Assembly: GCA_021848465.1 (NCBI GenBank)
Contig: JAJZUP010000003.1
Span: 1 to 64,000, forward strand
Source of the DNA: Pseudomonadota bacterium
Lineage (GTDB): Bacteria; Pseudomonadota; Gammaproteobacteria; Burkholderiales; Gallionellaceae
DNA: 64,000 bases
Direction: 5' to 3'
Positions 1 through 64,000 of this stretch are shown here, in pieces (within the stretch, counting starts at the first letter, position 1; every line of letters begins with the position of its first letter). Under the pieces are notes generated by a model. The model did not search any database and was not told where the DNA came from. It saw only the letters and a program-made list of their open reading frames with translations. Made by a program: the position numbers and the translations under genes.

Positions 1-844
1 GCTCGCCCACTGCGGCGCCCTGAATCAATACGTCGGTTTCTTTCAGCAGCTTCTGGATGGTGTCTTGCATGCTCTTCATGGCGACCATCAGGCTGCTGGT
101 GTCGCCGGCCTTGAGTTCAATCTTGCTGCTCAGGTCTCCCGAGGCGATTTTGTTGGCGATCTCTGCCGCTTGTGCGGGTTCGCCGCCTAGTTGGCGCATC
201 AGGGCGCGAAAAACAATATATGAAATACTCATTGCTGCAATTACCGCAAATATGCAAATGAGGATTGAAACGACGCCAAGTAATGTAGCGCGGTGATCAG
301 CGGCTACTGTTGCAGCAACTGCAGATTTCTCTTGCTTGTCCAGCATGGCAAGCAAATTACGGTCGATTTCGATAAAGCGTTTATCGGCAGCCTGCATCAT
401 GCCTGCGCCTGTAGCCATATCCGACTGCGCCATATCAATGGCCTGGCGGATGCTCTTGCGGAATTTGTGGATCGGCTCGTCCAGCTCTTTCAGACTCTTT
501 ATGTCCTCCTCATCATTGCTGCCCATTTCCTGCCACTGCTTCAGGTGCTCAGATGCGCCATCGACTTTTGCACTAATGGCATCGGTCTCCTGCTTGATGC
601 GTGCCTCATCCAGATTGGCAATCCAGGAAAAAAGCCGGTAAGCCGAATTGTTTGCCTCTAGCAGGTCTGTCCTGATTTCCTGCGCCAGCATTACCTTGCG
701 CATATTTTGCCCGGACAAGTCATCCAAGTCGTTGCGCATCTCGTGCATTCCCCAGCCCCCCAAAGCGCCGATTATGATCATCAGGAATACAGCAGCAATC
801 GACGGCAGCAGCATTTTCAACTTGAATGAAATAGCAAATTTCAC
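1..844 (-). CDS. methyl-accepting chemotaxis protein, N-terminal part (cut by window edge)
   Basis: About 281 residues are visible. They begin at a GTG preceded by GGGGGAAG, then a membrane segment at residues 11-30, a helical periplasmic region of about 160 residues typical of the four-helix-bundle chemoreceptor sensor, a second membrane segment near residues 190-210, and a HAMP linker (LGGEPAQAAEIA) that runs into the missing signalling domain. Chemoreceptors of this family bind a ligand outside the inner membrane and control CheA. The gene lies 49 bp downstream of a secreted Cache-domain protein on the same strand, so the two are probably co-transcribed. The 3' half lies outside the window. 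The family is clear; the ligand is unknown. Confidence 0.85.
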   Translation of the reverse strand, partial: MKFAISFKLKMLLPSIAAVFLMIIIGALGGWGMHEMRNDLDDLSGQNMRKVMLAQEIRTDLLEANNSAYRLFSWIANLDEARIKQETDAISAKVDGASEHLKQWQEMGSNDEEDIKSLKELDEPIHKFRKSIRQAIDMAQSDMATGAGMMQAADKRFIEIDRNLLAMLDKQEKSAVAATVAADHRATLLGVVSILICIFAVIAAMSISYIVFRALMRQLGGEPAQAAEIANKIASGDLSSKIELKAGDTSSLMVAMKSMQDTIQKLLKETDVLIQGAAVGE

Positions 845-893
845 AGGACTTCCCCCTTATTAAACTGAATGCCGGCCCAAGGCCGGCAGACTC

Positions 894-1346
894 TCAGCGT
901 TTGTATACCCCGGCGCACACCACAACATCCGATGCCACTTCGCAGTAGGCGGACTTGGGCAGAATCTTCTTGGTTTCTGGATCGGTAAATTTGTAGTCCT
1001 GCCAGAACTTCCCCTTGGATTTCGCCAACTCGACGCGCTCCTTGACGAACTCCTTGCCATCCGCGTCCACGATATCGATCAGGTCCTTGCCAACCTGCTT
1101 TGCATTCTGGCCGTGCGCCAAACATTTACCTTGCATGTCGTACACCATGGGGTATAAATCTCCGTGCACCCACTGTGCGTCCTTGTCGGTTATTGATTTG
1201 AGGGTGGCATCACGATTTGCTGTTAAAGCCTTGGCGGCTTTGCCAACCATAGCTTCTGCCTCCTTGGCAGTGGCATGCTCGCCCGCAGACGCTTGTTGCC
1301 CGAATATCAGGAAGGCCGCAACAGACAGGGTTAATCGTTTCATCAT
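894..1346 (-). CDS. secreted single-Cache-domain protein
   Basis: 150 residues. I chose the start MMKRLTLSVAAF because it gives a Sec signal peptide ending near QASA and has AGGA five bases upstream; an in-frame start 32 codons earlier has neither. The mature part matches the small Cache (sCache_2) type: the sequence GDLYPMVYDMQGKCLAHG followed by a charged strand-turn region and KFWQDYKFTDPET, with cysteines at CLAHG and in the C-terminal CEVASDVVVCAG. Cache domains bind small organic ligands in the periplasm. It has no membrane anchor or signalling domain and probably works with the neighbouring chemoreceptor. The pairing is inferred from gene position only. Confidence 0.75.
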   Translation of the reverse strand: MMKRLTLSVAAFLIFGQQASAGEHATAKEAEAMVGKAAKALTANRDATLKSITDKDAQWVHGDLYPMVYDMQGKCLAHGQNAKQVGKDLIDIVDADGKEFVKERVELAKSKGKFWQDYKFTDPETKKILPKSAYCEVASDVVVCAGVYKR

Positions 1347-1555
1347 TTCATTCCTTTCAAACTTGGGTTTAAAGATTTCTATGTATGCCGCATGCTGTTG
1401 AAAACCATGTTTTCGGCAGGCGTAAATGTTTATCAATTTCATAACCGCCGCTATCAGGAAATCTTGATTTTTTTGTAGTCAAATGCAAGGGGGGTCAGGA
1501 AAACCTGACAGAAGGTGCATGAGTTGTAGGAGTTTGACGACACCGGGGCGTGCAG

Positions 1556-1577
1556 TCGCGGCCAAAGCCGCTCCCAC
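1556..1577. repeat. REP-like palindromic repeat
   Basis: A 22-bp imperfect palindrome, on the minus strand GTGGGAGCGGCTTTGGCCGC plus two bases. It matches, with few changes, the elements at 25095-25117 and 30080-30102. It lies in the 249-bp gap between the Cache-protein gene (starting at 1346) and the end of the GGDEF/EAL gene at 1596, where a REP element would be expected. Nothing else is recognisable in that gap. Confidence 0.6.
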
Positions 1578-1595
1578 GAAAACCGCCCGACGAAA

Positions 1596-4500
1596 TCAGG
1601 GAAGCTTGGGGACTGCGCTGAGGAAGCGAACCAACTCGGCGGGGGGAAGCGGCTTGCTGAACAGGTAGCCCTGCATCTGGTCGCAGCCGCGAATGCGCAG
1701 GAAGTCGAGCTGCTCTGCCGTCTCGACCCCCTCGGCAATCACCTCCAGGTCAAGGCGGTGCCCGAGGCTGATGATCGAGCGCACAATCGCCGCATCGCTT
1801 TCATCGGTCTCGATATCGCGCACGAACGACTGGTCGATCTTCAGCTTGTGTACGCGCAGGTTTTTCAGATAGCTCAGGCTGGAGAATCCGGTACCGAAGT
1901 CGTCGATGGCCATTTTCACGCCGATCTCATGCATGCGCTGCATGAATGCCATCGCGACCTTGGTATCGCCCATCATGATGCCTTCGGTGATTTCCAGCTC
2001 CAGCCATTCCGGGGCGAGGCCGGTTTCCCGCAATATCGATTCGACCATCTCCGCCAGGTTCGGCTGGTTCAACTGGCGTATCGACATATTCACTGCCACC
2101 GGGAACTGCGCCATTCCCTGGCGCTGCCACGCAGCGAAAGTGGCGCATGCGGTACGCAACACCCACTCGCCGATCGCGACGATCTGCCCGGTTTCCTCCG
2201 CCACCGGGATGAATTCGCCGGGTGAAATAAAACCTTTTTCCGGGTGATGCCAGCGGATCAACGCCTCAGCGCCGCACACGTGCCCGCCGGCCAAATCCAC
2301 CTGAGGCTGGTACACCAGCACGAACTGCTCCTGCGCCAGGGCGACATGCAAATCCTTTTCCATCTGGAACACCTGGTTGGCGCGGAAATGCATTTCCGGG
2401 GTGAAGAATTTGTAGTTGTTGCGGCCGCTTTCCTTGGCGCTGTACATCGCCGCATCGGCATTCTTCATCAGCATGTCGATATCGCCCGCATGCTCGGGAA
2501 ACAGCGCGATCCCGATACTGCCGTAGGTCGAAATCGCCTGCCCGTTCAAGTCGAACGGCGCTGACAGCGTCTTCAGCAGTTTGTCCGCCACCACTTCGAC
2601 ATCCGCCCTCCCCACATCCGGCAACAACACAATGAACTCATCCCCGCCGATGCGCGACACCGTATCGCCATCGCGCACGCAGCCCTGCAGCCGCTGCGCG
2701 ACCGATTGCAGCAGCTTGTCGCCCACCGAGTGCCCCATCGAGTCGTTGATGTACTTGAAACGATCCAGGTCGAGGAACATCAAGGCAAACTGGCGGCTGT
2801 CACGCGCCGCAGCCGCGATCAACTGGCCGAGGCGGTCGCGCAGCAGCGAGCGATTCGGCAGCCCGGTAAGTACATCGTAGTACGCCAGGAAGTGGATGTT
2901 GCGGTCATACTCCTTGCGTTCCGAGATGTCGGTGGAAATCGAGATGTAATGAGTGACGATGCCTTGCTCGTCTTTCACCACGTTGATCGACATGTGCTTG
3001 TAAAAAAGCTTGCCCGATTTTGTCTTGTCGGCGATTTCACCTTGCCAGAAACCGCACTCATTGATCGATTTCCACATCTCGCGGTAGAACGCTTCATCGT
3101 GCTGGCCGGAAGAAAAGATGCGCGGGTTACGCCCGCGGATTTCCTGCAGGGTAAAGCCGGTCATCTGGACGAAGGCCTCATTCACAGCAACGATGTTGTT
3201 GTTGATGTCGCTGATCAGGATGGCCTCGCTGGTGCTCTCGAACACCTTGGCCGCGAGGCGCAACTGCTCCTCTTCGCGCTTGCGCTGGCTGACATCGCGG
3301 ATGAAGGCGCTGAATTCCAATTGATCGCTGATCTTGATCCGGGTGATGGCAAGCTCGATAAACAGTTTGTGGCCGTCGCGATGCAACGCCTCGACTTCGA
3401 TGCGCGAATTCAGCACATGCGAATCCCCGCCCTCCAGGATACGCGCCAGGCCGAGCTGATGCGCCGCGCGGTAATGCTCAGGAATGATCGTATCGGCCAG
3501 CGAGCACCCCAATACTTCTTCGTTCGCCCAGCCGAAAACATGCTCCGCTTGCTGATTCCAGCCGGTAATATTGCCATCGCGATTCATCTGGATCACCGCG
3601 TCCAGCGCCGTGTCGATAATGGCCTGCTGCATCAGCTGGCTCTCACGCAGGCTGATTTCCGCCAGCTTGCTGTCGCTGATGTCGGTCACGGTCCCGATCC
3701 CGGTCTGAGCCGTGCCCTGCGCATCGAAATCCAATTCGGCCTGCTCGCGCACCCATTTGATTTCTCCATTCACGACAATGCGGTGCTCGACATCATAGTC
3801 GGCGCCGTGCAGCGCATCGTTCCATGCCGCCATCACGCTCGCCAAATCGTCCGGGTGCACTAAGCCGATGAATGCTTCCAGCGTCATCGGCGTGCCTTTT
3901 TTAACCCCGAATATGCGGTAGGTTTCTTCCGACCACTCCAGCCGGCTTTCCGCAATATCCAGCTCCCAACTGCCGACCTTGGCCACATGCTGGGCGCGAC
4001 GCAAGGTGCGCTCGCTGCGCTCCACGCGCTGCCGGATGCGGTTGCGCTGGTAATTCACCGACGAAAGGGTGACGCCCAGCACCGTCAGGATCATGATGAA
4101 TCCCCAGACATCCACCAGGGTCGAGGTCGAGTATTTCGCAAAGAACCCCACTCCGTTGGCGGCACTGAACAAAGCACCCAGTGAAATCAGCAACAACGCA
4201 GCGCTGACGACGCGCAGGTTGAAACTGAGCGCGGCCCACACCACCATCGGCAACAGCATGAATACGCGGAACTGGCGCCCGAATAGCTCCTGGCTGATGT
4301 CGGTAAAGACCAGCAAACACATCAGCCCGAGCACGCCGAACATCACGATCGCCTGTTTACGGTAGCCGGGCGTCCAGTCAAACGGGCGATGGCGCAGCAA
4401 GGAAATCAGCGCCGGGACAAACAGCACGACACCGAGGGTGTCGCCCATCCACCAGAAAGCCATGGTTGGCCAATACTGCGCCCAGGCAATGGCGCCGGCC

Positions 4501-4919
4501 GCAGCCAAGCTCAATGCGCCGAGCAGCGCGCTCAACACAGTACTCAGGGTGCCGCCGCACCAGGCCAGGCGGAAAATGTCGCGCACCTCGCGCAGCTCGA
4601 TGGAAAAGCGCGTACTGCGCTTCAGCAGGTAGGTGCCGAGCAGCGCCTCCAGCGTACTGCCTAGCGCCATGACGAAAACCGCATACAGCGGCAAGCCGGA
4701 AACCATATTGGCAAAAAACGAACCGACGAGAACCGCCGGCCACAGGCGGTAGCCATATAGAAACAAGGCCACCAGGGAAATGCCCGACGGCGGCCAGAAC
4801 ACGGTAACCGAGTGATCCAGCAGTGACAGCGCAAGGCCGACCTGGGCGGACAGGAAATAGATCAGGGCCAGCACTACGCCCCTGCCCCAATCAGTCTTCA
4901 GGAAACGAATGCTGTCCAT
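1596..4919 (-). CDS. MASE1-PAS-PAS-PAS-GGDEF-EAL c-di-GMP turnover protein
   Basis: 1107 residues. The first 300 or so form a MASE1 membrane sensor of eight or more hydrophobic segments, with the characteristic TVFWPPSGISL. Three PAS domains follow, at roughly 315-415, 430-550 and 555-680. Then comes a GGDEF domain with an intact active site (RIGGDEFIVLLP), a QP-rich linker, and an EAL domain with EALIRWHH, DDFGTGFSSLSYLK and AEGVET. Both the diguanylate cyclase and the phosphodiesterase halves keep their catalytic motifs, so the protein may make or degrade c-di-GMP in response to a membrane or PAS signal. It is probably monocistronic: gaps separate it from the genes on both sides. Confidence 0.93.
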   Translation of the reverse strand: MDSIRFLKTDWGRGVVLALIYFLSAQVGLALSLLDHSVTVFWPPSGISLVALFLYGYRLWPAVLVGSFFANMVSGLPLYAVFVMALGSTLEALLGTYLLKRSTRFSIELREVRDIFRLAWCGGTLSTVLSALLGALSLAAAGAIAWAQYWPTMAFWWMGDTLGVVLFVPALISLLRHRPFDWTPGYRKQAIVMFGVLGLMCLLVFTDISQELFGRQFRVFMLLPMVVWAALSFNLRVVSAALLLISLGALFSAANGVGFFAKYSTSTLVDVWGFIMILTVLGVTLSSVNYQRNRIRQRVERSERTLRRAQHVAKVGSWELDIAESRLEWSEETYRIFGVKKGTPMTLEAFIGLVHPDDLASVMAAWNDALHGADYDVEHRIVVNGEIKWVREQAELDFDAQGTAQTGIGTVTDISDSKLAEISLRESQLMQQAIIDTALDAVIQMNRDGNITGWNQQAEHVFGWANEEVLGCSLADTIIPEHYRAAHQLGLARILEGGDSHVLNSRIEVEALHRDGHKLFIELAITRIKISDQLEFSAFIRDVSQRKREEEQLRLAAKVFESTSEAILISDINNNIVAVNEAFVQMTGFTLQEIRGRNPRIFSSGQHDEAFYREMWKSINECGFWQGEIADKTKSGKLFYKHMSINVVKDEQGIVTHYISISTDISERKEYDRNIHFLAYYDVLTGLPNRSLLRDRLGQLIAAAARDSRQFALMFLDLDRFKYINDSMGHSVGDKLLQSVAQRLQGCVRDGDTVSRIGGDEFIVLLPDVGRADVEVVADKLLKTLSAPFDLNGQAISTYGSIGIALFPEHAGDIDMLMKNADAAMYSAKESGRNNYKFFTPEMHFRANQVFQMEKDLHVALAQEQFVLVYQPQVDLAGGHVCGAEALIRWHHPEKGFISPGEFIPVAEETGQIVAIGEWVLRTACATFAAWQRQGMAQFPVAVNMSIRQLNQPNLAEMVESILRETGLAPEWLELEITEGIMMGDTKVAMAFMQRMHEIGVKMAIDDFGTGFSSLSYLKNLRVHKLKIDQSFVRDIETDESDAAIVRSIISLGHRLDLEVIAEGVETAEQLDFLRIRGCDQMQGYLFSKPLPPAELVRFLSAVPKLP

Positions 4920-4992
4920 GTGCCGCTAAGCCTTGCTCAGCACTTGGCTAGAAGGATGTGCGGAGGCTGTCGCTCCGGCAGGACGCGCATGC

Positions 4993-6381
4993 TCACCCCT
5001 GCAGGGACTTGCTGATATCCTCGATGACCTTCTTGGCATCGCCAAACACCATCATGGTCTTGTCGAGGTAGAACAGGTCGTTATCCAGGCCGGCATAACC
5101 GGTCGCCATGCTGCGCTTGACCACCAGCACGGTGCGCGCCTTGTGCGCTTCCAGGATCGGCATGCCGTAAATCGGGCTGGCCGGATCGGTCTTGGCGGCG
5201 GGGTTGACCACATCGTTCGCGCCGATCACCAGCACCACATCGGTATCGGCAAAGTCGCTGTTGATCTCGTCCATCTCGACTACCTGGTCGTACGGCACCT
5301 CGGCCTCGGCCAGCAACACGTTCATATGCCCCGGCATGCGTCCGGCCACCGGATGGATGCCGTAACGCACGCGCACGCCGCGCTCGGTCAGCAGTTTCGA
5401 CATTTCATTGATCGCATGCTGGGCACGGGCAACCGCCAGGCCATAACCCGGCACGATGATCACCGAGTCGGCATTACCCATCATGAAAGCCGCGTCGTCG
5501 GCGCTGCCGCTGCGGTAGGTGCGCTGCACCGCCTCGCCGCCGGCCACTTCGCTTTCGCCGCCGAAGCCGCCCAGGATCACGTTCAGGAAGGCGCGATTCA
5601 TCGCCTTGCACATGATGTAGGACAGGATCGCGCCGGAGCTGCCCACCAGCGAGCCGGCGATGATCAGCATGTTGTTGTTCAAGGTGAAACCGATGCCCGC
5701 CGCTGCCCAGCCGGAATACGAGTTCAGCATCGACACCACCACCGGCATGTCAGCCCCGCCGATCGGGATGATGATCAGCACGCCCAGCAGCAGCGCAATC
5801 GCCGTCATGGCCAGGAACGGCGTCCAGCTCGGCGACAGGAAAAACGCCACGCACAAGCCCACTGCCACCAGACCCAGCACCAGGTTCAGCCAGTGCTGCC
5901 CGGCAAAGCGCACCGGCCGGCCGGAAATCTTGCCGGACAGCTTGCCGAACGCAATGATGGAACCGGTGAAGGTGATCGCACCGACAAACGTACCGATGAA
6001 CAATTCGATGCGGTTGCTCGCGTGCAGCATCTCGCCGGGCAGCGCGATGCCATAGGCAACCGGGTTGTTGAACGCCGACATCGCGATCAACACCGCCGCC
6101 AGGCCCACCAGCGAGTGCATCGCAGCCACCAGCTCCGGCATCGCTGTCATCTCGATGCGTTTTGCCACCACCGCGCCGACGCTGCCACCAATTGCAATCG
6201 CGATCAGGATGTACATCCAGTTATGGGTCAGGCTCAATGTGGTCAGGACGGCAATCGTCATGCCGATCATGCCGAACAGGTTGCCTCGCCGCGATGACAC
6301 AGGTGAACTCAGCCCCTTCAGAGTGAGGATGAACAGGACAGCGGCAGCGAGATAGGCGAGTGCTACAGAATTAGCGGACAT
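4993..6381 (-). CDS. pntB: NAD(P) transhydrogenase subunit beta
   Basis: 462 residues, the usual length. The N-terminal 270 residues are membrane-spanning (domain II). The C-terminal part is the NADP(H)-binding domain III, with VIIVPGYGLAVARAQ, GRMPGHMNVLLAEA and GANDVVNPAAK. PntB works with PntAA and PntAB to couple proton flow to hydride transfer from NADH to NADP+, supplying NADPH. It has AAAGGA ahead of ATG. It is the last gene of pntAA-pntAB-pntB but is separated from pntAB by a 112-bp spacer holding a purine/pyrimidine-rich inverted repeat. Confidence 0.96.
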   Translation of the reverse strand: MSANSVALAYLAAAVLFILTLKGLSSPVSSRRGNLFGMIGMTIAVLTTLSLTHNWMYILIAIAIGGSVGAVVAKRIEMTAMPELVAAMHSLVGLAAVLIAMSAFNNPVAYGIALPGEMLHASNRIELFIGTFVGAITFTGSIIAFGKLSGKISGRPVRFAGQHWLNLVLGLVAVGLCVAFFLSPSWTPFLAMTAIALLLGVLIIIPIGGADMPVVVSMLNSYSGWAAAGIGFTLNNNMLIIAGSLVGSSGAILSYIMCKAMNRAFLNVILGGFGGESEVAGGEAVQRTYRSGSADDAAFMMGNADSVIIVPGYGLAVARAQHAINEMSKLLTERGVRVRYGIHPVAGRMPGHMNVLLAEAEVPYDQVVEMDEINSDFADTDVVLVIGANDVVNPAAKTDPASPIYGMPILEAHKARTVLVVKRSMATGYAGLDNDLFYLDKTMMVFGDAKKVIEDISKSLQG

Positions 6382-6395
6382 TTCGATTCCTTTAC

Positions 6396-6490
6396 TTGGG
6401 GAAGGGTAATGAGGGGGGAGACAAGCCTGAAATCCTCTCCCTGAATAAGGAGGCCGGCTTTACCCTTCCCCCTTCCTTACCCTTCCCGCC
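6396..6490. repeat. purine/pyrimidine-rich inverted repeat between pntAB and pntB
   Basis: The left arm at about 6398-6420 is purine-rich (GGGGAAGGGTAATGAGGGGG). The right arm at about 6458-6488 is pyrimidine-rich and contains TTACCCTTCCC twice. The arms could pair around a 35-base centre. A similar arrangement lies inside mutL at 30230-30320. It could act as an mRNA processing or stability element within the pnt operon. The match between the two copies was judged by eye. Confidence 0.5.
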
Positions 6491-6493
6491 TTT

Positions 6494-6787
6494 TTACTTA
6501 CTCTTCTTTTTAAACATTTCCAGCATGCGCTGGGTCACCAGGAAACCGCCGAACACGTTGACCGCGGCCAATGTCACGGCCAGCAGGCCCAGCACGGTGC
6601 CGATATCCAGTTGTTCCGGGCCGGCGGCGAGCATCGCGCCCACGATGATGATGCCGGACACCGCATTGGTCACCGCCATCAGCGGGGTATGCAGCGCGGG
6701 CGTCACATTCCACACCACGTGATAGCCGACGAAGATCGCCAGCACGAACACGGTCAGATTCAGGATAAAAGGATCCACTCCACTCAT
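6494..6787 (-). CDS. pntAB: NAD(P) transhydrogenase subunit alpha, membrane part
   Basis: 97 residues with three hydrophobic segments and the typical run [20 protein letters not shown]. This is the short membrane half of the alpha subunit, encoded as a separate gene as in many alpha- and betaproteobacteria, whereas E. coli has a single pntA. It ends in a basic tail (FKKKSK). It starts 12 bp after pntAA ends, which fits co-translation. Confidence 0.95.
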
Positions 6788-6799
6788 CTCATTTGCTCC

Positions 6800-7924
6800 T
6801 TATTTGGCCACAACGGCACCGTCGATCGCGATCAGCGAACCGGCGATGATGTCGTCTTCACGATTGATATTGATCGCGCCGCCCTGCTTGGGGTCGCACA
6901 GCAGGTTGATGAAGTTCAGCAGGTTGCGCGCATACAATGCGCTGGCATCGGCCGCCACCAGCGCCGCCAGGTTTTCCTCGCCGCAGATCGTGACTTCGTG
7001 CTTGACCACGGTCTTGCCGCGCTCGGACAACGGGCAGTTGCCGCCCGCTTCGACCGCCATATCCACGATCACCGAGCCCGGCTTCATGGATTTGACCATC
7101 TCCTCGGTGATCAGCACCGGCGCCGGGCGTCCCGGAATCAGCGCGGTGCTGATCACGATATCCGCCTGCGCCACGCGCTTGGCCACCTCGACCTTCTGGC
7201 GCTCCATCCAGCTTTGCGGCATCGGCCGCGCATAGCCGCCGACGCCCTGCGCGCATTCGCGCTCCTCGTCGGTTTCATACGGCACATCGATAAACTTCGC
7301 GCCCAGCGACTCGACCTGTTCCTTCACGGCCGGACGCACATCGCTGGCTTCGATCACCGCGCCCAGGCGCTTGGCCGTCGCAATCGCCTGCAAGCCGGCT
7401 ACGCCGACGCCCAGGATCACCACGCGCGCGGCTTTTACCGTGCCCGCTGCGGTCATCAGCATCGGCATGAAACGCTTGTACAGGTTCGCGCCAATCATTA
7501 CCGCCTTGTAACCGGCAATGTTGGCCTGCGAGGACAGCACGTCCATGGCTTGCGCGCGCGACGTGCGCGGCAATTTTTCCATCGCAAAGGCGGTCACGCC
7601 CTGCTTCGCATAAGCGGCCACCAGGTCGGCCTGGTAGGGTGACAGCAAGCCCACCAACACGGTCTTGGCCGGCATTTTTGCCAGCTCGTCCGCAGTCGGA
7701 GCCTTTACTTTCAGGACAATCTCGGACTGTGCATACAGCTCATCGGCTGCCAGCATGGTTGCCCCGGCTGCCTGGAATTCGGCATCGGGAATGCTGGCGC
7801 CCGCGCCAGCACCATTCTGGACCAGTACCTGATGCCCGGTCGCCAGCAGCTTCTTCACCGTTTCCGGTGTGGCGGCTACACGGGTCTCGCCTGCGCGTGT
7901 TTCCGCAGGAATGCCTATACGCAT
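6800..7924 (-). CDS. pntAA: NAD(P) transhydrogenase subunit alpha, NAD-binding part
   Basis: 374 residues, related to alanine dehydrogenase. It has the N-terminal MRIGIPAETRAGETRVAATP, the RAQAMDVLSSQANIAGYKAV stretch, the dinucleotide-binding VVILGVGVAGLQAIATAKRLGA and the RPAVKEQVESLGAKF motif near residues 165-220. It forms the soluble domain I that takes hydride from NADH. First gene of the pnt operon; the preceding 155 bp hold only the terminator of the upstream gene and presumably the operon promoter, which I could not place. Confidence 0.96.
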   Translation of the reverse strand: MRIGIPAETRAGETRVAATPETVKKLLATGHQVLVQNGAGAGASIPDAEFQAAGATMLAADELYAQSEIVLKVKAPTADELAKMPAKTVLVGLLSPYQADLVAAYAKQGVTAFAMEKLPRTSRAQAMDVLSSQANIAGYKAVMIGANLYKRFMPMLMTAAGTVKAARVVILGVGVAGLQAIATAKRLGAVIEASDVRPAVKEQVESLGAKFIDVPYETDEERECAQGVGGYARPMPQSWMERQKVEVAKRVAQADIVISTALIPGRPAPVLITEEMVKSMKPGSVIVDMAVEAGGNCPLSERGKTVVKHEVTICGEENLAALVAADASALYARNLLNFINLLCDPKQGGAININREDDIIAGSLIAIDGAVVAK

Positions 7925-7952
7925 GGGGCTTCTCCTCTAGATTACAACCTTG

Positions 7953-7976
7953 AAAAACGCCCGGGGTGGCCGGGCG
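7953..7976 (-). terminator. rho-independent terminator after the 8080-10008 gene
   Basis: Read on the minus strand: CGCCCGG, a short loop, CCGGGCG, then TTTTT. It is a GC-rich stem with a U-tract, about 100 bases past the stop codon of the GGDEF/EAL gene and just before pntAA. It separates the two transcripts. Confidence 0.8.
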
Positions 7977-8079
7977 CTCTCTGTGTCAATTTCCCGTAAT
8001 TATATACGAGCTTTCAAAGATGGGTGCCCCTACTGGAAGTGCGGCTTCACACCTCCAGATTCCGAGGAACTCCGCTGGG

Positions 8080-10008
8080 TCAGGCCGTCAAACGCGCCAT
8101 GGCAGCAGCAAACTCGGCCACCGGCACCGGCTTGCCAAACAAGTAACCCTGGAACGCATGGCAGCCATGCTTGTTGAGGAAGGCACGCTGGTCATCGGTT
8201 TCCACCCCCTCGGCAATCACGTTCAACCCCAGCGCCGCGCTCATCGCGATAATGGCCTGGACGATGGCCGCATCATTCACATCCGTCACAATGTCATTCA
8301 CAAACGAGCGGTCTATCTTGACCTGGTCGAGCGGCAATTGCTTCAGGTATTGCAGCGAGGAATAGCCGGTGCCGAAATCGTCCATCGAGAAGCTCACCCC
8401 CATCAGCTTCAGCTCACGCATTTTCGCGATCGTGGCGTCGATGTTCTCCAGGATCACGCTCTCGGTCAGCTCCAGCTTGAGGCGCGAAGGTTTGGCGCCG
8501 CTCTCATGCAGCGCTCGCTGGACGCGCGCCACAAAGTCCCGCTGGCGGAACTGCTTGGCGCTGACATTGATCGCCAGCACCAGGTCGCATGTGACAGGAT
8601 TGGCCTGCCAGGCACGCAATTGTTCGCAAGCTGTCTGCAACACCCACAAGCCCACCGGCACAATTTGTCCGCTATCTTCCAGCAACGGGATGAACTGGCT
8701 GGGCGGAACGGTACCGCGCACTGGATGGTTCCAGCGCAGCAACGCCTCTGCTCCCAGGGGACGGTTCAGGCTATCCACCTGCACCTGGTAATACAGCTCG
8801 AACTGGTGATCCTGCAAGGCCACGCGCAATTCGGTTTCCAGGTCGGCGCGCATTTCGATGGTCGACTGCATGACCGGATCGTAAAAGCGGATCGCATTGC
8901 GCCCGGCCGCCTTGGCCTGGTACATCGCAATATCGGCATGCTTGAGCAATTCGTCCACCCCATGCTCGCTCCCCTTGAACATCGCGATTCCGATACTGGG
9001 GGAAATATGATGAGTCATGCCATTGATCGGATAAGGCTGGTTCAGCGCGGTTTGCATCTTCTCGGCCACCCGCTCGGCCTGGGCCGCCGCCTTGTGCATA
9101 TCCATGCTCAGCGTTTCCAGCACCACCACGAATTCATCCCCGCCCAGTCGCGCCACGGTATCGCCGTCGCGCACGCTGGATGCGAGCCGCGCGGCGACCT
9201 CGACCAGCAGCAGGTCGCCCACTTCATGGCCGCGCGTGTCGTTCAGCGTCTTGAAATGATCCAGGTCGAGAAACATCAGGGCGCCGTGTTGCTCGTTGCG
9301 GTCGCTCACCGCAAACGCCTGGTGCAAGCGGTCCATCAGCAGGCGCCGGTTCGGCATATGCGTCAGCGCATCGTAAAAAGCCAATTGATGTATCTGCTGC
9401 TCGTTGAATTTGCGCTCGGAAATATCGCGCACGGTCATCTGCAGCGCGCGCCGCCCGTCCATTTCCATCGCACTCAGCAATACTTCGGTATGGAACTCCA
9501 CACCGTTATCCACGCGCCGGTGCAGCCACTCGAAGTGGTCGCTGCCCTCCTTCAGCGCGCGCTGGACATGCATTTTCGCCAGCGTCACGGAATCGGTTCC
9601 GCACGGCTGCCGGGCCGGGGACAACTCCCCGAGATAGCGCCAGTTCACATCCTCCTTGCTGGAGAGTCCGAACATTTTCAGGGCCGATTTATTGCAGTCG
9701 AAGAATCCCCTCTCATCCAGCAGCAGCAACGCGTCGCTGGTGGAATCATACAACTGCCGGTATTTGTTCTCGGAATGCTGCAGAGCGCGCGTATGCCCCA
9801 GCGCGCGTTCCAGTTCGCGCTGGTTGGCATAGTTCAACAAACCTATGGCTACTGTAGCGACGATGAACGAAGTGATCAGCCCGGTGATCAGGTAATCGCC
9901 GGCAATATGTCCACGAAAGAACAGGCTGCATACCGAGACGATCACCAGCGAACCGGCGATGCTGGCCAGCACGATCCAGCCCGGACGCAGAAAGCTTGCG
10001 CCTCTCAT
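8080..10008 (-). CDS. membrane PAS-GGDEF-EAL c-di-GMP turnover protein
   Basis: 642 residues from ATG (MRGASFLRPGW); a TTG eight codons earlier is possible but leaves no better ribosome site. Two membrane segments lie within the first 65 residues, then a PAS domain (about 80-205), a GGDEF domain with ARLGGDEFVVVLE, and an EAL domain with [23 protein letters not shown] and AEGVETDDQ. Both catalytic motifs are intact. The gene is alone, with a strong terminator downstream at 7953-7976. The signal is unknown. Confidence 0.92.
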   Translation of the reverse strand: MRGASFLRPGWIVLASIAGSLVIVSVCSLFFRGHIAGDYLITGLITSFIVATVAIGLLNYANQRELERALGHTRALQHSENKYRQLYDSTSDALLLLDERGFFDCNKSALKMFGLSSKEDVNWRYLGELSPARQPCGTDSVTLAKMHVQRALKEGSDHFEWLHRRVDNGVEFHTEVLLSAMEMDGRRALQMTVRDISERKFNEQQIHQLAFYDALTHMPNRRLLMDRLHQAFAVSDRNEQHGALMFLDLDHFKTLNDTRGHEVGDLLLVEVAARLASSVRDGDTVARLGGDEFVVVLETLSMDMHKAAAQAERVAEKMQTALNQPYPINGMTHHISPSIGIAMFKGSEHGVDELLKHADIAMYQAKAAGRNAIRFYDPVMQSTIEMRADLETELRVALQDHQFELYYQVQVDSLNRPLGAEALLRWNHPVRGTVPPSQFIPLLEDSGQIVPVGLWVLQTACEQLRAWQANPVTCDLVLAINVSAKQFRQRDFVARVQRALHESGAKPSRLKLELTESVILENIDATIAKMRELKLMGVSFSMDDFGTGYSSLQYLKQLPLDQVKIDRSFVNDIVTDVNDAAIVQAIIAMSAALGLNVIAEGVETDDQRAFLNKHGCHAFQGYLFGKPVPVAEFAAAMARLTA

Positions 10009-10155
10009 CGGCACGCACGAAACCTGGGGCAAGCCCGGGCCTGCTGTATTACCACTTGCGGCATACTTTACCTCCCTAAAACCGCCAGGTCATGGCGGGG
10101 CACGGCTTGTTATTCTAGCGATTATAAACAGGTTAAGTTTACCTGCCTGTTACAT

Positions 10156-10184
10156 GACAAGGGCACGCCAGGCGTGCCCTTGTC
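10156..10184 (-). terminator. long perfect hairpin at the end of the csp operon
   Basis: A perfect 14-bp inverted repeat around one base: GACAAGGGCACGCC and its complement. It sits 22 bp after the stop codon of the copper-storage gene and before the next gene's start region. There is no U-tract on either strand, so it may protect the 3' end or assist termination rather than be a classic terminator. Confidence 0.5.
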
Positions 10185-10205
10185 CTCCAGCCGCCATCCG
10201 GTACG

Positions 10206-10649
10206 TCAGGCCGCGATCTTCTGGCACTCCTTGTAACAGGCGACGCACGCATCCATGCATGCCTTGCACTCCGGATGCTTTTGCGTCTTCTTGCATTCCT
10301 CCTCGCAGTCCTTGCATACCGACATCGCCACCTTGGCCAACTGCGGCAGGTACTTGGACTGGGCCGCAGCCATCTGCTGCAGTGCTGCGCACATCGCAAT
10401 CACCTGACTGGCGGATTGCGCACAGGCGGCCAACTCCTTTTCTCCCTGCCCGAGCGAAACGATGCAATGCTGCAAACAGATACTGGCCTTCAACTGGCAA
10501 TCCGTCGCCGCATCAATCAGGCTGTCATTACGCATCGACATCCCGTGATGGTGCTCATGCCCGGCATGCACCTCGTCTGCGAATACCGAACCCGCGGTAG
10601 CCGCCGCAGCCAGTCCTGCTACTCCCAACAACAATTCCCTGCGATTCAT
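10206..10649 (-). CDS. Csp1-type copper storage protein (four-helix bundle, Tat-exported)
   Basis: 147 residues. The N-terminus MNRRELLLGVAGLAAAATAG is a twin-arginine signal peptide. The mature protein has a short His/Met-rich lead (HAGHEHHHGMSM) and 13 cysteines on helices, such as CQLKASICLQHC, CKDCEEEC and CKACMDACVACYKEC. Csp1 proteins hold many Cu(I) ions inside a cysteine-lined four-helix bundle. A thirteen-cysteine count agrees with what I recall for characterised Csp1. It is the last gene of the large TonB/iron-sulfur operon, 34 bp after a small secreted protein. This suggests a copper-handling role for the operon. Confidence 0.9.
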   Translation of the reverse strand: MNRRELLLGVAGLAAAATAGSVFADEVHAGHEHHHGMSMRNDSLIDAATDCQLKASICLQHCIVSLGQGEKELAACAQSASQVIAMCAALQQMAAAQSKYLPQLAKVAMSVCKDCEEECKKTQKHPECKACMDACVACYKECQKIAA

Positions 10650-10683
10650 ATATGCTCCTTGCGTATCAACTCATCAACCCGAT

Positions 10684-10839
10684 TTACTTTGCCGGAGCAG
10701 GCGCCGGAGCCGGAGCTGTCTGGGTAGCTGCACCCGCCCCGCTCTTGGCCTTGGCGTGATTGCTGCCTTCGCATGCCATTGCGCCGGCAGAAACGGAAAT
10801 GCCCACCATCACCAATACTGTTGCCATCATCTTTTTCAT
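10684..10839 (-). CDS. small secreted Ala/Pro-rich protein
   Basis: 51 residues starting MKKMMATVLVMVGISVSAGA, a signal peptide. The mature part is only about 30 residues: one cysteine (ACEGSNH) followed by a lysine/alanine and proline/alanine tail (APAPAPAPAK). AAAGGAGCG lies just upstream of ATG, so translation is well supported. It lies between exbD and the Csp1 gene in the same direction. I do not recognise a family. The cysteine/histidine near the mature N-terminus could bind metal, but that is speculation. Confidence 0.7.
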   Translation of the reverse strand: MKKMMATVLVMVGISVSAGAMACEGSNHAKAKSGAGAATQTAPAPAPAPAK

Positions 10840-10898
10840 CTGCACGCTCCTTTACAAGTTACACATCAAGCAGCCCTTGCGGGCCGCGCCATTCTGCC

Positions 10899-11309
10899 CT
10901 ACTTCCCGCCGATTGTCAGGAAGGAAAGCTTGGACACTCCCGCTTTTTGCGCAAGCGCCATGACCTGTGCGACGCGACCGTAGTTCACCGCCTCATCCGC
11001 CTGGATTTGCAACTGGAATTGCGGGTCTGCCGCACGCTGACTCAGGAACTCGGCCAATTTCGCATCGCTGATCGGAGCGGTATCCAACGCCACCTCGCCG
11101 TTCGCACTGATCGCCAGGCTCACCTTTTGCAGCTTGTCATTCTTCGCCACCGCCTCGGTCTTCGGCAGGTTGATCTTCAGCGCCTGCGGCGCCAGCAACG
11201 GCGCAGTGACGATGAACACCACCAGCAGCACCAGCATCACATCCACCAGCGGCGTGACGTTGATTTCGCCCATCATCCCGTCCTGACCGGAAGGACTGCC
11301 CATCGCCAT
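10899..11309 (-). CDS. exbD: ExbD/TolR-family energy transducer
   Basis: 136 residues. One N-terminal membrane helix carries the conserved aspartate (INVTPLVDVMLVLLVVFIV), which carries protons in this family, followed by a periplasmic domain. Starts 2 bp after exbB. Together with the TonB and ExbB genes upstream it powers the two outer-membrane receptors of this operon. Confidence 0.94.
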   Translation of the reverse strand: MAMGSPSGQDGMMGEINVTPLVDVMLVLLVVFIVTAPLLAPQALKINLPKTEAVAKNDKLQKVSLAISANGEVALDTAPISDAKLAEFLSQRAADPQFQLQIQADEAVNYGRVAQVMALAQKAGVSKLSFLTIGGK

Positions 11310-11311
11310 GA

Positions 11312-11971
11312 CTAATCCTCCTTGTAGTTATGCTTCGCCGCCAGGCGCATGAAGTCGTGCATGAAGTTCTCCAGGTCGGTCACATGCAGGCGCAGGCGGC
11401 GCAGCAGCAGATTGTAGAACAGCACGGCCGGCAAGGCCGTGGCAATGCCGATGGCGGTGGTCACCAGCGCCTCGCCGATCGGCCCGGCCACCACGTCCAG
11501 CGAAGCCGATCCCGCCTTGCCGATCTCCTGCAAGGCATGCATGATGCCCCAGACCGTACCGAACAGCCCGATAAACGGGGAAGTGGAACCGATAGTCGCC
11601 AGCTCGGCCAGCCCGCGCTCGTGGTAGCGCTGGATATTCTGCATCTGCTGGCGCAACTGGCGCTCCAGACCGTCGTGCGGCGAATCGAGGTGGCGCATGT
11701 CGTTTTGCACCTCGCCCAGCGCCTTCAGCTCGGCAAAGCCGGCCTGCCCCAGATGGGCAAAATCGCCGCTTCCCTGACGCACAACATCCCCGGCGCTCTT
11801 CCAGTCGGCGGCAGACCAGAACCGCTCCGTAAAGGCCTTGTTTTCCTTGCGCTGCTGACGCTGGCTCCACAGCTTGAACAGGGCAATCGACCAGGTCGCC
11901 ACCGACAGCCCCAACAACAATACCAGGGTCAGGATAACCACCCAGGAATCCGAAGAAAAAATATTGCTCAT
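11312..11971 (-). CDS. exbB: ExbB/TolQ-family proton channel
   Basis: 219 residues from the internal ATG MSNIFSSDSWVV, which has GAGGA upstream and overlaps the tonB stop codon by four bases (ATGA). Three membrane helices; the conserved core is STSPFIGLFGTVWGIMHA and the later IGEALVTTAIGIATALPAVL. It forms the proton channel with ExbD that energises TonB. Confidence 0.94.
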   Translation of the reverse strand: MSNIFSSDSWVVILTLVLLLGLSVATWSIALFKLWSQRQQRKENKAFTERFWSAADWKSAGDVVRQGSGDFAHLGQAGFAELKALGEVQNDMRHLDSPHDGLERQLRQQMQNIQRYHERGLAELATIGSTSPFIGLFGTVWGIMHALQEIGKAGSASLDVVAGPIGEALVTTAIGIATALPAVLFYNLLLRRLRLHVTDLENFMHDFMRLAAKHNYKED

Positions 11972-12612
11972 GCACTGCCATCCTCTAATGAAAAAACAAT
12001 CGGCACCAGGAACCACTCGGTCACAGGCTGTCCCAACCTGCGGGCCGGATTAAAACGCCAGCCTTTTACCGTCTGCAAGGCAGAGCTATCCAACACTTCG
12101 TGCCCGCTGCTGGTGCGCAGCACAACCTGTCCGGCGCGCCCCTCGGCCAGCACCTCAACATTCAGCACCACCTTGCCATGATAGCCCATACGGCGCGCCA
12201 CCAGCGGATAAGGCGGACGCGCGTTGTTCAAATACTCCGCCTGGAAATCCGGATGGCTGTCCGGGATCACCGGCTCATCCCGGGTATTCTCCACAGGGGG
12301 AGCAGCGGATGGCAACGTGGCCGGCGGCTCGGCGGGGGCGGCCTCCTGCGGCACTGGCGGCTCACGCCGGGGCGGCTGAGCTTCGGGTTGCCGCGGCTGC
12401 GGCGCCTGCAGCACGGACGGCTGCACCGACTCCTGAGCCAATGCCACCATCATCTCGTCAGGCAGCACCTGTGGAACATCCGGCTGCATGTTCGCAGCCC
12501 CGAGCACAACCGCATGCAACAGCACTATCGCCGCAACCAGGCTCAACCGCTCCCATTGCCGACAGCCTTGAGCGCGCACCCGCCATGTTTGCATCCGGAC
12601 AACTTTATCCAT
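11968..12612 (-). CDS. tonB: TonB protein
   Basis: 214 residues. One membrane helix near residues 23-42 (LVAAIVLLHAVVL), a periplasmic proline-rich stretch (about residues 65-115), and the C-terminal TonB domain with YPLVARRMGYHGKVVLNVEV and VKGWRFNPARR. It spans the periplasm and transmits energy to TonB-dependent receptors. It begins 2 bp after a receptor gene ends, which suggests it is dedicated to the receptors of this operon. Confidence 0.92.
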   Translation of the reverse strand: MDKVVRMQTWRVRAQGCRQWERLSLVAAIVLLHAVVLGAANMQPDVPQVLPDEMMVALAQESVQPSVLQAPQPRQPEAQPPRREPPVPQEAAPAEPPATLPSAAPPVENTRDEPVIPDSHPDFQAEYLNNARPPYPLVARRMGYHGKVVLNVEVLAEGRAGQVVLRTSSGHEVLDSSALQTVKGWRFNPARRLGQPVTEWFLVPIVFSLEDGSA

Positions 12613-12613
12613 C

Positions 12614-14752
12614 TTACCAGCGCCCTTCCAGGGTCAGGCTCACGGTGCGATAACCCGCATCAACCGTATGCAGCAACCAACTGTTCGCACCGGCAACATA
12701 CTGCATGTCGCGCACTGTACTGGACGCGAACAGGTTCTGCCCGCTCAGGCGCAAATTGATTTGCGGGTTCCATCTGTACAGCCAGAAGGCATCCACCGTC
12801 GTGCGCGCCTGCGTAAAGCCGTACTGCTCGCCGGGAATACTCGTCTCGCTGCTCCCGGAAACCTGCATCGAAATTCCGTAGCCGGATTTCAGGTTCGGCA
12901 GGCTCGCATCCAGCCCGGCGGAAAAAACATACTGCGGCGTATCGCGCGCCATGCGGGTGATGCCCCGGCGCGCATCCTCGACTTGCGCGTGCGGCAGAGT
13001 CAGGTGCGCCTTCACCGTCGCCCCGCGCCAGCCGAAATTGTCGGTGCGCACCTTGCCGTCCAGCTCCCATCCCCAATGCTGGGCGCGGCCTTCGTTGTAA
13101 GGCCGGTCCACCCAGCGCACGCCCTCCATCTGTACGCGGCGCTCGGTGAAATCCTGCGTGGAACGCACATACAGGTTGGCGCCCAGCACGCCGGCCTCGC
13201 CATCCAGGTAGCGCTCGACCGCAGCCTCGTAATTGAGGCTGCTCTCCGGTTTCAGGCCGGGATTGCCGCGCCGGTCCGCCGTCACTGGCGTGTTGGCCGC
13301 AATGCTGGGCAAAACGACATCGGCAATCTCGTCGATGCGCGGCATTTTCAGCCCCGCACCAAGCGAGGTCCGCACCACCCACCTCTCCACCGGCTCCCAA
13401 CGCACGGCAAGCGATGGCAGCAGCCCCGAGCGCTGTTGCGCAAATGCATCCGCCTCCAGCTGCATGCTTTCGCCGCGCAGCCCCGCGGTCAAAGTCAGGA
13501 TCGGCTGCACTTTCCAGTCATCCTGGAGCCAGACGACGCTTTGCCGCTCACTCGCCGTATGCACGGCATGGACGACAAAGCTCCCGCCCATATCCTGATT
13601 GTCCACGCGCTGCAAATTGATGTGCTCCAGCCCGAGCGCCAGCAAATGATCGTCGACCGGTTTATCCAGACGCAACGCCAGGTTCAGTTCCCGTTCGGAG
13701 TTGTTCGAATTGTCAGTCGCCACACTCGGCACATTGGCCGCGTTATACGACTGGCGCACCATATCCGTGGTATTGCTGCCGTTGTTCAACGAGCCCTTGC
13801 CCGACAATTTTGCCCCTCCAACCAGCATTTCCCCTTCTGCACGCAAGCGCAACATCCGCCGCTGACTGGTATCGCTGCTTGTCCGGCTGCCGTTAAAGGC
13901 CTCCCCGCTCCCCGCCGCCGGATTGGCAAACTCGGTCAGCGCGGTATCGCTGCTGTTCTTCCTCAGACCGTCAAACAGCAAGGGCGAAATCGTGAAGGAG
14001 TCGACACCGTCTTTCCAGGTCAGTTTGGGCTGCAGGACAAACTCGCGGAAAGTCGACAATCCATCCGAATTTTCTTTCTGCCACAACGCGCGCGTTCCCG
14101 CGCTCGTGTTTTGCCGGTCGACCTCCCCATGCGTCGGATTGCGCTGCAGGTTCAGCGTGACCGGTAACGACCAGCCCCAGTGCCCCGCACCGCCGTTCTC
14201 GGTCCACGACATCTGCGCATTGGGCTCGCTCCCGCGCATCCCCACACCGGCTTTCAGGGCCGTAGAGCGTTTTGGTAGCGCCCGCTTCATAATCAGGTTG
14301 ACGGTGACAAAGGCCGCGCCGCCGAACTCCGCCGAAGAGCCGCGCAATATCTCAACGCGGTCAAGCTCCCCGACGGGAAGACGCCCGACCACCCCCGCCA
14401 TGATCGCCGAGCCCCCGGCAGAGCTCTCGCCATCGACCAGTATCTTCACGGAATCCCTGCTCATCCCCCGCGTCCGCTGCCCGCCTTCCGGCCCGGCAGG
14501 CATTTCGACACCCGGCAATTTCCCCAGCACCTCGCCGATGGTCATCACCCCGAGGTTTTCAATATCCTTGCTGGTCACAACAACCTTCTGCGTGGAAGCC
14601 TCGCGACGCTCGGCCTCGGCACCATTCCTGGCCGACACCACAACCTCGCGCAAGACTTGCGCTTCTTCTCCCCAGACGGGGGTGCCCAGTACACTGGCCC
14701 CGGCCGCAACCACTCCAACCACCCTTCTCATAGCACGCCCATATCCATCCAT
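12614..14752 (-). CDS. TonB-dependent outer-membrane receptor (second in operon)
   Basis: About 712 residues from ATG (MDGYGRAMRRVVGV). Signal peptide ending near VWGEEA, a TonB box-like stretch (LREVVVSARN), a plug domain with VMTIGEVLGKLPGVEM and GEVLRG-like VEILRGSSAEFGG, then a 22-strand type barrel ending in the aromatic VSLTLEGRW. It imports a ligand too large for porins. It lacks the NPNLKPE form but has GNPGLKPESSLNYE, the usual barrel landmark. The ligand is not predictable from sequence; neighbours point to a metal complex. Confidence 0.9.
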   Translation of the reverse strand: MDGYGRAMRRVVGVVAAGASVLGTPVWGEEAQVLREVVVSARNGAEAERREASTQKVVVTSKDIENLGVMTIGEVLGKLPGVEMPAGPEGGQRTRGMSRDSVKILVDGESSAGGSAIMAGVVGRLPVGELDRVEILRGSSAEFGGAAFVTVNLIMKRALPKRSTALKAGVGMRGSEPNAQMSWTENGGAGHWGWSLPVTLNLQRNPTHGEVDRQNTSAGTRALWQKENSDGLSTFREFVLQPKLTWKDGVDSFTISPLLFDGLRKNSSDTALTEFANPAAGSGEAFNGSRTSSDTSQRRMLRLRAEGEMLVGGAKLSGKGSLNNGSNTTDMVRQSYNAANVPSVATDNSNNSERELNLALRLDKPVDDHLLALGLEHINLQRVDNQDMGGSFVVHAVHTASERQSVVWLQDDWKVQPILTLTAGLRGESMQLEADAFAQQRSGLLPSLAVRWEPVERWVVRTSLGAGLKMPRIDEIADVVLPSIAANTPVTADRRGNPGLKPESSLNYEAAVERYLDGEAGVLGANLYVRSTQDFTERRVQMEGVRWVDRPYNEGRAQHWGWELDGKVRTDNFGWRGATVKAHLTLPHAQVEDARRGITRMARDTPQYVFSAGLDASLPNLKSGYGISMQVSGSSETSIPGEQYGFTQARTTVDAFWLYRWNPQINLRLSGQNLFASSTVRDMQYVAGANSWLLHTVDAGYRTVSLTLEGRW

Positions 14753-14762
14753 TTTTTCCGCA

Positions 14763-15446
14763 TCACCAGCGCACCAGGTTGCTGACACCCACGACAACCA
14801 GCAGTCCCGCGCTCACGCGCTCGAGGCGCGGCTGCCACTCACGCAATTGATCACGCAGCCGGGCGCCGACATACGCCACGCCCCAACCGTAAAACAGCGC
14901 CGGAACCAGCGCCGCCCCCAGGCCGAAGCCCAAGCCCAACTCGGCACCGGACCAGCCGCTGCCGCTCATCGCAGCCGAAAACAGCACAATGCCCAAGGGC
15001 GCGCACGGGCTCAGCGTCATCGCGACTCCCATCAGGAACAAGCCGCCCGGAAGCAGCCGCTGCGCGGAGCCATGCCGGTCCATGCGTCGCAATGGCTGGC
15101 TGCCGGTTGCCGCCGCTGCGCAGGTTGTCGCCGGCTTGCGCAACAATAGCGCCAGCCCCATCGCCAGAACTGCCGCGCCCAGCACCAGATGCAACGCCGG
15201 AACCAGCACCATCCCCTTCACGTAATAGCTGAAGCTGCCCACCAGCGCGCCGAACCCGGTGTAGGCGCCAATCCGCCCCAGCGACAGCGGCAGGACGATG
15301 CGCCAGGACTGGCACACGCCGCCCTCGCTGGCGAGGAACACCGGCCCCAGGAACGGCGCGCAACTGATGAGGCACGGCCCCATGCCATAGGCAAAACCGA
15401 GAGCTACCGCCATCGGCACTCCCACCACCATATCGACCGGGATCAC
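14763..15446 (-). CDS. TauE/CcdA-like six-helix membrane protein (DsbD_2 type)
   Basis: 227 residues with about six membrane helices in two half-repeats. Each half has a Pro-Cys motif near the start of a helix: YGMGPCLISCAPFL and TLSPCAPLG. This resembles CcdA/DsbD membrane domains that pass electrons across the membrane through a cysteine pair; databases often label such proteins sulfite exporter TauE/SafE. It starts at GTG overlapping the end of the ATPase gene by four bases. A thiol or electron transfer or metal transport role would fit the operon. The exact function is not known. Confidence 0.75.
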   Translation of the reverse strand: MIPVDMVVGVPMAVALGFAYGMGPCLISCAPFLGPVFLASEGGVCQSWRIVLPLSLGRIGAYTGFGALVGSFSYYVKGMVLVPALHLVLGAAVLAMGLALLLRKPATTCAAAATGSQPLRRMDRHGSAQRLLPGGLFLMGVAMTLSPCAPLGIVLFSAAMSGSGWSGAELGLGFGLGAALVPALFYGWGVAYVGARLRDQLREWQPRLERVSAGLLVVVGVSNLVRW

Positions 15447-16258
15447 GCGATCTCCAGACTTTGTCCGGCGAAGAATTCACTGCGCGCCAGCATTGCTGCC
15501 CCGAATGCAGTAGTGGTCTGCGGGTGCGCGGGAATCACCAGCTCGCGCCCCAGCTCATCCTGGATCGCCGCGACCAACCCCTTGTTCAGCGCCGGGCCGC
15601 CGTCGAAATACACACGCCCTTCGATGCCGACACGCTTGGCCAGGCGCACCGTGCGCGACGCGATGGAGTAGTGGATGCCCGCGATGATCTCGGATTTGCC
15701 ATGGCCCTTCGCCAACAGGCCGATGATTTCCGACTCGGCAAACACCGTGCAGGTGCTGTTGATATTGAGCGGCGCTTGGCTGCCCATGAAGTGGAAGTCA
15801 CCCAGTTCTTCCAGGTCGAGCTCAAGATTGCGCGCCGCCACATCGAGGAAGCGCCCGGTGCCAGCCGCGCATTTGTCGTTCATCACGAAATTGGTGACAT
15901 TGCCGCTATCGTCGATCTGGATCGCCTTGGAATCCTGTCCGCCGATGTTGATGATGGTGCGCACGCCGCCGAATGCCTTGCCGGCCTCGAAGGCGCCGAT
16001 GGCGTTGGCCGTGATCTCGCTGATGGAGTCGTCCGCCTCCTTGAACAGCTTGCGCCCGTAACCAGTGGCGATCAGGTAAGACACCTGCTCGCGCTGCAAA
16101 CCCAGCTTTCCCAGCAGCGCGTTCAGCGCCTCCAGCGAATTGCGATGGAACAGGCTGCCGGAGGGAGTGACATGCACCCCGGCGACCTGCCCGTCTTCAT
16201 TCACCATCGCCACCTTGATGGCGGTGGAGCCCACGTCTATGCCTGCAAAATATTTCAT
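15443..16258 (-). CDS. BadF/HgdC-type ATPase activator (reductase of the dehydratase-family protein)
   Basis: 271 residues from MKYFAGIDVGSTAIKVAMV, an ASKHA nucleotide-binding fold. It has the second phosphate loop INIGGQDSKAIQ, the cluster-ligating cysteines in NDKCAAGTGRFLD and NINSTCTVFAESEI, and an adenosine motif near FDGGPALNKGL. These homodimers hold one [4Fe-4S] cluster and use ATP hydrolysis to push low-potential electrons into a partner of the HgdB/BcrC family. The partner is encoded immediately upstream (ATGA overlap). It is close in layout to E. coli yjiL. Confidence 0.92.
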   Translation of the reverse strand: MKYFAGIDVGSTAIKVAMVNEDGQVAGVHVTPSGSLFHRNSLEALNALLGKLGLQREQVSYLIATGYGRKLFKEADDSISEITANAIGAFEAGKAFGGVRTIINIGGQDSKAIQIDDSGNVTNFVMNDKCAAGTGRFLDVAARNLELDLEELGDFHFMGSQAPLNINSTCTVFAESEIIGLLAKGHGKSEIIAGIHYSIASRTVRLAKRVGIEGRVYFDGGPALNKGLVAAIQDELGRELVIPAHPQTTTAFGAAMLARSEFFAGQSLEIA

Positions 16259-17541
16259 GCTCTTTGTTTTTTCCTGTTCTTTAACGATTCCAAAAACGCC
16301 TCGATGCGCGTGGATAATTGCCCCTTGTCGTCCGGGCTGTAGTCGGTTTCCACATACAGCATGGGAATGCCCATCCGGTTGAACTCCTCGGCCACGCTGC
16401 GATACTCCATCTCGTATACCTGGCAACCGGCAAAGGCCTGGTACACCACGCCGTCCGCGTTGAAGTCGCGCATCAGTGCAAGCAGGCGCCGCTTGCGGTC
16501 TTCATTTTTCGTGAAGATGGGACAGGTGCAGGGTTTCAGGTATTTGTCCGCCAGCGAGTCCACCATGTCGTTCACCAGCCACTCGTCCACCGCCGTCATG
16601 TCGTACAGCATGCGGTTGGCCGAACAGGTCTCGTCCGCCACCACCACACCGCCCGCCTCTTCGATCAGCAGCGGCAACTTCAGGTTGGGGAAGATCGGCG
16701 GCGAGCCAGTGAACAGCACGCGCGGCGCCTTGCTTTGCACCGCCTTGAATCCGGCTTTTTCGCGTTGCGCCAACTCCTCGTTCAACTTTTCCACCGCCAG
16801 CGTCCAGCGTTCGATGTCGTCGAAGAAGTAGGCATTGGTGACCAGGAACGCATCCTTTCCCAGCAACAGCGAGGGAGATTTGCGGCGAAAGTTGTGCAGG
16901 GTGCGGAATGCGGCCTGCGCACGACCGGTCTTTTCCATCGCCGCCTTCAGGTTCTTGCGGGTCAGCTTCCGTCCGGTCAGCGTGCGCAACTCGGCGGCGA
17001 ACTGGCGCACCGAGCGCTGCCAGTAGACGCGTGAAGCCTCGCTTTCCTTGACGTTGGGAAACTCCAGGTCGTACACCTTGTAGCCCATGCCCCCGATCAT
17101 CGCGCTGGATTTTTTCTTCTGGTCGCAGGTGGTCGGATTGACGATCATGTCCGGCTTGCCCACCTTGGGGATCTGCGTCTCGGCGCTCAGCATGCCCAGC
17201 GTGGCCTTCACCAGCGAACAGGATTTGGACGGCATGAAGTCCGCGCCCTTCTGGTCGTAATGGTAGGAGCCGTTGCACAGGCGCATCGGCGTCGCGCCGA
17301 AAGCATAAATCAGCTCCTCGGGCGCCTGGATGCAGGTGGTACCGACCAGCATGCCGCGATGCGGCACCTCTTCACCATGGCAGTACACGCGCCGGAACAG
17401 GTCGTAGAAATACTGCATGGACGCCGGGTTATCCTCGAAATCCTCCACCAGATGCGAAAGCACATCCTGCGCTTCGCCCGCCTGGCGCGAGCGCCCATAC
17501 GGCTCTGCATGGATCGGGATGACCTTGCCGTTATTTTCCAT
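16255..17541 (-). CDS. 2-hydroxyacyl-CoA dehydratase-family / double-cubane cluster protein
   Basis: 428 residues from MENNGKVIPIHAEPYG. It belongs to the HgdB-like fold as a single polypeptide with its own ATPase partner, which is the arrangement of double-cubane cluster proteins and of E. coli yjiM/yjiL. Nine cysteines are present, including GTTCIQAPEEL, SKSCSLVKA, NPTTCDQKKKS, ADETCSANRM, KPCTCPIF and FAGCQVYEME. Double-cubane proteins reduce small molecules at very low potential using ATP-driven electron supply. No acyl-CoA metabolism genes are nearby, so dehydration of a CoA ester is unlikely. It overlaps the NapH-like gene by 11 bases and the ATPase by four. Confidence 0.85.
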   Translation of the reverse strand: MENNGKVIPIHAEPYGRSRQAGEAQDVLSHLVEDFEDNPASMQYFYDLFRRVYCHGEEVPHRGMLVGTTCIQAPEELIYAFGATPMRLCNGSYHYDQKGADFMPSKSCSLVKATLGMLSAETQIPKVGKPDMIVNPTTCDQKKKSSAMIGGMGYKVYDLEFPNVKESEASRVYWQRSVRQFAAELRTLTGRKLTRKNLKAAMEKTGRAQAAFRTLHNFRRKSPSLLLGKDAFLVTNAYFFDDIERWTLAVEKLNEELAQREKAGFKAVQSKAPRVLFTGSPPIFPNLKLPLLIEEAGGVVVADETCSANRMLYDMTAVDEWLVNDMVDSLADKYLKPCTCPIFTKNEDRKRRLLALMRDFNADGVVYQAFAGCQVYEMEYRSVAEEFNRMGIPMLYVETDYSPDDKGQLSTRIEAFLESLKNRKKQRA

Positions 17542-18529
17542 GATGCGCTCCTTTCCCCATGCGCTTGATGAACCCTTCCTCGGTGGACACGAAAATCGGG
17601 ATACCGGCAAAACTGGCCTGCAACGCGCCCTTCTCCGGACAGGAGGCCACGCATTTGAGGCACAGGGTGCAATCGTCGGTCATGATGTTTGCGGTCCTCA
17701 CGTCGTCCGCGATTTCCTTGATCTCCATGTCGCACACGTTGTAGCAATCGCCGCAGCGCGTGCACTTGCTGCCGTCCTTTTTCAGTTTCAGCAGGGCAGG
17801 CTTCGACAACAGGTAGTGCAATGCGCTCATCGGGCAGAAGAAGCAGAAGAAGCGCTTCTTGACGAATGAGCCAACCAGGAACAGCGACATTACGGAAACG
17901 CCGGTCGCGGTCATGATCATTGAAGTCTTGCTGGAGAAATCCACGGTGAACTGCGAGAAGTCGCCGGTAAACATCGGCAGGATCATGCGCGCCGGACAAA
18001 TCAGGCAGAACGGCGGGCTCATGTTGTGCGAGAACAGCCCACCGCCGATACCCAGCGGGATCAGCACCAGCAAGGCCAGCAGCAGGTATTTCACCCGCGT
18101 CAGCTGGGCGAATTGACCCTGGCTATAGGTCGAATAGCGGATACCGATACGGCGGCGCAACGCAGTGAGCCAGTCCTGCAAGGTGCCGAGCGGACAGACA
18201 AACCCGCACCAGCCCTTATTCAGTACGATGAACCACAGCGCGAACATCAGGAAGCCGGTCAGGACTGCAATGCCCGCCATGCCGAACAGGCGCGGCCAGG
18301 GTTGGCCGAGCTGATGCTGCAAGGGAAGCAGGTAGCACACACCGGCACGCCCCTCCTGGTTGTAACCGCAGGAGAAGAACGGCATATGCGACCCGAGATT
18401 GATCGAGATATACCCGCCGTAGACGAACAGGACAAAGGCGGCAAACTGGAACCAGAAGCGGAAGCGGTTGAACTGGACGTGATTCACTGCGTCGCGCAGC
18501 GCCTGCAAACGCGGCTTAGTGCTGTTCAT
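17531..18529 (-). CDS. NapH/CcoG-like membrane iron-sulfur protein
   Basis: 332 residues with four to six membrane helices. Two membrane-associated cysteine motifs of the NapH/NosR type (CGFVCPLGTLQDW and CFFCPMSALHYLL) are followed by a cytoplasmic two-cluster ferredoxin domain: CTRCGDCYNVCDM and CTLCLKCVASCPEKGA. Proteins of this type pass electrons from quinol or other membrane donors to a redox partner. It lies directly before the dehydratase-family gene, so it may supply electrons to the ATPase/double-cubane pair or to the periplasm. Start overlaps the preceding gene by 14 bases. Confidence 0.9.
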   Translation of the reverse strand: MNSTKPRLQALRDAVNHVQFNRFRFWFQFAAFVLFVYGGYISINLGSHMPFFSCGYNQEGRAGVCYLLPLQHQLGQPWPRLFGMAGIAVLTGFLMFALWFIVLNKGWCGFVCPLGTLQDWLTALRRRIGIRYSTYSQGQFAQLTRVKYLLLALLVLIPLGIGGGLFSHNMSPPFCLICPARMILPMFTGDFSQFTVDFSSKTSMIMTATGVSVMSLFLVGSFVKKRFFCFFCPMSALHYLLSKPALLKLKKDGSKCTRCGDCYNVCDMEIKEIADDVRTANIMTDDCTLCLKCVASCPEKGALQASFAGIPIFVSTEEGFIKRMGKGAHHGK

Positions 18530-19748
18530 CGAAATGCTCCTCGCGGTAAGGTTTGACCCGGCGGCGGCGATACAGGTAGACCGCCACGCCGCAGAACATC
18601 AGCATGCCCATGCCTATGCCCAGCCCCCATGCGTAGGACTGGTAATCGTCCGGCGAGGGGTAATAGTTCCCGGACAGCGTGGACTGGTAGCGCACCCCGC
18701 TGTATGGCTGCCCGTTGAAGCTGCCGGACTCGACGCTGCCAGTTTCGGCAATCACCAGATAAGTGGCTTTGAAGCGTTTCTGGAACTCATCCCAGGGCGG
18801 GTAGTAATCGCGAACAAGCTGGAATGAGACGCGCCCCATCTCATCGCTGACGCCCTCCTTGACCCAGCCCTGGTGGCTGACGAAACGCACGCGTGCGCCC
18901 TGTAGCGGCAAGCCTTTTTGCAGCACGAAAAACGCCTGCTCGTCGCCGGATTTCAACTGGAAGAATTTCTTTTCATCCTGCTTGCGCTCGCGCACAATTT
19001 CCAGCGGTGCAGAATCGAGCGCACGCGGTGCCTGCAACGCCGCGGCGACCTCGTCTTCATCGCCGTCATGGGTAAAGTTGCCGACCTCCATCTTGGCCAC
19101 CGCCACCGCCAGCGTATCGCCCTGCAATTTGCGGCTGGTGAGATACAAACGGTAAAAGCCCTGCGCGGGCATCTCGAAAGAAAGCCCTTTATGCCCATCC
19201 GCCGCAGGCAATGGCTCACCTTCCGGCTTGCTGCGCGGCGTGACCAGCACCGATTCGACCGCAGCTTCGGCATCGTCATGCGCAAACCCGGATTTCAATG
19301 GATCGTTGCCGGAGCGCAGCCACACCCGTTTGGTCACGGGAGCGCCGTGTCCGCCGCCCATCTCCATGCCGGCCATGCCACTGGCACGCATGCCGCCGCG
19401 CCCGCCCTCGCCGCGCATCGGCGGCGTATCCGACAGCCACAGCGCGCCACCGCGCATACCCAGCGCCATGCCGCCGGGCCACACCGGCCCATGCCCGGCC
19501 TCTTCCGGCTTGCCTGCGGGAGCGGCGGCAGGCATGTCGTCGTGCCGATGCGGCATTGCTGCCGCAGCTGCCGGTGCAGATTCACTGCCATTTTGCGCAG
19601 CACGTCTGGTGCGCCATTCGGCGATCTGCGCTTCGCTGGGCTTGCCCCCCTGACCGAAGCGCCGCGCCCCGTCGGGGGCTTCTTCGCCATAGCTGCTGGC
19701 GGACAGCGCCGCCAGCATGGCCAGCACGCACAATTTCAATCTCAGCAT
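18516..19748 (-). CDS. periplasmic Met/His-rich protein with C-terminal membrane anchor (DUF4198-like)
   Basis: 410 residues. Signal peptide (residues 1-21), then a low-complexity region with histidines and methionines (AMPHRHDDMPAA; GMRASGMAGMEMGGGHG near residue 125) of the kind that binds Cu(I) or other soft metals. A beta-rich middle part (about 190-350; GFYRLYLTSRKLQGD, LPLQGARVRFVSHQG) resembles the DUF4198/NikM group found with metal transport genes. One membrane helix near residue 380 precedes a basic tail. It follows the first receptor by 12 bp. Possibly a periplasmic metal relay. The family assignment is tentative; the methionine-rich character is directly visible. Confidence 0.6.
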   Translation of the reverse strand: MLRLKLCVLAMLAALSASSYGEEAPDGARRFGQGGKPSEAQIAEWRTRRAAQNGSESAPAAAAAMPHRHDDMPAAAPAGKPEEAGHGPVWPGGMALGMRGGALWLSDTPPMRGEGGRGGMRASGMAGMEMGGGHGAPVTKRVWLRSGNDPLKSGFAHDDAEAAVESVLVTPRSKPEGEPLPAADGHKGLSFEMPAQGFYRLYLTSRKLQGDTLAVAVAKMEVGNFTHDGDEDEVAAALQAPRALDSAPLEIVRERKQDEKKFFQLKSGDEQAFFVLQKGLPLQGARVRFVSHQGWVKEGVSDEMGRVSFQLVRDYYPPWDEFQKRFKATYLVIAETGSVESGSFNGQPYSGVRYQSTLSGNYYPSPDDYQSYAWGLGIGMGMLMFCGVAVYLYRRRRVKPYREEHFDEQH

Positions 19749-19760
19749 CGCAACTCCCCG

Positions 19761-22151
19761 TTAGAACTTGTATGAAGCGCCGATGCGCAGCGTCAACGGA
19801 ATATAGCTGCCGGAGTTGCCCTGCCCAGCCGATGCCGCCAGCGTGCTGATTCCGGCAATGGTGGAGTAGCCGACGCGGGTGGCGTATTCCTGATTGGTCA
19901 GGTTCAGCACGTGCAACCAGAGCGACAAATCCTTTTTCTGGCGATAGCTGGCGCGCAGGTTGTACAAATCCGGACGGGTGTACGTGCCGCTGTTTGCGGT
20001 ATCCACGTAATAGTCGGAGATGTGATCGCCCTCCAGCTCGACTTGCCAATTTGCCGCCGGCTTGAAGGAAGCGCGCACGTTCAGGCGCTGATTCGGCATC
20101 GCCTGGTACGAGTTGCCGCTGTAATTGACGGTCGCGGTTTTGTAGGTGTTGTAATAGGCGCGCGCATTGGTATAAGTCGCGCCGACATCGAACCATGAAT
20201 TGACCGCCCAGGAAAACATGGTTTCAAGACCGCGCGCAGTCAATTGCCCGGCGTTTTCATTAATGTTGCAGGTTGCGCCATTGTTCAGGGCTGCCGCTTC
20301 GGCGGCGGTACAAACCCGCGTGACGTTGAAGCCGTCATTCACGGTGTTATACAGCGTCACATCGTACTGGAAGGCGCTCGCATCGAAACGGCCGCGAAAA
20401 CCGATTTCGGTGGTCAGGGCTTTTTCCGGTGCCAGGTTGGCACCGATGGTGTTGCCCGCAGTTCCCACGGCGGCACTGTTCACCAGCGTGGTTGTGGCAG
20501 GCGGATTGAAAGTCTGCGCGACATTTCCCCAGACCAGGTGATCGGCGGTGAATTCATAGGTTACGCCACTGCGCAGCACATTGCCGCGGTGCGACATCTG
20601 CACATCCTTGTTCGCGGCGGTGCGATCGTCCACTGTGTCGTTGACCGTGGCGAACCGCTCGCCCATATGGATCCGCCATTTTTCAGCTGGCGAAAACTCG
20701 TAATGCACGTAGGGCGTATTTTCGCGGCGCGTAGTCACCGACCCCTGCCCGGTCGCAGTCATCGCGCCGCGCGCCCACAAGCCACTCTGCGCCTGGGATG
20801 CCGTGTATGCATTGCTGTAGGTGGCCGTGTCGGCAATGGTTTCGTAAATATCCGTACCCACGTACAGCGTCGACTGCATGGCATCGAACTCGTGGCGATA
20901 CTGCGCCGTCGTCGTCGTGGCGGTGTTAGTGCCGTACTTGAGGGTATTGGTAACGGCCGTGCCGCCGGTCCATTTTTTGGTCGTGGCATTGTACGTACCG
21001 CCGTTGACGGATGAGCACTTCACCGTGGTGCCGGTGGCCAGCGCAGCGCCGGTGCTGGAGTCGTCGCAAATCACATTGCTGGCCCCGCCCGAGCCTGCGC
21101 CGCCATAAGCGGTCGAATCATCGTCGATACGGCCATAAGCAAGCGTCAGCTCGCCGCGATCGCCGACCATTTGCTGCAAGCGCAAGGTTTTCGTGCCGTA
21201 GTAGTCGATGGACTCGCCGTAGGTTCCGGCCGTGGTCTGCCGCCAGTCCTGTTTGAATTTCGTCATCGCCAGATAACCGGCCCAGCGGTAGTCATACATC
21301 AAATAGTCGTAGCCGGCGGAAATCCGCGTGGTTTCGGTGGGATTGAAGAACGCCTTCACACCCGCACCGGTTTTCTTCTCGGCAGCGGCATTGCCATCCG
21401 CAATCGTCGAACTGGCGCGCCAGCCGTCATAATTCATCGTACTGCCTGTAATCAGGAAACCGTAGCGGCCATCCGCCGACGAAACGCCGACATCCCCCTG
21501 GGTACGGCGGAATCCCCAGCTACCCGCTTCCTGCGAAAGCCTGGCGCCGAATTCCTGCGGCGGCTTGCGGCTGGTCACGCTGATCGTGCCGCCCAATGCG
21601 CCGGTGCCGTACAAGGCCGAAGCCGGGCCGGTAATCACATCCACCCGCTCGACACTGCTCAGGTCGATGGCATCCAGCGCCGAGGTATTGCGCGCCAGCG
21701 TACGCATACCGTCCTGGCGGCTCTCGGTGTAATCCTTGCCGCCATCGGGGATGCGCATGTTGCGCACCATGCTGATACCGGGTACGCGTTTGCCCAGCTC
21801 CAGCAAAGGATTCACGATTTGCAAATGCTCGATTTCTTCCTGGCTCACCACCGCACCGGAAACCGGCGTATACACCGTCACCTTGCCCAGCTCGGTGCGC
21901 TGCTGCACCGGTTTGTCCTTGGCCGCCGATACCACCATTTCCTTGAGCAGGCGGTTGTCCTGCCCATCCGCCTTGCCCGGCCCGGAACGCGCAACCGGTT
22001 TACCACCGGACTGCGTTGCACCCGCCGCATCCGGATGCGCCGCAGGAGATACCGTATCTTCGGATGGCACTTCTGCAGCTTGCACGATTGCCGGAAAATT
22101 TGCCGACAGCACAAATGACAGCGCGCCCGCAGCAGCGAACTTGTTTCTCAT
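19761..22151 (-). CDS. TonB-dependent outer-membrane receptor (first gene of operon)
   Basis: 796 residues from ATG (MRNKFAAAGALSFVLS), chosen because GGGAG lies five bases upstream. Long pre-plug region, TonB box-like KEMVVSAAK, a plug domain with LLELGKRVPGISM, VERVDVITGPASALYGTGA and GGTISVTSRKP, and a barrel ending in RIGASYKF. Predicted loops carry cysteine pairs (NVICDDSS...VKCSS; TRVCTAAE...ATCNINE), probably disulfides outside the cell. The gene heads the twelve-gene operon down to 10206 and lies behind a palindrome-rich leader. Confidence 0.9.
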   Translation of the reverse strand: MRNKFAAAGALSFVLSANFPAIVQAAEVPSEDTVSPAAHPDAAGATQSGGKPVARSGPGKADGQDNRLLKEMVVSAAKDKPVQQRTELGKVTVYTPVSGAVVSQEEIEHLQIVNPLLELGKRVPGISMVRNMRIPDGGKDYTESRQDGMRTLARNTSALDAIDLSSVERVDVITGPASALYGTGALGGTISVTSRKPPQEFGARLSQEAGSWGFRRTQGDVGVSSADGRYGFLITGSTMNYDGWRASSTIADGNAAAEKKTGAGVKAFFNPTETTRISAGYDYLMYDYRWAGYLAMTKFKQDWRQTTAGTYGESIDYYGTKTLRLQQMVGDRGELTLAYGRIDDDSTAYGGAGSGGASNVICDDSSTGAALATGTTVKCSSVNGGTYNATTKKWTGGTAVTNTLKYGTNTATTTTAQYRHEFDAMQSTLYVGTDIYETIADTATYSNAYTASQAQSGLWARGAMTATGQGSVTTRRENTPYVHYEFSPAEKWRIHMGERFATVNDTVDDRTAANKDVQMSHRGNVLRSGVTYEFTADHLVWGNVAQTFNPPATTTLVNSAAVGTAGNTIGANLAPEKALTTEIGFRGRFDASAFQYDVTLYNTVNDGFNVTRVCTAAEAAALNNGATCNINENAGQLTARGLETMFSWAVNSWFDVGATYTNARAYYNTYKTATVNYSGNSYQAMPNQRLNVRASFKPAANWQVELEGDHISDYYVDTANSGTYTRPDLYNLRASYRQKKDLSLWLHVLNLTNQEYATRVGYSTIAGISTLAASAGQGNSGSYIPLTLRIGASYKF

Positions 22152-22157
22152 ACTCAC

Positions 22158-22428
22158 TCCCTGGAGAAGGTTATTAAAAATTTCCAGGATGTTAAGAAAC
22201 CGTCACAAGTCTGTGAATGTGACATATTGCCGCGCGACAAAATGCCACATGTGGAAGCGACAATTTGTCGCAGTGGAAAAGGATAAGCCGCGGTTAGACT
22301 CTGTCCGCGCCCCGTCCCGGGAAGCGGGGCCTCATCCTGCCCCATTGGCCGCTGTGCCGCATGCGCTAAAGTCACGCCGCAATCTGCCGCTATACAGCCA
22401 TATCAGGCAGAAATGGAATGGCGAAAAA
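22158..22428. promoter_or_regulatory. intergenic control region of the receptor/double-cubane operon
   Basis: 271 bp between the divergent receptor gene and a small lipoprotein. It holds three stacked inverted repeats: TCACA/TGTGA at 22203-22216, CCACATGTGG at 22245-22254, and GCGACAATTTGTCGC at 22257-22271, with another GCGACAA at 22234-22240. These look like binding sites for dimeric regulators of the minus-strand operon. I could not place convincing -35/-10 hexamers. The right half (22290-22420) shows nothing definite. Confidence 0.5.
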
Positions 22429-22545
22429 ATGAAGGCGTTCTTGACACTCATCGCAGCATTACTGTTGGCCGGTTGCGCGCAACTGCACCAGGGCGGAGTG
22501 GACAAGCAGAACTACGTCATCCCGATCTACCACAAGGATTTCTAA
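22429..22545 (+). CDS. 38-residue lipoprotein
   Basis: MKAFLTLIAALLLAGCAQLH is a lipoprotein signal with the lipobox LAGC. The mature peptide of 24 residues ends YVIPIYHKDF. The upstream sequence GGAATGGCGAAAA gives a modest ribosome site. It is oriented away from the receptor operon and could share its control region. No known family; existence rests on the clean lipobox. Confidence 0.5.
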   Translation: MKAFLTLIAALLLAGCAQLHQGGVDKQNYVIPIYHKDF

Positions 22546-22572
22546 GCGGCTTGCCGCACGCCGGATTGCACG

Positions 22573-22923
22573 CTAGACCGGGATGGCATCACCGGACGGC
22601 AAACGCCGGTGCGGATGGTCCAGGCCGGCATGACGCGCGTAGTCCTTGAGCTCGCCGATCAATGCGGCAATCACCTGCTCGCGCTGCTCGTGCGGCATCA
22701 CGGCAATGCGCTCGATGCAGCCTTGCGGGGTGATACGGGCACAGCCGATCGCACGACCGCCCTTGGTTACTGCCAGCGCATGGCGCGATAGCGGATCGAC
22801 CTCGTCTGCCGGCATTTCTTCGGCACTCAGCAGACCGATGGCGCACACCGCCACCCGCACGTCCTGCAACAAGGTTGCGGCGTCACTCCAGGCTATACAA
22901 TGCAAGGTCACCACAGATTGCAT
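22573..22923 (-). CDS. GNAT-family N-acetyltransferase, short form
   Basis: 116 residues. The core resembles the acetyl-CoA-binding half of GNAT proteins: GRAIGCARITPQGCIERIAVMPHEQREQVIAALIGELKDYA contains the beta4 strand and the pyrophosphate loop, although the usual RGxG loop is replaced by EQREQV. The C-terminal half of a normal GNAT domain is mostly missing (it ends DHPHRRLPSGDAIPV), so the protein may be a shortened or degenerate member. Substrate unknown. Separate from both neighbouring operons. Confidence 0.65.
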   Translation of the reverse strand: MQSVVTLHCIAWSDAATLLQDVRVAVCAIGLLSAEEMPADEVDPLSRHALAVTKGGRAIGCARITPQGCIERIAVMPHEQREQVIAALIGELKDYARHAGLDHPHRRLPSGDAIPV

Positions 22924-23084
22924 GCTTTAACTCCGCAGGGAAAACCAACCGAAAAAAACGGGACGGCAAAAAAAGTGCGGGAGAAACACCTGAATCGCGA
23001 GAGAGTCATTACCCTGCCGCCCCGGAGATGGGAATTTAACCGGATGAACGGCAAACGAGAATGCGGCAAATTGTCGCAGGGAAC

Positions 23085-24305
23085 TTACTGGTAACGCAGC
23101 GATTCGATCGGGTCGAGCCGCGCCGCCTTGCGTGCCGGGTAAAACCCGAAAAACACCCCGGTCGCGGCCGCCACGCCGAAGGCGATCACGATGGACATCC
23201 AGGAAATAATCACGGTGGTGTTGCTCAATGCATTCACCAGCAGCGCCCCGCCGATGCCGACCAGCACCCCGATGCAACAGCCCACCACGGAAATGATGAT
23301 GGCCTCGAGCAGGAATTGCAGCAGGATGTCGCGCTCGCGCGCGCCGATGGCGAGGCGGATGCCGATTTCACGCGTGCGTTCGGTCACCGACACCAGCATG
23401 ATGTTCATGATGCCGATCCCGCCCACCAGCAGCGAGATCGAGGCAATGGCGCCAAGCAGCAAGGACATGATGCGCGTGCTCTCGGCAGCGGAATCGGCGG
23501 CGGCAGTCAGGTTGCGCAGGAAGAAATCGTTGTCCATGCCCTCGCGGATGCGGTGACGCTGGCGCAGCAGATCGGTCATGGATTTTTCCACGGCGGGCAT
23601 GATGTCCTGCGTGGTCGACTGCACCATCATCATGCGCACCGAGCCGGGGAACTGGGTGCCGAACACCTGGCGCTGCGCCGTGGTGATCGGGATGATGATG
23701 GTGTCGTCCTGATCGCGCCCGTCCATTCCCTGCCCCTTTACCGCCAGCACCCCGAGGATCACGAACGGGCTCTGGCGGATGCGGATCGTCTTGCCCACCG
23801 GGTCGTCATCGCCGAACAGGTTCTGCGCCGTGGTGCGCCCGATCAGCGCCACGCGTGTGGCCGAACGCACATCCGAGCGGGTGAAGCCGGCGCCTTCCAC
23901 CACCGGCCAGGAACGCGCCACCAAGTAATCCGGCGTGGTGCCGATCACCGAGGTGTTCCAGTTGTTGGGACCGTAAACGATCTGCGCGCTGCCCGGGTGG
24001 ATCGGCGCCGCGACCTGCACGCCGGACAATTCGGCGATGGCGTCGGCATCGGCAATCGTCAAGGTATAGCCGCCGCCGCTGCCGGAGCGCACCCCGCCGC
24101 TGGAGGTGCTGCCGGACAGCAGGATGAAAAGGTTGCTGCCCATTGCGCTGATGCTCTGCTGGATCGCGTATTGCGCGCCCTGCCCGATCGACATCATCAG
24201 CACTACCGCGCCGACGCCGATCACCATGCCGAGCATGGTCAGCAGCGTGCGCAGCCGGTTGGCCCCCATCGCGCGCCACGATTCGCCGAGCATCGCCCAG
24301 ATCAT
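23085..24305 (-). CDS. MacB-type ABC transporter permease
   Basis: 406 residues with one N-terminal helix (LLTMLGMVIGVGAVVLMMSIG), a large periplasmic domain, and three C-terminal helices ending in SLRYQ. The FtsX-like signature ERTREIGIRLAIGARERDIL is present. It is the permease half of a split MacB, working with the ATPase encoded just upstream (four-base overlap), the MacA-like adaptor and the TolC-like channel. Substrate unknown. Confidence 0.93.
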   Translation of the reverse strand: MIWAMLGESWRAMGANRLRTLLTMLGMVIGVGAVVLMMSIGQGAQYAIQQSISAMGSNLFILLSGSTSSGGVRSGSGGGYTLTIADADAIAELSGVQVAAPIHPGSAQIVYGPNNWNTSVIGTTPDYLVARSWPVVEGAGFTRSDVRSATRVALIGRTTAQNLFGDDDPVGKTIRIRQSPFVILGVLAVKGQGMDGRDQDDTIIIPITTAQRQVFGTQFPGSVRMMMVQSTTQDIMPAVEKSMTDLLRQRHRIREGMDNDFFLRNLTAAADSAAESTRIMSLLLGAIASISLLVGGIGIMNIMLVSVTERTREIGIRLAIGARERDILLQFLLEAIIISVVGCCIGVLVGIGGALLVNALSNTTVIISWMSIVIAFGVAAATGVFFGFYPARKAARLDPIESLRYQ

Positions 24306-25150
24306 GCCGCTCCCCTAGAAGCCTGAACCATCACCTCCGCACTTGCAGCGTTTGCCTCGCGTGTCGCCTGGTCGCTGACGATGCGGCCGTCGAAAAAGCG
24401 CACCTGGCGCTTGGCATGACGCGCGATGTCCGGCTCGTGCGTCACCAGCACAATCGTGATGCCTTCGGCATTCAGCGACTCGAACAACACCATCACTTCC
24501 TCGCTGGTGTGGCTGTCGAGGTTGCCGGTCGGCTCATCGGCCAGCAACAGGCGCGGCATGTTGACCAGCGCACGCGCAATCGCCACGCGCTGCTGCTGCC
24601 CGCCGGAAATCTGGTTCGGCATCGAATCGCGGTATTGCGCCAACCCCACCTTGTCCAGCAGTTCGGCCGCCCGCCGCCTGCGCTCCTCGCGTCCCACGCC
24701 GCAATAGATCAGCGGCAAGGCCACGTTCTCCAGCAGCGACATGCGCGGCAACAGGTTGAATCCTTGGAACACGAAGCCGATGGTGCGGTTGCGCAAAAGG
24801 GCCAGCTCATCCTTGTCCAGCGTTGCCACTGCCCGTCCGTCCAGCACATAGCGCCCGGCACTGGGCACATCCAGGCAACCGAGAATATTCATGAACGTGG
24901 ATTTGCCGGAGCCCGACGGCCCCATGATGGCAACGAACTCGCCCGCCCCGATTTGCAGCGCCACATCCTTCAGCACCGGGAATTCCCCGGCCGTGGTCTG
25001 GTAGGATTTGTACAGCCCTGCGATCTGGATGACGGACGCAGGGCTGTCATTCGCACGCGCGCCATCGTGAGACTCGGCCTGCAGACGAATATCGTTCGCG
25101 GCTGAAGCCGCTCCTACGACATGATCGCTGCTTACCTGGCCATCGCTCAT
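24302..25150 (-). CDS. MacB/LolD-type ABC transporter ATPase with REP-encoded N-terminal extension
   Basis: 282 residues. Walker [11 protein letters not shown]-loop, signature [15 protein letters not shown], Walker [13 protein letters not shown] and H-loop VTHEPD are intact. The usual start of this family corresponds to residue 41 here ([11 protein letters not shown]). The first 40 residues are extra and include [10 protein letters not shown], encoded by a REP-like element at 25095-25117. The start ATG overlaps the adaptor gene's stop, and no other start codon lies near the domain boundary, so the extension is probably translated. Confidence 0.92.
25095..25117. repeat. REP-like repeat inside the ABC ATPase coding sequence
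   Basis: 23 bp whose core on the minus strand is GGAGCGGCTTCAGCCGCG. It is identical over this core to the element in mutL at 30080-30102. It is read in frame as VGAASAAN within the N-terminal extension of the ATPase. Confidence 0.75.
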
Positions 25151-26334
25151 CAGAACAACCTCATCGGCGGACGTGCGCTGCTGCTCGACTGCGCCTTGCT
25201 TTCCTGCATGTCGCCCACCACCACCTGCTCGCCCGGCTTGAGGTCGCCGTCCACGATCTCGGTATTGCGGTTGTCGGTGATGCCCAGCGTCACGCGCACC
25301 GGCGTCAGCGCACCGCCGCGCAGCGCGTAAACCGTCCCGGCGAACATCCCGGGCTTGGGCCTCGCCGCTTTTTCGCCGCCCGTCTCCTTGCCCTGCCTCA
25401 TCTGCGGCGCATTGGCCGGCTTGTAGCGTAATGCCGCATTCGGCACCAGCAGCGCGTCCTTGCGCTCCTCCACCGCAATGCTCACGTAGGCGGTCATGCC
25501 GGGCATCAGGATTTGCTCGGGGTTGTCCACATTCACCACCACGTCGTAGGTCACCACGTTCGACTGGATGGTCGGGCTCAGGCGGATCTGGCGCACCTCG
25601 CCGCGGAATTCGCGCCCGGAAAATGCATCCACCGTGAAGTGCACTTTCTGCCCGACGCGGATGTTGCCGATATCGGCCTCGGCAAAATTCGCATCGATCT
25701 GCATCTTGGAAAGGTCCTGCGCGATCTTGAACAGCGTCGGCGCCTGCAGGCTGGCCGCCACGGTCTGCCCGACATCCACCGAGCGGTCCACCACCACGCC
25801 ATCCACCGGCGAACGGATCACGGTATAGGAAAGGTTGGCACGATCCTTCTCCACCGCCGCACGCGTCAACTGCACCTGGGCCTCGGCCGCTTTCAGGCCT
25901 TGCACCGCGGCATCCAGGTCCTGGCGCGACGCATAAGCCTGCTCGAACAGGCTGCGCACGCGCTTCTCGTTTGCGGTAGCCAGCTCCAGCGATGCGAGCG
26001 CACTTTTCACGTTGGCCGAATCCTGCTTTTCCTGCGCCGCGATCAGCGAGTCATCCAGTTCCAGCAGCAGCTGCCCCTTGCTGACCTTGCTGTTGTAATC
26101 GACATACAGTTTACGGACAGTGCCGGACACCTGCGTGCCGACGCTCACCAGCGTCACCGGGTTGATCGTGCCGTTGGCCGATACCACCTGCCGCACCTCG
26201 CCGCGCTCGACCGCCTGCATGCGGTACTGCGGCACGGAGGAGCCCGTAGAAAAATGCCGGTACGCGCCGACTCCGCCGCCCGCGGCGGCAATCAGCACAA
26301 CAGTTGCAATCAGGGTACGCGAAGGTTTCTTCAT
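25150..26334 (-). CDS. MacA-like periplasmic adaptor (HlyD family)
   Basis: 394 residues from MKKPSRTLIATVVLIAAAGG, an inner-membrane anchor. A lipoyl-like region (VSANGTINPVTLVSVGTQVSGTV), a long coiled-coil hairpin (about residues 105-180) and the beta-barrel region (VRQIRLSPTIQSNVVTYDVV) are in the usual order. It connects the inner-membrane ABC transporter to the outer-membrane channel. Its ATG overlaps the TolC-like gene's stop by four bases. Confidence 0.93.
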   Translation of the reverse strand: MKKPSRTLIATVVLIAAAGGGVGAYRHFSTGSSVPQYRMQAVERGEVRQVVSANGTINPVTLVSVGTQVSGTVRKLYVDYNSKVSKGQLLLELDDSLIAAQEKQDSANVKSALASLELATANEKRVRSLFEQAYASRQDLDAAVQGLKAAEAQVQLTRAAVEKDRANLSYTVIRSPVDGVVVDRSVDVGQTVAASLQAPTLFKIAQDLSKMQIDANFAEADIGNIRVGQKVHFTVDAFSGREFRGEVRQIRLSPTIQSNVVTYDVVVNVDNPEQILMPGMTAYVSIAVEERKDALLVPNAALRYKPANAPQMRQGKETGGEKAARPKPGMFAGTVYALRGGALTPVRVTLGITDNRNTEIVDGDLKPGEQVVVGDMQESKAQSSSSARPPMRLF

Positions 26335-27686
26335 GGCAGACTCTTTTCCTTGGGTTGCGCGACAGTGCCCGCGCCCAGCAATCCGGCATCCAGCATGCCC
26401 ATCGCCTGCGCCAGCGTCGCACGGTAGATGTTCCAGTTGTACGAAGACTGCACGCGCTGCTGGCGTGCGCTCGCCAGGTTGCTTTGCGCCACCAGCACAT
26501 CCAGCAGGCTGCCCAGCCCGGCCTGGTAACGCGCGGATGCCACGCGCTCGGCCTGCTCGGCGCTGTTCACCAGGTCGGCGCTGCTGCGCAGGCTTTGCGA
26601 GGCGGATTGCAGGTTCTGGTAGGCGTTCCACACATCCAGCGCAATCTGGTGCTGCAACTTGTCGCGCTGCGCCTGCGAACTCTCCACCTGCGCTTCGGCG
26701 GCATAAATGCGGTTGCTCGCCGCACCGCCCGAATACAGCGGCACATTCAGGCTCAGCGACAACGCATACGCGTTGCCCGCCGTCAGCACATCGCTGCGCG
26801 AATTGGTCGCCGTCGCACCGAAATTCAGGGTCGGCAAATCGGCCGCGCGCGCCACGTCCACATTGGCGCGCGCGGCATTGACCTGCGCCTGCGCCGCAGC
26901 GAGGTCGGGGCGGCGCTGGCGCGCCTGCGCGATCAGGTCGGCGACATTGCGCTCGAAATCCATCGGCAACTCGATGCTGCTGGCCGCCAGCAGGTTCACC
27001 GCATGATCGGCATCCCAGCCCAGCACATTGGCCAGGTTTCCTTGTGCCGTGCGCAGTGCACCCTCGGCCTGGATGCGGTTATAGCTGGCTTGCGAATAGG
27101 CGGTCTGCGCCTGCAACTTGTCGGCCGGTGCGCCGCTGCCGACGCTGAAGCGCAAGGTCGCGGCTTTCAGGCTTTCCTGGCTGGAACGTTCCGCCTCCTT
27201 CGCGGAGGCCAGCGTCGCTTCTGCCGCCTGCACCTGGTAAAACGCCTGCACGGCGGACAGGAACAGCGACTGCACCGTACTGTCCTGGGTCGCCACCGCA
27301 GCGGCCAGCAACTGGCGCGCGTTTTCCAGCGTGGCGCTGCGCCCGCCGAAATCGAACAGCAGGTAGGAAAGGCTCAAGCCCACCGACTTGCTGTCGAGCG
27401 GCGACACCGTGCCAGCGCGATCGCTCCAGGTGCGCGAGGCGCTCGCCGATCCGCTCACGTTCGGCAGGTAAGCGGCGCGCGCAATCGCCACCTGTGCTTC
27501 CTGGTAACGTGCACTGGCCCAGACCTGGCGGGTTTGCGGATTGCCGCACAGCGCCAGCTCGACCACATCCGGCAAGCCCAATGCCTTGTTTTCATCCACC
27601 GGCTGGCATGGCTGCGGCGCTTCCACCGCAGCCGCTTCGACGGCGGTGAGCAGGCACATCAGCAAGAGCGCATGGATGGTTTTCAT
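26331..27686 (-). CDS. TolC-family outer-membrane channel protein
   Basis: 451 residues. Signal peptide (MKTIHALLLMCLLTAVEA), then two repeats of long alpha-helical hairpins with strands such as LSLSYLLFDFGGRSATLENA and LSLNVPLYSGGAASNRIYAAE, the usual TolC pattern. It forms the outer-membrane exit duct for the MacAB-like pump. It starts 3 bp after the multiheme cytochrome gene, so the two are translationally linked. Confidence 0.94.
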   Translation of the reverse strand: MKTIHALLLMCLLTAVEAAAVEAPQPCQPVDENKALGLPDVVELALCGNPQTRQVWASARYQEAQVAIARAAYLPNVSGSASASRTWSDRAGTVSPLDSKSVGLSLSYLLFDFGGRSATLENARQLLAAAVATQDSTVQSLFLSAVQAFYQVQAAEATLASAKEAERSSQESLKAATLRFSVGSGAPADKLQAQTAYSQASYNRIQAEGALRTAQGNLANVLGWDADHAVNLLAASSIELPMDFERNVADLIAQARQRRPDLAAAQAQVNAARANVDVARAADLPTLNFGATATNSRSDVLTAGNAYALSLSLNVPLYSGGAASNRIYAAEAQVESSQAQRDKLQHQIALDVWNAYQNLQSASQSLRSSADLVNSAEQAERVASARYQAGLGSLLDVLVAQSNLASARQQRVQSSYNWNIYRATLAQAMGMLDAGLLGAGTVAQPKEKSLP

Positions 27687-27689
27687 TGA

Positions 27690-28898
27690 TTATCTGCCCC
27701 AACTATTGACCGAGTGGCAGTAGTCGCACGGCGTATCGTTATGGTGATACGCATGACAGGCATTGCAGGTATGCTGGCCTTGCTGCAGGGCATGATTAAA
27801 AGTCCAGGTGGCGGTGGTATGGCAATTATCGCAGGAAGCAGTATAACCGCGCGCGGCATGCGCCGAGGGACGATCCGGAACATGACAATTCAGGCAGGTG
27901 CCGCGCGCAACGCCGCTGTGGTTATAGGCCGCCGGCAGCCAGGCGGCCGTACCGTGACACTGGTCGCAGGTCATGGTCGCCTTGGCCCCGGTATGGCTGG
28001 AGGGTTTGCCGGTGGCGCTCGAACCGTTATGGCAGTTTGCACAGCTCCCGGCAGCCACGCCGACGTGGTTGTACGTTGCCGGCAGCCAGGCATAGGTGTT
28101 ATGGCACTGGTCGCAGGCCAGCGTGGCCTTCATGCCGCTATGTCCGGACGGGCGATTGGTCGCCTCGGTACCGTTGTGGCAATTGGCGCAACTGCCGCTA
28201 GCCACGCCGGAATGGTCGTAAAACGTCGGATACCAGGCGGTAAAGCGATGGCACAGGTCGCAGGACGAAGTGGATTTCAGCACCGTGGTATGGCTGCCGG
28301 GACGCCCGGTCGCCAACTGGCCGTTATGGCACTGCGTGGCGCACGAGCGCGGCATCACGCCGGTGTGGTTGAAGCCGTTCACAACCCAGGAAAAAGTGCG
28401 GTGACAGCGGTCGCATGCCTGCCCGAGACGCAAGCCGCTGTTATGGTTGGCCGGCCTGCCGGTGGCAACGATGCCGTTGTGGCAGCTCGCGCAGCCGCCG
28501 ACCGCCACCCGGGAGTGGTCAAAGCGCGCGCCCTGGAACGTCACGGTATTGGTATGACATTTGTCGCACGGGTCGCTGGTCGGCACATGGTTATTCGGCA
28601 TGGCGGTTGCCGTCACGCGCTGGCCCTTGGTATGGCAGCCCACACAATTGCGCGGCGTCCCCTTGAAAATCCCGCCCACGTGGCACGAGGCGCACTCGGT
28701 GACCTGGTGCATGCCGGTCAACGGAAAACCGGTCTGCATATGGGAAAACTCCTGCGGCGCAGTCTGCGTGGTCGTATCCATGAACATGTCCGCAAACACG
28801 CCGGACGACAAAGCGATCCCCGCTGTCACCGCGCTCAGCCAAACAGCGACACGCACCAACCACCTTGCTTTCAAGCCAAACAAACGCATTTCCATCAC
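27690..28898 (-). CDS. secreted multiheme cytochrome c (15 haem sites)
   Basis: 402 residues; the start could be GTG at 28898 or in-frame ATGs three or nine bases later. Signal peptide ends near GVFA. Fourteen CxxCH motifs and one CxxxCH (CATQCH) occur over about 340 residues, many in a repeated unit of roughly 50 residues: GSCANCHNG, then ATGKPSSHTG, then CDQCH, then a AWLPAxYNHSGVA stretch. Such proteins move electrons across or outside the cell envelope. No porin partner (MtrB-like) is nearby; instead it is the first gene of the tolC-macA-macB operon. Confidence 0.93.
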   Translation of the reverse strand: MMEMRLFGLKARWLVRVAVWLSAVTAGIALSSGVFADMFMDTTTQTAPQEFSHMQTGFPLTGMHQVTECASCHVGGIFKGTPRNCVGCHTKGQRVTATAMPNNHVPTSDPCDKCHTNTVTFQGARFDHSRVAVGGCASCHNGIVATGRPANHNSGLRLGQACDRCHRTFSWVVNGFNHTGVMPRSCATQCHNGQLATGRPGSHTTVLKSTSSCDLCHRFTAWYPTFYDHSGVASGSCANCHNGTEATNRPSGHSGMKATLACDQCHNTYAWLPATYNHVGVAAGSCANCHNGSSATGKPSSHTGAKATMTCDQCHGTAAWLPAAYNHSGVARGTCLNCHVPDRPSAHAARGYTASCDNCHTTATWTFNHALQQGQHTCNACHAYHHNDTPCDYCHSVNSWGR

Positions 28899-29053
28899 TC
28901 ATTCACATTATTTTTCGGGCTGCGCAACAGACAGTCCGCCCGCCGACAGGTTCCAAGTTTATTCCGGTGGAAATCGCCGGACGGCATGCTTTTACACAAC
29001 TTTACAAACCATAACGCAATCTTGCAGTTGGCAGCCGCGACGGTGCAATCCGC

Positions 29054-29059
29054 TATAAT
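29054..29059 (+). promoter_or_regulatory. -10 box of mutL
   Basis: TATAAT lies six bases before the mutL ATG, so transcription would begin at or near the start codon (leaderless mRNA). A possible -35 TTGGCA at 29028-29033 has a long 20-bp spacer. The 167-bp gap to the divergent cytochrome gene presumably also holds that gene's promoter, which I cannot place. Confidence 0.5.
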
Positions 29060-29065
29060 CCGCAG

Positions 29066-30907
29066 ATGCCTACCATCCAATTATTACCCGACCTGCTCAT
29101 CAACCAGATCGCCGCCGGCGAAGTGATCGAGCGCCCCGCCTCGGCCCTGAAAGAGCTGCTGGAAAACAGCCTGGATGCGGGGGCCACCGACATCGCCGTG
29201 CAGCTCGACGGCGGCGGCATCAAGCGCCTCGTCGTGCGCGACAACGGCAAGGGCATCGCACAGGCCGAACTGCCGCTGGCGCTGATGCGCCACGCCACCA
29301 GCAAGATTGCCTCGCTGGAAGATTTGCAGAAGGTCGCCAGCATGGGCTTCCGTGGCGAGGCATTGGCCAGCATGGCCGCCGTGGCACAGCTTGCGTTGAC
29401 CAGCCGCACGCCGGACGCCGCGCACGCCTGGAAGGTGGAAGCCATCGACGGCGCACAGAGCGCCGCCGCGCCGGCCGCCCACCCACACGGCACCAGCATC
29501 GAAATGCGCGAGCTGTATTTCAACACCCCGGCGCGCAGAAAATTCCTCAAGAGCGAATCCACCGAATACGCCTGGTGCGAAGAAGTGTTCAAACGCATCG
29601 GACTGTCGCGCCCCGACGTGGCGTTCTCGCTGCAACGTGACGGCAAGAGCGTGTGGCAATTCCCGAAACAGGAGCTGGCGCAGCGCATCAACGCCATCCT
29701 GGGCAGCGAATTCGGCCAATATGCGGTCAATGTCGAACGCGAAATCGGCCCGCTGCACCTGTATGGCATCGCCGCGCTGCCAGCCTATTCGCGCTCCACG
29801 CGCGACGAGCAATATTTCTTCGTCAACGGCCGCTTCGTGCGCGACAAGGTGCTGATGCACGCGGTACGCCAGGCCTACCAGGACATCCTGCACCACCAGC
29901 GCCACCCCGCTTTCGTGCTGTTCCTCGACATGCCGCCCGAGCAGGTGGACGTGAACGTGCATCCGGCCAAGAGCGAAGTGCGCTTCCGCGAAAGCCAGGG
30001 CATCCACCAGTTCGTGTTCCATGCCTTGCAGGACGCGCTGGGCGCGACGATGACCGAAGTGCCATCTGTTGCTACCTCCGTAGGAGCGGCTTCAGCCGCG
30101 AATGCTCATCGCCAGCAAACTGGCGCTTACACCTCCACACCTTTCATCCAGCAGCAAACGATGAGCTTCAACGCTGCCCAGCCGCAGGCCGCCTACAAGC
30201 TATGGGAATTCCAAACCGGGAAGGAAATGAATGAGAAGGGAGAAGGGGGACGGGGAAAGGGTAACAGCGACTCCCCTCCTGATACCGCCCTTCCCTCTAC
30301 ACCCTTCACCCTTCCCACCCAAGAGCATCCGCTCGGCTTCGCGCTCGGCCAACTCTCCGGCATCTACATCCTCGCCCAGAACCAGCAAGGCCTCGTGGTG
30401 GTGGACATGCACGCCGCACACGAGCGCATCGTCTACGAACGATTGAAAGCCGCCTTCGATGCGCAGCAGATGCCGACACAGCAACTGCTGGTGCCGGTCA
30501 CCTTCGCCGCCGAGCCGCTCGATATCGCCACCGTGGAAGAGGAACAGCAAGCGTTGCAACAGCTCGGCTTCGACATCGCGCCGATCTCCACCCACACCCT
30601 CGCCGTGCGCGCCATGCCCGCCCTGCTCAAGCAATCGCACGCCGAAACCGCCGCGCGCGAAGTGCTGCACGAACTGCGCGACTTCGGCGCCAGCCGCGCC
30701 CTCACCGAACGCCGCAACGAACTGCTCGCCACCCTCGCCTGCCACTCCGCCGTGCGCGCCAACCAGCAACTATCATTGCCCGAGATGAACGCCATCCTGC
30801 GCGAGATGGAACAGACCGAACGCGCCGACCAGTGCAACCACGGCCGGCCGACCTGGTTCCAGGTGACGTTGGCGGAGCTGGATGCGATGTTCATGCGCGG
30901 GAAATAA
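29066..30907 (+). CDS. mutL: DNA mismatch repair protein MutL with repeat-derived linker
   Basis: 613 residues. N-terminal GHKL ATPase domain with DLLINQIAAGEVIERPASALKEL-type helix, LVVRDNGKGI and MGFRGEALASM. The C-terminal dimerisation domain carries the endonuclease-type motif DMHAAHERIVYE and the late motif QCNHGRPTW. The linker between them (residues about 330-425) contains two inserted repeats read in frame: a REP-like element encoding VGAASAAN and a purine/pyrimidine-rich element encoding EKGEGGRGKGNSD. The last 121 bp are the parent of three diverged relic copies downstream. Confidence 0.96.
   Translation: MPTIQLLPDLLINQIAAGEVIERPASALKELLENSLDAGATDIAVQLDGGGIKRLVVRDNGKGIAQAELPLALMRHATSKIASLEDLQKVASMGFRGEALASMAAVAQLALTSRTPDAAHAWKVEAIDGAQSAAAPAAHPHGTSIEMRELYFNTPARRKFLKSESTEYAWCEEVFKRIGLSRPDVAFSLQRDGKSVWQFPKQELAQRINAILGSEFGQYAVNVEREIGPLHLYGIAALPAYSRSTRDEQYFFVNGRFVRDKVLMHAVRQAYQDILHHQRHPAFVLFLDMPPEQVDVNVHPAKSEVRFRESQGIHQFVFHALQDALGATMTEVPSVATSVGAASAANAHRQQTGAYTSTPFIQQQTMSFNAAQPQAAYKLWEFQTGKEMNEKGEGGRGKGNSDSPPDTALPSTPFTLPTQEHPLGFALGQLSGIYILAQNQQGLVVVDMHAAHERIVYERLKAAFDAQQMPTQQLLVPVTFAAEPLDIATVEEEQQALQQLGFDIAPISTHTLAVRAMPALLKQSHAETAAREVLHELRDFGASRALTERRNELLATLACHSAVRANQQLSLPEMNAILREMEQTERADQCNHGRPTWFQVTLAELDAMFMRGK
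30080..30102. repeat. REP-like repeat inside the mutL linker
   Basis: The core GGAGCGGCTTCAGCCGCG is identical to the copy at 25095-25117. Read in frame as VGAASAAN. It lies in the part of MutL that varies most between species and tolerates insertion. Confidence 0.75.
30230..30320. repeat. purine/pyrimidine-rich inverted repeat inside the mutL linker
   Basis: A purine arm at about 30232-30260 (GAGAAGGGAGAAGGGGGA and onward) and a pyrimidine arm at about 30288-30320 (CCCTTCACCCTTCCC at its end). Similar in composition and layout to the intergenic element at 6396-6490, and translated here in frame. Confidence 0.5.
30787..30907 (+). repeat. native mutL 3' end, parent copy R0 of the relic series
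   Basis: 121 bp coding for the last 39 residues of MutL. The final segment TGGATGCGATGTTCATGCG recurs with small changes at 31772-31792, 32552-32570 and 33190-33208. It encodes [10 protein letters not shown] and stop. Confidence 0.8.
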
Positions 30908-30984
30908 CGCGCAACGCCGGACTACCTAAACTGGGAAGGCTCATGCCCAATTAGGGTATGCCATGTCCACCATTGCCCAATATC

Positions 30985-31000
30985 CCCATATGGGTATAAT
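30985..31000 (+). promoter_or_regulatory. promoter and operator of the higBA-like module
   Basis: The palindrome CCCATATGGG (30985-30994) directly abuts TATAAT (30995-31000), with TTGCCC at 30973-30978 as a 16-bp-spaced -35. A related GCCCAATTAGGGTAT lies at 30945-30959. The -10 box is six bases from the ATG, so the transcript is probably leaderless. Binding by the HTH antitoxin would block the polymerase. Confidence 0.6.
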
Positions 31001-31006
31001 CCAGCC

Positions 31007-31372
31007 ATGAGCACACAGCCAGTCAAGCCTCTGGAGTGGGTAGGCTCCTCAAAAAAGGATTTGTTATCCATGCCGTCTGAATTCATTGACGTATTTGGGT
31101 ATGCACTCCACTTGGCGCAACATGGCGGAAAGCATCAGCAGGCCAAGCCGCTCAAGGGCTTCGGTTCTGCTGGCGTGCTGGAAGTTGTCGAAGACGATGA
31201 CGGCAGTACTTACCGGGCGGTTTATACGGTGCGCTTTGGCAATGCCGTTTATGTGTTGCACTGCTTTCAGAAAAAGTCGCACAAAGGCATTGCGACACCG
31301 AAACAGGATATGGACTTGATACACGCCCGCCTGAAGCTGGCGCAACAACATGCAGAAGGAGAGTCGAAATGA
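31007..31372 (+). CDS. higB: RelE/HigB-family toxin (phage Gp49-like)
   Basis: 121 residues. Contains the Gp49/HigB-like core [32 protein letters not shown] followed by [19 protein letters not shown], typical of ribosome-dependent mRNA-cleaving toxins of the COG4679 group. It overlaps the HTH antitoxin by four bases, toxin first as in higBA systems. First cassette after mutL. Confidence 0.85.
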
Positions 31373-31689
31373 AAACCATCGAACACGGCAGCACCAATGT
31401 TTACGCCGACCTTGGTCTGGACAACGCCGAAGAAATGCTGGTCAAAGCGCAACTCGCCACCGAGATCAACGACATCATCAAACGCCGCAAATTGACCCAA
31501 GTGCAAGCCGCCGAACTGCTCGGCATCACCCAGCCCAAACTTTCCGGTTTGCTGCGCGGGCAATTTCGCGGCATCTCCGAATCCAAGATGCTGGAATGCC
31601 TTACCCGCCTGGGCCGCGACATCGAAATCGTCGTCAAGTCCACCCCACGCTCACGCTCGGAAGGGCATGTGAAGGTGGTTTTTGCTTGA
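31369..31689 (+). CDS. higA: HTH (XRE-type) antitoxin
   Basis: 106 residues. Helix-turn-helix at about residues 42-80: [22 protein letters not shown] followed by [21 protein letters not shown]. It neutralises the upstream toxin and probably represses the promoter at 30985-31000. Its stop codon TGA is the first part of the mutL relic R1, so the gene runs straight into the repeat. Confidence 0.87.
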
Positions 31690-31802
31690 ACGCCATCCTG
31701 CGTGAGATGGAAAGACGCGCCGACCAGTGCAACCACGGCCGACCGACCTGGTTTCAGGTGACGTTACAGGAGCTGGATGCGATGTTTATGCGCGGGAAAT
31801 AA
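31687..31802 (+). pseudogene. relic R1: diverged copy of the mutL 3' end
   Basis: 116 bp aligned to the last 121 bp of mutL. It encodes [19 protein letters not shown] and onward to [10 protein letters not shown] and stop, with a six-base in-frame deletion and several mostly synonymous changes (for example GTGAGATGG for GCGAGATGG, GTTTCAGG for GTTCCAGG, TTTATG for TTCATG). The changes suggest it came from another mutL allele rather than a recent local duplication. No start codon of its own. Confidence 0.8.
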
Positions 31803-31854
31803 AGCGTTCAGGATACGGGATACAGGAATCAGCCAATATCCAGAAACTTATCGC

Positions 31855-31860
31855 TATAAT
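31855..31860 (+). promoter_or_regulatory. -10 box of mntA-hepT
   Basis: TATAAT 30 bases before the mntA ATG, in the 88-bp spacer after relic R1. No clear -35. Confidence 0.45.
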
Positions 31861-31890
31861 CATCCCCACCGTTCAACAAACAAACTGGAT

Positions 31891-32181
31891 ATGCGCCCAT
31901 CACACGCCCTGCAAGCACACCGCAATGCGATCCGAGAGATTGCCGCGCGTCATCGTGTACGCAACGTGCGCGTGTTCGGCTCTGCCCTGCATGGCAGCGA
32001 TACCGAAGACAGCGACCTTGACCTGCTGGTTGAGCCGACGTCGGAAACCACGCTGATGGACATCGCGAGAATCCAGCTTGAGCTTGCGCAACTGCTCCAC
32101 GTCAGCGTGGATGTACTGACCCCCAACGCCCTGCCCGAAAAATTCCGCGCGCAGGTAATGGCCGAAGCCGTTGCCGTATGA
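31891..32181 (+). CDS. mntA: MNT-family nucleotidyltransferase antitoxin
   Basis: 96 residues from MRPSHALQAHRNAI. It has the minimal nucleotidyltransferase motif VRVFGSALHGSDTEDSDLDL (GS, then DxD). In HEPN/MNT pairs this protein modifies and silences the HEPN RNase toxin, with AMPylation shown for MntA-HepT. Overlaps hepT by four bases. Confidence 0.9.
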   Translation: MRPSHALQAHRNAIREIAARHRVRNVRVFGSALHGSDTEDSDLDLLVEPTSETTLMDIARIQLELAQLLHVSVDVLTPNALPEKFRAQVMAEAVAV

Positions 32182-32540
32182 GCAAGGCAGATGTCCTGCG
32201 CATCCCGGATTACCTCGGCCACATCATCGAGGCCATAGAACGCATCCACGAATACGTCTCGGATATGGAAGAGGTTGCCTTCCTCGCCGACCGCAAGACA
32301 CAGGACGCCGTCATCCGCAACTTCGAGATCATCGGCGAGGCCGCCCGCAACATCGAACGCCATCACCCACAATTTGCCGCATCCCACCCGGAAGTACCCT
32401 GGTCTGTCGTTTACACCATGCGTAACCGCGTGGCACACGGTTACTTCAAGGTCGATCTGGAACTCGTATGGAAAACCATACACACCGACTTGAACGAGCT
32501 GCACACGCAAATCCGCGAACTGCTCAAGCTGGTTAATTGA
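32178..32540 (+). CDS. hepT: HEPN-domain RNase toxin (HepT, DUF86)
   Basis: 120 residues, all helical. The catalytic motif Rx4HxY is present as RNRVAHGYF, the target site for silencing by MntA. It follows mntA in the canonical order. The stop codon lies next to relic R2. Confidence 0.92.
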   Translation: MSKADVLRIPDYLGHIIEAIERIHEYVSDMEEVAFLADRKTQDAVIRNFEIIGEAARNIERHHPQFAASHPEVPWSVVYTMRNRVAHGYFKVDLELVWKTIHTDLNELHTQIRELLKLVN

Positions 32541-32581
32541 AGGTTCGTCAGCTGGATGCGATGTTCATGCGCAGAAAGTAG
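32541..32581 (+). pseudogene. relic R2: short remnant of the mutL 3' end
   Basis: The segment CTGGATGCGATGTTCATGCG at 32552-32571 matches native mutL exactly, then CAGAAAGTAG replaces CGGGAAATAA. In frame it reads QLDAMFMRRK and stop. The first ten bases (AGGTTCGTCA) may be a collapsed form of the preceding mutL sequence. It begins immediately after the hepT stop codon. Confidence 0.7.
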
Positions 32582-32634
32582 CGACACCGCTTGCGGACAG
32601 CAGTAAATACCCGTAATTGCCCCACCCTCGCATT

Positions 32635-32652
32635 TGTACTATTATTTGTACA
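32635..32652 (+). promoter_or_regulatory. YefM-type operator
   Basis: TGTACT (32635-32640) and TGTACA (32647-32652) with centres 12 bp apart. This spacing and hexamer match what is known for the E. coli yefM-yoeB operator. It lies 22 bp before the yefM start, which fits autoregulation by the antitoxin complex. Confidence 0.65.
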
Positions 32653-32673
32653 ATAAACTCCAAGGAGCGCAGC

Positions 32674-32934
32674 ATGGAAGCCCTCAGCTACAGCCATACC
32701 CGCCAGCATCTGGCCGACGTTATGAACAAGGTGACGGAAGACCGCGCACCTGTGCTCATTACCCGTCAGAACGGCAACCCGGTCGTGATGATGTCGTTAC
32801 AGGATTTCAACGCGCTGGAAGAAACCGCCTACCTGCTGCGCAGCCCGAAGAACGCCAAACGCCTGATCGCCTCCATCGAGCAACTGGTCAGCCAAGGCGG
32901 CACGCAACGGGAATTGGCGAACGATGCCGATTAA
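32674..32934 (+). CDS. yefM: YefM-type antitoxin (Phd/YefM family)
   Basis: 86 residues from MEALSYSHTRQHLADVMNKV, preceded by AAGGAG. The following VTEDRAPVLITRQNGNPVVMMSL is the standard DNA-binding half; the acidic C-terminal part wraps the toxin. Overlaps yoeB by 11 bases. Confidence 0.95.
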   Translation: MEALSYSHTRQHLADVMNKVTEDRAPVLITRQNGNPVVMMSLQDFNALEETAYLLRSPKNAKRLIASIEQLVSQGGTQRELANDAD

Positions 32935-33178
32935 GTTTTCCGATCAGGCCTGGGAAGATTATCTGTACTGGCAAGGCCACGACAAAACCACCCTCAAACG
33001 CATCAACACCCTGCTGCGCGACATCCAGCGTTCGCCTTTTGAAGGCATAGGCAAACCGGAACCGCTCAAACACAACCTCGCCGGATTCTGGTCGCGGCGC
33101 ATTGATGAAGAACACCGGCTGGTGTATGCCGTGCAGGACAACACCGTGCTGGTGGCACAATGCCGGTATCACTATTGA
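32924..33178 (+). CDS. yoeB: YoeB-type mRNA endonuclease toxin
   Basis: 84 residues, the usual length. Characteristic features: FSDQAWEDYLYWQGHDK, the catalytic GKPEPLKHNLAGFWSRRI stretch and the terminal RYHY. It cleaves mRNA in the ribosomal A site. Third cassette after mutL; its stop lies three bases before relic R3. Confidence 0.96.
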   Translation: MPIKFSDQAWEDYLYWQGHDKTTLKRINTLLRDIQRSPFEGIGKPEPLKHNLAGFWSRRIDEEHRLVYAVQDNTVLVAQCRYHY

Positions 33179-33181
33179 GCA

Positions 33182-33218
33182 GGCGGAGTTGGATGCGATG
33201 TTTATGCGGGGAAAATAG
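33182..33218 (+). pseudogene. relic R3: short remnant of the mutL 3' end
   Basis: 37 bp. In frame it encodes [11 protein letters not shown] and stop, identical at the protein level to native MutL but with changed third bases (TTGGAT, TTTATG, CGGGGA, stop TAG). Synonymous divergence implies selection in a working mutL before it arrived here. Confidence 0.75.
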
Positions 33219-33255
33219 AGCTAGATATCCAACTTAATTCTTTATAGGAGTTCAT

Positions 33256-34080
33256 ATGACCGATGAAAGCTCATTGAAGACTGCCAAAGATGGAGTTTCT
33301 TTAGTTACAGAAATTATCAAGGCTGCAGGTGATAACCCGCAAGTTAAAGAAGCCGCAGGAAACCTAGGACATAGTGCAGTAACAATAACTAAGGCAATAA
33401 ATAATGCCCTACTCCCCCTCGCAGCCGTCAACTTTGCTTTTGACAAGGCAAGAGAGTACTTCTCCAACAAATTTCAAAAAGATATTTCAGAAAAAGTTGC
33501 CCATATCCCACCTGAAAATCTTATCGAGCCCAAAGCTTCAGTAGCAGGTCCGACCTTACAAGGGCTGGCATTTACTCATGAAGAACCAAATTTGAAGGAA
33601 ATGTATCTCAGCCTTTTAGCAACAGCAATGGACAATCGCGTTTCGACAAACGCACACCCTGCATTTGTCGAAATTATTAAACAATTAAATAGCGAAGATG
33701 CTCAACATGTAAAAGAAGTTCTTGAGTCAGTGGGAGCAATACCAATCGTACAGATTCGTAGGGTATTGAAAAACAATAGGGGATACCACGTACTACTTAC
33801 ACATCTAGTCCATCTAACAGATGACCAGTCAGGTGAAATTATTGAAAACCCTCAATTTCCAGCAATGATTGATAATTGGATTCGATTAGGACTGGTTGAG
33901 GTGGATTACGAAACATACCTCACCGACCAAACAAGTTATTCATGGGTCGAACAGCGTCCAGAGTATATTAGGCTTAGCCAATCTATTAGTCAGGACGAAG
34001 CAAAAGTAGAATTCAAAAAAGGTATCCTCGCTCGAACCAACCTTGGGAAACAGTTTGCTCAGGCAATTGGACTGAAGTAA
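33256..34080 (+). CDS. Abi-alpha (DUF4393) family protein, probable phage defence
   Basis: 274 residues preceded by GGAG. It begins with a helical amphipathic region (residues 1-65, VNFAFDKAREYFSNKFQKDI) and continues with the helical core GLAFTHEEPNLKEMYLSLLATAMD, typical of the DUF4393 family also called Abi-alpha, which is linked to abortive infection. Base composition is clearly more AT-rich than the flanking genes, a sign of transfer. Its TAA overlaps the ATG of the transporter by one base. No relic copy of mutL follows it. Confidence 0.72.
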   Translation: MTDESSLKTAKDGVSLVTEIIKAAGDNPQVKEAAGNLGHSAVTITKAINNALLPLAAVNFAFDKAREYFSNKFQKDISEKVAHIPPENLIEPKASVAGPTLQGLAFTHEEPNLKEMYLSLLATAMDNRVSTNAHPAFVEIIKQLNSEDAQHVKEVLESVGAIPIVQIRRVLKNNRGYHVLLTHLVHLTDDQSGEIIENPQFPAMIDNWIRLGLVEVDYETYLTDQTSYSWVEQRPEYIRLSQSISQDEAKVEFKKGILARTNLGKQFAQAIGLK

Positions 34081-35345
34081 TGTGCAGTTCCACCACCCGC
34101 ATCGCCTTCGCCTCCTTCATCGGCACCGCCATCGAGTTCTACGATTTCTACATCTACGGCCTCGCGGTGGCGATGGTGATCGGCCCGATCTTCTTCCCGA
34201 GCAGCGATGCCACGGCGCAATCGCTGAACGCCTTCCTCACCTTCGGCATCGCTTTCCTCGCGCGTCCGTTCGGTGCACTACTGTTCGGGCATTTCGGCGA
34301 CCGCATCGGGCGCAAGACGACGCTGGTGGCATCGCTGCTGGTGATGGGTATTTCCACCACCTTGATCGGTGTGCTACCGAGTTACGAGATGGTCGGCTGG
34401 GTAGCACCGTTGCTGCTGTGCTTGCTGCGCTTCGGCCAGGGCATCGGCCTCGGCGGCGAATGGGGCGGCGCGGCTTTGCTGGCGACGGAATATGCGCCTA
34501 AGGGCCGTCGCGGCTGGTTCGGCATGTTCCCGCAAATGGGGCCGCCGGTGGGCTTTTTGTTTGCGGTGGGCGGCTTCCTGTTGCTGTCGCAGGTGCTGGA
34601 CGATGCGGCGTTCCGCGCCTGGGGTTGGCGCATCCCGTTTCTCGCCAGCGCGGTGCTAGTGATGGTGGGGCTGTATGTGCGCATGAAGCTGACCGAGACG
34701 CCGGTGTTCGCCAAGGCGCTGGCCGCGCACCAACCGCTGCGCCTGCCGCTCGTCGAGCTGTTTACCCAACACGCAAAGCCGCTCATCCTCGGCGCGCTGC
34801 TGATGGTGGTGTGCTATGCGCTGTTCTATCTCAGCACGGTGTTTTCGCTGTCCTACGGCGTCGCCACGCTGAAAATCCCCAAGGCGCAGTTCCTCGGCAT
34901 GTTGTGCATCGCGATCATCTTCATGGCGGCGGCAACGCCGCTGGCCGCCTGGGCGGGCGACCGCTATGGGCGCAGGCCGGTATTGCTGGCGGCGAGCACG
35001 CTGGCGCTGCTGTCCGGCTTCCTGATGCAGCCGTTGCTGGGCAGCGGCAATCCGGTGCTCATCACCGTGTTCCTGTCCATCGAGCTGTTCCTGATGGGGG
35101 CAACCTTTGCGCCGATGGGCGCGCTGCTGCCGGAACTCTTCCCCACCCGCGTGCGCTACACCGGCGCCGGGGCGGCCTATAATCTCGGCGGCATCCTCGG
35201 CGCCTCGCTGGCGCCTTACATCGCGCAGCAACTGGTGCAGCACGGCGGACTAAGTTGGGTGGGCGGCTATATCTCGGTGGCAGCGTTTATCAGCGTAGTA
35301 GCAGCGCTGCTGATCCATGAGACACGCGACAAGGAATTGGCATGA
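34080..35345 (+). CDS. MFS transporter, metabolite:H+ symporter (MHS) family
   Basis: 421 residues with twelve predicted helices. It starts with RIAFASFIGTAIEFYDFYIYG and has the MHS signature GQGIGLGGEWGGAALLATEYAP and two GDRxGR loops (GDRIGRKTT, GDRYGRRPV). It probably takes up an organic acid or osmolyte. No ribosome site is visible because its start overlaps the incoming Abi-alpha gene; the original upstream region may have been replaced. Confidence 0.9.
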   Translation: MCSSTTRIAFASFIGTAIEFYDFYIYGLAVAMVIGPIFFPSSDATAQSLNAFLTFGIAFLARPFGALLFGHFGDRIGRKTTLVASLLVMGISTTLIGVLPSYEMVGWVAPLLLCLLRFGQGIGLGGEWGGAALLATEYAPKGRRGWFGMFPQMGPPVGFLFAVGGFLLLSQVLDDAAFRAWGWRIPFLASAVLVMVGLYVRMKLTETPVFAKALAAHQPLRLPLVELFTQHAKPLILGALLMVVCYALFYLSTVFSLSYGVATLKIPKAQFLGMLCIAIIFMAAATPLAAWAGDRYGRRPVLLAASTLALLSGFLMQPLLGSGNPVLITVFLSIELFLMGATFAPMGALLPELFPTRVRYTGAGAAYNLGGILGASLAPYIAQQLVQHGGLSWVGGYISVAAFISVVAALLIHETRDKELA

Positions 35346-35352
35346 AGAGAAA

Positions 35353-35481
35353 CCGTCATTCCGGCGCAGGCCGGAATCCAGTCAATAAAATAATTCACCC
35401 GAGGCGTGACAGCACGTTTGGTTTTGTCTGCTTCGCAGGCTGTCTCTTGCAACTGGATTCCGGCCTACGCCGGAATGACGG
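35353..35481. repeat. MITE-like element with 30-bp terminal inverted repeats
   Basis: Terminal repeats at 35353-35382 and 35452-35481 differ at a single base; each contains GTCATTCCGGC and GCCGGAATCCAG. The inner 69 bp have no coding capacity. This type of palindromic repeat is widespread between genes of betaproteobacteria and recalls Neisseria dRS3-like repeats. It lies between the transporter and miaA. Confidence 0.75.
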
Positions 35482-35490
35482 CATATTGAA

Positions 35491-36438
35491 ATGAACAATC
35501 ATCCTCCCGCCATTTTCCTGATGGGCCCCACCGCCTCCGGCAAGACCGGCGTGGCGGTGGAACTCGCGCAGAAGCTGCCGGTGGAGCTGATCAGCGTGGA
35601 TTCGGCGCTGGTGTTCCGCGACATGGACATCGGCACGGCCAAGCCGGATGCTGCGACGCTGGCGAAAGCGCCGCATCACCTGATCGACATCATCAGCCCC
35701 ACCGAGGCCTATTCCGCAGCCGCGTTCCGCCACGATGCGCTGCGGCTGATGGCGGAAATCACCGCGCGCGGCAAGGTGCCGCTGCTGGTGGGCGGCACGA
35801 TGCTGTATTTCAAGGCGCTGCGTGAGGGACTGAGCCCGTTGCCGCAGGCCAATGCGCAGGTGCGCGCCGAACTGGACGAACTGATCGCGCAGCACGGCAT
35901 CGAGCACCTGCATGCCGAACTGGCCAAGGTGGATGCCGAAACCGCCGCGCGTCTGCACAGCACCGACACGCAACGCATCCAGCGTGCGATGGAGATTTAC
36001 CTGATCTCGGGCAAGCCGATGGCGGAGCTGATCCGGCAGCAGGCGCAGGACGACCTGCCGTACAACGTGCTGCCGATTGCGTTGCTGCCTTCCGATCGCG
36101 CGGTGCTGCACCAGCGCATCGCGGCGCGCTTCGGGCAGATGCTGCAGGACGGACTGGTGGACGAACTGCGCGGGCTGCGCGCAAAATATGCGCTGCACCG
36201 CGACATGACTTCGATGCGCTGCGTCGGCTACCGTCAGGCTTGGGAATATCTGGAGGGCGAGATCACGCAGGCGGAGCTGCTGGATAAAGGGATTGCCGCC
36301 ACGCGGCAACTGGCGAAACGTCAACTCACCTGGCTGCGCGGCATGCCGGACAATATCGAACTGGATTGCCTGGGCGCAGGATTGTTGGCGCAGGTAGCCG
36401 ACCTGGTGCACGAAACGATACTGGGGTACCGGACATGA
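35491..36438 (+). CDS. miaA: tRNA dimethylallyltransferase
   Basis: 315 residues. P-loop [35 protein letters not shown], and [11 protein letters not shown] are in order. It adds a dimethylallyl group to A37 of tRNAs reading UNN codons. In many betaproteobacteria miaA lies close to mutL; here the cassettes and the transporter stand between them. Overlaps msrA by four bases. Confidence 0.96.
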
Positions 36439-37034
36439 AAAAATTTCGCTTACTGCTTGCCTGCCTGTCCATCCTGATGCTGAGCATCACCGCCACGGGC
36501 GAGGCCGCCACTCAAGGAGCCGCCATGAATACCACCACACAAACTGCCTATCTCGCCGGGGGATGCTTCTGGGGCATGGAAGAACTCGTGCGCGAGATTC
36601 CCGGCGTGCTTGCCACCGAAGTGGGGTATACCGGCGGCTCCGTGCCGAATGCCACATACGACAAGGTAAAGACCGGGCAAAGCGGCCACGCGGAATCGCT
36701 GAAGATCGTGTTTGACCCGCAACAGCTCAGCTACCGGCACCTGCTATTCGAATTCTTCCGCATGCACAACCCGACCACGGCCAACCGCCAGGGCAATGAC
36801 ATCGGCACGCAATACCGCTCGGCGATTTTTTACATGGATGAGGCGCAGCGGCAAACTGCGCTGGCAGTCATCAAAACGGTGGATGATTCAGGCGAGTGGC
36901 ACGCGAAGGTGGTGACCGAGGTGGTGCCGTTCAAGGAGTTCTACCGCGCCGAGGAGTATCACCAGAAATACCTGGTCAAGCATCCCAACGGCTACACCTG
37001 CCACTTCCGGCGCGATTACCGGCTGGGAGAATAG
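36435..37034 (+). CDS. msrA: peptide methionine sulfoxide reductase A, secreted form
   Basis: 199 residues from [16 protein letters not shown] signal peptide (residues 1-24) precedes the MsrA domain, which has the active-site [11 protein letters not shown] and [10 protein letters not shown]. It reduces methionine-S-sulfoxide in proteins, here probably in the periplasm. Starts on the ATGA overlap with miaA. Confidence 0.94.
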
Positions 37035-37043
37035 GCGCGATGA

Positions 37044-37892
37044 TCAGGGGTGCGGCTTGCTGATGTCGCAAGCGGTGCCTTCGTTTACGCCGAGCATCGC
37101 CATCACCTGCTCGGGCGTCATGCGCAGCAGTTCGGCAATGTCCTTGTAGTCGTCCGGCAGCGCGGCGTTGTCCCAGCCGTGGGCCGAATGACGCGCCAGG
37201 TTCACCGCCAGGATCACGTTGCGCACGCGCTGATGGTTGACGCAGGCATCGTCCATCAGCGTCAGCAGCAGTTCCGGCAAATGCCATTCCTTGACCAGTT
37301 GTTTCTGCATGTCCAGCAGGTTGAAACCCAACACATGCTCCTGTGCAGCACGGGTGCGCAGGGTGCTGTCCTTGCGCTGCATCTCGCGAATGGTGAGCAT
37401 TTCCTGCGGCGCGAAACACCACATCAGGATTTCGGCCAGGTCGTGCAGCAGCGCGGCAATTCGCACCTCCTCGTAATGCAGGTCGCTCATGCGCACGGCC
37501 CAGTCGAACGCATATTCGGAAGCGCGATGCGCGCGATGCAGCACATGCAGCAGGTGCACCAGCGCATCCAGGTTGTCTTTCATGACATCCTGCAGCAACG
37601 GCTGAGCCGGGACTTTATTGAAGAAGGCTTCGACGCCGAGCATGATGAGGGCCTGCTCGACCAGCATGACTTCGTGCTCCTGCGAACGGCGCTTGTGCTC
37701 CTGCAGGTAGCGCAGCAGCTTGACCGTCATCATCGGGTCGGCCGCAATCACGTGGGCGACGCTGCGCGCGCTGAGGCGGGCCTCATCGGCATGCACCTCT
37801 TCGAGCTTGCGCGCGGTCTGCTTGAGCACCGGAATTTCGGCCTGGCTCAGAAAGCTGACCCACTGGTTCAGTCCTTGTATTTCGTGCTGCAT
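37044..37892 (-). CDS. HDOD-domain protein
   Basis: 282 residues, one HDOD domain spanning roughly 15-230 (IPVLKQTARKLEEV, ADPMMTVKLLRYL, VRIAALLHDLAEIL). HDOD proteins are regulators related to HD phosphohydrolases but without a full catalytic site. Faces msrA tail to tail with a nine-base gap. Partner unknown. Confidence 0.85.
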   Translation of the reverse strand: MQHEIQGLNQWVSFLSQAEIPVLKQTARKLEEVHADEARLSARSVAHVIAADPMMTVKLLRYLQEHKRRSQEHEVMLVEQALIMLGVEAFFNKVPAQPLLQDVMKDNLDALVHLLHVLHRAHRASEYAFDWAVRMSDLHYEEVRIAALLHDLAEILMWCFAPQEMLTIREMQRKDSTLRTRAAQEHVLGFNLLDMQKQLVKEWHLPELLLTLMDDACVNHQRVRNVILAVNLARHSAHGWDNAALPDDYKDIAELLRMTPEQVMAMLGVNEGTACDISKPHP

Positions 37893-37926
37893 AACACCTC
37901 CGCCCCTTTGTTACGCCTTATGCAAC

Positions 37927-38787
37927 TCACACCTGGGTGGCGAACTCCCCTGCCCGCCCGTCCAGGCCCCGCATTTTAATCTCATGCCGCGGCAAAGTTC
38001 CGTCAAGACTTTCCAAATATTCGCGTAAAGATAACATATTACAGCCTTGCCGCTGCCATCCTTCCAGCAGTTGCTCGAACAAGGGCAGCCATTTCCCGCC
38101 CTCGATCTCGGCGCGCAGCGTGAACACATGTCCGCTGGCCGGCGGATTCATGCTCAGCGCCAGCAGGTGCGCCACTGCGTTTTCCCGCGTGTGACCGTTG
38201 CGGCCGATCAGCTCATCCAGCGTCGGCAAGGTGGTCGGCAGTTGCGGGCAGGCAACGATTTCGGCATCCCAGGTCGGGGTGAAGGGGTGGGAGCCGCGCG
38301 TGTCCGACGCATAATCAAAGCCAAGGCGCTGCGTCAGTCGCAGCGCATCGCGGTTGATCTGCCACTCGGCGGCCGAGTGCGCCTTGGGCGCTTCGCCGAA
38401 CACCTCGGTGAATTGCGCGACGGTGTGCTGCATGGCCTGTTGTGTCCAGGCCGCGTCGCGTCGCGCCACGTGCTTGCGCCAGGCGATGTTTTCCCGGCAG
38501 CCGACCTCAAACCCCTCGTCGCGTACCCGCTTCATGATGTCCGCGCAATTCGCGGTGATGTCCGGCGCCGGCAGCAGCGTGCCATACAGCAACGGCGCGA
38601 AGCCGTAATGCTCGATGAACGAGACGCGCGGCCGCCGGCAGAACACGCCGCGACCACTGCGATCCGGCCCGAAGGTGAAGAAAAAAGTGGCATGCGCATC
38701 GTAACGCTTGAGCAATTCCAGCAGGCGCGGCACGCCGTCGCGTGTCCCGCGGTAAGTTTCCACATCGATTTTGAGTGCGATTTTCAT
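37927..38787 (-). CDS. arnD: ArnD-like polysaccharide deacetylase (lipid A modification)
   Basis: 286 residues. The N-terminal KIDVETYRGTRDGVPRLLEL followed by ATFFFTFGPDRSGR matches ArnD, the deformylase that acts on undecaprenyl-phosphate 4-formamido-arabinose. The usual catalytic His pair of carbohydrate esterase family 4 is partly altered: CRENIAW stands where ArnD has LHAWDHHAW. This may change activity. Third gene of a set with a GT39 transferase and a PAP2 phosphatase. Confidence 0.8.
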   Translation of the reverse strand: MKIALKIDVETYRGTRDGVPRLLELLKRYDAHATFFFTFGPDRSGRGVFCRRPRVSFIEHYGFAPLLYGTLLPAPDITANCADIMKRVRDEGFEVGCRENIAWRKHVARRDAAWTQQAMQHTVAQFTEVFGEAPKAHSAAEWQINRDALRLTQRLGFDYASDTRGSHPFTPTWDAEIVACPQLPTTLPTLDELIGRNGHTRENAVAHLLALSMNPPASGHVFTLRAEIEGGKWLPLFEQLLEGWQRQGCNMLSLREYLESLDGTLPRHEIKMRGLDGRAGEFATQV

Positions 38788-38788
38788 A

Positions 38789-39592
38789 TCAACGAGCAAT
38801 CCCGAATAAACGCGCCAGGCCCTTCAGCGAAGCAGCCAGGCAGAGCAGGCAAAAAACGGTCTGGAACAGCCAGGTTCCCGGCAGTCCGTTGTCATAGGAA
38901 AACAATGTCCACAGCGCGGTTGCCAGCAGGATGAGCGCCAGCACCTGCTGGAAGCGCACATTCAGCCCGGCACGCCAATGCCGGGCCAGCAGTACGCCTG
39001 CCACGGCGGACAGCCAGCCGCCGAACATGCCGCCCAGCACGTCCAGCGGCCAATGCACGCCGCAGGCAATGCGCGACAATCCGATCAGCGCCGCCAGCAG
39101 CAGCATTGCCAGCTTGATGTGCCGCTCCCACGCTTGCATCGCAACCAGCCCCGCCAACACAAATGCGGTGGTGGTATGCCCGGACGGAAAGGAGTTGTGC
39201 TCCAGCAGCGGACCGATCAGCCGGAAGCTGTCGGCCGGCAGCACCGCGGGCGGCCGCAATGAGGAAAAGATTTCTTTCATGCCGTGCGACCAGAGCGTCG
39301 CAAAAAGGGCGGCCAGCAGGAATTGCCAGGCCAGCTCCGGACGGCGCCCGAGCAGCGGCAGCATCAGCAGCAGCCCGAGCGACGCGTCGCCGAGGATGGT
39401 CAGGTGACTCCACCACAATGCCGGAAGTATTTGAGCCGCGTGATTCAGCCACAGGAAGACCGCGCTGTTCGCGCCGCTTGCCAGCACGACTGCCAGCATG
39501 CCGGCGGCGGCCAGCGGCACGCCCCACGACCAGGCCGACGTGAGCGCAAGCGCCTGTGCGGCAGACGGGACGGATTTAATTTCGGTATCCAT
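38789..39592 (-). CDS. PAP2-family membrane phosphatase
   Basis: 267 residues from MDTEIKSVPSAAQ. Six membrane helices with the three phosphatase motifs: KEIFSSLRPP, PSGHTTTAF and SRIACGVHWPLDVLGG. Likely acts on a polyprenyl diphosphate or a lipid A phosphate. It overlaps the GT39 gene by 17 bases and stops one base before arnD's ATG. Confidence 0.9.
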   Translation of the reverse strand: MDTEIKSVPSAAQALALTSAWSWGVPLAAAGMLAVVLASGANSAVFLWLNHAAQILPALWWSHLTILGDASLGLLLMLPLLGRRPELAWQFLLAALFATLWSHGMKEIFSSLRPPAVLPADSFRLIGPLLEHNSFPSGHTTTAFVLAGLVAMQAWERHIKLAMLLLAALIGLSRIACGVHWPLDVLGGMFGGWLSAVAGVLLARHWRAGLNVRFQQVLALILLATALWTLFSYDNGLPGTWLFQTVFCLLCLAASLKGLARLFGIAR

Positions 39593-41045
39593 GGCAGGCA
39601 AAATAGGAGAAGGTCGCGACGGTCTGCCCATGCAGGCGGACCGGGAGCCTATCACGCAGCGCACAGGCGGTAAACTCGCTGGGGCCGCCGGTAAAAGGCT
39701 GCGCATCCGCATCCGGCCACATGACCAGCAGGCCGTCGGCGCCGTTCTTTGGGGTGCCGAACCAGACATCGAACTGATCATAGCGACTGTCGGTAATTTG
39801 CACCGGGGCGGGACGCGCATACCAGGCCAGGCGGCTGCCGTAGGTCCAGTTGTCGGTATACAGCCCCACCGGGACGCCCGGCTCTTCCGCCTGCATCTGC
39901 TGCTGCAATTGCAGCGCATGTTGCGCCCCTAGCGGCCAGCCATACAACTCGCGCATCGGGGTTACCCCCTGGTACGACAGCCAGGGGAAGACAAACAGGC
40001 TGAACAGCGCCGCCATCATCAGCAATGAGGCTGCCATCGAAAAACCAAAAGCCACGCGCACCCAGCGCACGCCCCAGTTCCGGTGCAGCCAGTGTGCGGC
40101 TAACGGCGCCAGTCCGGCCCAAGCCAGCGCGGTCCAGTGCGGCAGGGTCATTTCAAAGCCGCCGCCCCAGCCGAACAGCAGCAGTATCGGCAACGCCAGC
40201 GCCAGGCTCATCCAGACCCCGCTCGTGCGCCAGTGGCGCAGGCTGGCGACCAGGGCGATCAGCCCGAACAGGAACAATGCCGGCCCGTATGCCAGGAATT
40301 GTGCAAGCTGGGACAGCAGGAAGCGCCGCACCTCCCAGTCCGGTTTGCCGGCACCATGATGCAATTGGTACAGGAACGAAATCCAGTCATGCTGCTGGTT
40401 CCAGTACAGGATCGGCAGAATCAGCAATAGCGCCACCAGCACGGCCAGCCACGGCCACGGCGTGCGCAGCTGGCGCCATTGCCTGCCGAACGCCAGTGCG
40501 AGCAGCACCGTCGCCACCAGGGTTACCGCCGTATATTTCGACAAAGCCGCAAGGCCGAGCAGCGCGCCCAGCCACAGCCAGTGACGCACGCGCCCCGCAA
40601 CTACAATGCCGTGCAACACCCACAGCACGGCCAATCCGAACAATAGCAAGGGAGTGTCCGGCAACATGGCGAGGCCGAGCAACTGCAGGATCGCAGCCGA
40701 TTGCAGCAGCCCCACGCTGGTAAATCCGAGCCACGGCGTCTGCTGCGGGAACAACCGCAGTGTGATTCGAAACATCATCCAGCTTGCGCCGGCAAACAGC
40801 ACGACCGGCCACAGGCGCAACGCCAGGTCGGAGGTGGCGAACGGCAGCACCAGCGCCTGCAGCCAGCCGATCAGCGGCGGATGGTCGAAGTAGCTCCAGT
40901 CCGGATGCAGGCCATACAGCGCGTAATGGGCTTCGTCCACGCTCAGCCCTGCCGTCCCGGCAAGCGCAAGGCGCACCAGCGCCATCGCTGCGATCAGCAG
41001 CAGGGTTGCCTGCGCCGGGTTCAGTCTGTTAAACGGTGCGAACAT
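39576..41045 (-). CDS. ArnT-like GT39/GT83 membrane glycosyltransferase
   Basis: 489 residues. N-terminal GTAGLSVDEAHYALYG contains the catalytic Asp-Glu pair, followed by YFDHPPLIGWLQ and at least ten membrane helices; a C-terminal periplasmic domain ends the protein. Family members move a sugar from an undecaprenyl carrier to lipid A or protein. With arnD downstream, transfer of an aminoarabinose-like sugar to lipid A is likely. The other arn genes are not in the window. Confidence 0.88.
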   Translation of the reverse strand: MFAPFNRLNPAQATLLLIAAMALVRLALAGTAGLSVDEAHYALYGLHPDWSYFDHPPLIGWLQALVLPFATSDLALRLWPVVLFAGASWMMFRITLRLFPQQTPWLGFTSVGLLQSAAILQLLGLAMLPDTPLLLFGLAVLWVLHGIVVAGRVRHWLWLGALLGLAALSKYTAVTLVATVLLALAFGRQWRQLRTPWPWLAVLVALLLILPILYWNQQHDWISFLYQLHHGAGKPDWEVRRFLLSQLAQFLAYGPALFLFGLIALVASLRHWRTSGVWMSLALALPILLLFGWGGGFEMTLPHWTALAWAGLAPLAAHWLHRNWGVRWVRVAFGFSMAASLLMMAALFSLFVFPWLSYQGVTPMRELYGWPLGAQHALQLQQQMQAEEPGVPVGLYTDNWTYGSRLAWYARPAPVQITDSRYDQFDVWFGTPKNGADGLLVMWPDADAQPFTGGPSEFTACALRDRLPVRLHGQTVATFSYFACHGYRN

Positions 41046-41080
41046 GGATTCATTTCAGGTTTGCAAAAATGGCGCGGATT

Positions 41081-42436
41081 CTAGCGCAAAACGTCCGTTT
41101 TATTCTTCCCGGCCTCAGTCACCTCGGCGCGTGCCCAGCCCTGTGCGAGGGTCAACTCCAGCGCCATCCCGGCAGCCAGTTGCGCGCTATCGCGGACGAT
41201 CTGCCCCTGCCCGTCCCGCACCAGGCTGTAGCCACGCTGCAACACGCGCTGCGGATCGAGATGCTGCAAATGCAATTGCAGCGCATCCAGATCGCGCGCC
41301 GTGTGCTGCAACCGATAGCTCATCTGTGCGTCCAGCCGCTGCGCCAAGGTAGCCAATCTGTTGCGCAACGGTGCTACTGCGGGCTGGCGCACCCGCAATT
41401 TCTGGTGCAAACCCTGCCAGCGCCAGCGCTGCTGCTCCAGATTGCGGCCTTGCGCCTGCCCCAGTCGCTGCTGCAATTGCGCCAGATGCTGGCGTTGCTG
41501 GCGGATGCGCTGCGCCGGATGCACCAGCCGCCGCTGCAAATAGTCGAGACGCTGGGCCTGCTGCTCATAATGGCGCAAGGTTGCATAGGACATGCGCCGC
41601 CCGTCCTGCCGCAGGCGCTGACGCAGCTCAGCGCAATCCGGTACGGCGGCCTGCGCGGCAGCCGTGGGAGTAGCGGCGCGCAAATCGGCGGCAAAGTCGG
41701 CAATCGTGAAGTCGGTTTCATGACCGACCCCGCTGATTACCGGGATTGCGCTGGCGGCCAGCGCACGAGCCACAACCTCTTCATTGAATGCCCACAAGTC
41801 CTCCATGCTGCCGCCGCCGCGGCAGAGGATCAGCACATCGCACTCGGCGCGCTGGTTGGCAAGCTGAAGTGCGGCGGCAATCTTCTGTGCCGCCTCCTCC
41901 CCCTGTACCGGCACCGGGTACAGCACCACCGGGATGCCCGGCATCCGTTTTGCCAGCGTGCGCAGCACATCGCGCAACGCCGCCGCCTGCGGCGACGTCA
42001 CGACCCCGACCTGGTGCGGAAAAAACGGCAGGCCGCGCTTGCGCTCCACGGCAAACAAGCCTTCCTGTTCCAGCTTGCGCTTGAGCTTTTCGAACGCTTC
42101 ATACAATGCGCCAAGTCCGGCCGGCCGCATACGCTCCAGGGTAAGCTGGAAATCGCCGCGTGCCTCATACAGTGTAGGCAAGGCCAGCACTTCGACACTC
42201 ATGCCGTTGGCCGGTTTGAAGTCCAGGTACTGGCTCTTGTGCCGAAACATGACACAGCGCACCTGAGCCTGTTCATCCTTCAGTGAAAAATACCAATGCC
42301 CGGAGGCGGCACTAACGAAATTGGAAATTTCGCCGCGCACCCAAAGCAAAGGCAGCGCAGACTCGATCACCTGGCGTGCGGCCGCGTTGAATTCGCCCAC
42401 GCTCAGCACCCTGTTTCTATCTACCGTCATTTGCAA
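41081..42436 (-). CDS. xseA: exodeoxyribonuclease VII large subunit
   Basis: 451 residues. OB-fold at the N-terminus (LWVRGEISNFVSAASGHWYF), then the catalytic domain with GVVTSPQAAALRDVL, CRGGGSMEDLWAFN and SGVGHETDFTIAD, and a long coiled coil to the C-terminus. It degrades single-stranded DNA with XseB, which is not in the window. Confidence 0.96.
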   Translation of the reverse strand: MQMTVDRNRVLSVGEFNAAARQVIESALPLLWVRGEISNFVSAASGHWYFSLKDEQAQVRCVMFRHKSQYLDFKPANGMSVEVLALPTLYEARGDFQLTLERMRPAGLGALYEAFEKLKRKLEQEGLFAVERKRGLPFFPHQVGVVTSPQAAALRDVLRTLAKRMPGIPVVLYPVPVQGEEAAQKIAAALQLANQRAECDVLILCRGGGSMEDLWAFNEEVVARALAASAIPVISGVGHETDFTIADFAADLRAATPTAAAQAAVPDCAELRQRLRQDGRRMSYATLRHYEQQAQRLDYLQRRLVHPAQRIRQQRQHLAQLQQRLGQAQGRNLEQQRWRWQGLHQKLRVRQPAVAPLRNRLATLAQRLDAQMSYRLQHTARDLDALQLHLQHLDPQRVLQRGYSLVRDGQGQIVRDSAQLAAGMALELTLAQGWARAEVTEAGKNKTDVLR

Positions 42437-42866
42437 AAACCATCCCGATTTTCAAAAAATCCCTAAAAACAAGCCTCAATCCCGCGCCCTGTTTTTTCCC
42501 AAAAAATTGACAAAATTGATATTGACAATTGCAAAGAACTCACAACCCCAGCATTGGCGCGCCTTTGCACGCAACTTCCCGCCGCAGCGCACTGCAACTT
42601 ACAGTATCACCATGTTTTTAAATGCATTTTTACCAGCTCAAAAAATGAGCAAAGACATAAAAACCTATATTCCATCAAGGGGTAAAGCAGCTCTTGCGAC
42701 ATTCATCCACAAAGTTATCCACAGATTTTGTGAATAAATCAAAAACAGCTTTGCGCATGCCTATTTAGCCAAAACCGTATATCCCGTTCAAGAATGAATC
42801 TTGCCCAATCCGGGATGACACGATACAGTTCCAGCTTCGGAATTTAAGCATATCTGGAGACGTTGC
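42437..42866. other. AT-rich intergenic region with DnaA-box-like sites
   Basis: 430 bp between divergent xseA and exbB, much more AT-rich than the surroundings. TTATCCACA, the consensus DnaA box, lies at 42715-42723; TCATCCACA, one mismatch away, lies at 42703-42711. TTGACA occurs at 42507 and 42522 without matching -10 boxes. No gene is supported here. Confidence 0.5.
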
Positions 42867-43472
42867 GTGTTCACTATCGTAGAAGCAGCAGGTTGGCCCA
42901 TCTGGTTTTTGATCATCGCATCCATCGTCGCAGTTGCATTGATCGTTGAGCGCCTGATATTCCTGCGCGCCAGCAACATTGTCCCCGCAGGTCTGCTGGA
43001 TGAAACCCTGAAAGAGCTCAAGCACAGCGGCGCGAACCCGCAGATGCTGAAGAAACTGGGCGACGGCTCGCCGCTTGGTCGCGTGCTGGCTGCCGGGCTG
43101 CGCAACATCAAGAGCACACCGGACATCATGAAAGAGTCCATCGAGGAAGCGGGACGTGCCACCACCCATGAAATGGAACGGTTCCTCACCACGCTCGGCA
43201 CCATTGCCTCAATCAGCCCGCTGCTGGGCCTGTTTGGCACGGTGGTCGGCATGATCGAAATCTTCGGCGCGCAAAATGCCGGCGGCAGCAACCCGGCCGA
43301 GCTGGCGCACGGCATTTCCGTCGCGTTGTACAACACGGCATTCGGCCTGATCGTCGCGGTACCCAGCATGATTTTCTACCGCCACTTCCGCGCCAAGGTG
43401 GACAGCCTGACCTTTGAAATGGAGCAACAGGCCATCAAGCTCGTCGAAGTCGTCCATGGCGAACGGAAATAG
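42867..43472 (+). CDS. exbB: ExbB/TolQ/MotA-family proton channel
   Basis: 201 residues from a GTG start preceded by GGAGA. Three helices with the conserved SPLLGLFGTVVGMIEIFG and ALYNTAFGLIVAVPSMIF. Pairs with the ExbD-like gene that follows. It is the second exbB in the window; this one sits before lpxK, as is common in betaproteobacteria, and no tonB gene is adjacent. Confidence 0.93.
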   Translation: MFTIVEAAGWPIWFLIIASIVAVALIVERLIFLRASNIVPAGLLDETLKELKHSGANPQMLKKLGDGSPLGRVLAAGLRNIKSTPDIMKESIEEAGRATTHEMERFLTTLGTIASISPLLGLFGTVVGMIEIFGAQNAGGSNPAELAHGISVALYNTAFGLIVAVPSMIFYRHFRAKVDSLTFEMEQQAIKLVEVVHGERK

Positions 43473-43481
43473 GAAGAAACC

Positions 43482-43904
43482 ATGAATTTCCAACGTGGCC
43501 GCACCCGCGACGAGCCCGAGATCAATCTGATCCCGATGATCGATGTATTGCTGGTCATCCTGATCTTCCTGATGGTGACCACCAGTTACGCCAAGCTGGC
43601 CGAGTTGCAGATCAACCTGCCCCAGGCTGCCGGCGAGCAGGGCAGCGCCACCCCGAACAAGCAAATCCATGTGGCGGTTGACGCTTCCGAGCACTATGCG
43701 ATCAACAATGCGCGCACCCCGTATTCCGGCATCGACAATCTTGCCGCGGCGCTGCGCAAGGCTGCGGCCGGAGAAGCCGAGCCGACGATCATCATCAGCG
43801 CCGATGCCAAGGCCCCGCACCAATCCGTGATCAATATCATGGAAGCAGCGCGTGTTGCCGGATACGGCCGCATCACGTTCACCACACAGAACCCGGCCAA
43901 ATAA
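43482..43904 (+). CDS. exbD: ExbD/TolR-family protein
   Basis: 140 residues. Membrane helix with conserved aspartate (INLIPMIDVLLVILIFLMV). Nine bases after exbB, 13 before lpxK. Supplies proton-driven energy to a TonB or Tol partner elsewhere. Confidence 0.93.
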   Translation: MNFQRGRTRDEPEINLIPMIDVLLVILIFLMVTTSYAKLAELQINLPQAAGEQGSATPNKQIHVAVDASEHYAINNARTPYSGIDNLAAALRKAAAGEAEPTIIISADAKAPHQSVINIMEAARVAGYGRITFTTQNPAK

Positions 43905-43917
43905 CGCGTCGGACAGG

Positions 43918-44922
43918 ATGAACTGGCTGGAGCGACACTGGTACCGGATCACCCCGCTGCACCTGCTGCTCTGGCCGCTCAGCCTGCTGTTTGCGCTGCT
44001 TGCCGGTCTCCGGTGCGCGCTCTACCGCAGCGGAGTGCTGTCCAGCTCCCGGCTCCCGGTCCCGGTGATCGTTATCGGCAACATCAGCGTCGGCGGGACC
44101 GGTAAAACCCCCGTCACCCTCTGGCTGGCGCAGCAACTGCAATCCGCCGGCTGGCATCCGGCGATCATCAGCCGCGGTTACAACAAATCCCGCTCCGGGC
44201 AAACTCCAAGTACACCGCGTGCCGTCTCGCCCCACGATTCCGCCGACATCACCGGCGATGAGCCGCTGCTGATGGCGCAACGCCGGATTTGCCCGGTCTG
44301 GATCGGCCGAGACCGCGCCGCGACCGCGCAAGCCTTGTTGCAGGCGCACCCCGAATGCAATGTGATCCTGAGCGATGACGGTTTGCAGCATTACCGTCTG
44401 CAGCGCGATGTTGAAATCGCGGTCGTGGACGGCAATCGCAAATTCGGCAACGGCCTGCGCCTGCCTGCCGGCCCGTTGCGCGAACCCGTGGCACGCCTGA
44501 AACAGGTGGATGCCATCGTCGTGAACGGCGCGGCGCAAATCAGCACAGCCGCTGCCACGCCGGTTTTCGCGATGCACCTGGAGGGGAACCAGTTTTACAA
44601 CCTGCTCAACCCTGCCACGACGCGCGCCGCCGGCGCTTTTGCCGGACAACGCCTGCACGCACTTGCCGGCATCGGGCATCCCCAGCGCTTTTTCGCGCAT
44701 CTGGAGCAGATGGGGCTGTCCGTCGAGCCGCATGCTTTTCCCGACCACCACGCCTACCGGCCTGAAGATATCCGCTTCGACGCTGCCGATGCGATTCTCA
44801 TGACCGAAAAAGATGCGGTAAAATGCGCCGCCTTCGCCAGCGCAAACTGCTGGGTGCTGCGTGTGGATGCCCGGCTCGCCCCGGCTGCCGCCCAACTCAT
44901 TATGGAAAAGATCAAACGATAA
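43918..44922 (+). CDS. lpxK: tetraacyldisaccharide 4'-kinase
   Basis: 334 residues from [14 protein letters not shown]-terminal membrane-associated helix, P-loop [28 protein letters not shown] and [15 protein letters not shown]. It phosphorylates the lipid A precursor at the 4' position. Its stop codon overlaps the next start by one base. Confidence 0.96.
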
Positions 44923-45103
44923 TGGATCCCAAACTACTCGAAATCCTGGTGTGCCCGTTGTGCAAGTCCCCTCTGGTTTACCGCAAGGCGGAACAGGAGC
45001 TGGTTTGCAAAGCCGACAAACTGGCCTACGCCATCAAGGACGGCATCCCGGTGATGCTTGCCGATGAAGCGCGCAAGCTGAACGACGAAGAAATCGCCAA
45101 ACT

Positions 45104-45107
<4 letters not shown>
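44922..45107 (+). CDS. Trm112-family zinc-ribbon protein
   Basis: 61 residues: [18 protein letters not shown] with a CxxC, a third cysteine in [11 protein letters not shown], and [10 protein letters not shown]. Bacterial Trm112 proteins are small partners of methyltransferases. Embedded between lpxK and kdsB with overlaps on both sides. Confidence 0.92.
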
Positions 45108-46545
<1,438 letters not shown>

Positions 46546-46546
46546 C

Positions 46547-46945
46547 ATGGCCAGCAAACCGGTGCTCACACTTGAGGACGCAAAACGCGTCGCCGCCGCC
46601 GCCGATGCCGAGGCACGCGCCAATGGCTGGAAAGTGTCCATCGTGATTGTGGACGATGGCGGCCACATGCTCTACATGCAGCGCGACCATGACACGCGCT
46701 TCGGCAGCGTCGAGACCGCGACTGCCAAGGCGCACATGGCGGCCGCACTGCATATGCCCACCAAGGCCTCCGAGGATGCAGTCATGGGCGGCCGCCTGAT
46801 CCACCTGGCACTGCCCGGCGTCATCCCCGCCGAAGGCGGCGTCCCGCTGGTGCGCGATGGCGTGGTAGTTGGAGGAATCGGCATCAGCGGCGTGCGCTCG
46901 GCCCAGGACGGGCAGATTGCTGCGGCTGGAGCCGCGGCAATCTGA
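46547..46945 (+). CDS. GlcG/HbpS-like protein
   Basis: 132 residues from MASKPVLTLEDAKRV, directly after adk. Contains the family's signature VDDGGHMLYMQRD and the C-terminal GGIGISGVRSAQDGQIA. Family members bind haem or small cofactors or occur in glycolate gene clusters; the role here is not clear. Confidence 0.87.
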   Translation: MASKPVLTLEDAKRVAAAADAEARANGWKVSIVIVDDGGHMLYMQRDHDTRFGSVETATAKAHMAAALHMPTKASEDAVMGGRLIHLALPGVIPAEGGVPLVRDGVVVGGIGISGVRSAQDGQIAAAGAAAI

Positions 46946-46953
46946 CATAACCT

Positions 46954-48021
46954 ATGAAGCTCCACGCGGCCAGCACACCGGACCTGTCTCACCTGCTCAA
47001 GGAGCTGGGCAACATGACTGCGTTGCGCGACACCTTCCTGGTCGAACAAAGCCTGTTGCGCACACTGTGCCCGCTGCTGGGCATCACGAAATCCTGCCTG
47101 TACCGGGTGGACAACAAGGGCGCCATCATGCGCATCCTGCACCACGCCCGCGCCCCCGGACATGACCATGCCCCGCACAGCCTTGATCATGTCGAGGAAT
47201 TCCCGCAGGAGCAGGACATCCCCGCGCTCACGCGCGAACTGCTGGACAGCATCCGGGTGCTGGGACAGCATTGCGTCCGCGCGCTTGACGGGAATTTCCT
47301 GATCGGATTCCCGCTCTATGGCAACGGCGAACTGCGCGGTTATTTTGTGTTCCAGCGCGACCATAAAACCAGTGCCAGCGAAAATGCCATCGTGCGCGGG
47401 ATTCTGGATGTGTTCACCAATTACTATGATCTGCTCGACAACAGCCAGCGCGACCAGTTAACCGGCCTGCTGAACCGCTACTCGCTGGAGACCAATCTGG
47501 ATCGCATCTGGAGCCTGCTGGCACAACGCCTGCAGGACAACAGCGGAAAAGACAGCCGCCGCACCGCCCTGCCGCATACTTACTGGCTCGGCGTGCTCGA
47601 CATCGATTTTTTCAAGAAGATCAACGACACCCACGGCCATATCATCGGCGATGAAGTCCTGATCATGACGGCGCGCCTGCTCGAACAGTCATTCCGCCAG
47701 TCCGACCTGCTCTACCGCTTCGGCGGCGAAGAGTTCATCGCTATCATTGCCGCCAACGATCTGGAATCCGCCACGCGTTCGTTCGAGCGCGCCCGCAAAA
47801 CGGTCGAAGAATTCCTGTTTCCGCAAATCGGCCATGTCACCATCAGCGGCGGCTTTTGCGGCGCGGACACGCTGGTGCCGCCCCAGGAAGTCATCCACCG
47901 CGCTGACAGCGCACTGTATGCGGCCAAGGCCGCCGGGCGTAACCGCATCTACCATTACGACACGCTGGTTCACACCGGTGTATTGAAAGAAGTTCAGTCC
48001 GGCGCTATCGACCTTTTCTGA
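46954..48021 (+). CDS. diguanylate cyclase with GAF-like sensor
   Basis: 355 residues. The N-terminal 160 form a GAF-like region (LLRTLCPLLGITKSCLYRVD, FPLYGNGELRGYFVFQR). The GGDEF domain has the active variant YRFGGEEFIAII and the substrate-binding LDIDFFKKINDTHGH. It synthesises c-di-GMP. Its 3' end overlaps the convergent DUF3025 gene by 17 bases. Confidence 0.92.
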   Translation: MKLHAASTPDLSHLLKELGNMTALRDTFLVEQSLLRTLCPLLGITKSCLYRVDNKGAIMRILHHARAPGHDHAPHSLDHVEEFPQEQDIPALTRELLDSIRVLGQHCVRALDGNFLIGFPLYGNGELRGYFVFQRDHKTSASENAIVRGILDVFTNYYDLLDNSQRDQLTGLLNRYSLETNLDRIWSLLAQRLQDNSGKDSRRTALPHTYWLGVLDIDFFKKINDTHGHIIGDEVLIMTARLLEQSFRQSDLLYRFGGEEFIAIIAANDLESATRSFERARKTVEEFLFPQIGHVTISGGFCGADTLVPPQEVIHRADSALYAAKAAGRNRIYHYDTLVHTGVLKEVQSGAIDLF

Positions 48022-48883
48022 GGCGTGTTAGCTCGCCCTGGGCCGGCCTGCCCGGCACCCGCCCGCGCCGTCCGGGCCGGAAATAGTCCCGGTTTTCATA
48101 ATAGGTCTCCAACTCATTTTCTGGCGTCCATCCCGGCACGCCCAGCAAGGGTACCGGCGTCAGCTCGCGGGTTTCGCGGCAATGTGCCGCATCGCTGAAA
48201 TAGGCCGCAACCTGCTCATCCAGATGTTGCAATCTGTCCGCCAACGGCCAGGAAAAAAAGGCCGTGTCGACTTGCACCACCAGCCCCTGCCCGGTCATGC
48301 CGAGATAGGGATGCATGGCCTTTTCATACAGGCCATGCCCGAAAATATAAAACCCCATGTTCGCCCTGACTCGTTCGCGGGCATGCCAGAACAGCTCCTT
48401 CCACCTGAAGTCGGCCAGCAAACCTGACAGCTCGCTCTCGGCGCTGGCGACAATAACCCCGGATTCGTCAAACAGCGTCGCCATGTCCCGCACTTGCCCG
48501 CGCCCGCCGTCAGGCGGCTGCCCGGTCTGGCTCAGCGCCTGGTAATGCCGGGCATTGAGTGCAGCCTTGCTGCCGGGAAACGCGCGCCACACCAAGGCGT
48601 TGAACAGGTCATGCAGGTTGTTGCTCCGCGTTTGCACCTCCCCCGTCAGGTAACAGCGCGGCTCATATTGGGCTGCAAATTCCTGTCGCCCCGTCTGCTG
48701 CGCGACAAACCGCACCGGCAAACCTCGCTGCGTGGCAACTGCCGGCCCCGCAGCGAGCAACGCATTCAATTCCGGCAAGTCTGGAAAGCGCGCAGGATCG
48801 ATGCGCTCAAGCCAGTAACGTAGTGGCTCGAACAACGGGGAATGCAGTGTTTCGTCGACAATCCATGGGCTGGCGTTAATCAT
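48005..48883 (-). CDS. DUF3025 family protein
   Basis: 292 residues. Typical segments include NNLHDLFNALVWRAFPGSKAALNARH and LTPVPLLGVPGWTPENE, followed by YYENRDYFRPGRRGRV. The family is common in betaproteobacteria; its function is unknown. Confidence 0.88.
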   Translation of the reverse strand: MINASPWIVDETLHSPLFEPLRYWLERIDPARFPDLPELNALLAAGPAVATQRGLPVRFVAQQTGRQEFAAQYEPRCYLTGEVQTRSNNLHDLFNALVWRAFPGSKAALNARHYQALSQTGQPPDGGRGQVRDMATLFDESGVIVASAESELSGLLADFRWKELFWHARERVRANMGFYIFGHGLYEKAMHPYLGMTGQGLVVQVDTAFFSWPLADRLQHLDEQVAAYFSDAAHCRETRELTPVPLLGVPGWTPENELETYYENRDYFRPGRRGRVPGRPAQGELTRLRKGR

Positions 48884-49011
48884 GCGCCAAGTTTAACCGA
48901 CACATACTGGATATAGATATTCAGGGGTATTTCTCCCGCATAAAAAAGGCGTAAGATAAACGCAGTAGACTGAACGCGGTTAATACGTCAAACATCAACA
49001 GGGAGTTCAGG

Positions 49012-50274
49012 ATGGCCAAGAAGAAAAATGCGTTTTATGCTCAATCCGGCGGCGTGACTGCCGTCATCAATGCTTCGGCAGCGGGTGTCATCGAAACCGC
49101 GCGCAAACACAAAGACAAAATCGGCAAGGTCTATGCGGGACGCAACGGCATCATCGGCGCATTGAGCGAAGACCTGATCGACACCAGCAAGGAATCCGCC
49201 AAGGATATTGCGGCACTCTGCGACACGCCTTCCGGCGCTTTCGGTTCCTGCCGCTACAAGCTCAAGGGCCTCGCAGAAAACCAGCGCGAATATGAGCGCC
49301 TGATCGAGGTATTCAAGGCGCACGACATCGGTTATTTTTTCTACAACGGCGGCGGCGACTCTGCCGACACCTGCTACAAGGTTTCGCAGCTCTCGGAAAA
49401 AATGGGCTACCCGGTGCAGGCCATCCACGTGCCGAAGACCGTCGACAACGATCTCCCGATCACTGACTGCTGTCCTGGCTTTGGCTCGGTTGCCAAGTAT
49501 GTGGCAGTGTCGGTGCGCGAAGCCAGCTTCGACGTTGCCTCCATGGCGAAAACCTCGACCAAGGTATTCGTGCTCGAGGTGATGGGGCGCCATGCCGGCT
49601 GGATTGCCGCTGCAGGCGGGCTGGCTTCGGACAAAAAATGCGAACTACCCATCGTCATCCTGTTCCCGGAAGTGGCCTTCAACAAGGAGCGCTTCCTCGC
49701 CAAGGTCGACGAAATGGTCAAGAAACACGGCTACTGCTCGGTTGTCGTGTCCGAAGGAGTGAAAGGCGAAGACGGCAAGTTCCTCTCCGACCAGGGCGCG
49801 CGTGATGCGTTTGGCCACGCCCAGCTCGGCGGCGCAGCCCCGGTCATCGCCAACATGGTCAAGGAGGCGCTGGGTTATAAATTCCACTGGGCGGTTGCCG
49901 ATTACCTACAACGCGCAGCGCGCCATATCGCATCGAAAACCGATGTCGAACAGGCTTATGCGCTGGGCAAGAAAGCTGTCGAACTGGCACTGAAAGGCGA
50001 AAACGCAGTCATGCCCGCTATCCTGCGCACCTCGGACAAACCGTACAAATGGAAGATCGCCACTGCACCGCTGGACAAGGTCGCCAATGTGGAAAAAATG
50101 ATGCCGCCGGAATTCATCAGCGCAGACGGCTTCGGCATCACCGATGCCTGCCGCACCTATCTGGCGCCGCTGATCATGGGTGAGGCGTACCCGCCGTTCA
50201 AGAACGGCTTGCCGCAGTATGTCCAGCTGAAGAATATTGCGGTCGAAAAGAAATTGCCGCCGTTCGAGGTTTAG
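49012..50274 (+). CDS. pfp: pyrophosphate-dependent 6-phosphofructokinase
   Basis: 420 residues. FYNGGGDSADT and IHVPKTVDND carry the aspartate and lysine that mark use of pyrophosphate instead of ATP; MGRHAGWIAAAGGL follows. It interconverts fructose 6-phosphate and fructose 1,6-bisphosphate reversibly. GGAG lies ahead of ATG. It lies 57 bp before the proton pyrophosphatase, so both PPi enzymes are probably co-expressed. Confidence 0.93.
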   Translation: MAKKKNAFYAQSGGVTAVINASAAGVIETARKHKDKIGKVYAGRNGIIGALSEDLIDTSKESAKDIAALCDTPSGAFGSCRYKLKGLAENQREYERLIEVFKAHDIGYFFYNGGGDSADTCYKVSQLSEKMGYPVQAIHVPKTVDNDLPITDCCPGFGSVAKYVAVSVREASFDVASMAKTSTKVFVLEVMGRHAGWIAAAGGLASDKKCELPIVILFPEVAFNKERFLAKVDEMVKKHGYCSVVVSEGVKGEDGKFLSDQGARDAFGHAQLGGAAPVIANMVKEALGYKFHWAVADYLQRAARHIASKTDVEQAYALGKKAVELALKGENAVMPAILRTSDKPYKWKIATAPLDKVANVEKMMPPEFISADGFGITDACRTYLAPLIMGEAYPPFKNGLPQYVQLKNIAVEKKLPPFEV

Positions 50275-50331
50275 CCCGATTCCGCAGTCGTCATCACAGC
50301 AACCGCTTCAACCGCACAGGAGAAAAACAAC

Positions 50332-52362
50332 ATGTCAGCCGGACTACTCTTAGCGTTATGCTGCGCTTTCGCAGCCATCGTATATGGAGCAATCTCGATC
50401 CGCTGGATCGTTGCATTACCGGTGGGTAACGACAAGATGCGCAGCATCGCGGCCGCCATCCAGGAAGGCGCCACAGCCTACCTGAACCGCCAGTACCGCA
50501 CCATCAGTCTGGTCGGAATTGTCCTGTTCCTGGCCATCGGGTTCGCGCTCTCCTGGAAAACCGCAATCGGCTTCGTGATCGGCGCCATACTGTCCGGCGC
50601 TGCCGGCTACATCGGCATGAACGTTTCGGTGCGCGCCAATGTGCGCACCGCCCAGGCAGCGCATGACGGCCTGAACAGTGCATTGAATGTGGCGTTCCGC
50701 GGCGGCGCAATCACCGGCATGCTGGTGGTCGGCATGGGCCTGCTCGGGGTGGCCGGGTATTACGCGATACTGGCCGCCACGGCGACGGAAGGCAGCAGCA
50801 CGATGCAGATTGTCGAGCCGCTGGTAGGTTTGGGTTTCGGCGGATCGCTGATTTCGATTTTCGCGCGTCTGGGCGGCGGTATCTTCACCAAGGGTGCGGA
50901 CGTCGGCGCGGACCTGGTCGGCAAGGTTGAAGCCGGCATCCCCGAGGACGATCCGCGCAACCCGGCCGTTATTGCCGATAACGTCGGCGATAACGTTGGC
51001 GATTGTGCCGGCATGGCGGCCGACCTGTTTGAAACTTACGCGGTCACCATCATCGCCACGATGCTGTTGGGCGGCATGCTGATGGGGCACGCCGGCAGCA
51101 ATGCGGTGATCTATCCACTGGCGCTGGGCGGCTTCTCGATCATCGCCTCGATCATCGGCAGCTTCTTTGTGTCCGCGCGGCCGGGCGGCAAAATCATGAA
51201 CGCACTGTATCGCGGGCTGGCCGTTGCCGGCGGTCTCTCGCTCGTTGCGTTCTACCCGATCACCTCCTGGCTGATGGGCGACAACGGCTCCTATTCGGTA
51301 CTGGCGCTGTACGGCGCTGCCATCATCGGGCTGCTGCTCACCGCGGCGATGGTGATCATCACCGAATACTACACCGCCACTGAACATGATCCGGTGCACC
51401 ATATCGCGATGGCCTCCACCACCGGCAGCGGCACCAACATCATTGCCGGCCTGGGCGTTTCCATGCGCTCCACGGCCGCTCCGGTCATCGCCGTGTGTGC
51501 CAGCATTTACGCGGCTTATGAGCTGGCTGGCCTGTATGGCATCGCCATTGCCGCCACCTCGATGCTGTCGATGACCGGCATCATTGTAGCCATCGATGCC
51601 TACGGTCCGGTTACCGACAATGCCGGCGGCATCGCCGAGATGTCCGGCCTGCCCGAAGAAATCCGCAACATCACCGACCCGCTCGACGCGGTCGGCAACA
51701 CGACCAAGGCCGTCACCAAAGGCTATGCGATCGGCTCTGCCGGCCTCGCCGCGCTGGTGCTGTTCGCCGACTACACTCATGCGCTTGAAGCGCATCTGGG
51801 GCAGCCCACGCTGTTCGACCTGTCCGACCATATGGTCATCATCGGCCTGTTCATCGGCGGCCTGGTGCCTTACCTGTTTGCCGCAATGGGAATGGAAGCC
51901 GTCGGGCGCGCCGCTGGAGCAGTCGTGGAAGAGGTGCGGCGCCAGTTCCGCGAAATCCCCGGCATCATGGCCGGCACCGGGAAACCCGATTATTCAAAGG
52001 CGGTCGACATGCTAACCAAGGCCGCTATCCGGGAGATGCTGGTTCCATCCCTGCTGCCGGTTGCGGTCCCGATCATCGTCGGACTTACGCTGGGTCCCAA
52101 GGCGCTGGGCGGGGTGCTGGTCGGCGCGATCATTACCGGCATTTTCGTGGCTATCTCGATGACCACCGGCGGCGGCGCCTGGGACAATGCCAAGAAGTAT
52201 ATCGAGGAAGGGCACTATGGCGGCAAAGGCTCTGACGCCCACAAGGCTTCAGTCACCGGGGATACGGTAGGCGACCCCTACAAGGACACGGCCGGCCCCG
52301 CGGTCAACCCGCTGATCAAGATCATCAACATCGTAGCTTTACTGATTGTGCCTTTGCTGTAG
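50332..52362 (+). CDS. hppA: H+-translocating membrane pyrophosphatase, K+-independent type
   Basis: 676 residues, about sixteen membrane helices. The catalytic loop [19 protein letters not shown] and [20 protein letters not shown] is intact. [10 protein letters not shown] has lysine where potassium-dependent enzymes have alanine, indicating independence of K+. It pumps protons using PPi, or makes PPi from the proton gradient. AGGAG precedes ATG. Confidence 0.96.
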
Positions 52363-52391
52363 TTGTCCGGAACATCATGTCAGGAGGCGGT

Positions 52392-53339
52392 ATGAACAAG
52401 TTACTTCTGGTGGACGATGAACAACACATACTGGATGCCCTGCAGCGCGAGCTGCACGGCCTGTTCGGTTTCGCCTCCTTTACCAGCCCGGAATCCGCAC
52501 TCGAATTCAGCAAACGCAATCCGGTTGAACTGGTAATTGCCGATTACAAGATGCCGGGGCTGAACGGCCTGGATTTCCTCAAGCAGTTCGGCCAGTTACA
52601 GCCGGATGCCGCGCGCATCGTGCTGAGCGGCGAGGCAGACATAGACGTTTTGCTGCGCACCATCAACGAGTCGCACATCTACCGCTTCATCTCCAAACCC
52701 TGGGAACGCAGCGAGCTGCTGAGCAACATCCAGCAGGCACTGTCCTACCGCCACACATTACTGGAAAGTCGCCAGCTCGCGGCAACGCAGTCAGCCCAAG
52801 GCGCGGAAGACTCCCCATACTGCATCGCGCTGGTTGAAAGCGACCCGCACTTGCTGGCAATGATGGCCCGCGGCCTGGACGATGAAAGCGGTCGCGACAG
52901 CCTGTATGGCGCGATGCAGCAGGAGCTCCAGCAAAGTGGCCGCCCAGCCCGGTTTTGCTGCTATGTCGCCACATTCCGGAACGGGCACGATGCCATCGAC
53001 TACATCAGCCGCAACCGTTGCGACCTGATGATCACTTCGCAAAACCTGTCCGACATGAGCGGCACCGAGTTACTGAGCGCACTGCGCAAAACGGCCCCGC
53101 ATGTTGCACGCATCCTGGTCGATGCTTCGCCCAACAAGGCGACCGTGTCTCAAGCCATCAATGATGCGGAGGTGCAAAACCTGCTGCTGCTGCATTGGGA
53201 TCAGCATGAGCCGCGTGTCGATTTGCGGCGGCAGTCCTGGAACCTGTACCAGCTCAAGCGCGCCGCCATGCAGGCGCTGGCCGAACGCGAATTGCAACAC
53301 CCCGGCATCAGGCAGATGGCATTGTTTCCAGCGCCTTGA
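52392..53339 (+). CDS. double receiver-domain protein
   Basis: 315 residues from MNKLLLVDDEQHILDALQ, chosen because AGGAGG lies just upstream. The first receiver (residues 1-120) is complete: DDE, the phosphoacceptor in IADYKMPGLNG, and the lysine in RFISKPWE. The second (about 140-275) is degenerate: IALVESDPH keeps only part of the acid pocket and ITSQNLSDMSG lacks the aspartate. No output domain. It overlaps the convergent kinase gene by 32 bases. Confidence 0.88.
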   Translation: MNKLLLVDDEQHILDALQRELHGLFGFASFTSPESALEFSKRNPVELVIADYKMPGLNGLDFLKQFGQLQPDAARIVLSGEADIDVLLRTINESHIYRFISKPWERSELLSNIQQALSYRHTLLESRQLAATQSAQGAEDSPYCIALVESDPHLLAMMARGLDDESGRDSLYGAMQQELQQSGRPARFCCYVATFRNGHDAIDYISRNRCDLMITSQNLSDMSGTELLSALRKTAPHVARILVDASPNKATVSQAINDAEVQNLLLLHWDQHEPRVDLRRQSWNLYQLKRAAMQALAERELQHPGIRQMALFPAP

Positions 53340-55068
53340 CCGGCAGCCAGATACGCATGCGGGTTCCCTTGCCGATCTCGCTATGCACCTCGAAGCGACC
53401 GTGATGCTTCTTCACGATCCCGTACGATAACGACAGTCCCAGCCCGGTCCCCTGCCCCACCGGCTTGGTTGTATAGAATGGCTCGAATATACGATTGACA
53501 TTCTCCGGCGCAATGCCCTTGCCGGTATCTTCGATTTCCACCCAGACCTCTTCGTTTTCCGCGCCGGTGCGGATGGTGATCACGCCCTTGTCCTCGATCG
53601 CCTGCGCCGCGTTCATCAGCAGGTTCATGAACACCTGATTGAGCTGCGAAGCCATGCAATAAACCTGCGGCAACTCGCCAAATTCCTTGATGACCTGGCA
53701 TTTGTACTTCAGCTCATTCCAGACGATATTCAGGGTGGACTCCAGCCCCCGGTGCAGGTCGGCCCATTTCCAGCCATCCTCCCCGACATGGGAAAAGTCC
53801 TTCAGGTCCTGCACGATCTTGCGCATGCGCATCAGCCCATCCCTGGACTGCGCCATCAACTGGAAAATATCCTGCTTGATATAGTCGTAATCCTTTTCCT
53901 TTTTGAGCCGCCCTACCTGCACCAGCTCCTGGTTCGCGCATGCTTTCTGCTCAAGCGCATCATAAGCCGCCATAATCGAAAAAATGTCATGCAGGTAGCT
54001 TTCCAGCGTCCCCATGTTGGAGTAGACGAAGCCGATCGGATTGTTCAACTCATGCGCAACCCCCGCAGCCAATTGCCCCAGCGAGGCCATCTTTTCCGAT
54101 TGCACAAGCTGGTTCTGGGTCTCCTCCAACCGGTGGTTCAGGGCTTTCTGTTGCTCAAGGTTCTGCGCCAGCTCGGTTTCGACGCGCTGGCGGCGAATGA
54201 TGCGCCACATATCATTGCCGAATAACTGCGCAATCTCGACATCCGCATCCTCGTAGTTGCTCTCTTTATTGCCGACGCCGAGGATAACCCGCACCTTGTC
54301 GCCCTCGATCACCGGGACGCTGATCAGCCGTACCAGCACCGAATGTCCTTCCGGCAAGCCGTGCTTACTCGGATAAGCCGCGTAATCGTTGAAAATCACC
54401 GGCCTGCGCTGACGCATGCAATCAGCCCATATCCCTGCCTCTGCCAGCGGGTAATGGGTGTCGTAACCGGCTTTGCAAAATTTCTCCCGGGTCGCGGCTG
54501 ACCAGGCCACCAGCTCGATGGTCTGCTGGTCATCGTTGACGAAATGGATGAATGCGATCTGGCTGCTGGTCAACCGCTCCACCCATTCGAGACCGAACTG
54601 CATGAACTCCTTTTCAGTCAGTAACGCAGCCTGTTCGTGCAACTTGAGCAAGCCCTCGATACGCCTGGCGTTCTGCTCCAACCCTGTGCGCATCAGGTAA
54701 CGCTGGGAAATGTCGCGCACGATGCTCTGCAAGTAGCGCCGGCCGCCGTACTCGAATGCGCGCGAGCTCACCTCCACCGGAAAAATGCTGCCATCACGCC
54801 TGCGGTGCCGGGTCTCAAAAATCGCGCCGGACTTCAGCACCATTTCCAGCTGCTTGGGCGCATCCTCCAGCGTCGACGGGTCACGCAGGTCGCGCACATT
54901 GCGCGTCAGCAACTCGTCCTGGCTCCAGCCATAAGTGCGCTCCGCCACGTCATTGATTGCAAGAATATTCCCCTGCAAATCCAGCAACACAATAATGTCA
55001 TTGGCCATGCGCGGCCAAAATCCAAACTGCTCCCGCAATCGTGCCAGGCTGTCATCTGGATTACTCAT
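53308..55068 (-). CDS. PAS-GAF sensor histidine kinase
   Basis: 586 residues. PAS (about 17-135, DLQGNILAINDVAERTYGWS), GAF (about 150-300), phosphorylation helix with SLGQLAAGVAHELNNPIGF, and an ATP-binding domain with VFMNLLMNAAQAIEDKG and GTGLGLSLSYGIVKKHHG. No membrane segment, so it acts in the cytoplasm. It overlaps the hemerythrin kinase by eight bases, in the same direction. Confidence 0.93.
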   Translation of the reverse strand: MSNPDDSLARLREQFGFWPRMANDIIVLLDLQGNILAINDVAERTYGWSQDELLTRNVRDLRDPSTLEDAPKQLEMVLKSGAIFETRHRRRDGSIFPVEVSSRAFEYGGRRYLQSIVRDISQRYLMRTGLEQNARRIEGLLKLHEQAALLTEKEFMQFGLEWVERLTSSQIAFIHFVNDDQQTIELVAWSAATREKFCKAGYDTHYPLAEAGIWADCMRQRRPVIFNDYAAYPSKHGLPEGHSVLVRLISVPVIEGDKVRVILGVGNKESNYEDADVEIAQLFGNDMWRIIRRQRVETELAQNLEQQKALNHRLEETQNQLVQSEKMASLGQLAAGVAHELNNPIGFVYSNMGTLESYLHDIFSIMAAYDALEQKACANQELVQVGRLKKEKDYDYIKQDIFQLMAQSRDGLMRMRKIVQDLKDFSHVGEDGWKWADLHRGLESTLNIVWNELKYKCQVIKEFGELPQVYCMASQLNQVFMNLLMNAAQAIEDKGVITIRTGAENEEVWVEIEDTGKGIAPENVNRIFEPFYTTKPVGQGTGLGLSLSYGIVKKHHGRFEVHSEIGKGTRMRIWLPVKALETMPSA

Positions 55069-56593
55069 GCGCCCCTCCCGCTGAATGTTTGACCGGCAGA
55101 TAGACGCGCACCACGGTTCCCTTGCCCGGCTCGCTCTTTACCTCAATGCGCCCATTGTGTTTCTGCACAATCGCGTAAGACACGGACAAGCCCAGCCCCG
55201 TCCCCTGCCCGACCGGCCTGGTGGTGAAAAATGGCTCGAATATCCTCGGCAAATGCTCGGGTGCAATTCCCCTTCCGGTGTCTGCCACCTCGACCCAAAC
55301 CCGATCACCATCAAGCCCGGTACTGATGGCGATACTGCCACGCCCCTCAATCGACTGCGCCGCATTCAGCAGGATGTTCAGCAGCACCTGCCGGATTTGC
55401 TGCGGCACACATTCGATTTCCGGCAGCCCCGCGTATTGCCTGCTGACCCCGGCCTTATACTTGATCTCGCCATCCAGCACATTGAGCGTGCCATCCAGGC
55501 ATTGCTCAAGGCTCGTCTTTTGCCATTCCGTCACCTCGGGCTGGGCGGCGCCTTGCAAGTCGAGCACGATCCGCTTCACGCGATCGAGTCCGTCGCGAGA
55601 CTCAACGATCAGTTTGGAAATGTCCTCGTACAGGTAATCCAGGTCAACCGCCTCCTTGATCTCCTGCACTTGTGCGCGCGCGTCATTTTCCAGGCGCGCC
55701 TCTATTCCCGCATACACGCCCAAAACTTTGCGAATATCGGCGACATACCGCTCCAGGGTTGCCATATTCGACAACACGAAACCCAGGGGATTATTGATTT
55801 CATGGGCCACTCCGGCAGCCAGCTGACCGACCGCCGCCATCTTTTCGGAATGCAGCAACTGCCCCTGCGCAATCTCCAGCCGCTGGTTGGCCTGTTTCAA
55901 TTCGAGATTGCTTTGCGCCAACTGGCGGTTGCTGCCCTCCAGTTCTTGCGTGCGCCGGGCCACCCGTTGCTCAAGCTGCTCATTCAACTCACGCAAAGCC
56001 GCCCGTTCCTGTTCCAGCGCCCGGTTGACCTGCATCACCTCGACGGTTTTTTCGCCAATCTTGCCGTACAGCGCATTCAGCGCCTCCATCAGAACTTCGC
56101 CGCCATGGGACACGGTGGCCGCCGCCTCGCGCTCTGCCTCCTCGTGACTCCTGCCGGCCTGCAGCGCCAACAACTCGCGCCCCAACCGCTGGTCAACCAC
56201 CATGATGTGCTGCAACAGCCAGCGCGTCAGGTAGTCGAGCAACTGCGGCAGCATGCTGGCCGCACTCCCTTCCGAATTCCGGATCATCCCGACAGCCAGC
56301 GCCGCCTGCTTGCGGAAGGCATCGTGCGCCTTGAAATGAACCTCCTGATGGTGCGCGCTGACGGCATATTGGCGCATCATCTGCTCCTCAGTACCGAAAT
56401 GGTAAACCGTGTATTCAAGCAGTTCGTCCAGCACCGCCTTGATGGCTGAAACATCGGCACCCGGCATGCACAAATCGCCGACACGGTTGATCAGCCCGAT
56501 CAAGTGACGATGCTGCTCATCGACATCCGTGATCCCGGTTGCCAGGCGGTCGCTCCAGACAAATGCACTGAAACCCGATGCGGAACTGTCCAT
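55061..56593 (-). CDS. hemerythrin-domain histidine kinase
   Basis: 510 residues. The N-terminal 140 form a bacteriohemerythrin: GITDVDEQHRHLIGLIN, YHFGTEEQMM, HHQEVHFKAH and LLQHIMVVDQRLG supply the His/Glu/Asp ligands of a di-iron oxygen site. A coiled coil (about 170-245), phosphorylation helix (AVGQLAAGVAHEINNPLGF) and ATP-binding domain (GTGLGLSVSYAIVQKHNG) follow. Probably senses oxygen or redox state and signals to the HD-GYP regulator encoded 3 bp upstream. Confidence 0.94.
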   Translation of the reverse strand: MDSSASGFSAFVWSDRLATGITDVDEQHRHLIGLINRVGDLCMPGADVSAIKAVLDELLEYTVYHFGTEEQMMRQYAVSAHHQEVHFKAHDAFRKQAALAVGMIRNSEGSAASMLPQLLDYLTRWLLQHIMVVDQRLGRELLALQAGRSHEEAEREAAATVSHGGEVLMEALNALYGKIGEKTVEVMQVNRALEQERAALRELNEQLEQRVARRTQELEGSNRQLAQSNLELKQANQRLEIAQGQLLHSEKMAAVGQLAAGVAHEINNPLGFVLSNMATLERYVADIRKVLGVYAGIEARLENDARAQVQEIKEAVDLDYLYEDISKLIVESRDGLDRVKRIVLDLQGAAQPEVTEWQKTSLEQCLDGTLNVLDGEIKYKAGVSRQYAGLPEIECVPQQIRQVLLNILLNAAQSIEGRGSIAISTGLDGDRVWVEVADTGRGIAPEHLPRIFEPFFTTRPVGQGTGLGLSVSYAIVQKHNGRIEVKSEPGKGTVVRVYLPVKHSAGGAHE

Positions 56594-56596
56594 TGC

Positions 56597-57910
56597 CTAC
56601 CCCTGCGCTTTCACCCAGAAACTCAGCGCATACTGTTCCAGACGCTCGAACTCAACCATCTGGTCGATCAGCTTCTGGTTCAGCTCGCAATCCTTGAACA
56701 GCAGCAGCAGACCTTCGCGGGTATACACCCCTCGCGTCAGCACCATGCCCGATTTCAGATCGGCAGACTTTACCTCCCGCCCCCCTTCCTCATGGGGCTG
56801 AGTGCCGCCAACCAGCTCCTTGAATGCCTCCACCACCGCCGGGTCATAGCTCTTGCCCCGCCCCTCGATGATGTAGTCATAGGCCTTTACCTGGCTGAGC
56901 GGAGTATTCAACACATTGCCGTACTGCACCGCATCATAATCGTTGGCCACCGCGAGGATGCGCGCACCCAACGGTATGGCATAGCCGGACAAGCCATCCG
57001 GATAGCCGTCGCCATCGAAGCGCTCGTGGTGTGCGCGGATGATGGCCGCCGCGCCCTTCATCTGCTCCAGCGGCAGCAAGGCGGTCTGGGCAATCCTCGG
57101 GTGGCGTTTTAACTGGCTCTTCTCATCCATATTCAAGGCAGGCACCGGTTTGTACAGCAGCTCGTCCGACAAGCCGATCTTGCCAATATCGTGCAGCAAA
57201 CCGGCCAGGACAACATCCTGTATCTCCTCGCCCCCGAGCCCCATGCGTACCGCCAGCTTGCGGGCGAGATCGGCCACGCGCCGGGAATGACCGCTCAGAC
57301 TCCCCGCACGCAACTCCAGCAAGTTGGAAAAGATGCTTACCGACGTCAGGAAGTTTTTACGCAGTTGCTCGTTGCTTTTCTCCAGCTCATGGAATGCCTG
57401 CTGCAACGCCCGGGTACGCTCCATCACCTTGGTTTCCAGGCTGGCATTCAGCACGCGCAACTCGTCATTCTGTTTGCGGGTCAATGCCTCAAGGCGGCGC
57501 TTTTCCTGCTCCAGCGCCTTGCGCTCCATGGCGTCCTTGACCAGCAGCAGCACATCGTGGTCATCCCAGGGTTTGGCAATGTAGCGGTAGATTTCGCCCT
57601 TGTTGATCGCCGCGACGGTCGACTCCACATCGGCATAGCCGGTCAGCAGGACGCGTATGGTTTCCGGCCAGCGCTGGCGCACCTGCTCCAGGAAACGCGC
57701 GCCGTCCATTTCCGGCATACGCATATCGGAAATGACCATATCAACGCGATTCTGCGTCAGCACCTGCAACCCCTCGGCGGCGCTTTGCGCAACCAGCACC
57801 TTGCCGACCTGGCGCCGCAGCAGCCGCTGCAACGCACTCAGCACATTCGGCTCGTCATCCACACACAGAATGACCGCCGGAATTACGCCAGTCGCAGATG
57901 TGGTATCCAT
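56597..57910 (-). CDS. response regulator with HD-GYP c-di-GMP phosphodiesterase domain
   Basis: 437 residues from MDTTSATGVIPAVILCVDDE. Receiver (about 10-125) with DMRMPEMDG and YRYIAKPWDD, a coiled coil (130-185), and an HD-GYP domain with GHSRRVADLARKLA, LLHDIGKIGLSDEL and HHERFDGDGYPDGLSG. RpfG-like enzymes hydrolyse c-di-GMP when phosphorylated. First gene of a three-gene unit with the two kinases. Confidence 0.94.
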   Translation of the reverse strand: MDTTSATGVIPAVILCVDDEPNVLSALQRLLRRQVGKVLVAQSAAEGLQVLTQNRVDMVISDMRMPEMDGARFLEQVRQRWPETIRVLLTGYADVESTVAAINKGEIYRYIAKPWDDHDVLLLVKDAMERKALEQEKRRLEALTRKQNDELRVLNASLETKVMERTRALQQAFHELEKSNEQLRKNFLTSVSIFSNLLELRAGSLSGHSRRVADLARKLAVRMGLGGEEIQDVVLAGLLHDIGKIGLSDELLYKPVPALNMDEKSQLKRHPRIAQTALLPLEQMKGAAAIIRAHHERFDGDGYPDGLSGYAIPLGARILAVANDYDAVQYGNVLNTPLSQVKAYDYIIEGRGKSYDPAVVEAFKELVGGTQPHEEGGREVKSADLKSGMVLTRGVYTREGLLLLFKDCELNQKLIDQMVEFERLEQYALSFWVKAQG

Positions 57911-57967
57911 CAGGTGCAGGCCTATTAACGGGATGCGGCATTGTGCAGCCAAACAATCCCCCCGGCA

Positions 57968-57985
57968 ACCTGAAAATTATCAGGT
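57968..57985. promoter_or_regulatory. inverted repeat in divergent promoter region
   Basis: ACCTGA and TCAGGT separated by six bases, in the 130-bp space between the HD-GYP regulator and the EAL protein. A TAGTATATT sequence starting at 57985 could be a -10 for the plus strand. The repeat may be an operator. Confidence 0.35.
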
Positions 57986-58040
57986 AGTATATTGGCTTAG
58001 AAGCCAGTTTCAGCTTTTTCCGGGAGTGCGAGGGAGGGAA

Positions 58041-61000
58041 ATGGAACACACGATACCGCACGACACTGCCATGCTGCTAGGCAACCAGATTCTGCATAAC
58101 TCGCCAGCGCTGCTGTGGATTTTCATGGTCACGGAATTCATCATCCTGGCCGCCTACCTGGCCATCCCGTTCATCCTGCTGCATTTCATCCCGCAATTCA
58201 GGGAACCGACATTCAAGCGCTCGTTCCGCCTGTTTTCGGCCTTCATCATCGCGTGCAGCTTTACCCAATACCTTGACATCTGGCTGCTCTGGCATCCTGA
58301 CTACTGGTTTGCCGCTCTGGCTCATATCGTCACCGCATCATTGGCCCTGGCTTCAGCCTATTTGCTTTGGCGCATTGTTCCACGCGCCCTCGGACATCCC
58401 ACCAACAAGGATCTGAAGAATACCGTCCTTGAGCGCACCGACTCGCTGAACCGCATGACCAGCTTCTACGCGGTATTAAGCCAGGGAAATTCGGCGATGG
58501 TCCACGCCCAGGACCGGCAAAGCCTGCTGGAAAATATTTGCGAAGCGATACTCGGATTTGCGGGATTCAAACTGGCCTGGATCGGCCAGGAAGCTGTCGA
58601 CCAAAGCGTCATGCCGATCGTTATCCGAGGTTCGGCCAGCGACTACATCGCTGCGATTCGGCTTTCGACACGCTCCGACCTGCCGGAAGGCCTTGGGCCT
58701 ACCGGTACGGCCATCCGCGAAAACCGCATTATCGTCGTAAATAACTTCCAGACCTCCGGCCTGACCCGGCTCTGGCATGACGCAGCCTTGCGCCATGGTG
58801 TGTTCAGCAGTATTTCCCTCCCGATCACCGCGCCCGATTTTCGTGGTGCGTTGATGGTGTATGCCGACACGGAAAATTTTTTCGAAGCGGAAATAGTCGG
58901 CCTGCTGAAAGGTCTCGGCGACAACATTTCCTATGCACTGGAGCGCTTGCACCTGACTGAGCTGAAAGAGCGGCAGGAAATGGAACTCAGGCTGGCGGAC
59001 CGGGTGTTTGCTTCCAGTTCGGAAGCCATGATGATTACCGACATGAACAACAACATCATTCGCGTCAACCAGGCATTTTGCGACATCACCGGCTTCTGGG
59101 AGGAGGAGGTTCTGGGGAAAAACCCGCGCATCCTGAAATCCGGCAAGCATGACGCGACGTTCTACCGCATCATCTGGCTGCACCTGCTGCTGCAAGGTAG
59201 TTGGCAAGGCGAAATATGGAATCGGCGAAAAAATGGTGAAGTGTTTCCGGAGTGGGTCAGCATCAACCAGATCAAGAATGCCAATGGCAAGGTTACCCAT
59301 CACTTTGCGATTTTTTCCGACCTGCTGCAGAAAAAAGCCATCGAGGAATTGAATCACCTGAAGCACTACGATCCGCTGACTGACCTGCCCAACCGCACAT
59401 TGCTGGAAGACCGCATTGAGCGCGCCATCGCCCATGCCCAGCAGTATGACCGCTTCGTCGGCCTGATGTTCATGAACCTGGATCACTTCCATACCGTCAA
59501 CGATACGTTTGGGCATATGGCTGGCGACAAGATGCTGATCGTCACCGCGCAGCGCCTGGTCAAGGCTATCCCGGCCAACGCTTCGGTAACCCGACTCTCG
59601 GCCGATACCTTTGTCATTGTCCTGCCCGACCTGAACACCAGCGCCGAGATCAACCGCATTGCCGAAATCATCAACCAGCAGGTGTACCTGCCCTTCATGC
59701 TGGATAACCAGCAAGTACAGCTCTCTGCCTGCATGGGCATTTCGGTTTACCCACTGGATGGCAAAGACGTCAATGCACTGATGCAGCATGCCGACGTTGC
59801 GCTGAGCGATGCAAAAAAGTCCGGCAGCAGGAACAATTACCATTTCTACTCCTCCAGCATGAATGAGCATGCGCGCAAGCTGGTCACCATGAGCAGCGAG
59901 TTGCGCAACGCCATCGAACACGGCGGGCTGGTGCTCCATTACCAGCCGCAGGTCGACATCGTATCCGGCGAAATCGTCGGCGCCGAAGCACTCATCCGCC
60001 TCAAGGATGCCCGCGGCGAGCTTACCTCCCCGGTGGAGTTCATCTCCGTGGCAGAAGAAACCGGACTGATCCTGCCGATGGGCGAATGGGTACTGCGCGA
60101 AGCCTGCCGGCAGATGAAGCAATGGCACGATACGGCGCATTCCGTGCTGGTGATTGCCGTCAACCTCTCGCCGCTGCAGTTCCACCAGAGCAGCCTGATG
60201 CACATGGTCAAGGACGCGCTGGAACAGTCCGGCCTTCCTCCGCAGTACCTTGAGCTTGAATTCACCGAAAGCGCGATCATCCGCAACGTGGGCGACACCA
60301 TCCCGATTATGGAGAGCCTGCGCGAAATGGGCATCCACCTGTCGATCGATGACTTCGGCACCGGCTATTCCAGCCTCGCCTACCTGAAGCGCTTCCCGGT
60401 CGACAAGCTGAAGATCGACCAGTCCTTCATCGCCAATATCAGCCAGAGCCCCAGCGATGCGGCAATCGTCCAGGCCATTATTGCGCTCGGTCGCACGCTT
60501 GGCATGACCACCATCGCCGAAGGCGTTGAAACCGAGGCCCAACTGGGATACCTGCGCTCGGTGCATTGCAAGGAAATCCAGGGCTACCTGTACAGCCCGC
60601 CACTTCCCGCCGATGAGTTCGCCAAACTGCTGCTGCGCGGCAAGAAATTAAGCAATAACGAATCGGGGAAAACCCTGTTGCTGGTGGACGATGAGGAAAA
60701 CGTGCAAATGTCGCTCAAGCGCATCCTGCGCCGCGAAGGCTACAGTATCCTGACCGCATCGAGCGCCGAAGAGGCGCTCGAGCTGCTTGCCGAGAACCCG
60801 GTGCAGGTCGTGCTCAGCGACCAGCGCATGCCCGGCATGAGCGGCGTCGAGCTGCTGCGCCGCGTCAAGAGCATGTACCCGAACGTCGTGCGCATCATCC
60901 TGAGCGGGTATACCGAGGTCGGCACGCTCACCGACGCCATCAATAAAGGCGAAATCTACCAGTTCATCACCAAGCCCTGGGAGAATGAGGCGCTGATCGC

Positions 61001-61055
61001 GCTGCTGCGCGAAGCCTTCATCCGCCATGAGATGCTGACCCGCAGCCCGCAGTAG
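58041..61055 (+). CDS. ethylene-receptor-like membrane-GAF-PAS-GGDEF(degenerate)-EAL-REC protein
   Basis: 1004 residues from [14 protein letters not shown], with AGGGAGGG upstream. Three membrane helices in residues 25-125 ([34 protein letters not shown]) follow the pattern of the ethylene/Cu(I)-binding domain of plant and cyanobacterial ETR1-like receptors, but the copper-binding CxxxH is CSFTQ here. GAF (about 150-305) and PAS (310-435) follow. The GGDEF site is [12 protein letters not shown], so the cyclase is inactive. The EAL domain is intact ([30 protein letters not shown]). A complete receiver (880-1000; [17 protein letters not shown]) ends the protein. Predicted c-di-GMP phosphodiesterase. 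Confidence 0.9.
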
Positions 61056-61125
61056 CGCGGTGCTGCCTTTCGCCGCGCGCAATGCTACAATTCCGGCCTT
61101 TCATTTACACGCAAGGGCCTGCATC

Positions 61126-61674
61126 ATGAGTTTGAACAAAGTTCCGTCCGGCAAAGACCTCCCCAACGATTTCAACGTTGTCATCGAGATCCCGATGCAC
61201 GGCGAGCCGATCAAGTATGAAGTGGACAAGGATTCCGGCGCGATCTTCGTCGATCGCTTCATGAGCACCGCGATGCACTACCCCTGCAACTACGGCTATA
61301 TCCCGCACACCCTGTCCGACGACGGCGATCCGGTGGACGTGCTGGTAGTCACTCCCATCCCTCTGCAAATCGGCGTTGTCGTGCGCTGCCGCCCGCTGGC
61401 GGTGCTGAAGATGGAAGATGAGTCCGGCGTTGATGCCAAGCTGCTGGCCGTTCCCGTGGACAAACTGACCACCGTTTACCGCAATGTCAAATCCCAAGCC
61501 GAGCTGCCGGAAATCCTGCTGAAGCAGATTGAACACTTCTTTGCCCATTACAAGGACCTCGAGCCGAACAAGTGGGTAAAGATCACCGGCTGGGACGGTA
61601 TTGACGCGGCTCGCCAGGAAATCATGGCTGGCGTGGCAAACTATCAGAAGGCTGCGATCAAACCCGAGTTCTAA
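61126..61674 (+). CDS. ppa: inorganic pyrophosphatase (family I)
   Basis: 182 residues from [16 protein letters not shown]. Active-site run [23 protein letters not shown] with the metal-binding aspartates. Soluble, hydrolyses PPi. Its presence beside PPi-dependent pfp and hppA means the cell must control how PPi is divided. TACAAT at 61086-61091 is a possible -10. Confidence 0.97.
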
Positions 61675-61690
61675 TCCCAAGGAGACGATG

Positions 61691-62545
61691 ATGAGCGCTC
61701 GCATCATAGATGGTAAGGCCATAGCGCAAGAGGTGCGCGCCGAATGGAAAGTCCGTGCCGACATCCTCAAGTCCAAGGGGGTCACGCCCGGGCTGGCGGT
61801 CATCATCGTCGGCGAAGACCCTGCCTCCAAGGTCTACGTCGCCAACAAAGTGAAGGCCTGCGCCGAGCTGGGCCTGCACTCCGAACACATCGCACTACCC
61901 GCTGACACCAGCGAAGCAGAGCTGCTGGCAAGGATCGACGCCCTCAACAAGGACCCGAAAATCCACGGCCTGCTGGTGCAACTGCCCGTGCCCAAGCACA
62001 TCGACAGCGACAAGGTACTGAACGCCATCAACCCTGAAAAGGACGTCGACGGCTTCCACCCGATCAACGTCGGCGCGCTCGCCACCGGCAACATGCGCTT
62101 CGCGCCCTGCACGCCCTACGGTTCGCTGGTGCTGCTGCAAAAGAGCGGCGTCAGCATCGAAGGCAAGCACGCTGTTGTGGTGGGCCGCAGCAACATTGTC
62201 GGCAAACCGATGGCGCTGCTGCTGTTGCAGAACAACGCCACTGTCACCATTTGCACCTCCCGCACCCAGGACCTCGCCAAGCACACCCGCGATGCGGACA
62301 TCCTCGTGGTGGCGACCGGCAAGCCGAAGATGATTACCGGCGACATGATCAAACCCGGCGCCGCCGTCATCGACGTCGGCATCAACCGCATGGCAGACGG
62401 CAAACTGTGCGGCGACGTGGATTTTGAAAGCGCTAAGGAAGTCGCCGGCTACATCACCCCCGTCCCCGGCGGCGTCGGCCCCATGACCATCACCATGCTG
62501 GTCGCCAATACGGTGCAATCCGCAGAACGCGCCGCAGGAAAATAA
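61691..62545 (+). CDS. folD: methylenetetrahydrofolate dehydrogenase/cyclohydrolase
   Basis: 284 residues. I chose the second of two adjacent ATGs because GGAG is six bases before it. [15 protein letters not shown] holds the catalytic lysine region; [18 protein letters not shown] and [14 protein letters not shown] are all present. It makes 10-formyl-THF. 16 bp after ppa. Confidence 0.97.
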
Positions 62546-62550
62546 CCGGC

Positions 62551-62876
62551 TTAATGAGTTGCGGCTTTGCCCGCAACGACTGAAGAGGCGGGCAGCGCAG
62601 GCTGCCCGACTATCTGGAAGAACACCTCATCGCGTTTGATCATACCGAGGTCGCTGCGTGCCCGCTCCTCGATTGCTTCCGTGCCATTCTTCAAATCACG
62701 CACTTCGGCATCCAGCGAAGCGTTGCGCAGTTGCGTCTGCTGATTCAACTGCTTTTGCGCCTCGACCTGGCGGTCGATGTCCCACACCTTGAGCCAACTG
62801 CCCTTACCCAGCCATAGCGGATATTGCAATAGCAGGATAACGGCAATCAGTATCAGGGTGACAGGACGCAGCAGCA

Positions 62877-62877
<1 letters not shown>
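62551..62877 (-). CDS. ftsB: cell division protein FtsB
   Basis: 108 residues. One membrane helix (LRPVTLILIAVILLLQYPLWLG), then a coiled coil with QLNQQTQLRNASLDAEVRDL and RARSDLGMIKRDEVFFQIV. It joins FtsL and FtsQ in the divisome. The ATG overlaps the stop codon of eno (TGATG), the usual betaproteobacterial order. Confidence 0.93.

Positions 62878-64000
<1,123 letters not shown>

Follow-up and report, generated by a model that had tools for sequence, protein, structure and literature searches.

The 64,000-nt stretch analyzed here (the window; positions 1 to 64,000 of contig JAJZUP010000003.1 from a Gallionellaceae genome of 2.43 Mb in 8 contigs, 85.8% complete) harbors a gene that joins an ETR1_N membrane domain to a chain of GAF, PAS, GGDEF, EAL and receiver domains (Table 1). 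The gene begins with an ATG at 58041, directly preceded by a purine-rich stretch, and its frame is open throughout. A promoter scan of 57850-58100 found no promoter-like site on the + strand, and a profile search of the genome returned no second ETR1_N match. The gene facing it encodes an RpfG-like REC-HD_5 protein, whose copies at the syntenic loci L088, L089 and L084 share 68.6%, 69.1% and 62.8% identity, respectively, with the window version. Behind REC-HD_5 lie two kinase genes. L088 and L089 have the hemerythrin kinase at about 64% identity and the PAS-GAF kinase at about 70%; L084 matches the hemerythrin kinase at 63% over 291 aa, up to the end of that stretch. The hemerythrin kinase, kept beside REC-HD_5 in L088 and L089, might supply the locus with an oxygen or iron signal. 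Also, a membrane H+-pyrophosphatase (50332-52362) and a soluble inorganic pyrophosphatase (61120-61674) flank the signalling cluster.

Table 1. Positions of the gene, its domains and key residues, and of the neighbouring signalling genes in the window
Feature	Residues	Position	Strand	Evidence
Whole gene, ETR1_N-GAF-PAS-GGDEF(SADTF)-EAL-REC	1004 aa	58041..61055	+	ORF, translation, Pfam
ETR1_N membrane domain	24-117	58110..58391	+	Pfam 79.9 bits; genome search 84.9 bits
E32, at ETR1 D25	32	58134..58136	+	Profile alignment
C72, at ETR1 C65, Cu ligand kept	72	58254..58256	+	Profile alignment
Q76 (codon CAA), at ETR1 H69, Cu ligand replaced	76	58266..58268	+	Profile alignment
H95 (codon CAT), at ETR1 K91	95	58323..58325	+	Profile alignment
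GAF domain	157-301	58509..58943	+	Pfam GAF_2
PAS domain	328-428	59022..59324	+	Pfam PAS_9
Degenerate GGDEF domain	442-596	59364..59828	+	Pfam
SADTF motif	520-524	59598-59612	+	Motif invariant in five aligned module members
EAL phosphodiesterase domain	620-854	59898..60602	+	Pfam 255.5 bits; aligned to 4rnh, 5m3c, DosP
C-terminal receiver (Response_reg)	880-989	60678..61007	+	Pfam
REC-HD_5 (RpfG-like), divergent neighbour, ATG start		56597..57910	-	Pfam on 56597-57898
Hemerythrin-histidine kinase, behind REC-HD_5		55061..56593	-	Pfam
PAS-GAF-histidine kinase, behind hemerythrin kinase		53308..55068	-	Pfam

The membrane domain matches Pfam PF25487 (E 1.8e-22) far above chance and far above the curated cut-off of 27 bits, which places it in the ETR1_N family. 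The initial annotation, made from the letters alone, had proposed such a domain together with SADTF in place of GGDEF, an intact EAL domain and a C-terminal receiver, and all of these are borne out. An AlphaFold2 model built on a 4-row alignment (mean pLDDT 70.4, pTM 0.53) predicts long helices at residues 22-52, 56-84 and 88-117 in addition to a short one at 7-20, and thereby gives, with moderate confidence, the three membrane helices of an ETR1-type receptor. A Foldseek search of the PDB with this model reached a best E of 0.88, and the membrane domain, searched by sequence against the PDB, returned one weak, unrelated match (E 0.012).

ETR1 positions were placed by profile alignment, and the columns were read from AzoEtr1 of Azospirillum brasilense (L092), whose D35/C75/H79/K98 correspond to ETR1 D25/C65/H69/K91 according to PMC11819568. 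Read in this way, the window residues at the copper and ethylene positions of ETR1 are E32, Y39, I42, P43, I69, C72, Q76 and H95. The initial annotation had described a Cys...Gln pair where the Cu(I) ligands should be Cys...His, and the AzoEtr1-anchored alignment agrees, with C72 on C65 and Q76 on H69. Two changes beyond that description accompany it, Glu for D25 (E32) and His for K91 (H95), the former common to the window protein, its three nearest relatives (L002, L003 and L006) and a few others. Furthermore, Gly66 is replaced by Ser (G66S), and the HGxC motif that precedes helix 1 in 92 of 107 domains is missing, the window protein having IPHDTAML there.

The copper site is stated as D25, C65 and H69 in PMC12643061, and mutation of C65 or D25 in ETR1 abolishes ethylene binding (PMC11819568). 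D25 is also predicted to position H69 and to contact K91 (PMC11819568), so positions 25, 69 and 91 should lie close together. Of the seven residues required to bind ethylene, five are kept (Cys, Tyr, Ile, Pro and Ile), D25 and H69 being Glu and Gln. No special retention of the pocket was seen in this, as 19 of the 27 columns with conservation of 80% or more are kept overall. Among the 16 columns conserved to at least 90%, the window domain retains 12, and L002, L003 and L006 retain all 16 each.

A first survey covered 112 distinct domains from the protein's own family, its class and phylum, cyanobacteria and plasmids, taking in those aligned by profile at E 0.001 (L016 and L019, for example, fall outside). 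For the cyanobacteria, where 136 of 242 genomes were positive, the best 30 scoring loci were used together with the loci of 8 hand-picked low-scoring genomes; 11 of 16 plasmid records entered. Cys65 is present in 102 of the 112 domains, Lys91 in 93 and His69 in 106, the last not an unbiased frequency given that the sample is skewed to high-scoring cyanobacterial domains. A lack of conservation at the Cys position, which had been named at the outset as evidence against an ETR1-like site, is therefore not what the homologues display. Within the Gallionellaceae, 16 of 158 genomes have an ETR1_N match, 15 of them above the cut-off. The alignment, from which the two matches below the cut-off (L016 and L019) are absent, shows Cys...His in each of the family's 16 further above-cut-off domains, which makes it most likely that the histidine was lost on the line leading to the window protein.

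Later searches found matches in 27 of 349 genomes at the order level and in 101 of 146 genomes of one alphaproteobacterial genus, from which 31 regions were added for their low scores. The resulting 194 distinct domains are purposely enriched, and the counts are not frequencies: 151 are Cys/His, 26 Cys/Arg, one Cys/Phe (L169) and one Cys/Gln (the window protein), the other 15 showing further combinations or gaps. Gln69 and His91 each occur in the window protein only, among the 112 and again among the 194, and the idea of Gln69 as a recurrent class was rejected. The 26 Cys65/Arg69 domains (L060, L061, L201-L203, L205-L222, L224, L225, L230 and L231) each come from a different genome of the alphaproteobacterial genus; D25 and K91 are kept in them, Tyr32 is Phe (Y32F), and I35, P36 and I62 are mostly altered. 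The two Cys/Arg proteins that were checked are HisKA-HATPase histidine kinases. That this class is maintained in one genus indicates that His69 can be lost while the protein is retained.

The pairing of positions 25 and 91 is strongly skewed in the 194-domain table. D25 stands with K91 in 156 of 165 rows and N25 with K91 in 0 of 15, N25 pairing with Asp, Arg, Glu, Tyr or Gly and never with Lys. Examples of such charge changes at the predicted D25-K91 pair are N25/D91 (L009, L010, L012, L014, L015, L017, L029 and L228), N25/R91 (L162, L164, L169 and L172) and S25/D91 (L100). Independent-pairs tests on the 107-row and 189-row trees, with only 2 and 3 supported pairs to draw on, gave no significant coupling. 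Among other sequence collections, one scan of viral_contigs found no relative, and a scan of genome_contigs gave four loci, namely L020, which is the same gene as L084, and three cyanobacterial ETR1_N domains.

The cytoplasmic half of the protein is a family module with interchangeable N-termini. The GAF-PAS-GGDEF-EAL-REC arrangement recurs in L084, L087, L088 and L089, all of the same family, with 61-68% identity to the window module. In front of it, L084 has two receivers and L087 CBS repeats, to which L088 and L089 add a PAS domain. RLSADTF and NLDHFHT are invariant in all five aligned members, and the degenerate GGDEF is therefore an old trait of the module. An active diguanylate cyclase has GG(D/E)EF and a metal-binding Asp; here SA takes the place of GG, and in NLDHF Asn replaces the metal Asp, a second altered site beyond the initial annotation, both changes being present in all five members. 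The dead GGDEF may, as the initial annotation proposed, sense GTP: the N of VND/VNE and the D of GD, which we take to be the guanine contacts, are kept in all five, but the GG and the metal Asp are changed as described. The catalytic residues of the EAL domain (EAL, N, E, DD, K, E and Q) are identical to those of 4rnh, 5m3c and DosP, and this agreement with active-enzyme structures counts for a predicted active phosphodiesterase. The receiver retains the acidic pocket as well as the phospho-acceptor Asp, the Ser and the Lys.

Rates of change differ along the protein. Its membrane domain is 43.3-46.2% identical to those of L002, L003 and L006, which are 76.5-80.8% identical among themselves. 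Domains shorter than 85 aa were excluded from the trees (5 of 112 for the 107-row tree and 5 of 194 for the 189-row tree), and for the 98-row tree 13 named long or odd rows, every locus with a number beyond L172 and three quarters of the L108-L137 loci were dropped as well. When columns 25, 69 and 91 are masked, the window domain groups with L002, L003 and L006, whose states are Glu25, Cys...His and K91, both in the 107-row tree (SH-aLRT 99) and in a careful 98-row tree (support 80/98.6). In the quick 189-row tree it lies away from them, beside L151 and L025 (support 84). Its end branch measures 1.48, 1.19 and 1.17 in the 107-, 98- and 189-row trees, and those of the three probable sisters measure 0-0.17 in the first two; given such long branches, its position in the tree is unsure. 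The rest of the protein, from residue 139 on, has an end branch of 0.26, with 0.21 for L084, 0.20 for L087 and 0.18 plus 0.02 for L088/L089, and is not accelerated. Fast change is thus confined to the sensor domain.

The gene facing REC-HD_5 differs among the syntenic loci. It is the phosphodiesterase in L088 and L089, and in L087 as judged from an 82-aa match at a contig edge. In L084 an ETR1_N-PAS gene faces REC-HD_5, separate from and upstream of the phosphodiesterase; after it, in the same orientation, come a hybrid kinase, an OprD porin, another hybrid kinase and the REC-REC phosphodiesterase. This cluster (L084:3517-18588), in which the copper site is canonical, may be a sensor-to-c-di-GMP relay. 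The corresponding window gene joins ETR1_N and the phosphodiesterase in a single frame, and gene order suggests a fusion of an ETR1_N gene with the enzyme. In the simplest history, an L084-like cluster would have collapsed, its first and last genes fusing while the kinases and the two receivers were removed, and a sensor that perhaps once acted via a relay would have been wired directly to the enzyme. This scenario is weakened by the unstable place of the membrane domain in the trees.

Taken together, we lean, with moderate confidence, toward reading the window protein as a presumably active EAL phosphodiesterase with a non-canonical membrane input that has ceased to be a Cu(I)/ethylene receptor. 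Support for this comes from the replacement of H69, kept in most of the surveyed domains, the loss of HGxC, the long ETR1_N branch beside an unaccelerated enzyme half, and the occurrence of the module with other N-termini at a syntenic locus. An ETR1-type three-helix input would sit on a membrane-bound c-di-GMP phosphodiesterase (GAF-PAS-dead GGDEF-active EAL-receiver), and the departure from Cu(I)/ethylene chemistry would consist in the exchange of H69 for Gln, of the helper pair D25/K91 for Glu/His and in the absence of HGxC; ethylene would no longer be bound through copper in the known way. The membrane domain may set EAL activity via a coiled linker, regulation presumably running in that direction, and GAF, PAS and receiver phosphorylation, perhaps by the neighbouring kinases, may act jointly with it. 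The dead GGDEF would most likely have a structural or allosteric role. As a copper-holding residue is replaced, the sensor probably detects something other than ethylene, or merely anchors and regulates the enzyme. A different small ligand or another metal site, as the initial annotation had suggested, is possible, and fast evolution with the loss of HGxC, K91 and G66 fits a simple loss of copper and ethylene binding equally well. Several points weigh against the favoured reading: only one sequence of the variant is known, and conservation of C72, Q76 and H95 is not demonstrable from it; five of the seven ethylene residues are kept, although this is no more than the domain-wide retention; the 189-row tree does not recover the sister grouping; and the membrane domain could be a bare anchor.

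That last possibility, a vestige that anchors and dimerizes the enzyme while binding no ligand, with signals entering through GAF, PAS and receiver only, seems unlikely to us. The confinement of fast evolution to the membrane domain and the disappearance of several conserved features speak for it, but the open frame, the three long helices predicted and the 12 of 16 highly conserved columns retained speak against it. A rebuilt site appears slightly less likely still: the histidine would have left position 69 on helix 2 for position 91 on helix 3 (H95), C72 and H95 would hold Cu(I) close to E32, and the site would still accept ethylene or some other small ligand. The loss of H69 and the gain of His at K91 in the same protein, each unique among the 194 domains, the retention of C72 and four other pocket residues and the closeness of positions 25, 69 and 91 expected from PMC11819568 all suit it. 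However, the variant is a singleton, HGxC is lost, and general acceleration makes coincidence likely. The more specific proposal that the second Cu(I) ligand moved from H69 to H95, and that a Cys72-His95 site beside Glu32 directly gates the phosphodiesterase, perhaps with a ligand different from ethylene, is speculative and we give it little credence; if true, the metal site of the ETR1 fold would be open to change.

An ordinary copper-dependent ethylene receptor that tolerates Gln at 69 would explain the five retained residues (Cys, Tyr, Ile, Pro and Ile), but we regard it as very improbable, since PMC12643061 counts H69 among the copper-site residues, all but six domains of the first survey keep it, and D25 and K91 are changed too. 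A sequencing or assembly error at Gln76 is hardly believable, for although a single base turns His into Gln and the genome is incomplete and in 8 contigs, the frame is intact and K91H, G66S, the missing HGxC and the low identity to the nearest relatives are independent of that base.

A bacterial protein with an ETR1_N domain is easily assumed to be an ethylene receptor. Variants in which Cys is kept and His lost, such as Gln in the window, Phe in L169 and the Arg class, suggest that the fold does more than ethylene sensing, and they can serve as naturally occurring controls for the copper site. According to PMC11819568, c-di-GMP falls in response to ethylene in Azospirillum through a pathway that the paper calls unknown. 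The L084 cluster and L232, both with a canonical site, could directly show an ethylene-c-di-GMP link, of which the window protein would be the altered-site counterpart. No report of an ETR1_N domain without His69, or of an ETR1_N-phosphodiesterase fusion, was found in the available parts of PMC11819568, PMC6586836, PMC12643061 and PMC6682694, most subscription journals lying outside the search.

Among known systems, ETR1 of Arabidopsis, SynEtr1 of Synechocystis and AzoEtr1 of Azospirillum share with the window protein the three-helix ETR1_N domain and five of the seven residues, including the Cys ligand. They differ in that the window protein has Gln instead of the His ligand, Glu at the D25 position and His at the K91 position and lacks HGxC, and in output, which is a histidine kinase in the ethylene receptors and a phosphodiesterase here. 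The nearest architecture is L232/L007 (genome G113, same family; L232:1040-3586), an ETR1_N-PAS-GGDEF-EAL-CZB protein with an added zinc-binding domain. It likewise places ETR1_N on GGDEF-EAL, but has a canonical site (D, Y, I, P, I, C, H and K) and an intact RLGGDEF, and lacks the GAF domain and receiver; the architecture as such is therefore not new. L084, L087, L088 and L089 have the same enzyme module under different N-termini (receivers, CBS, or CBS and PAS). The motility regulator 4rnh, 5m3c and DosP share the tandem GGDEF-EAL arrangement and the EAL catalytic residues, and DosP also a degenerate GGDEF, whereas the SADTF motif, the ETR1_N input and the C-terminal receiver are features of the window protein.
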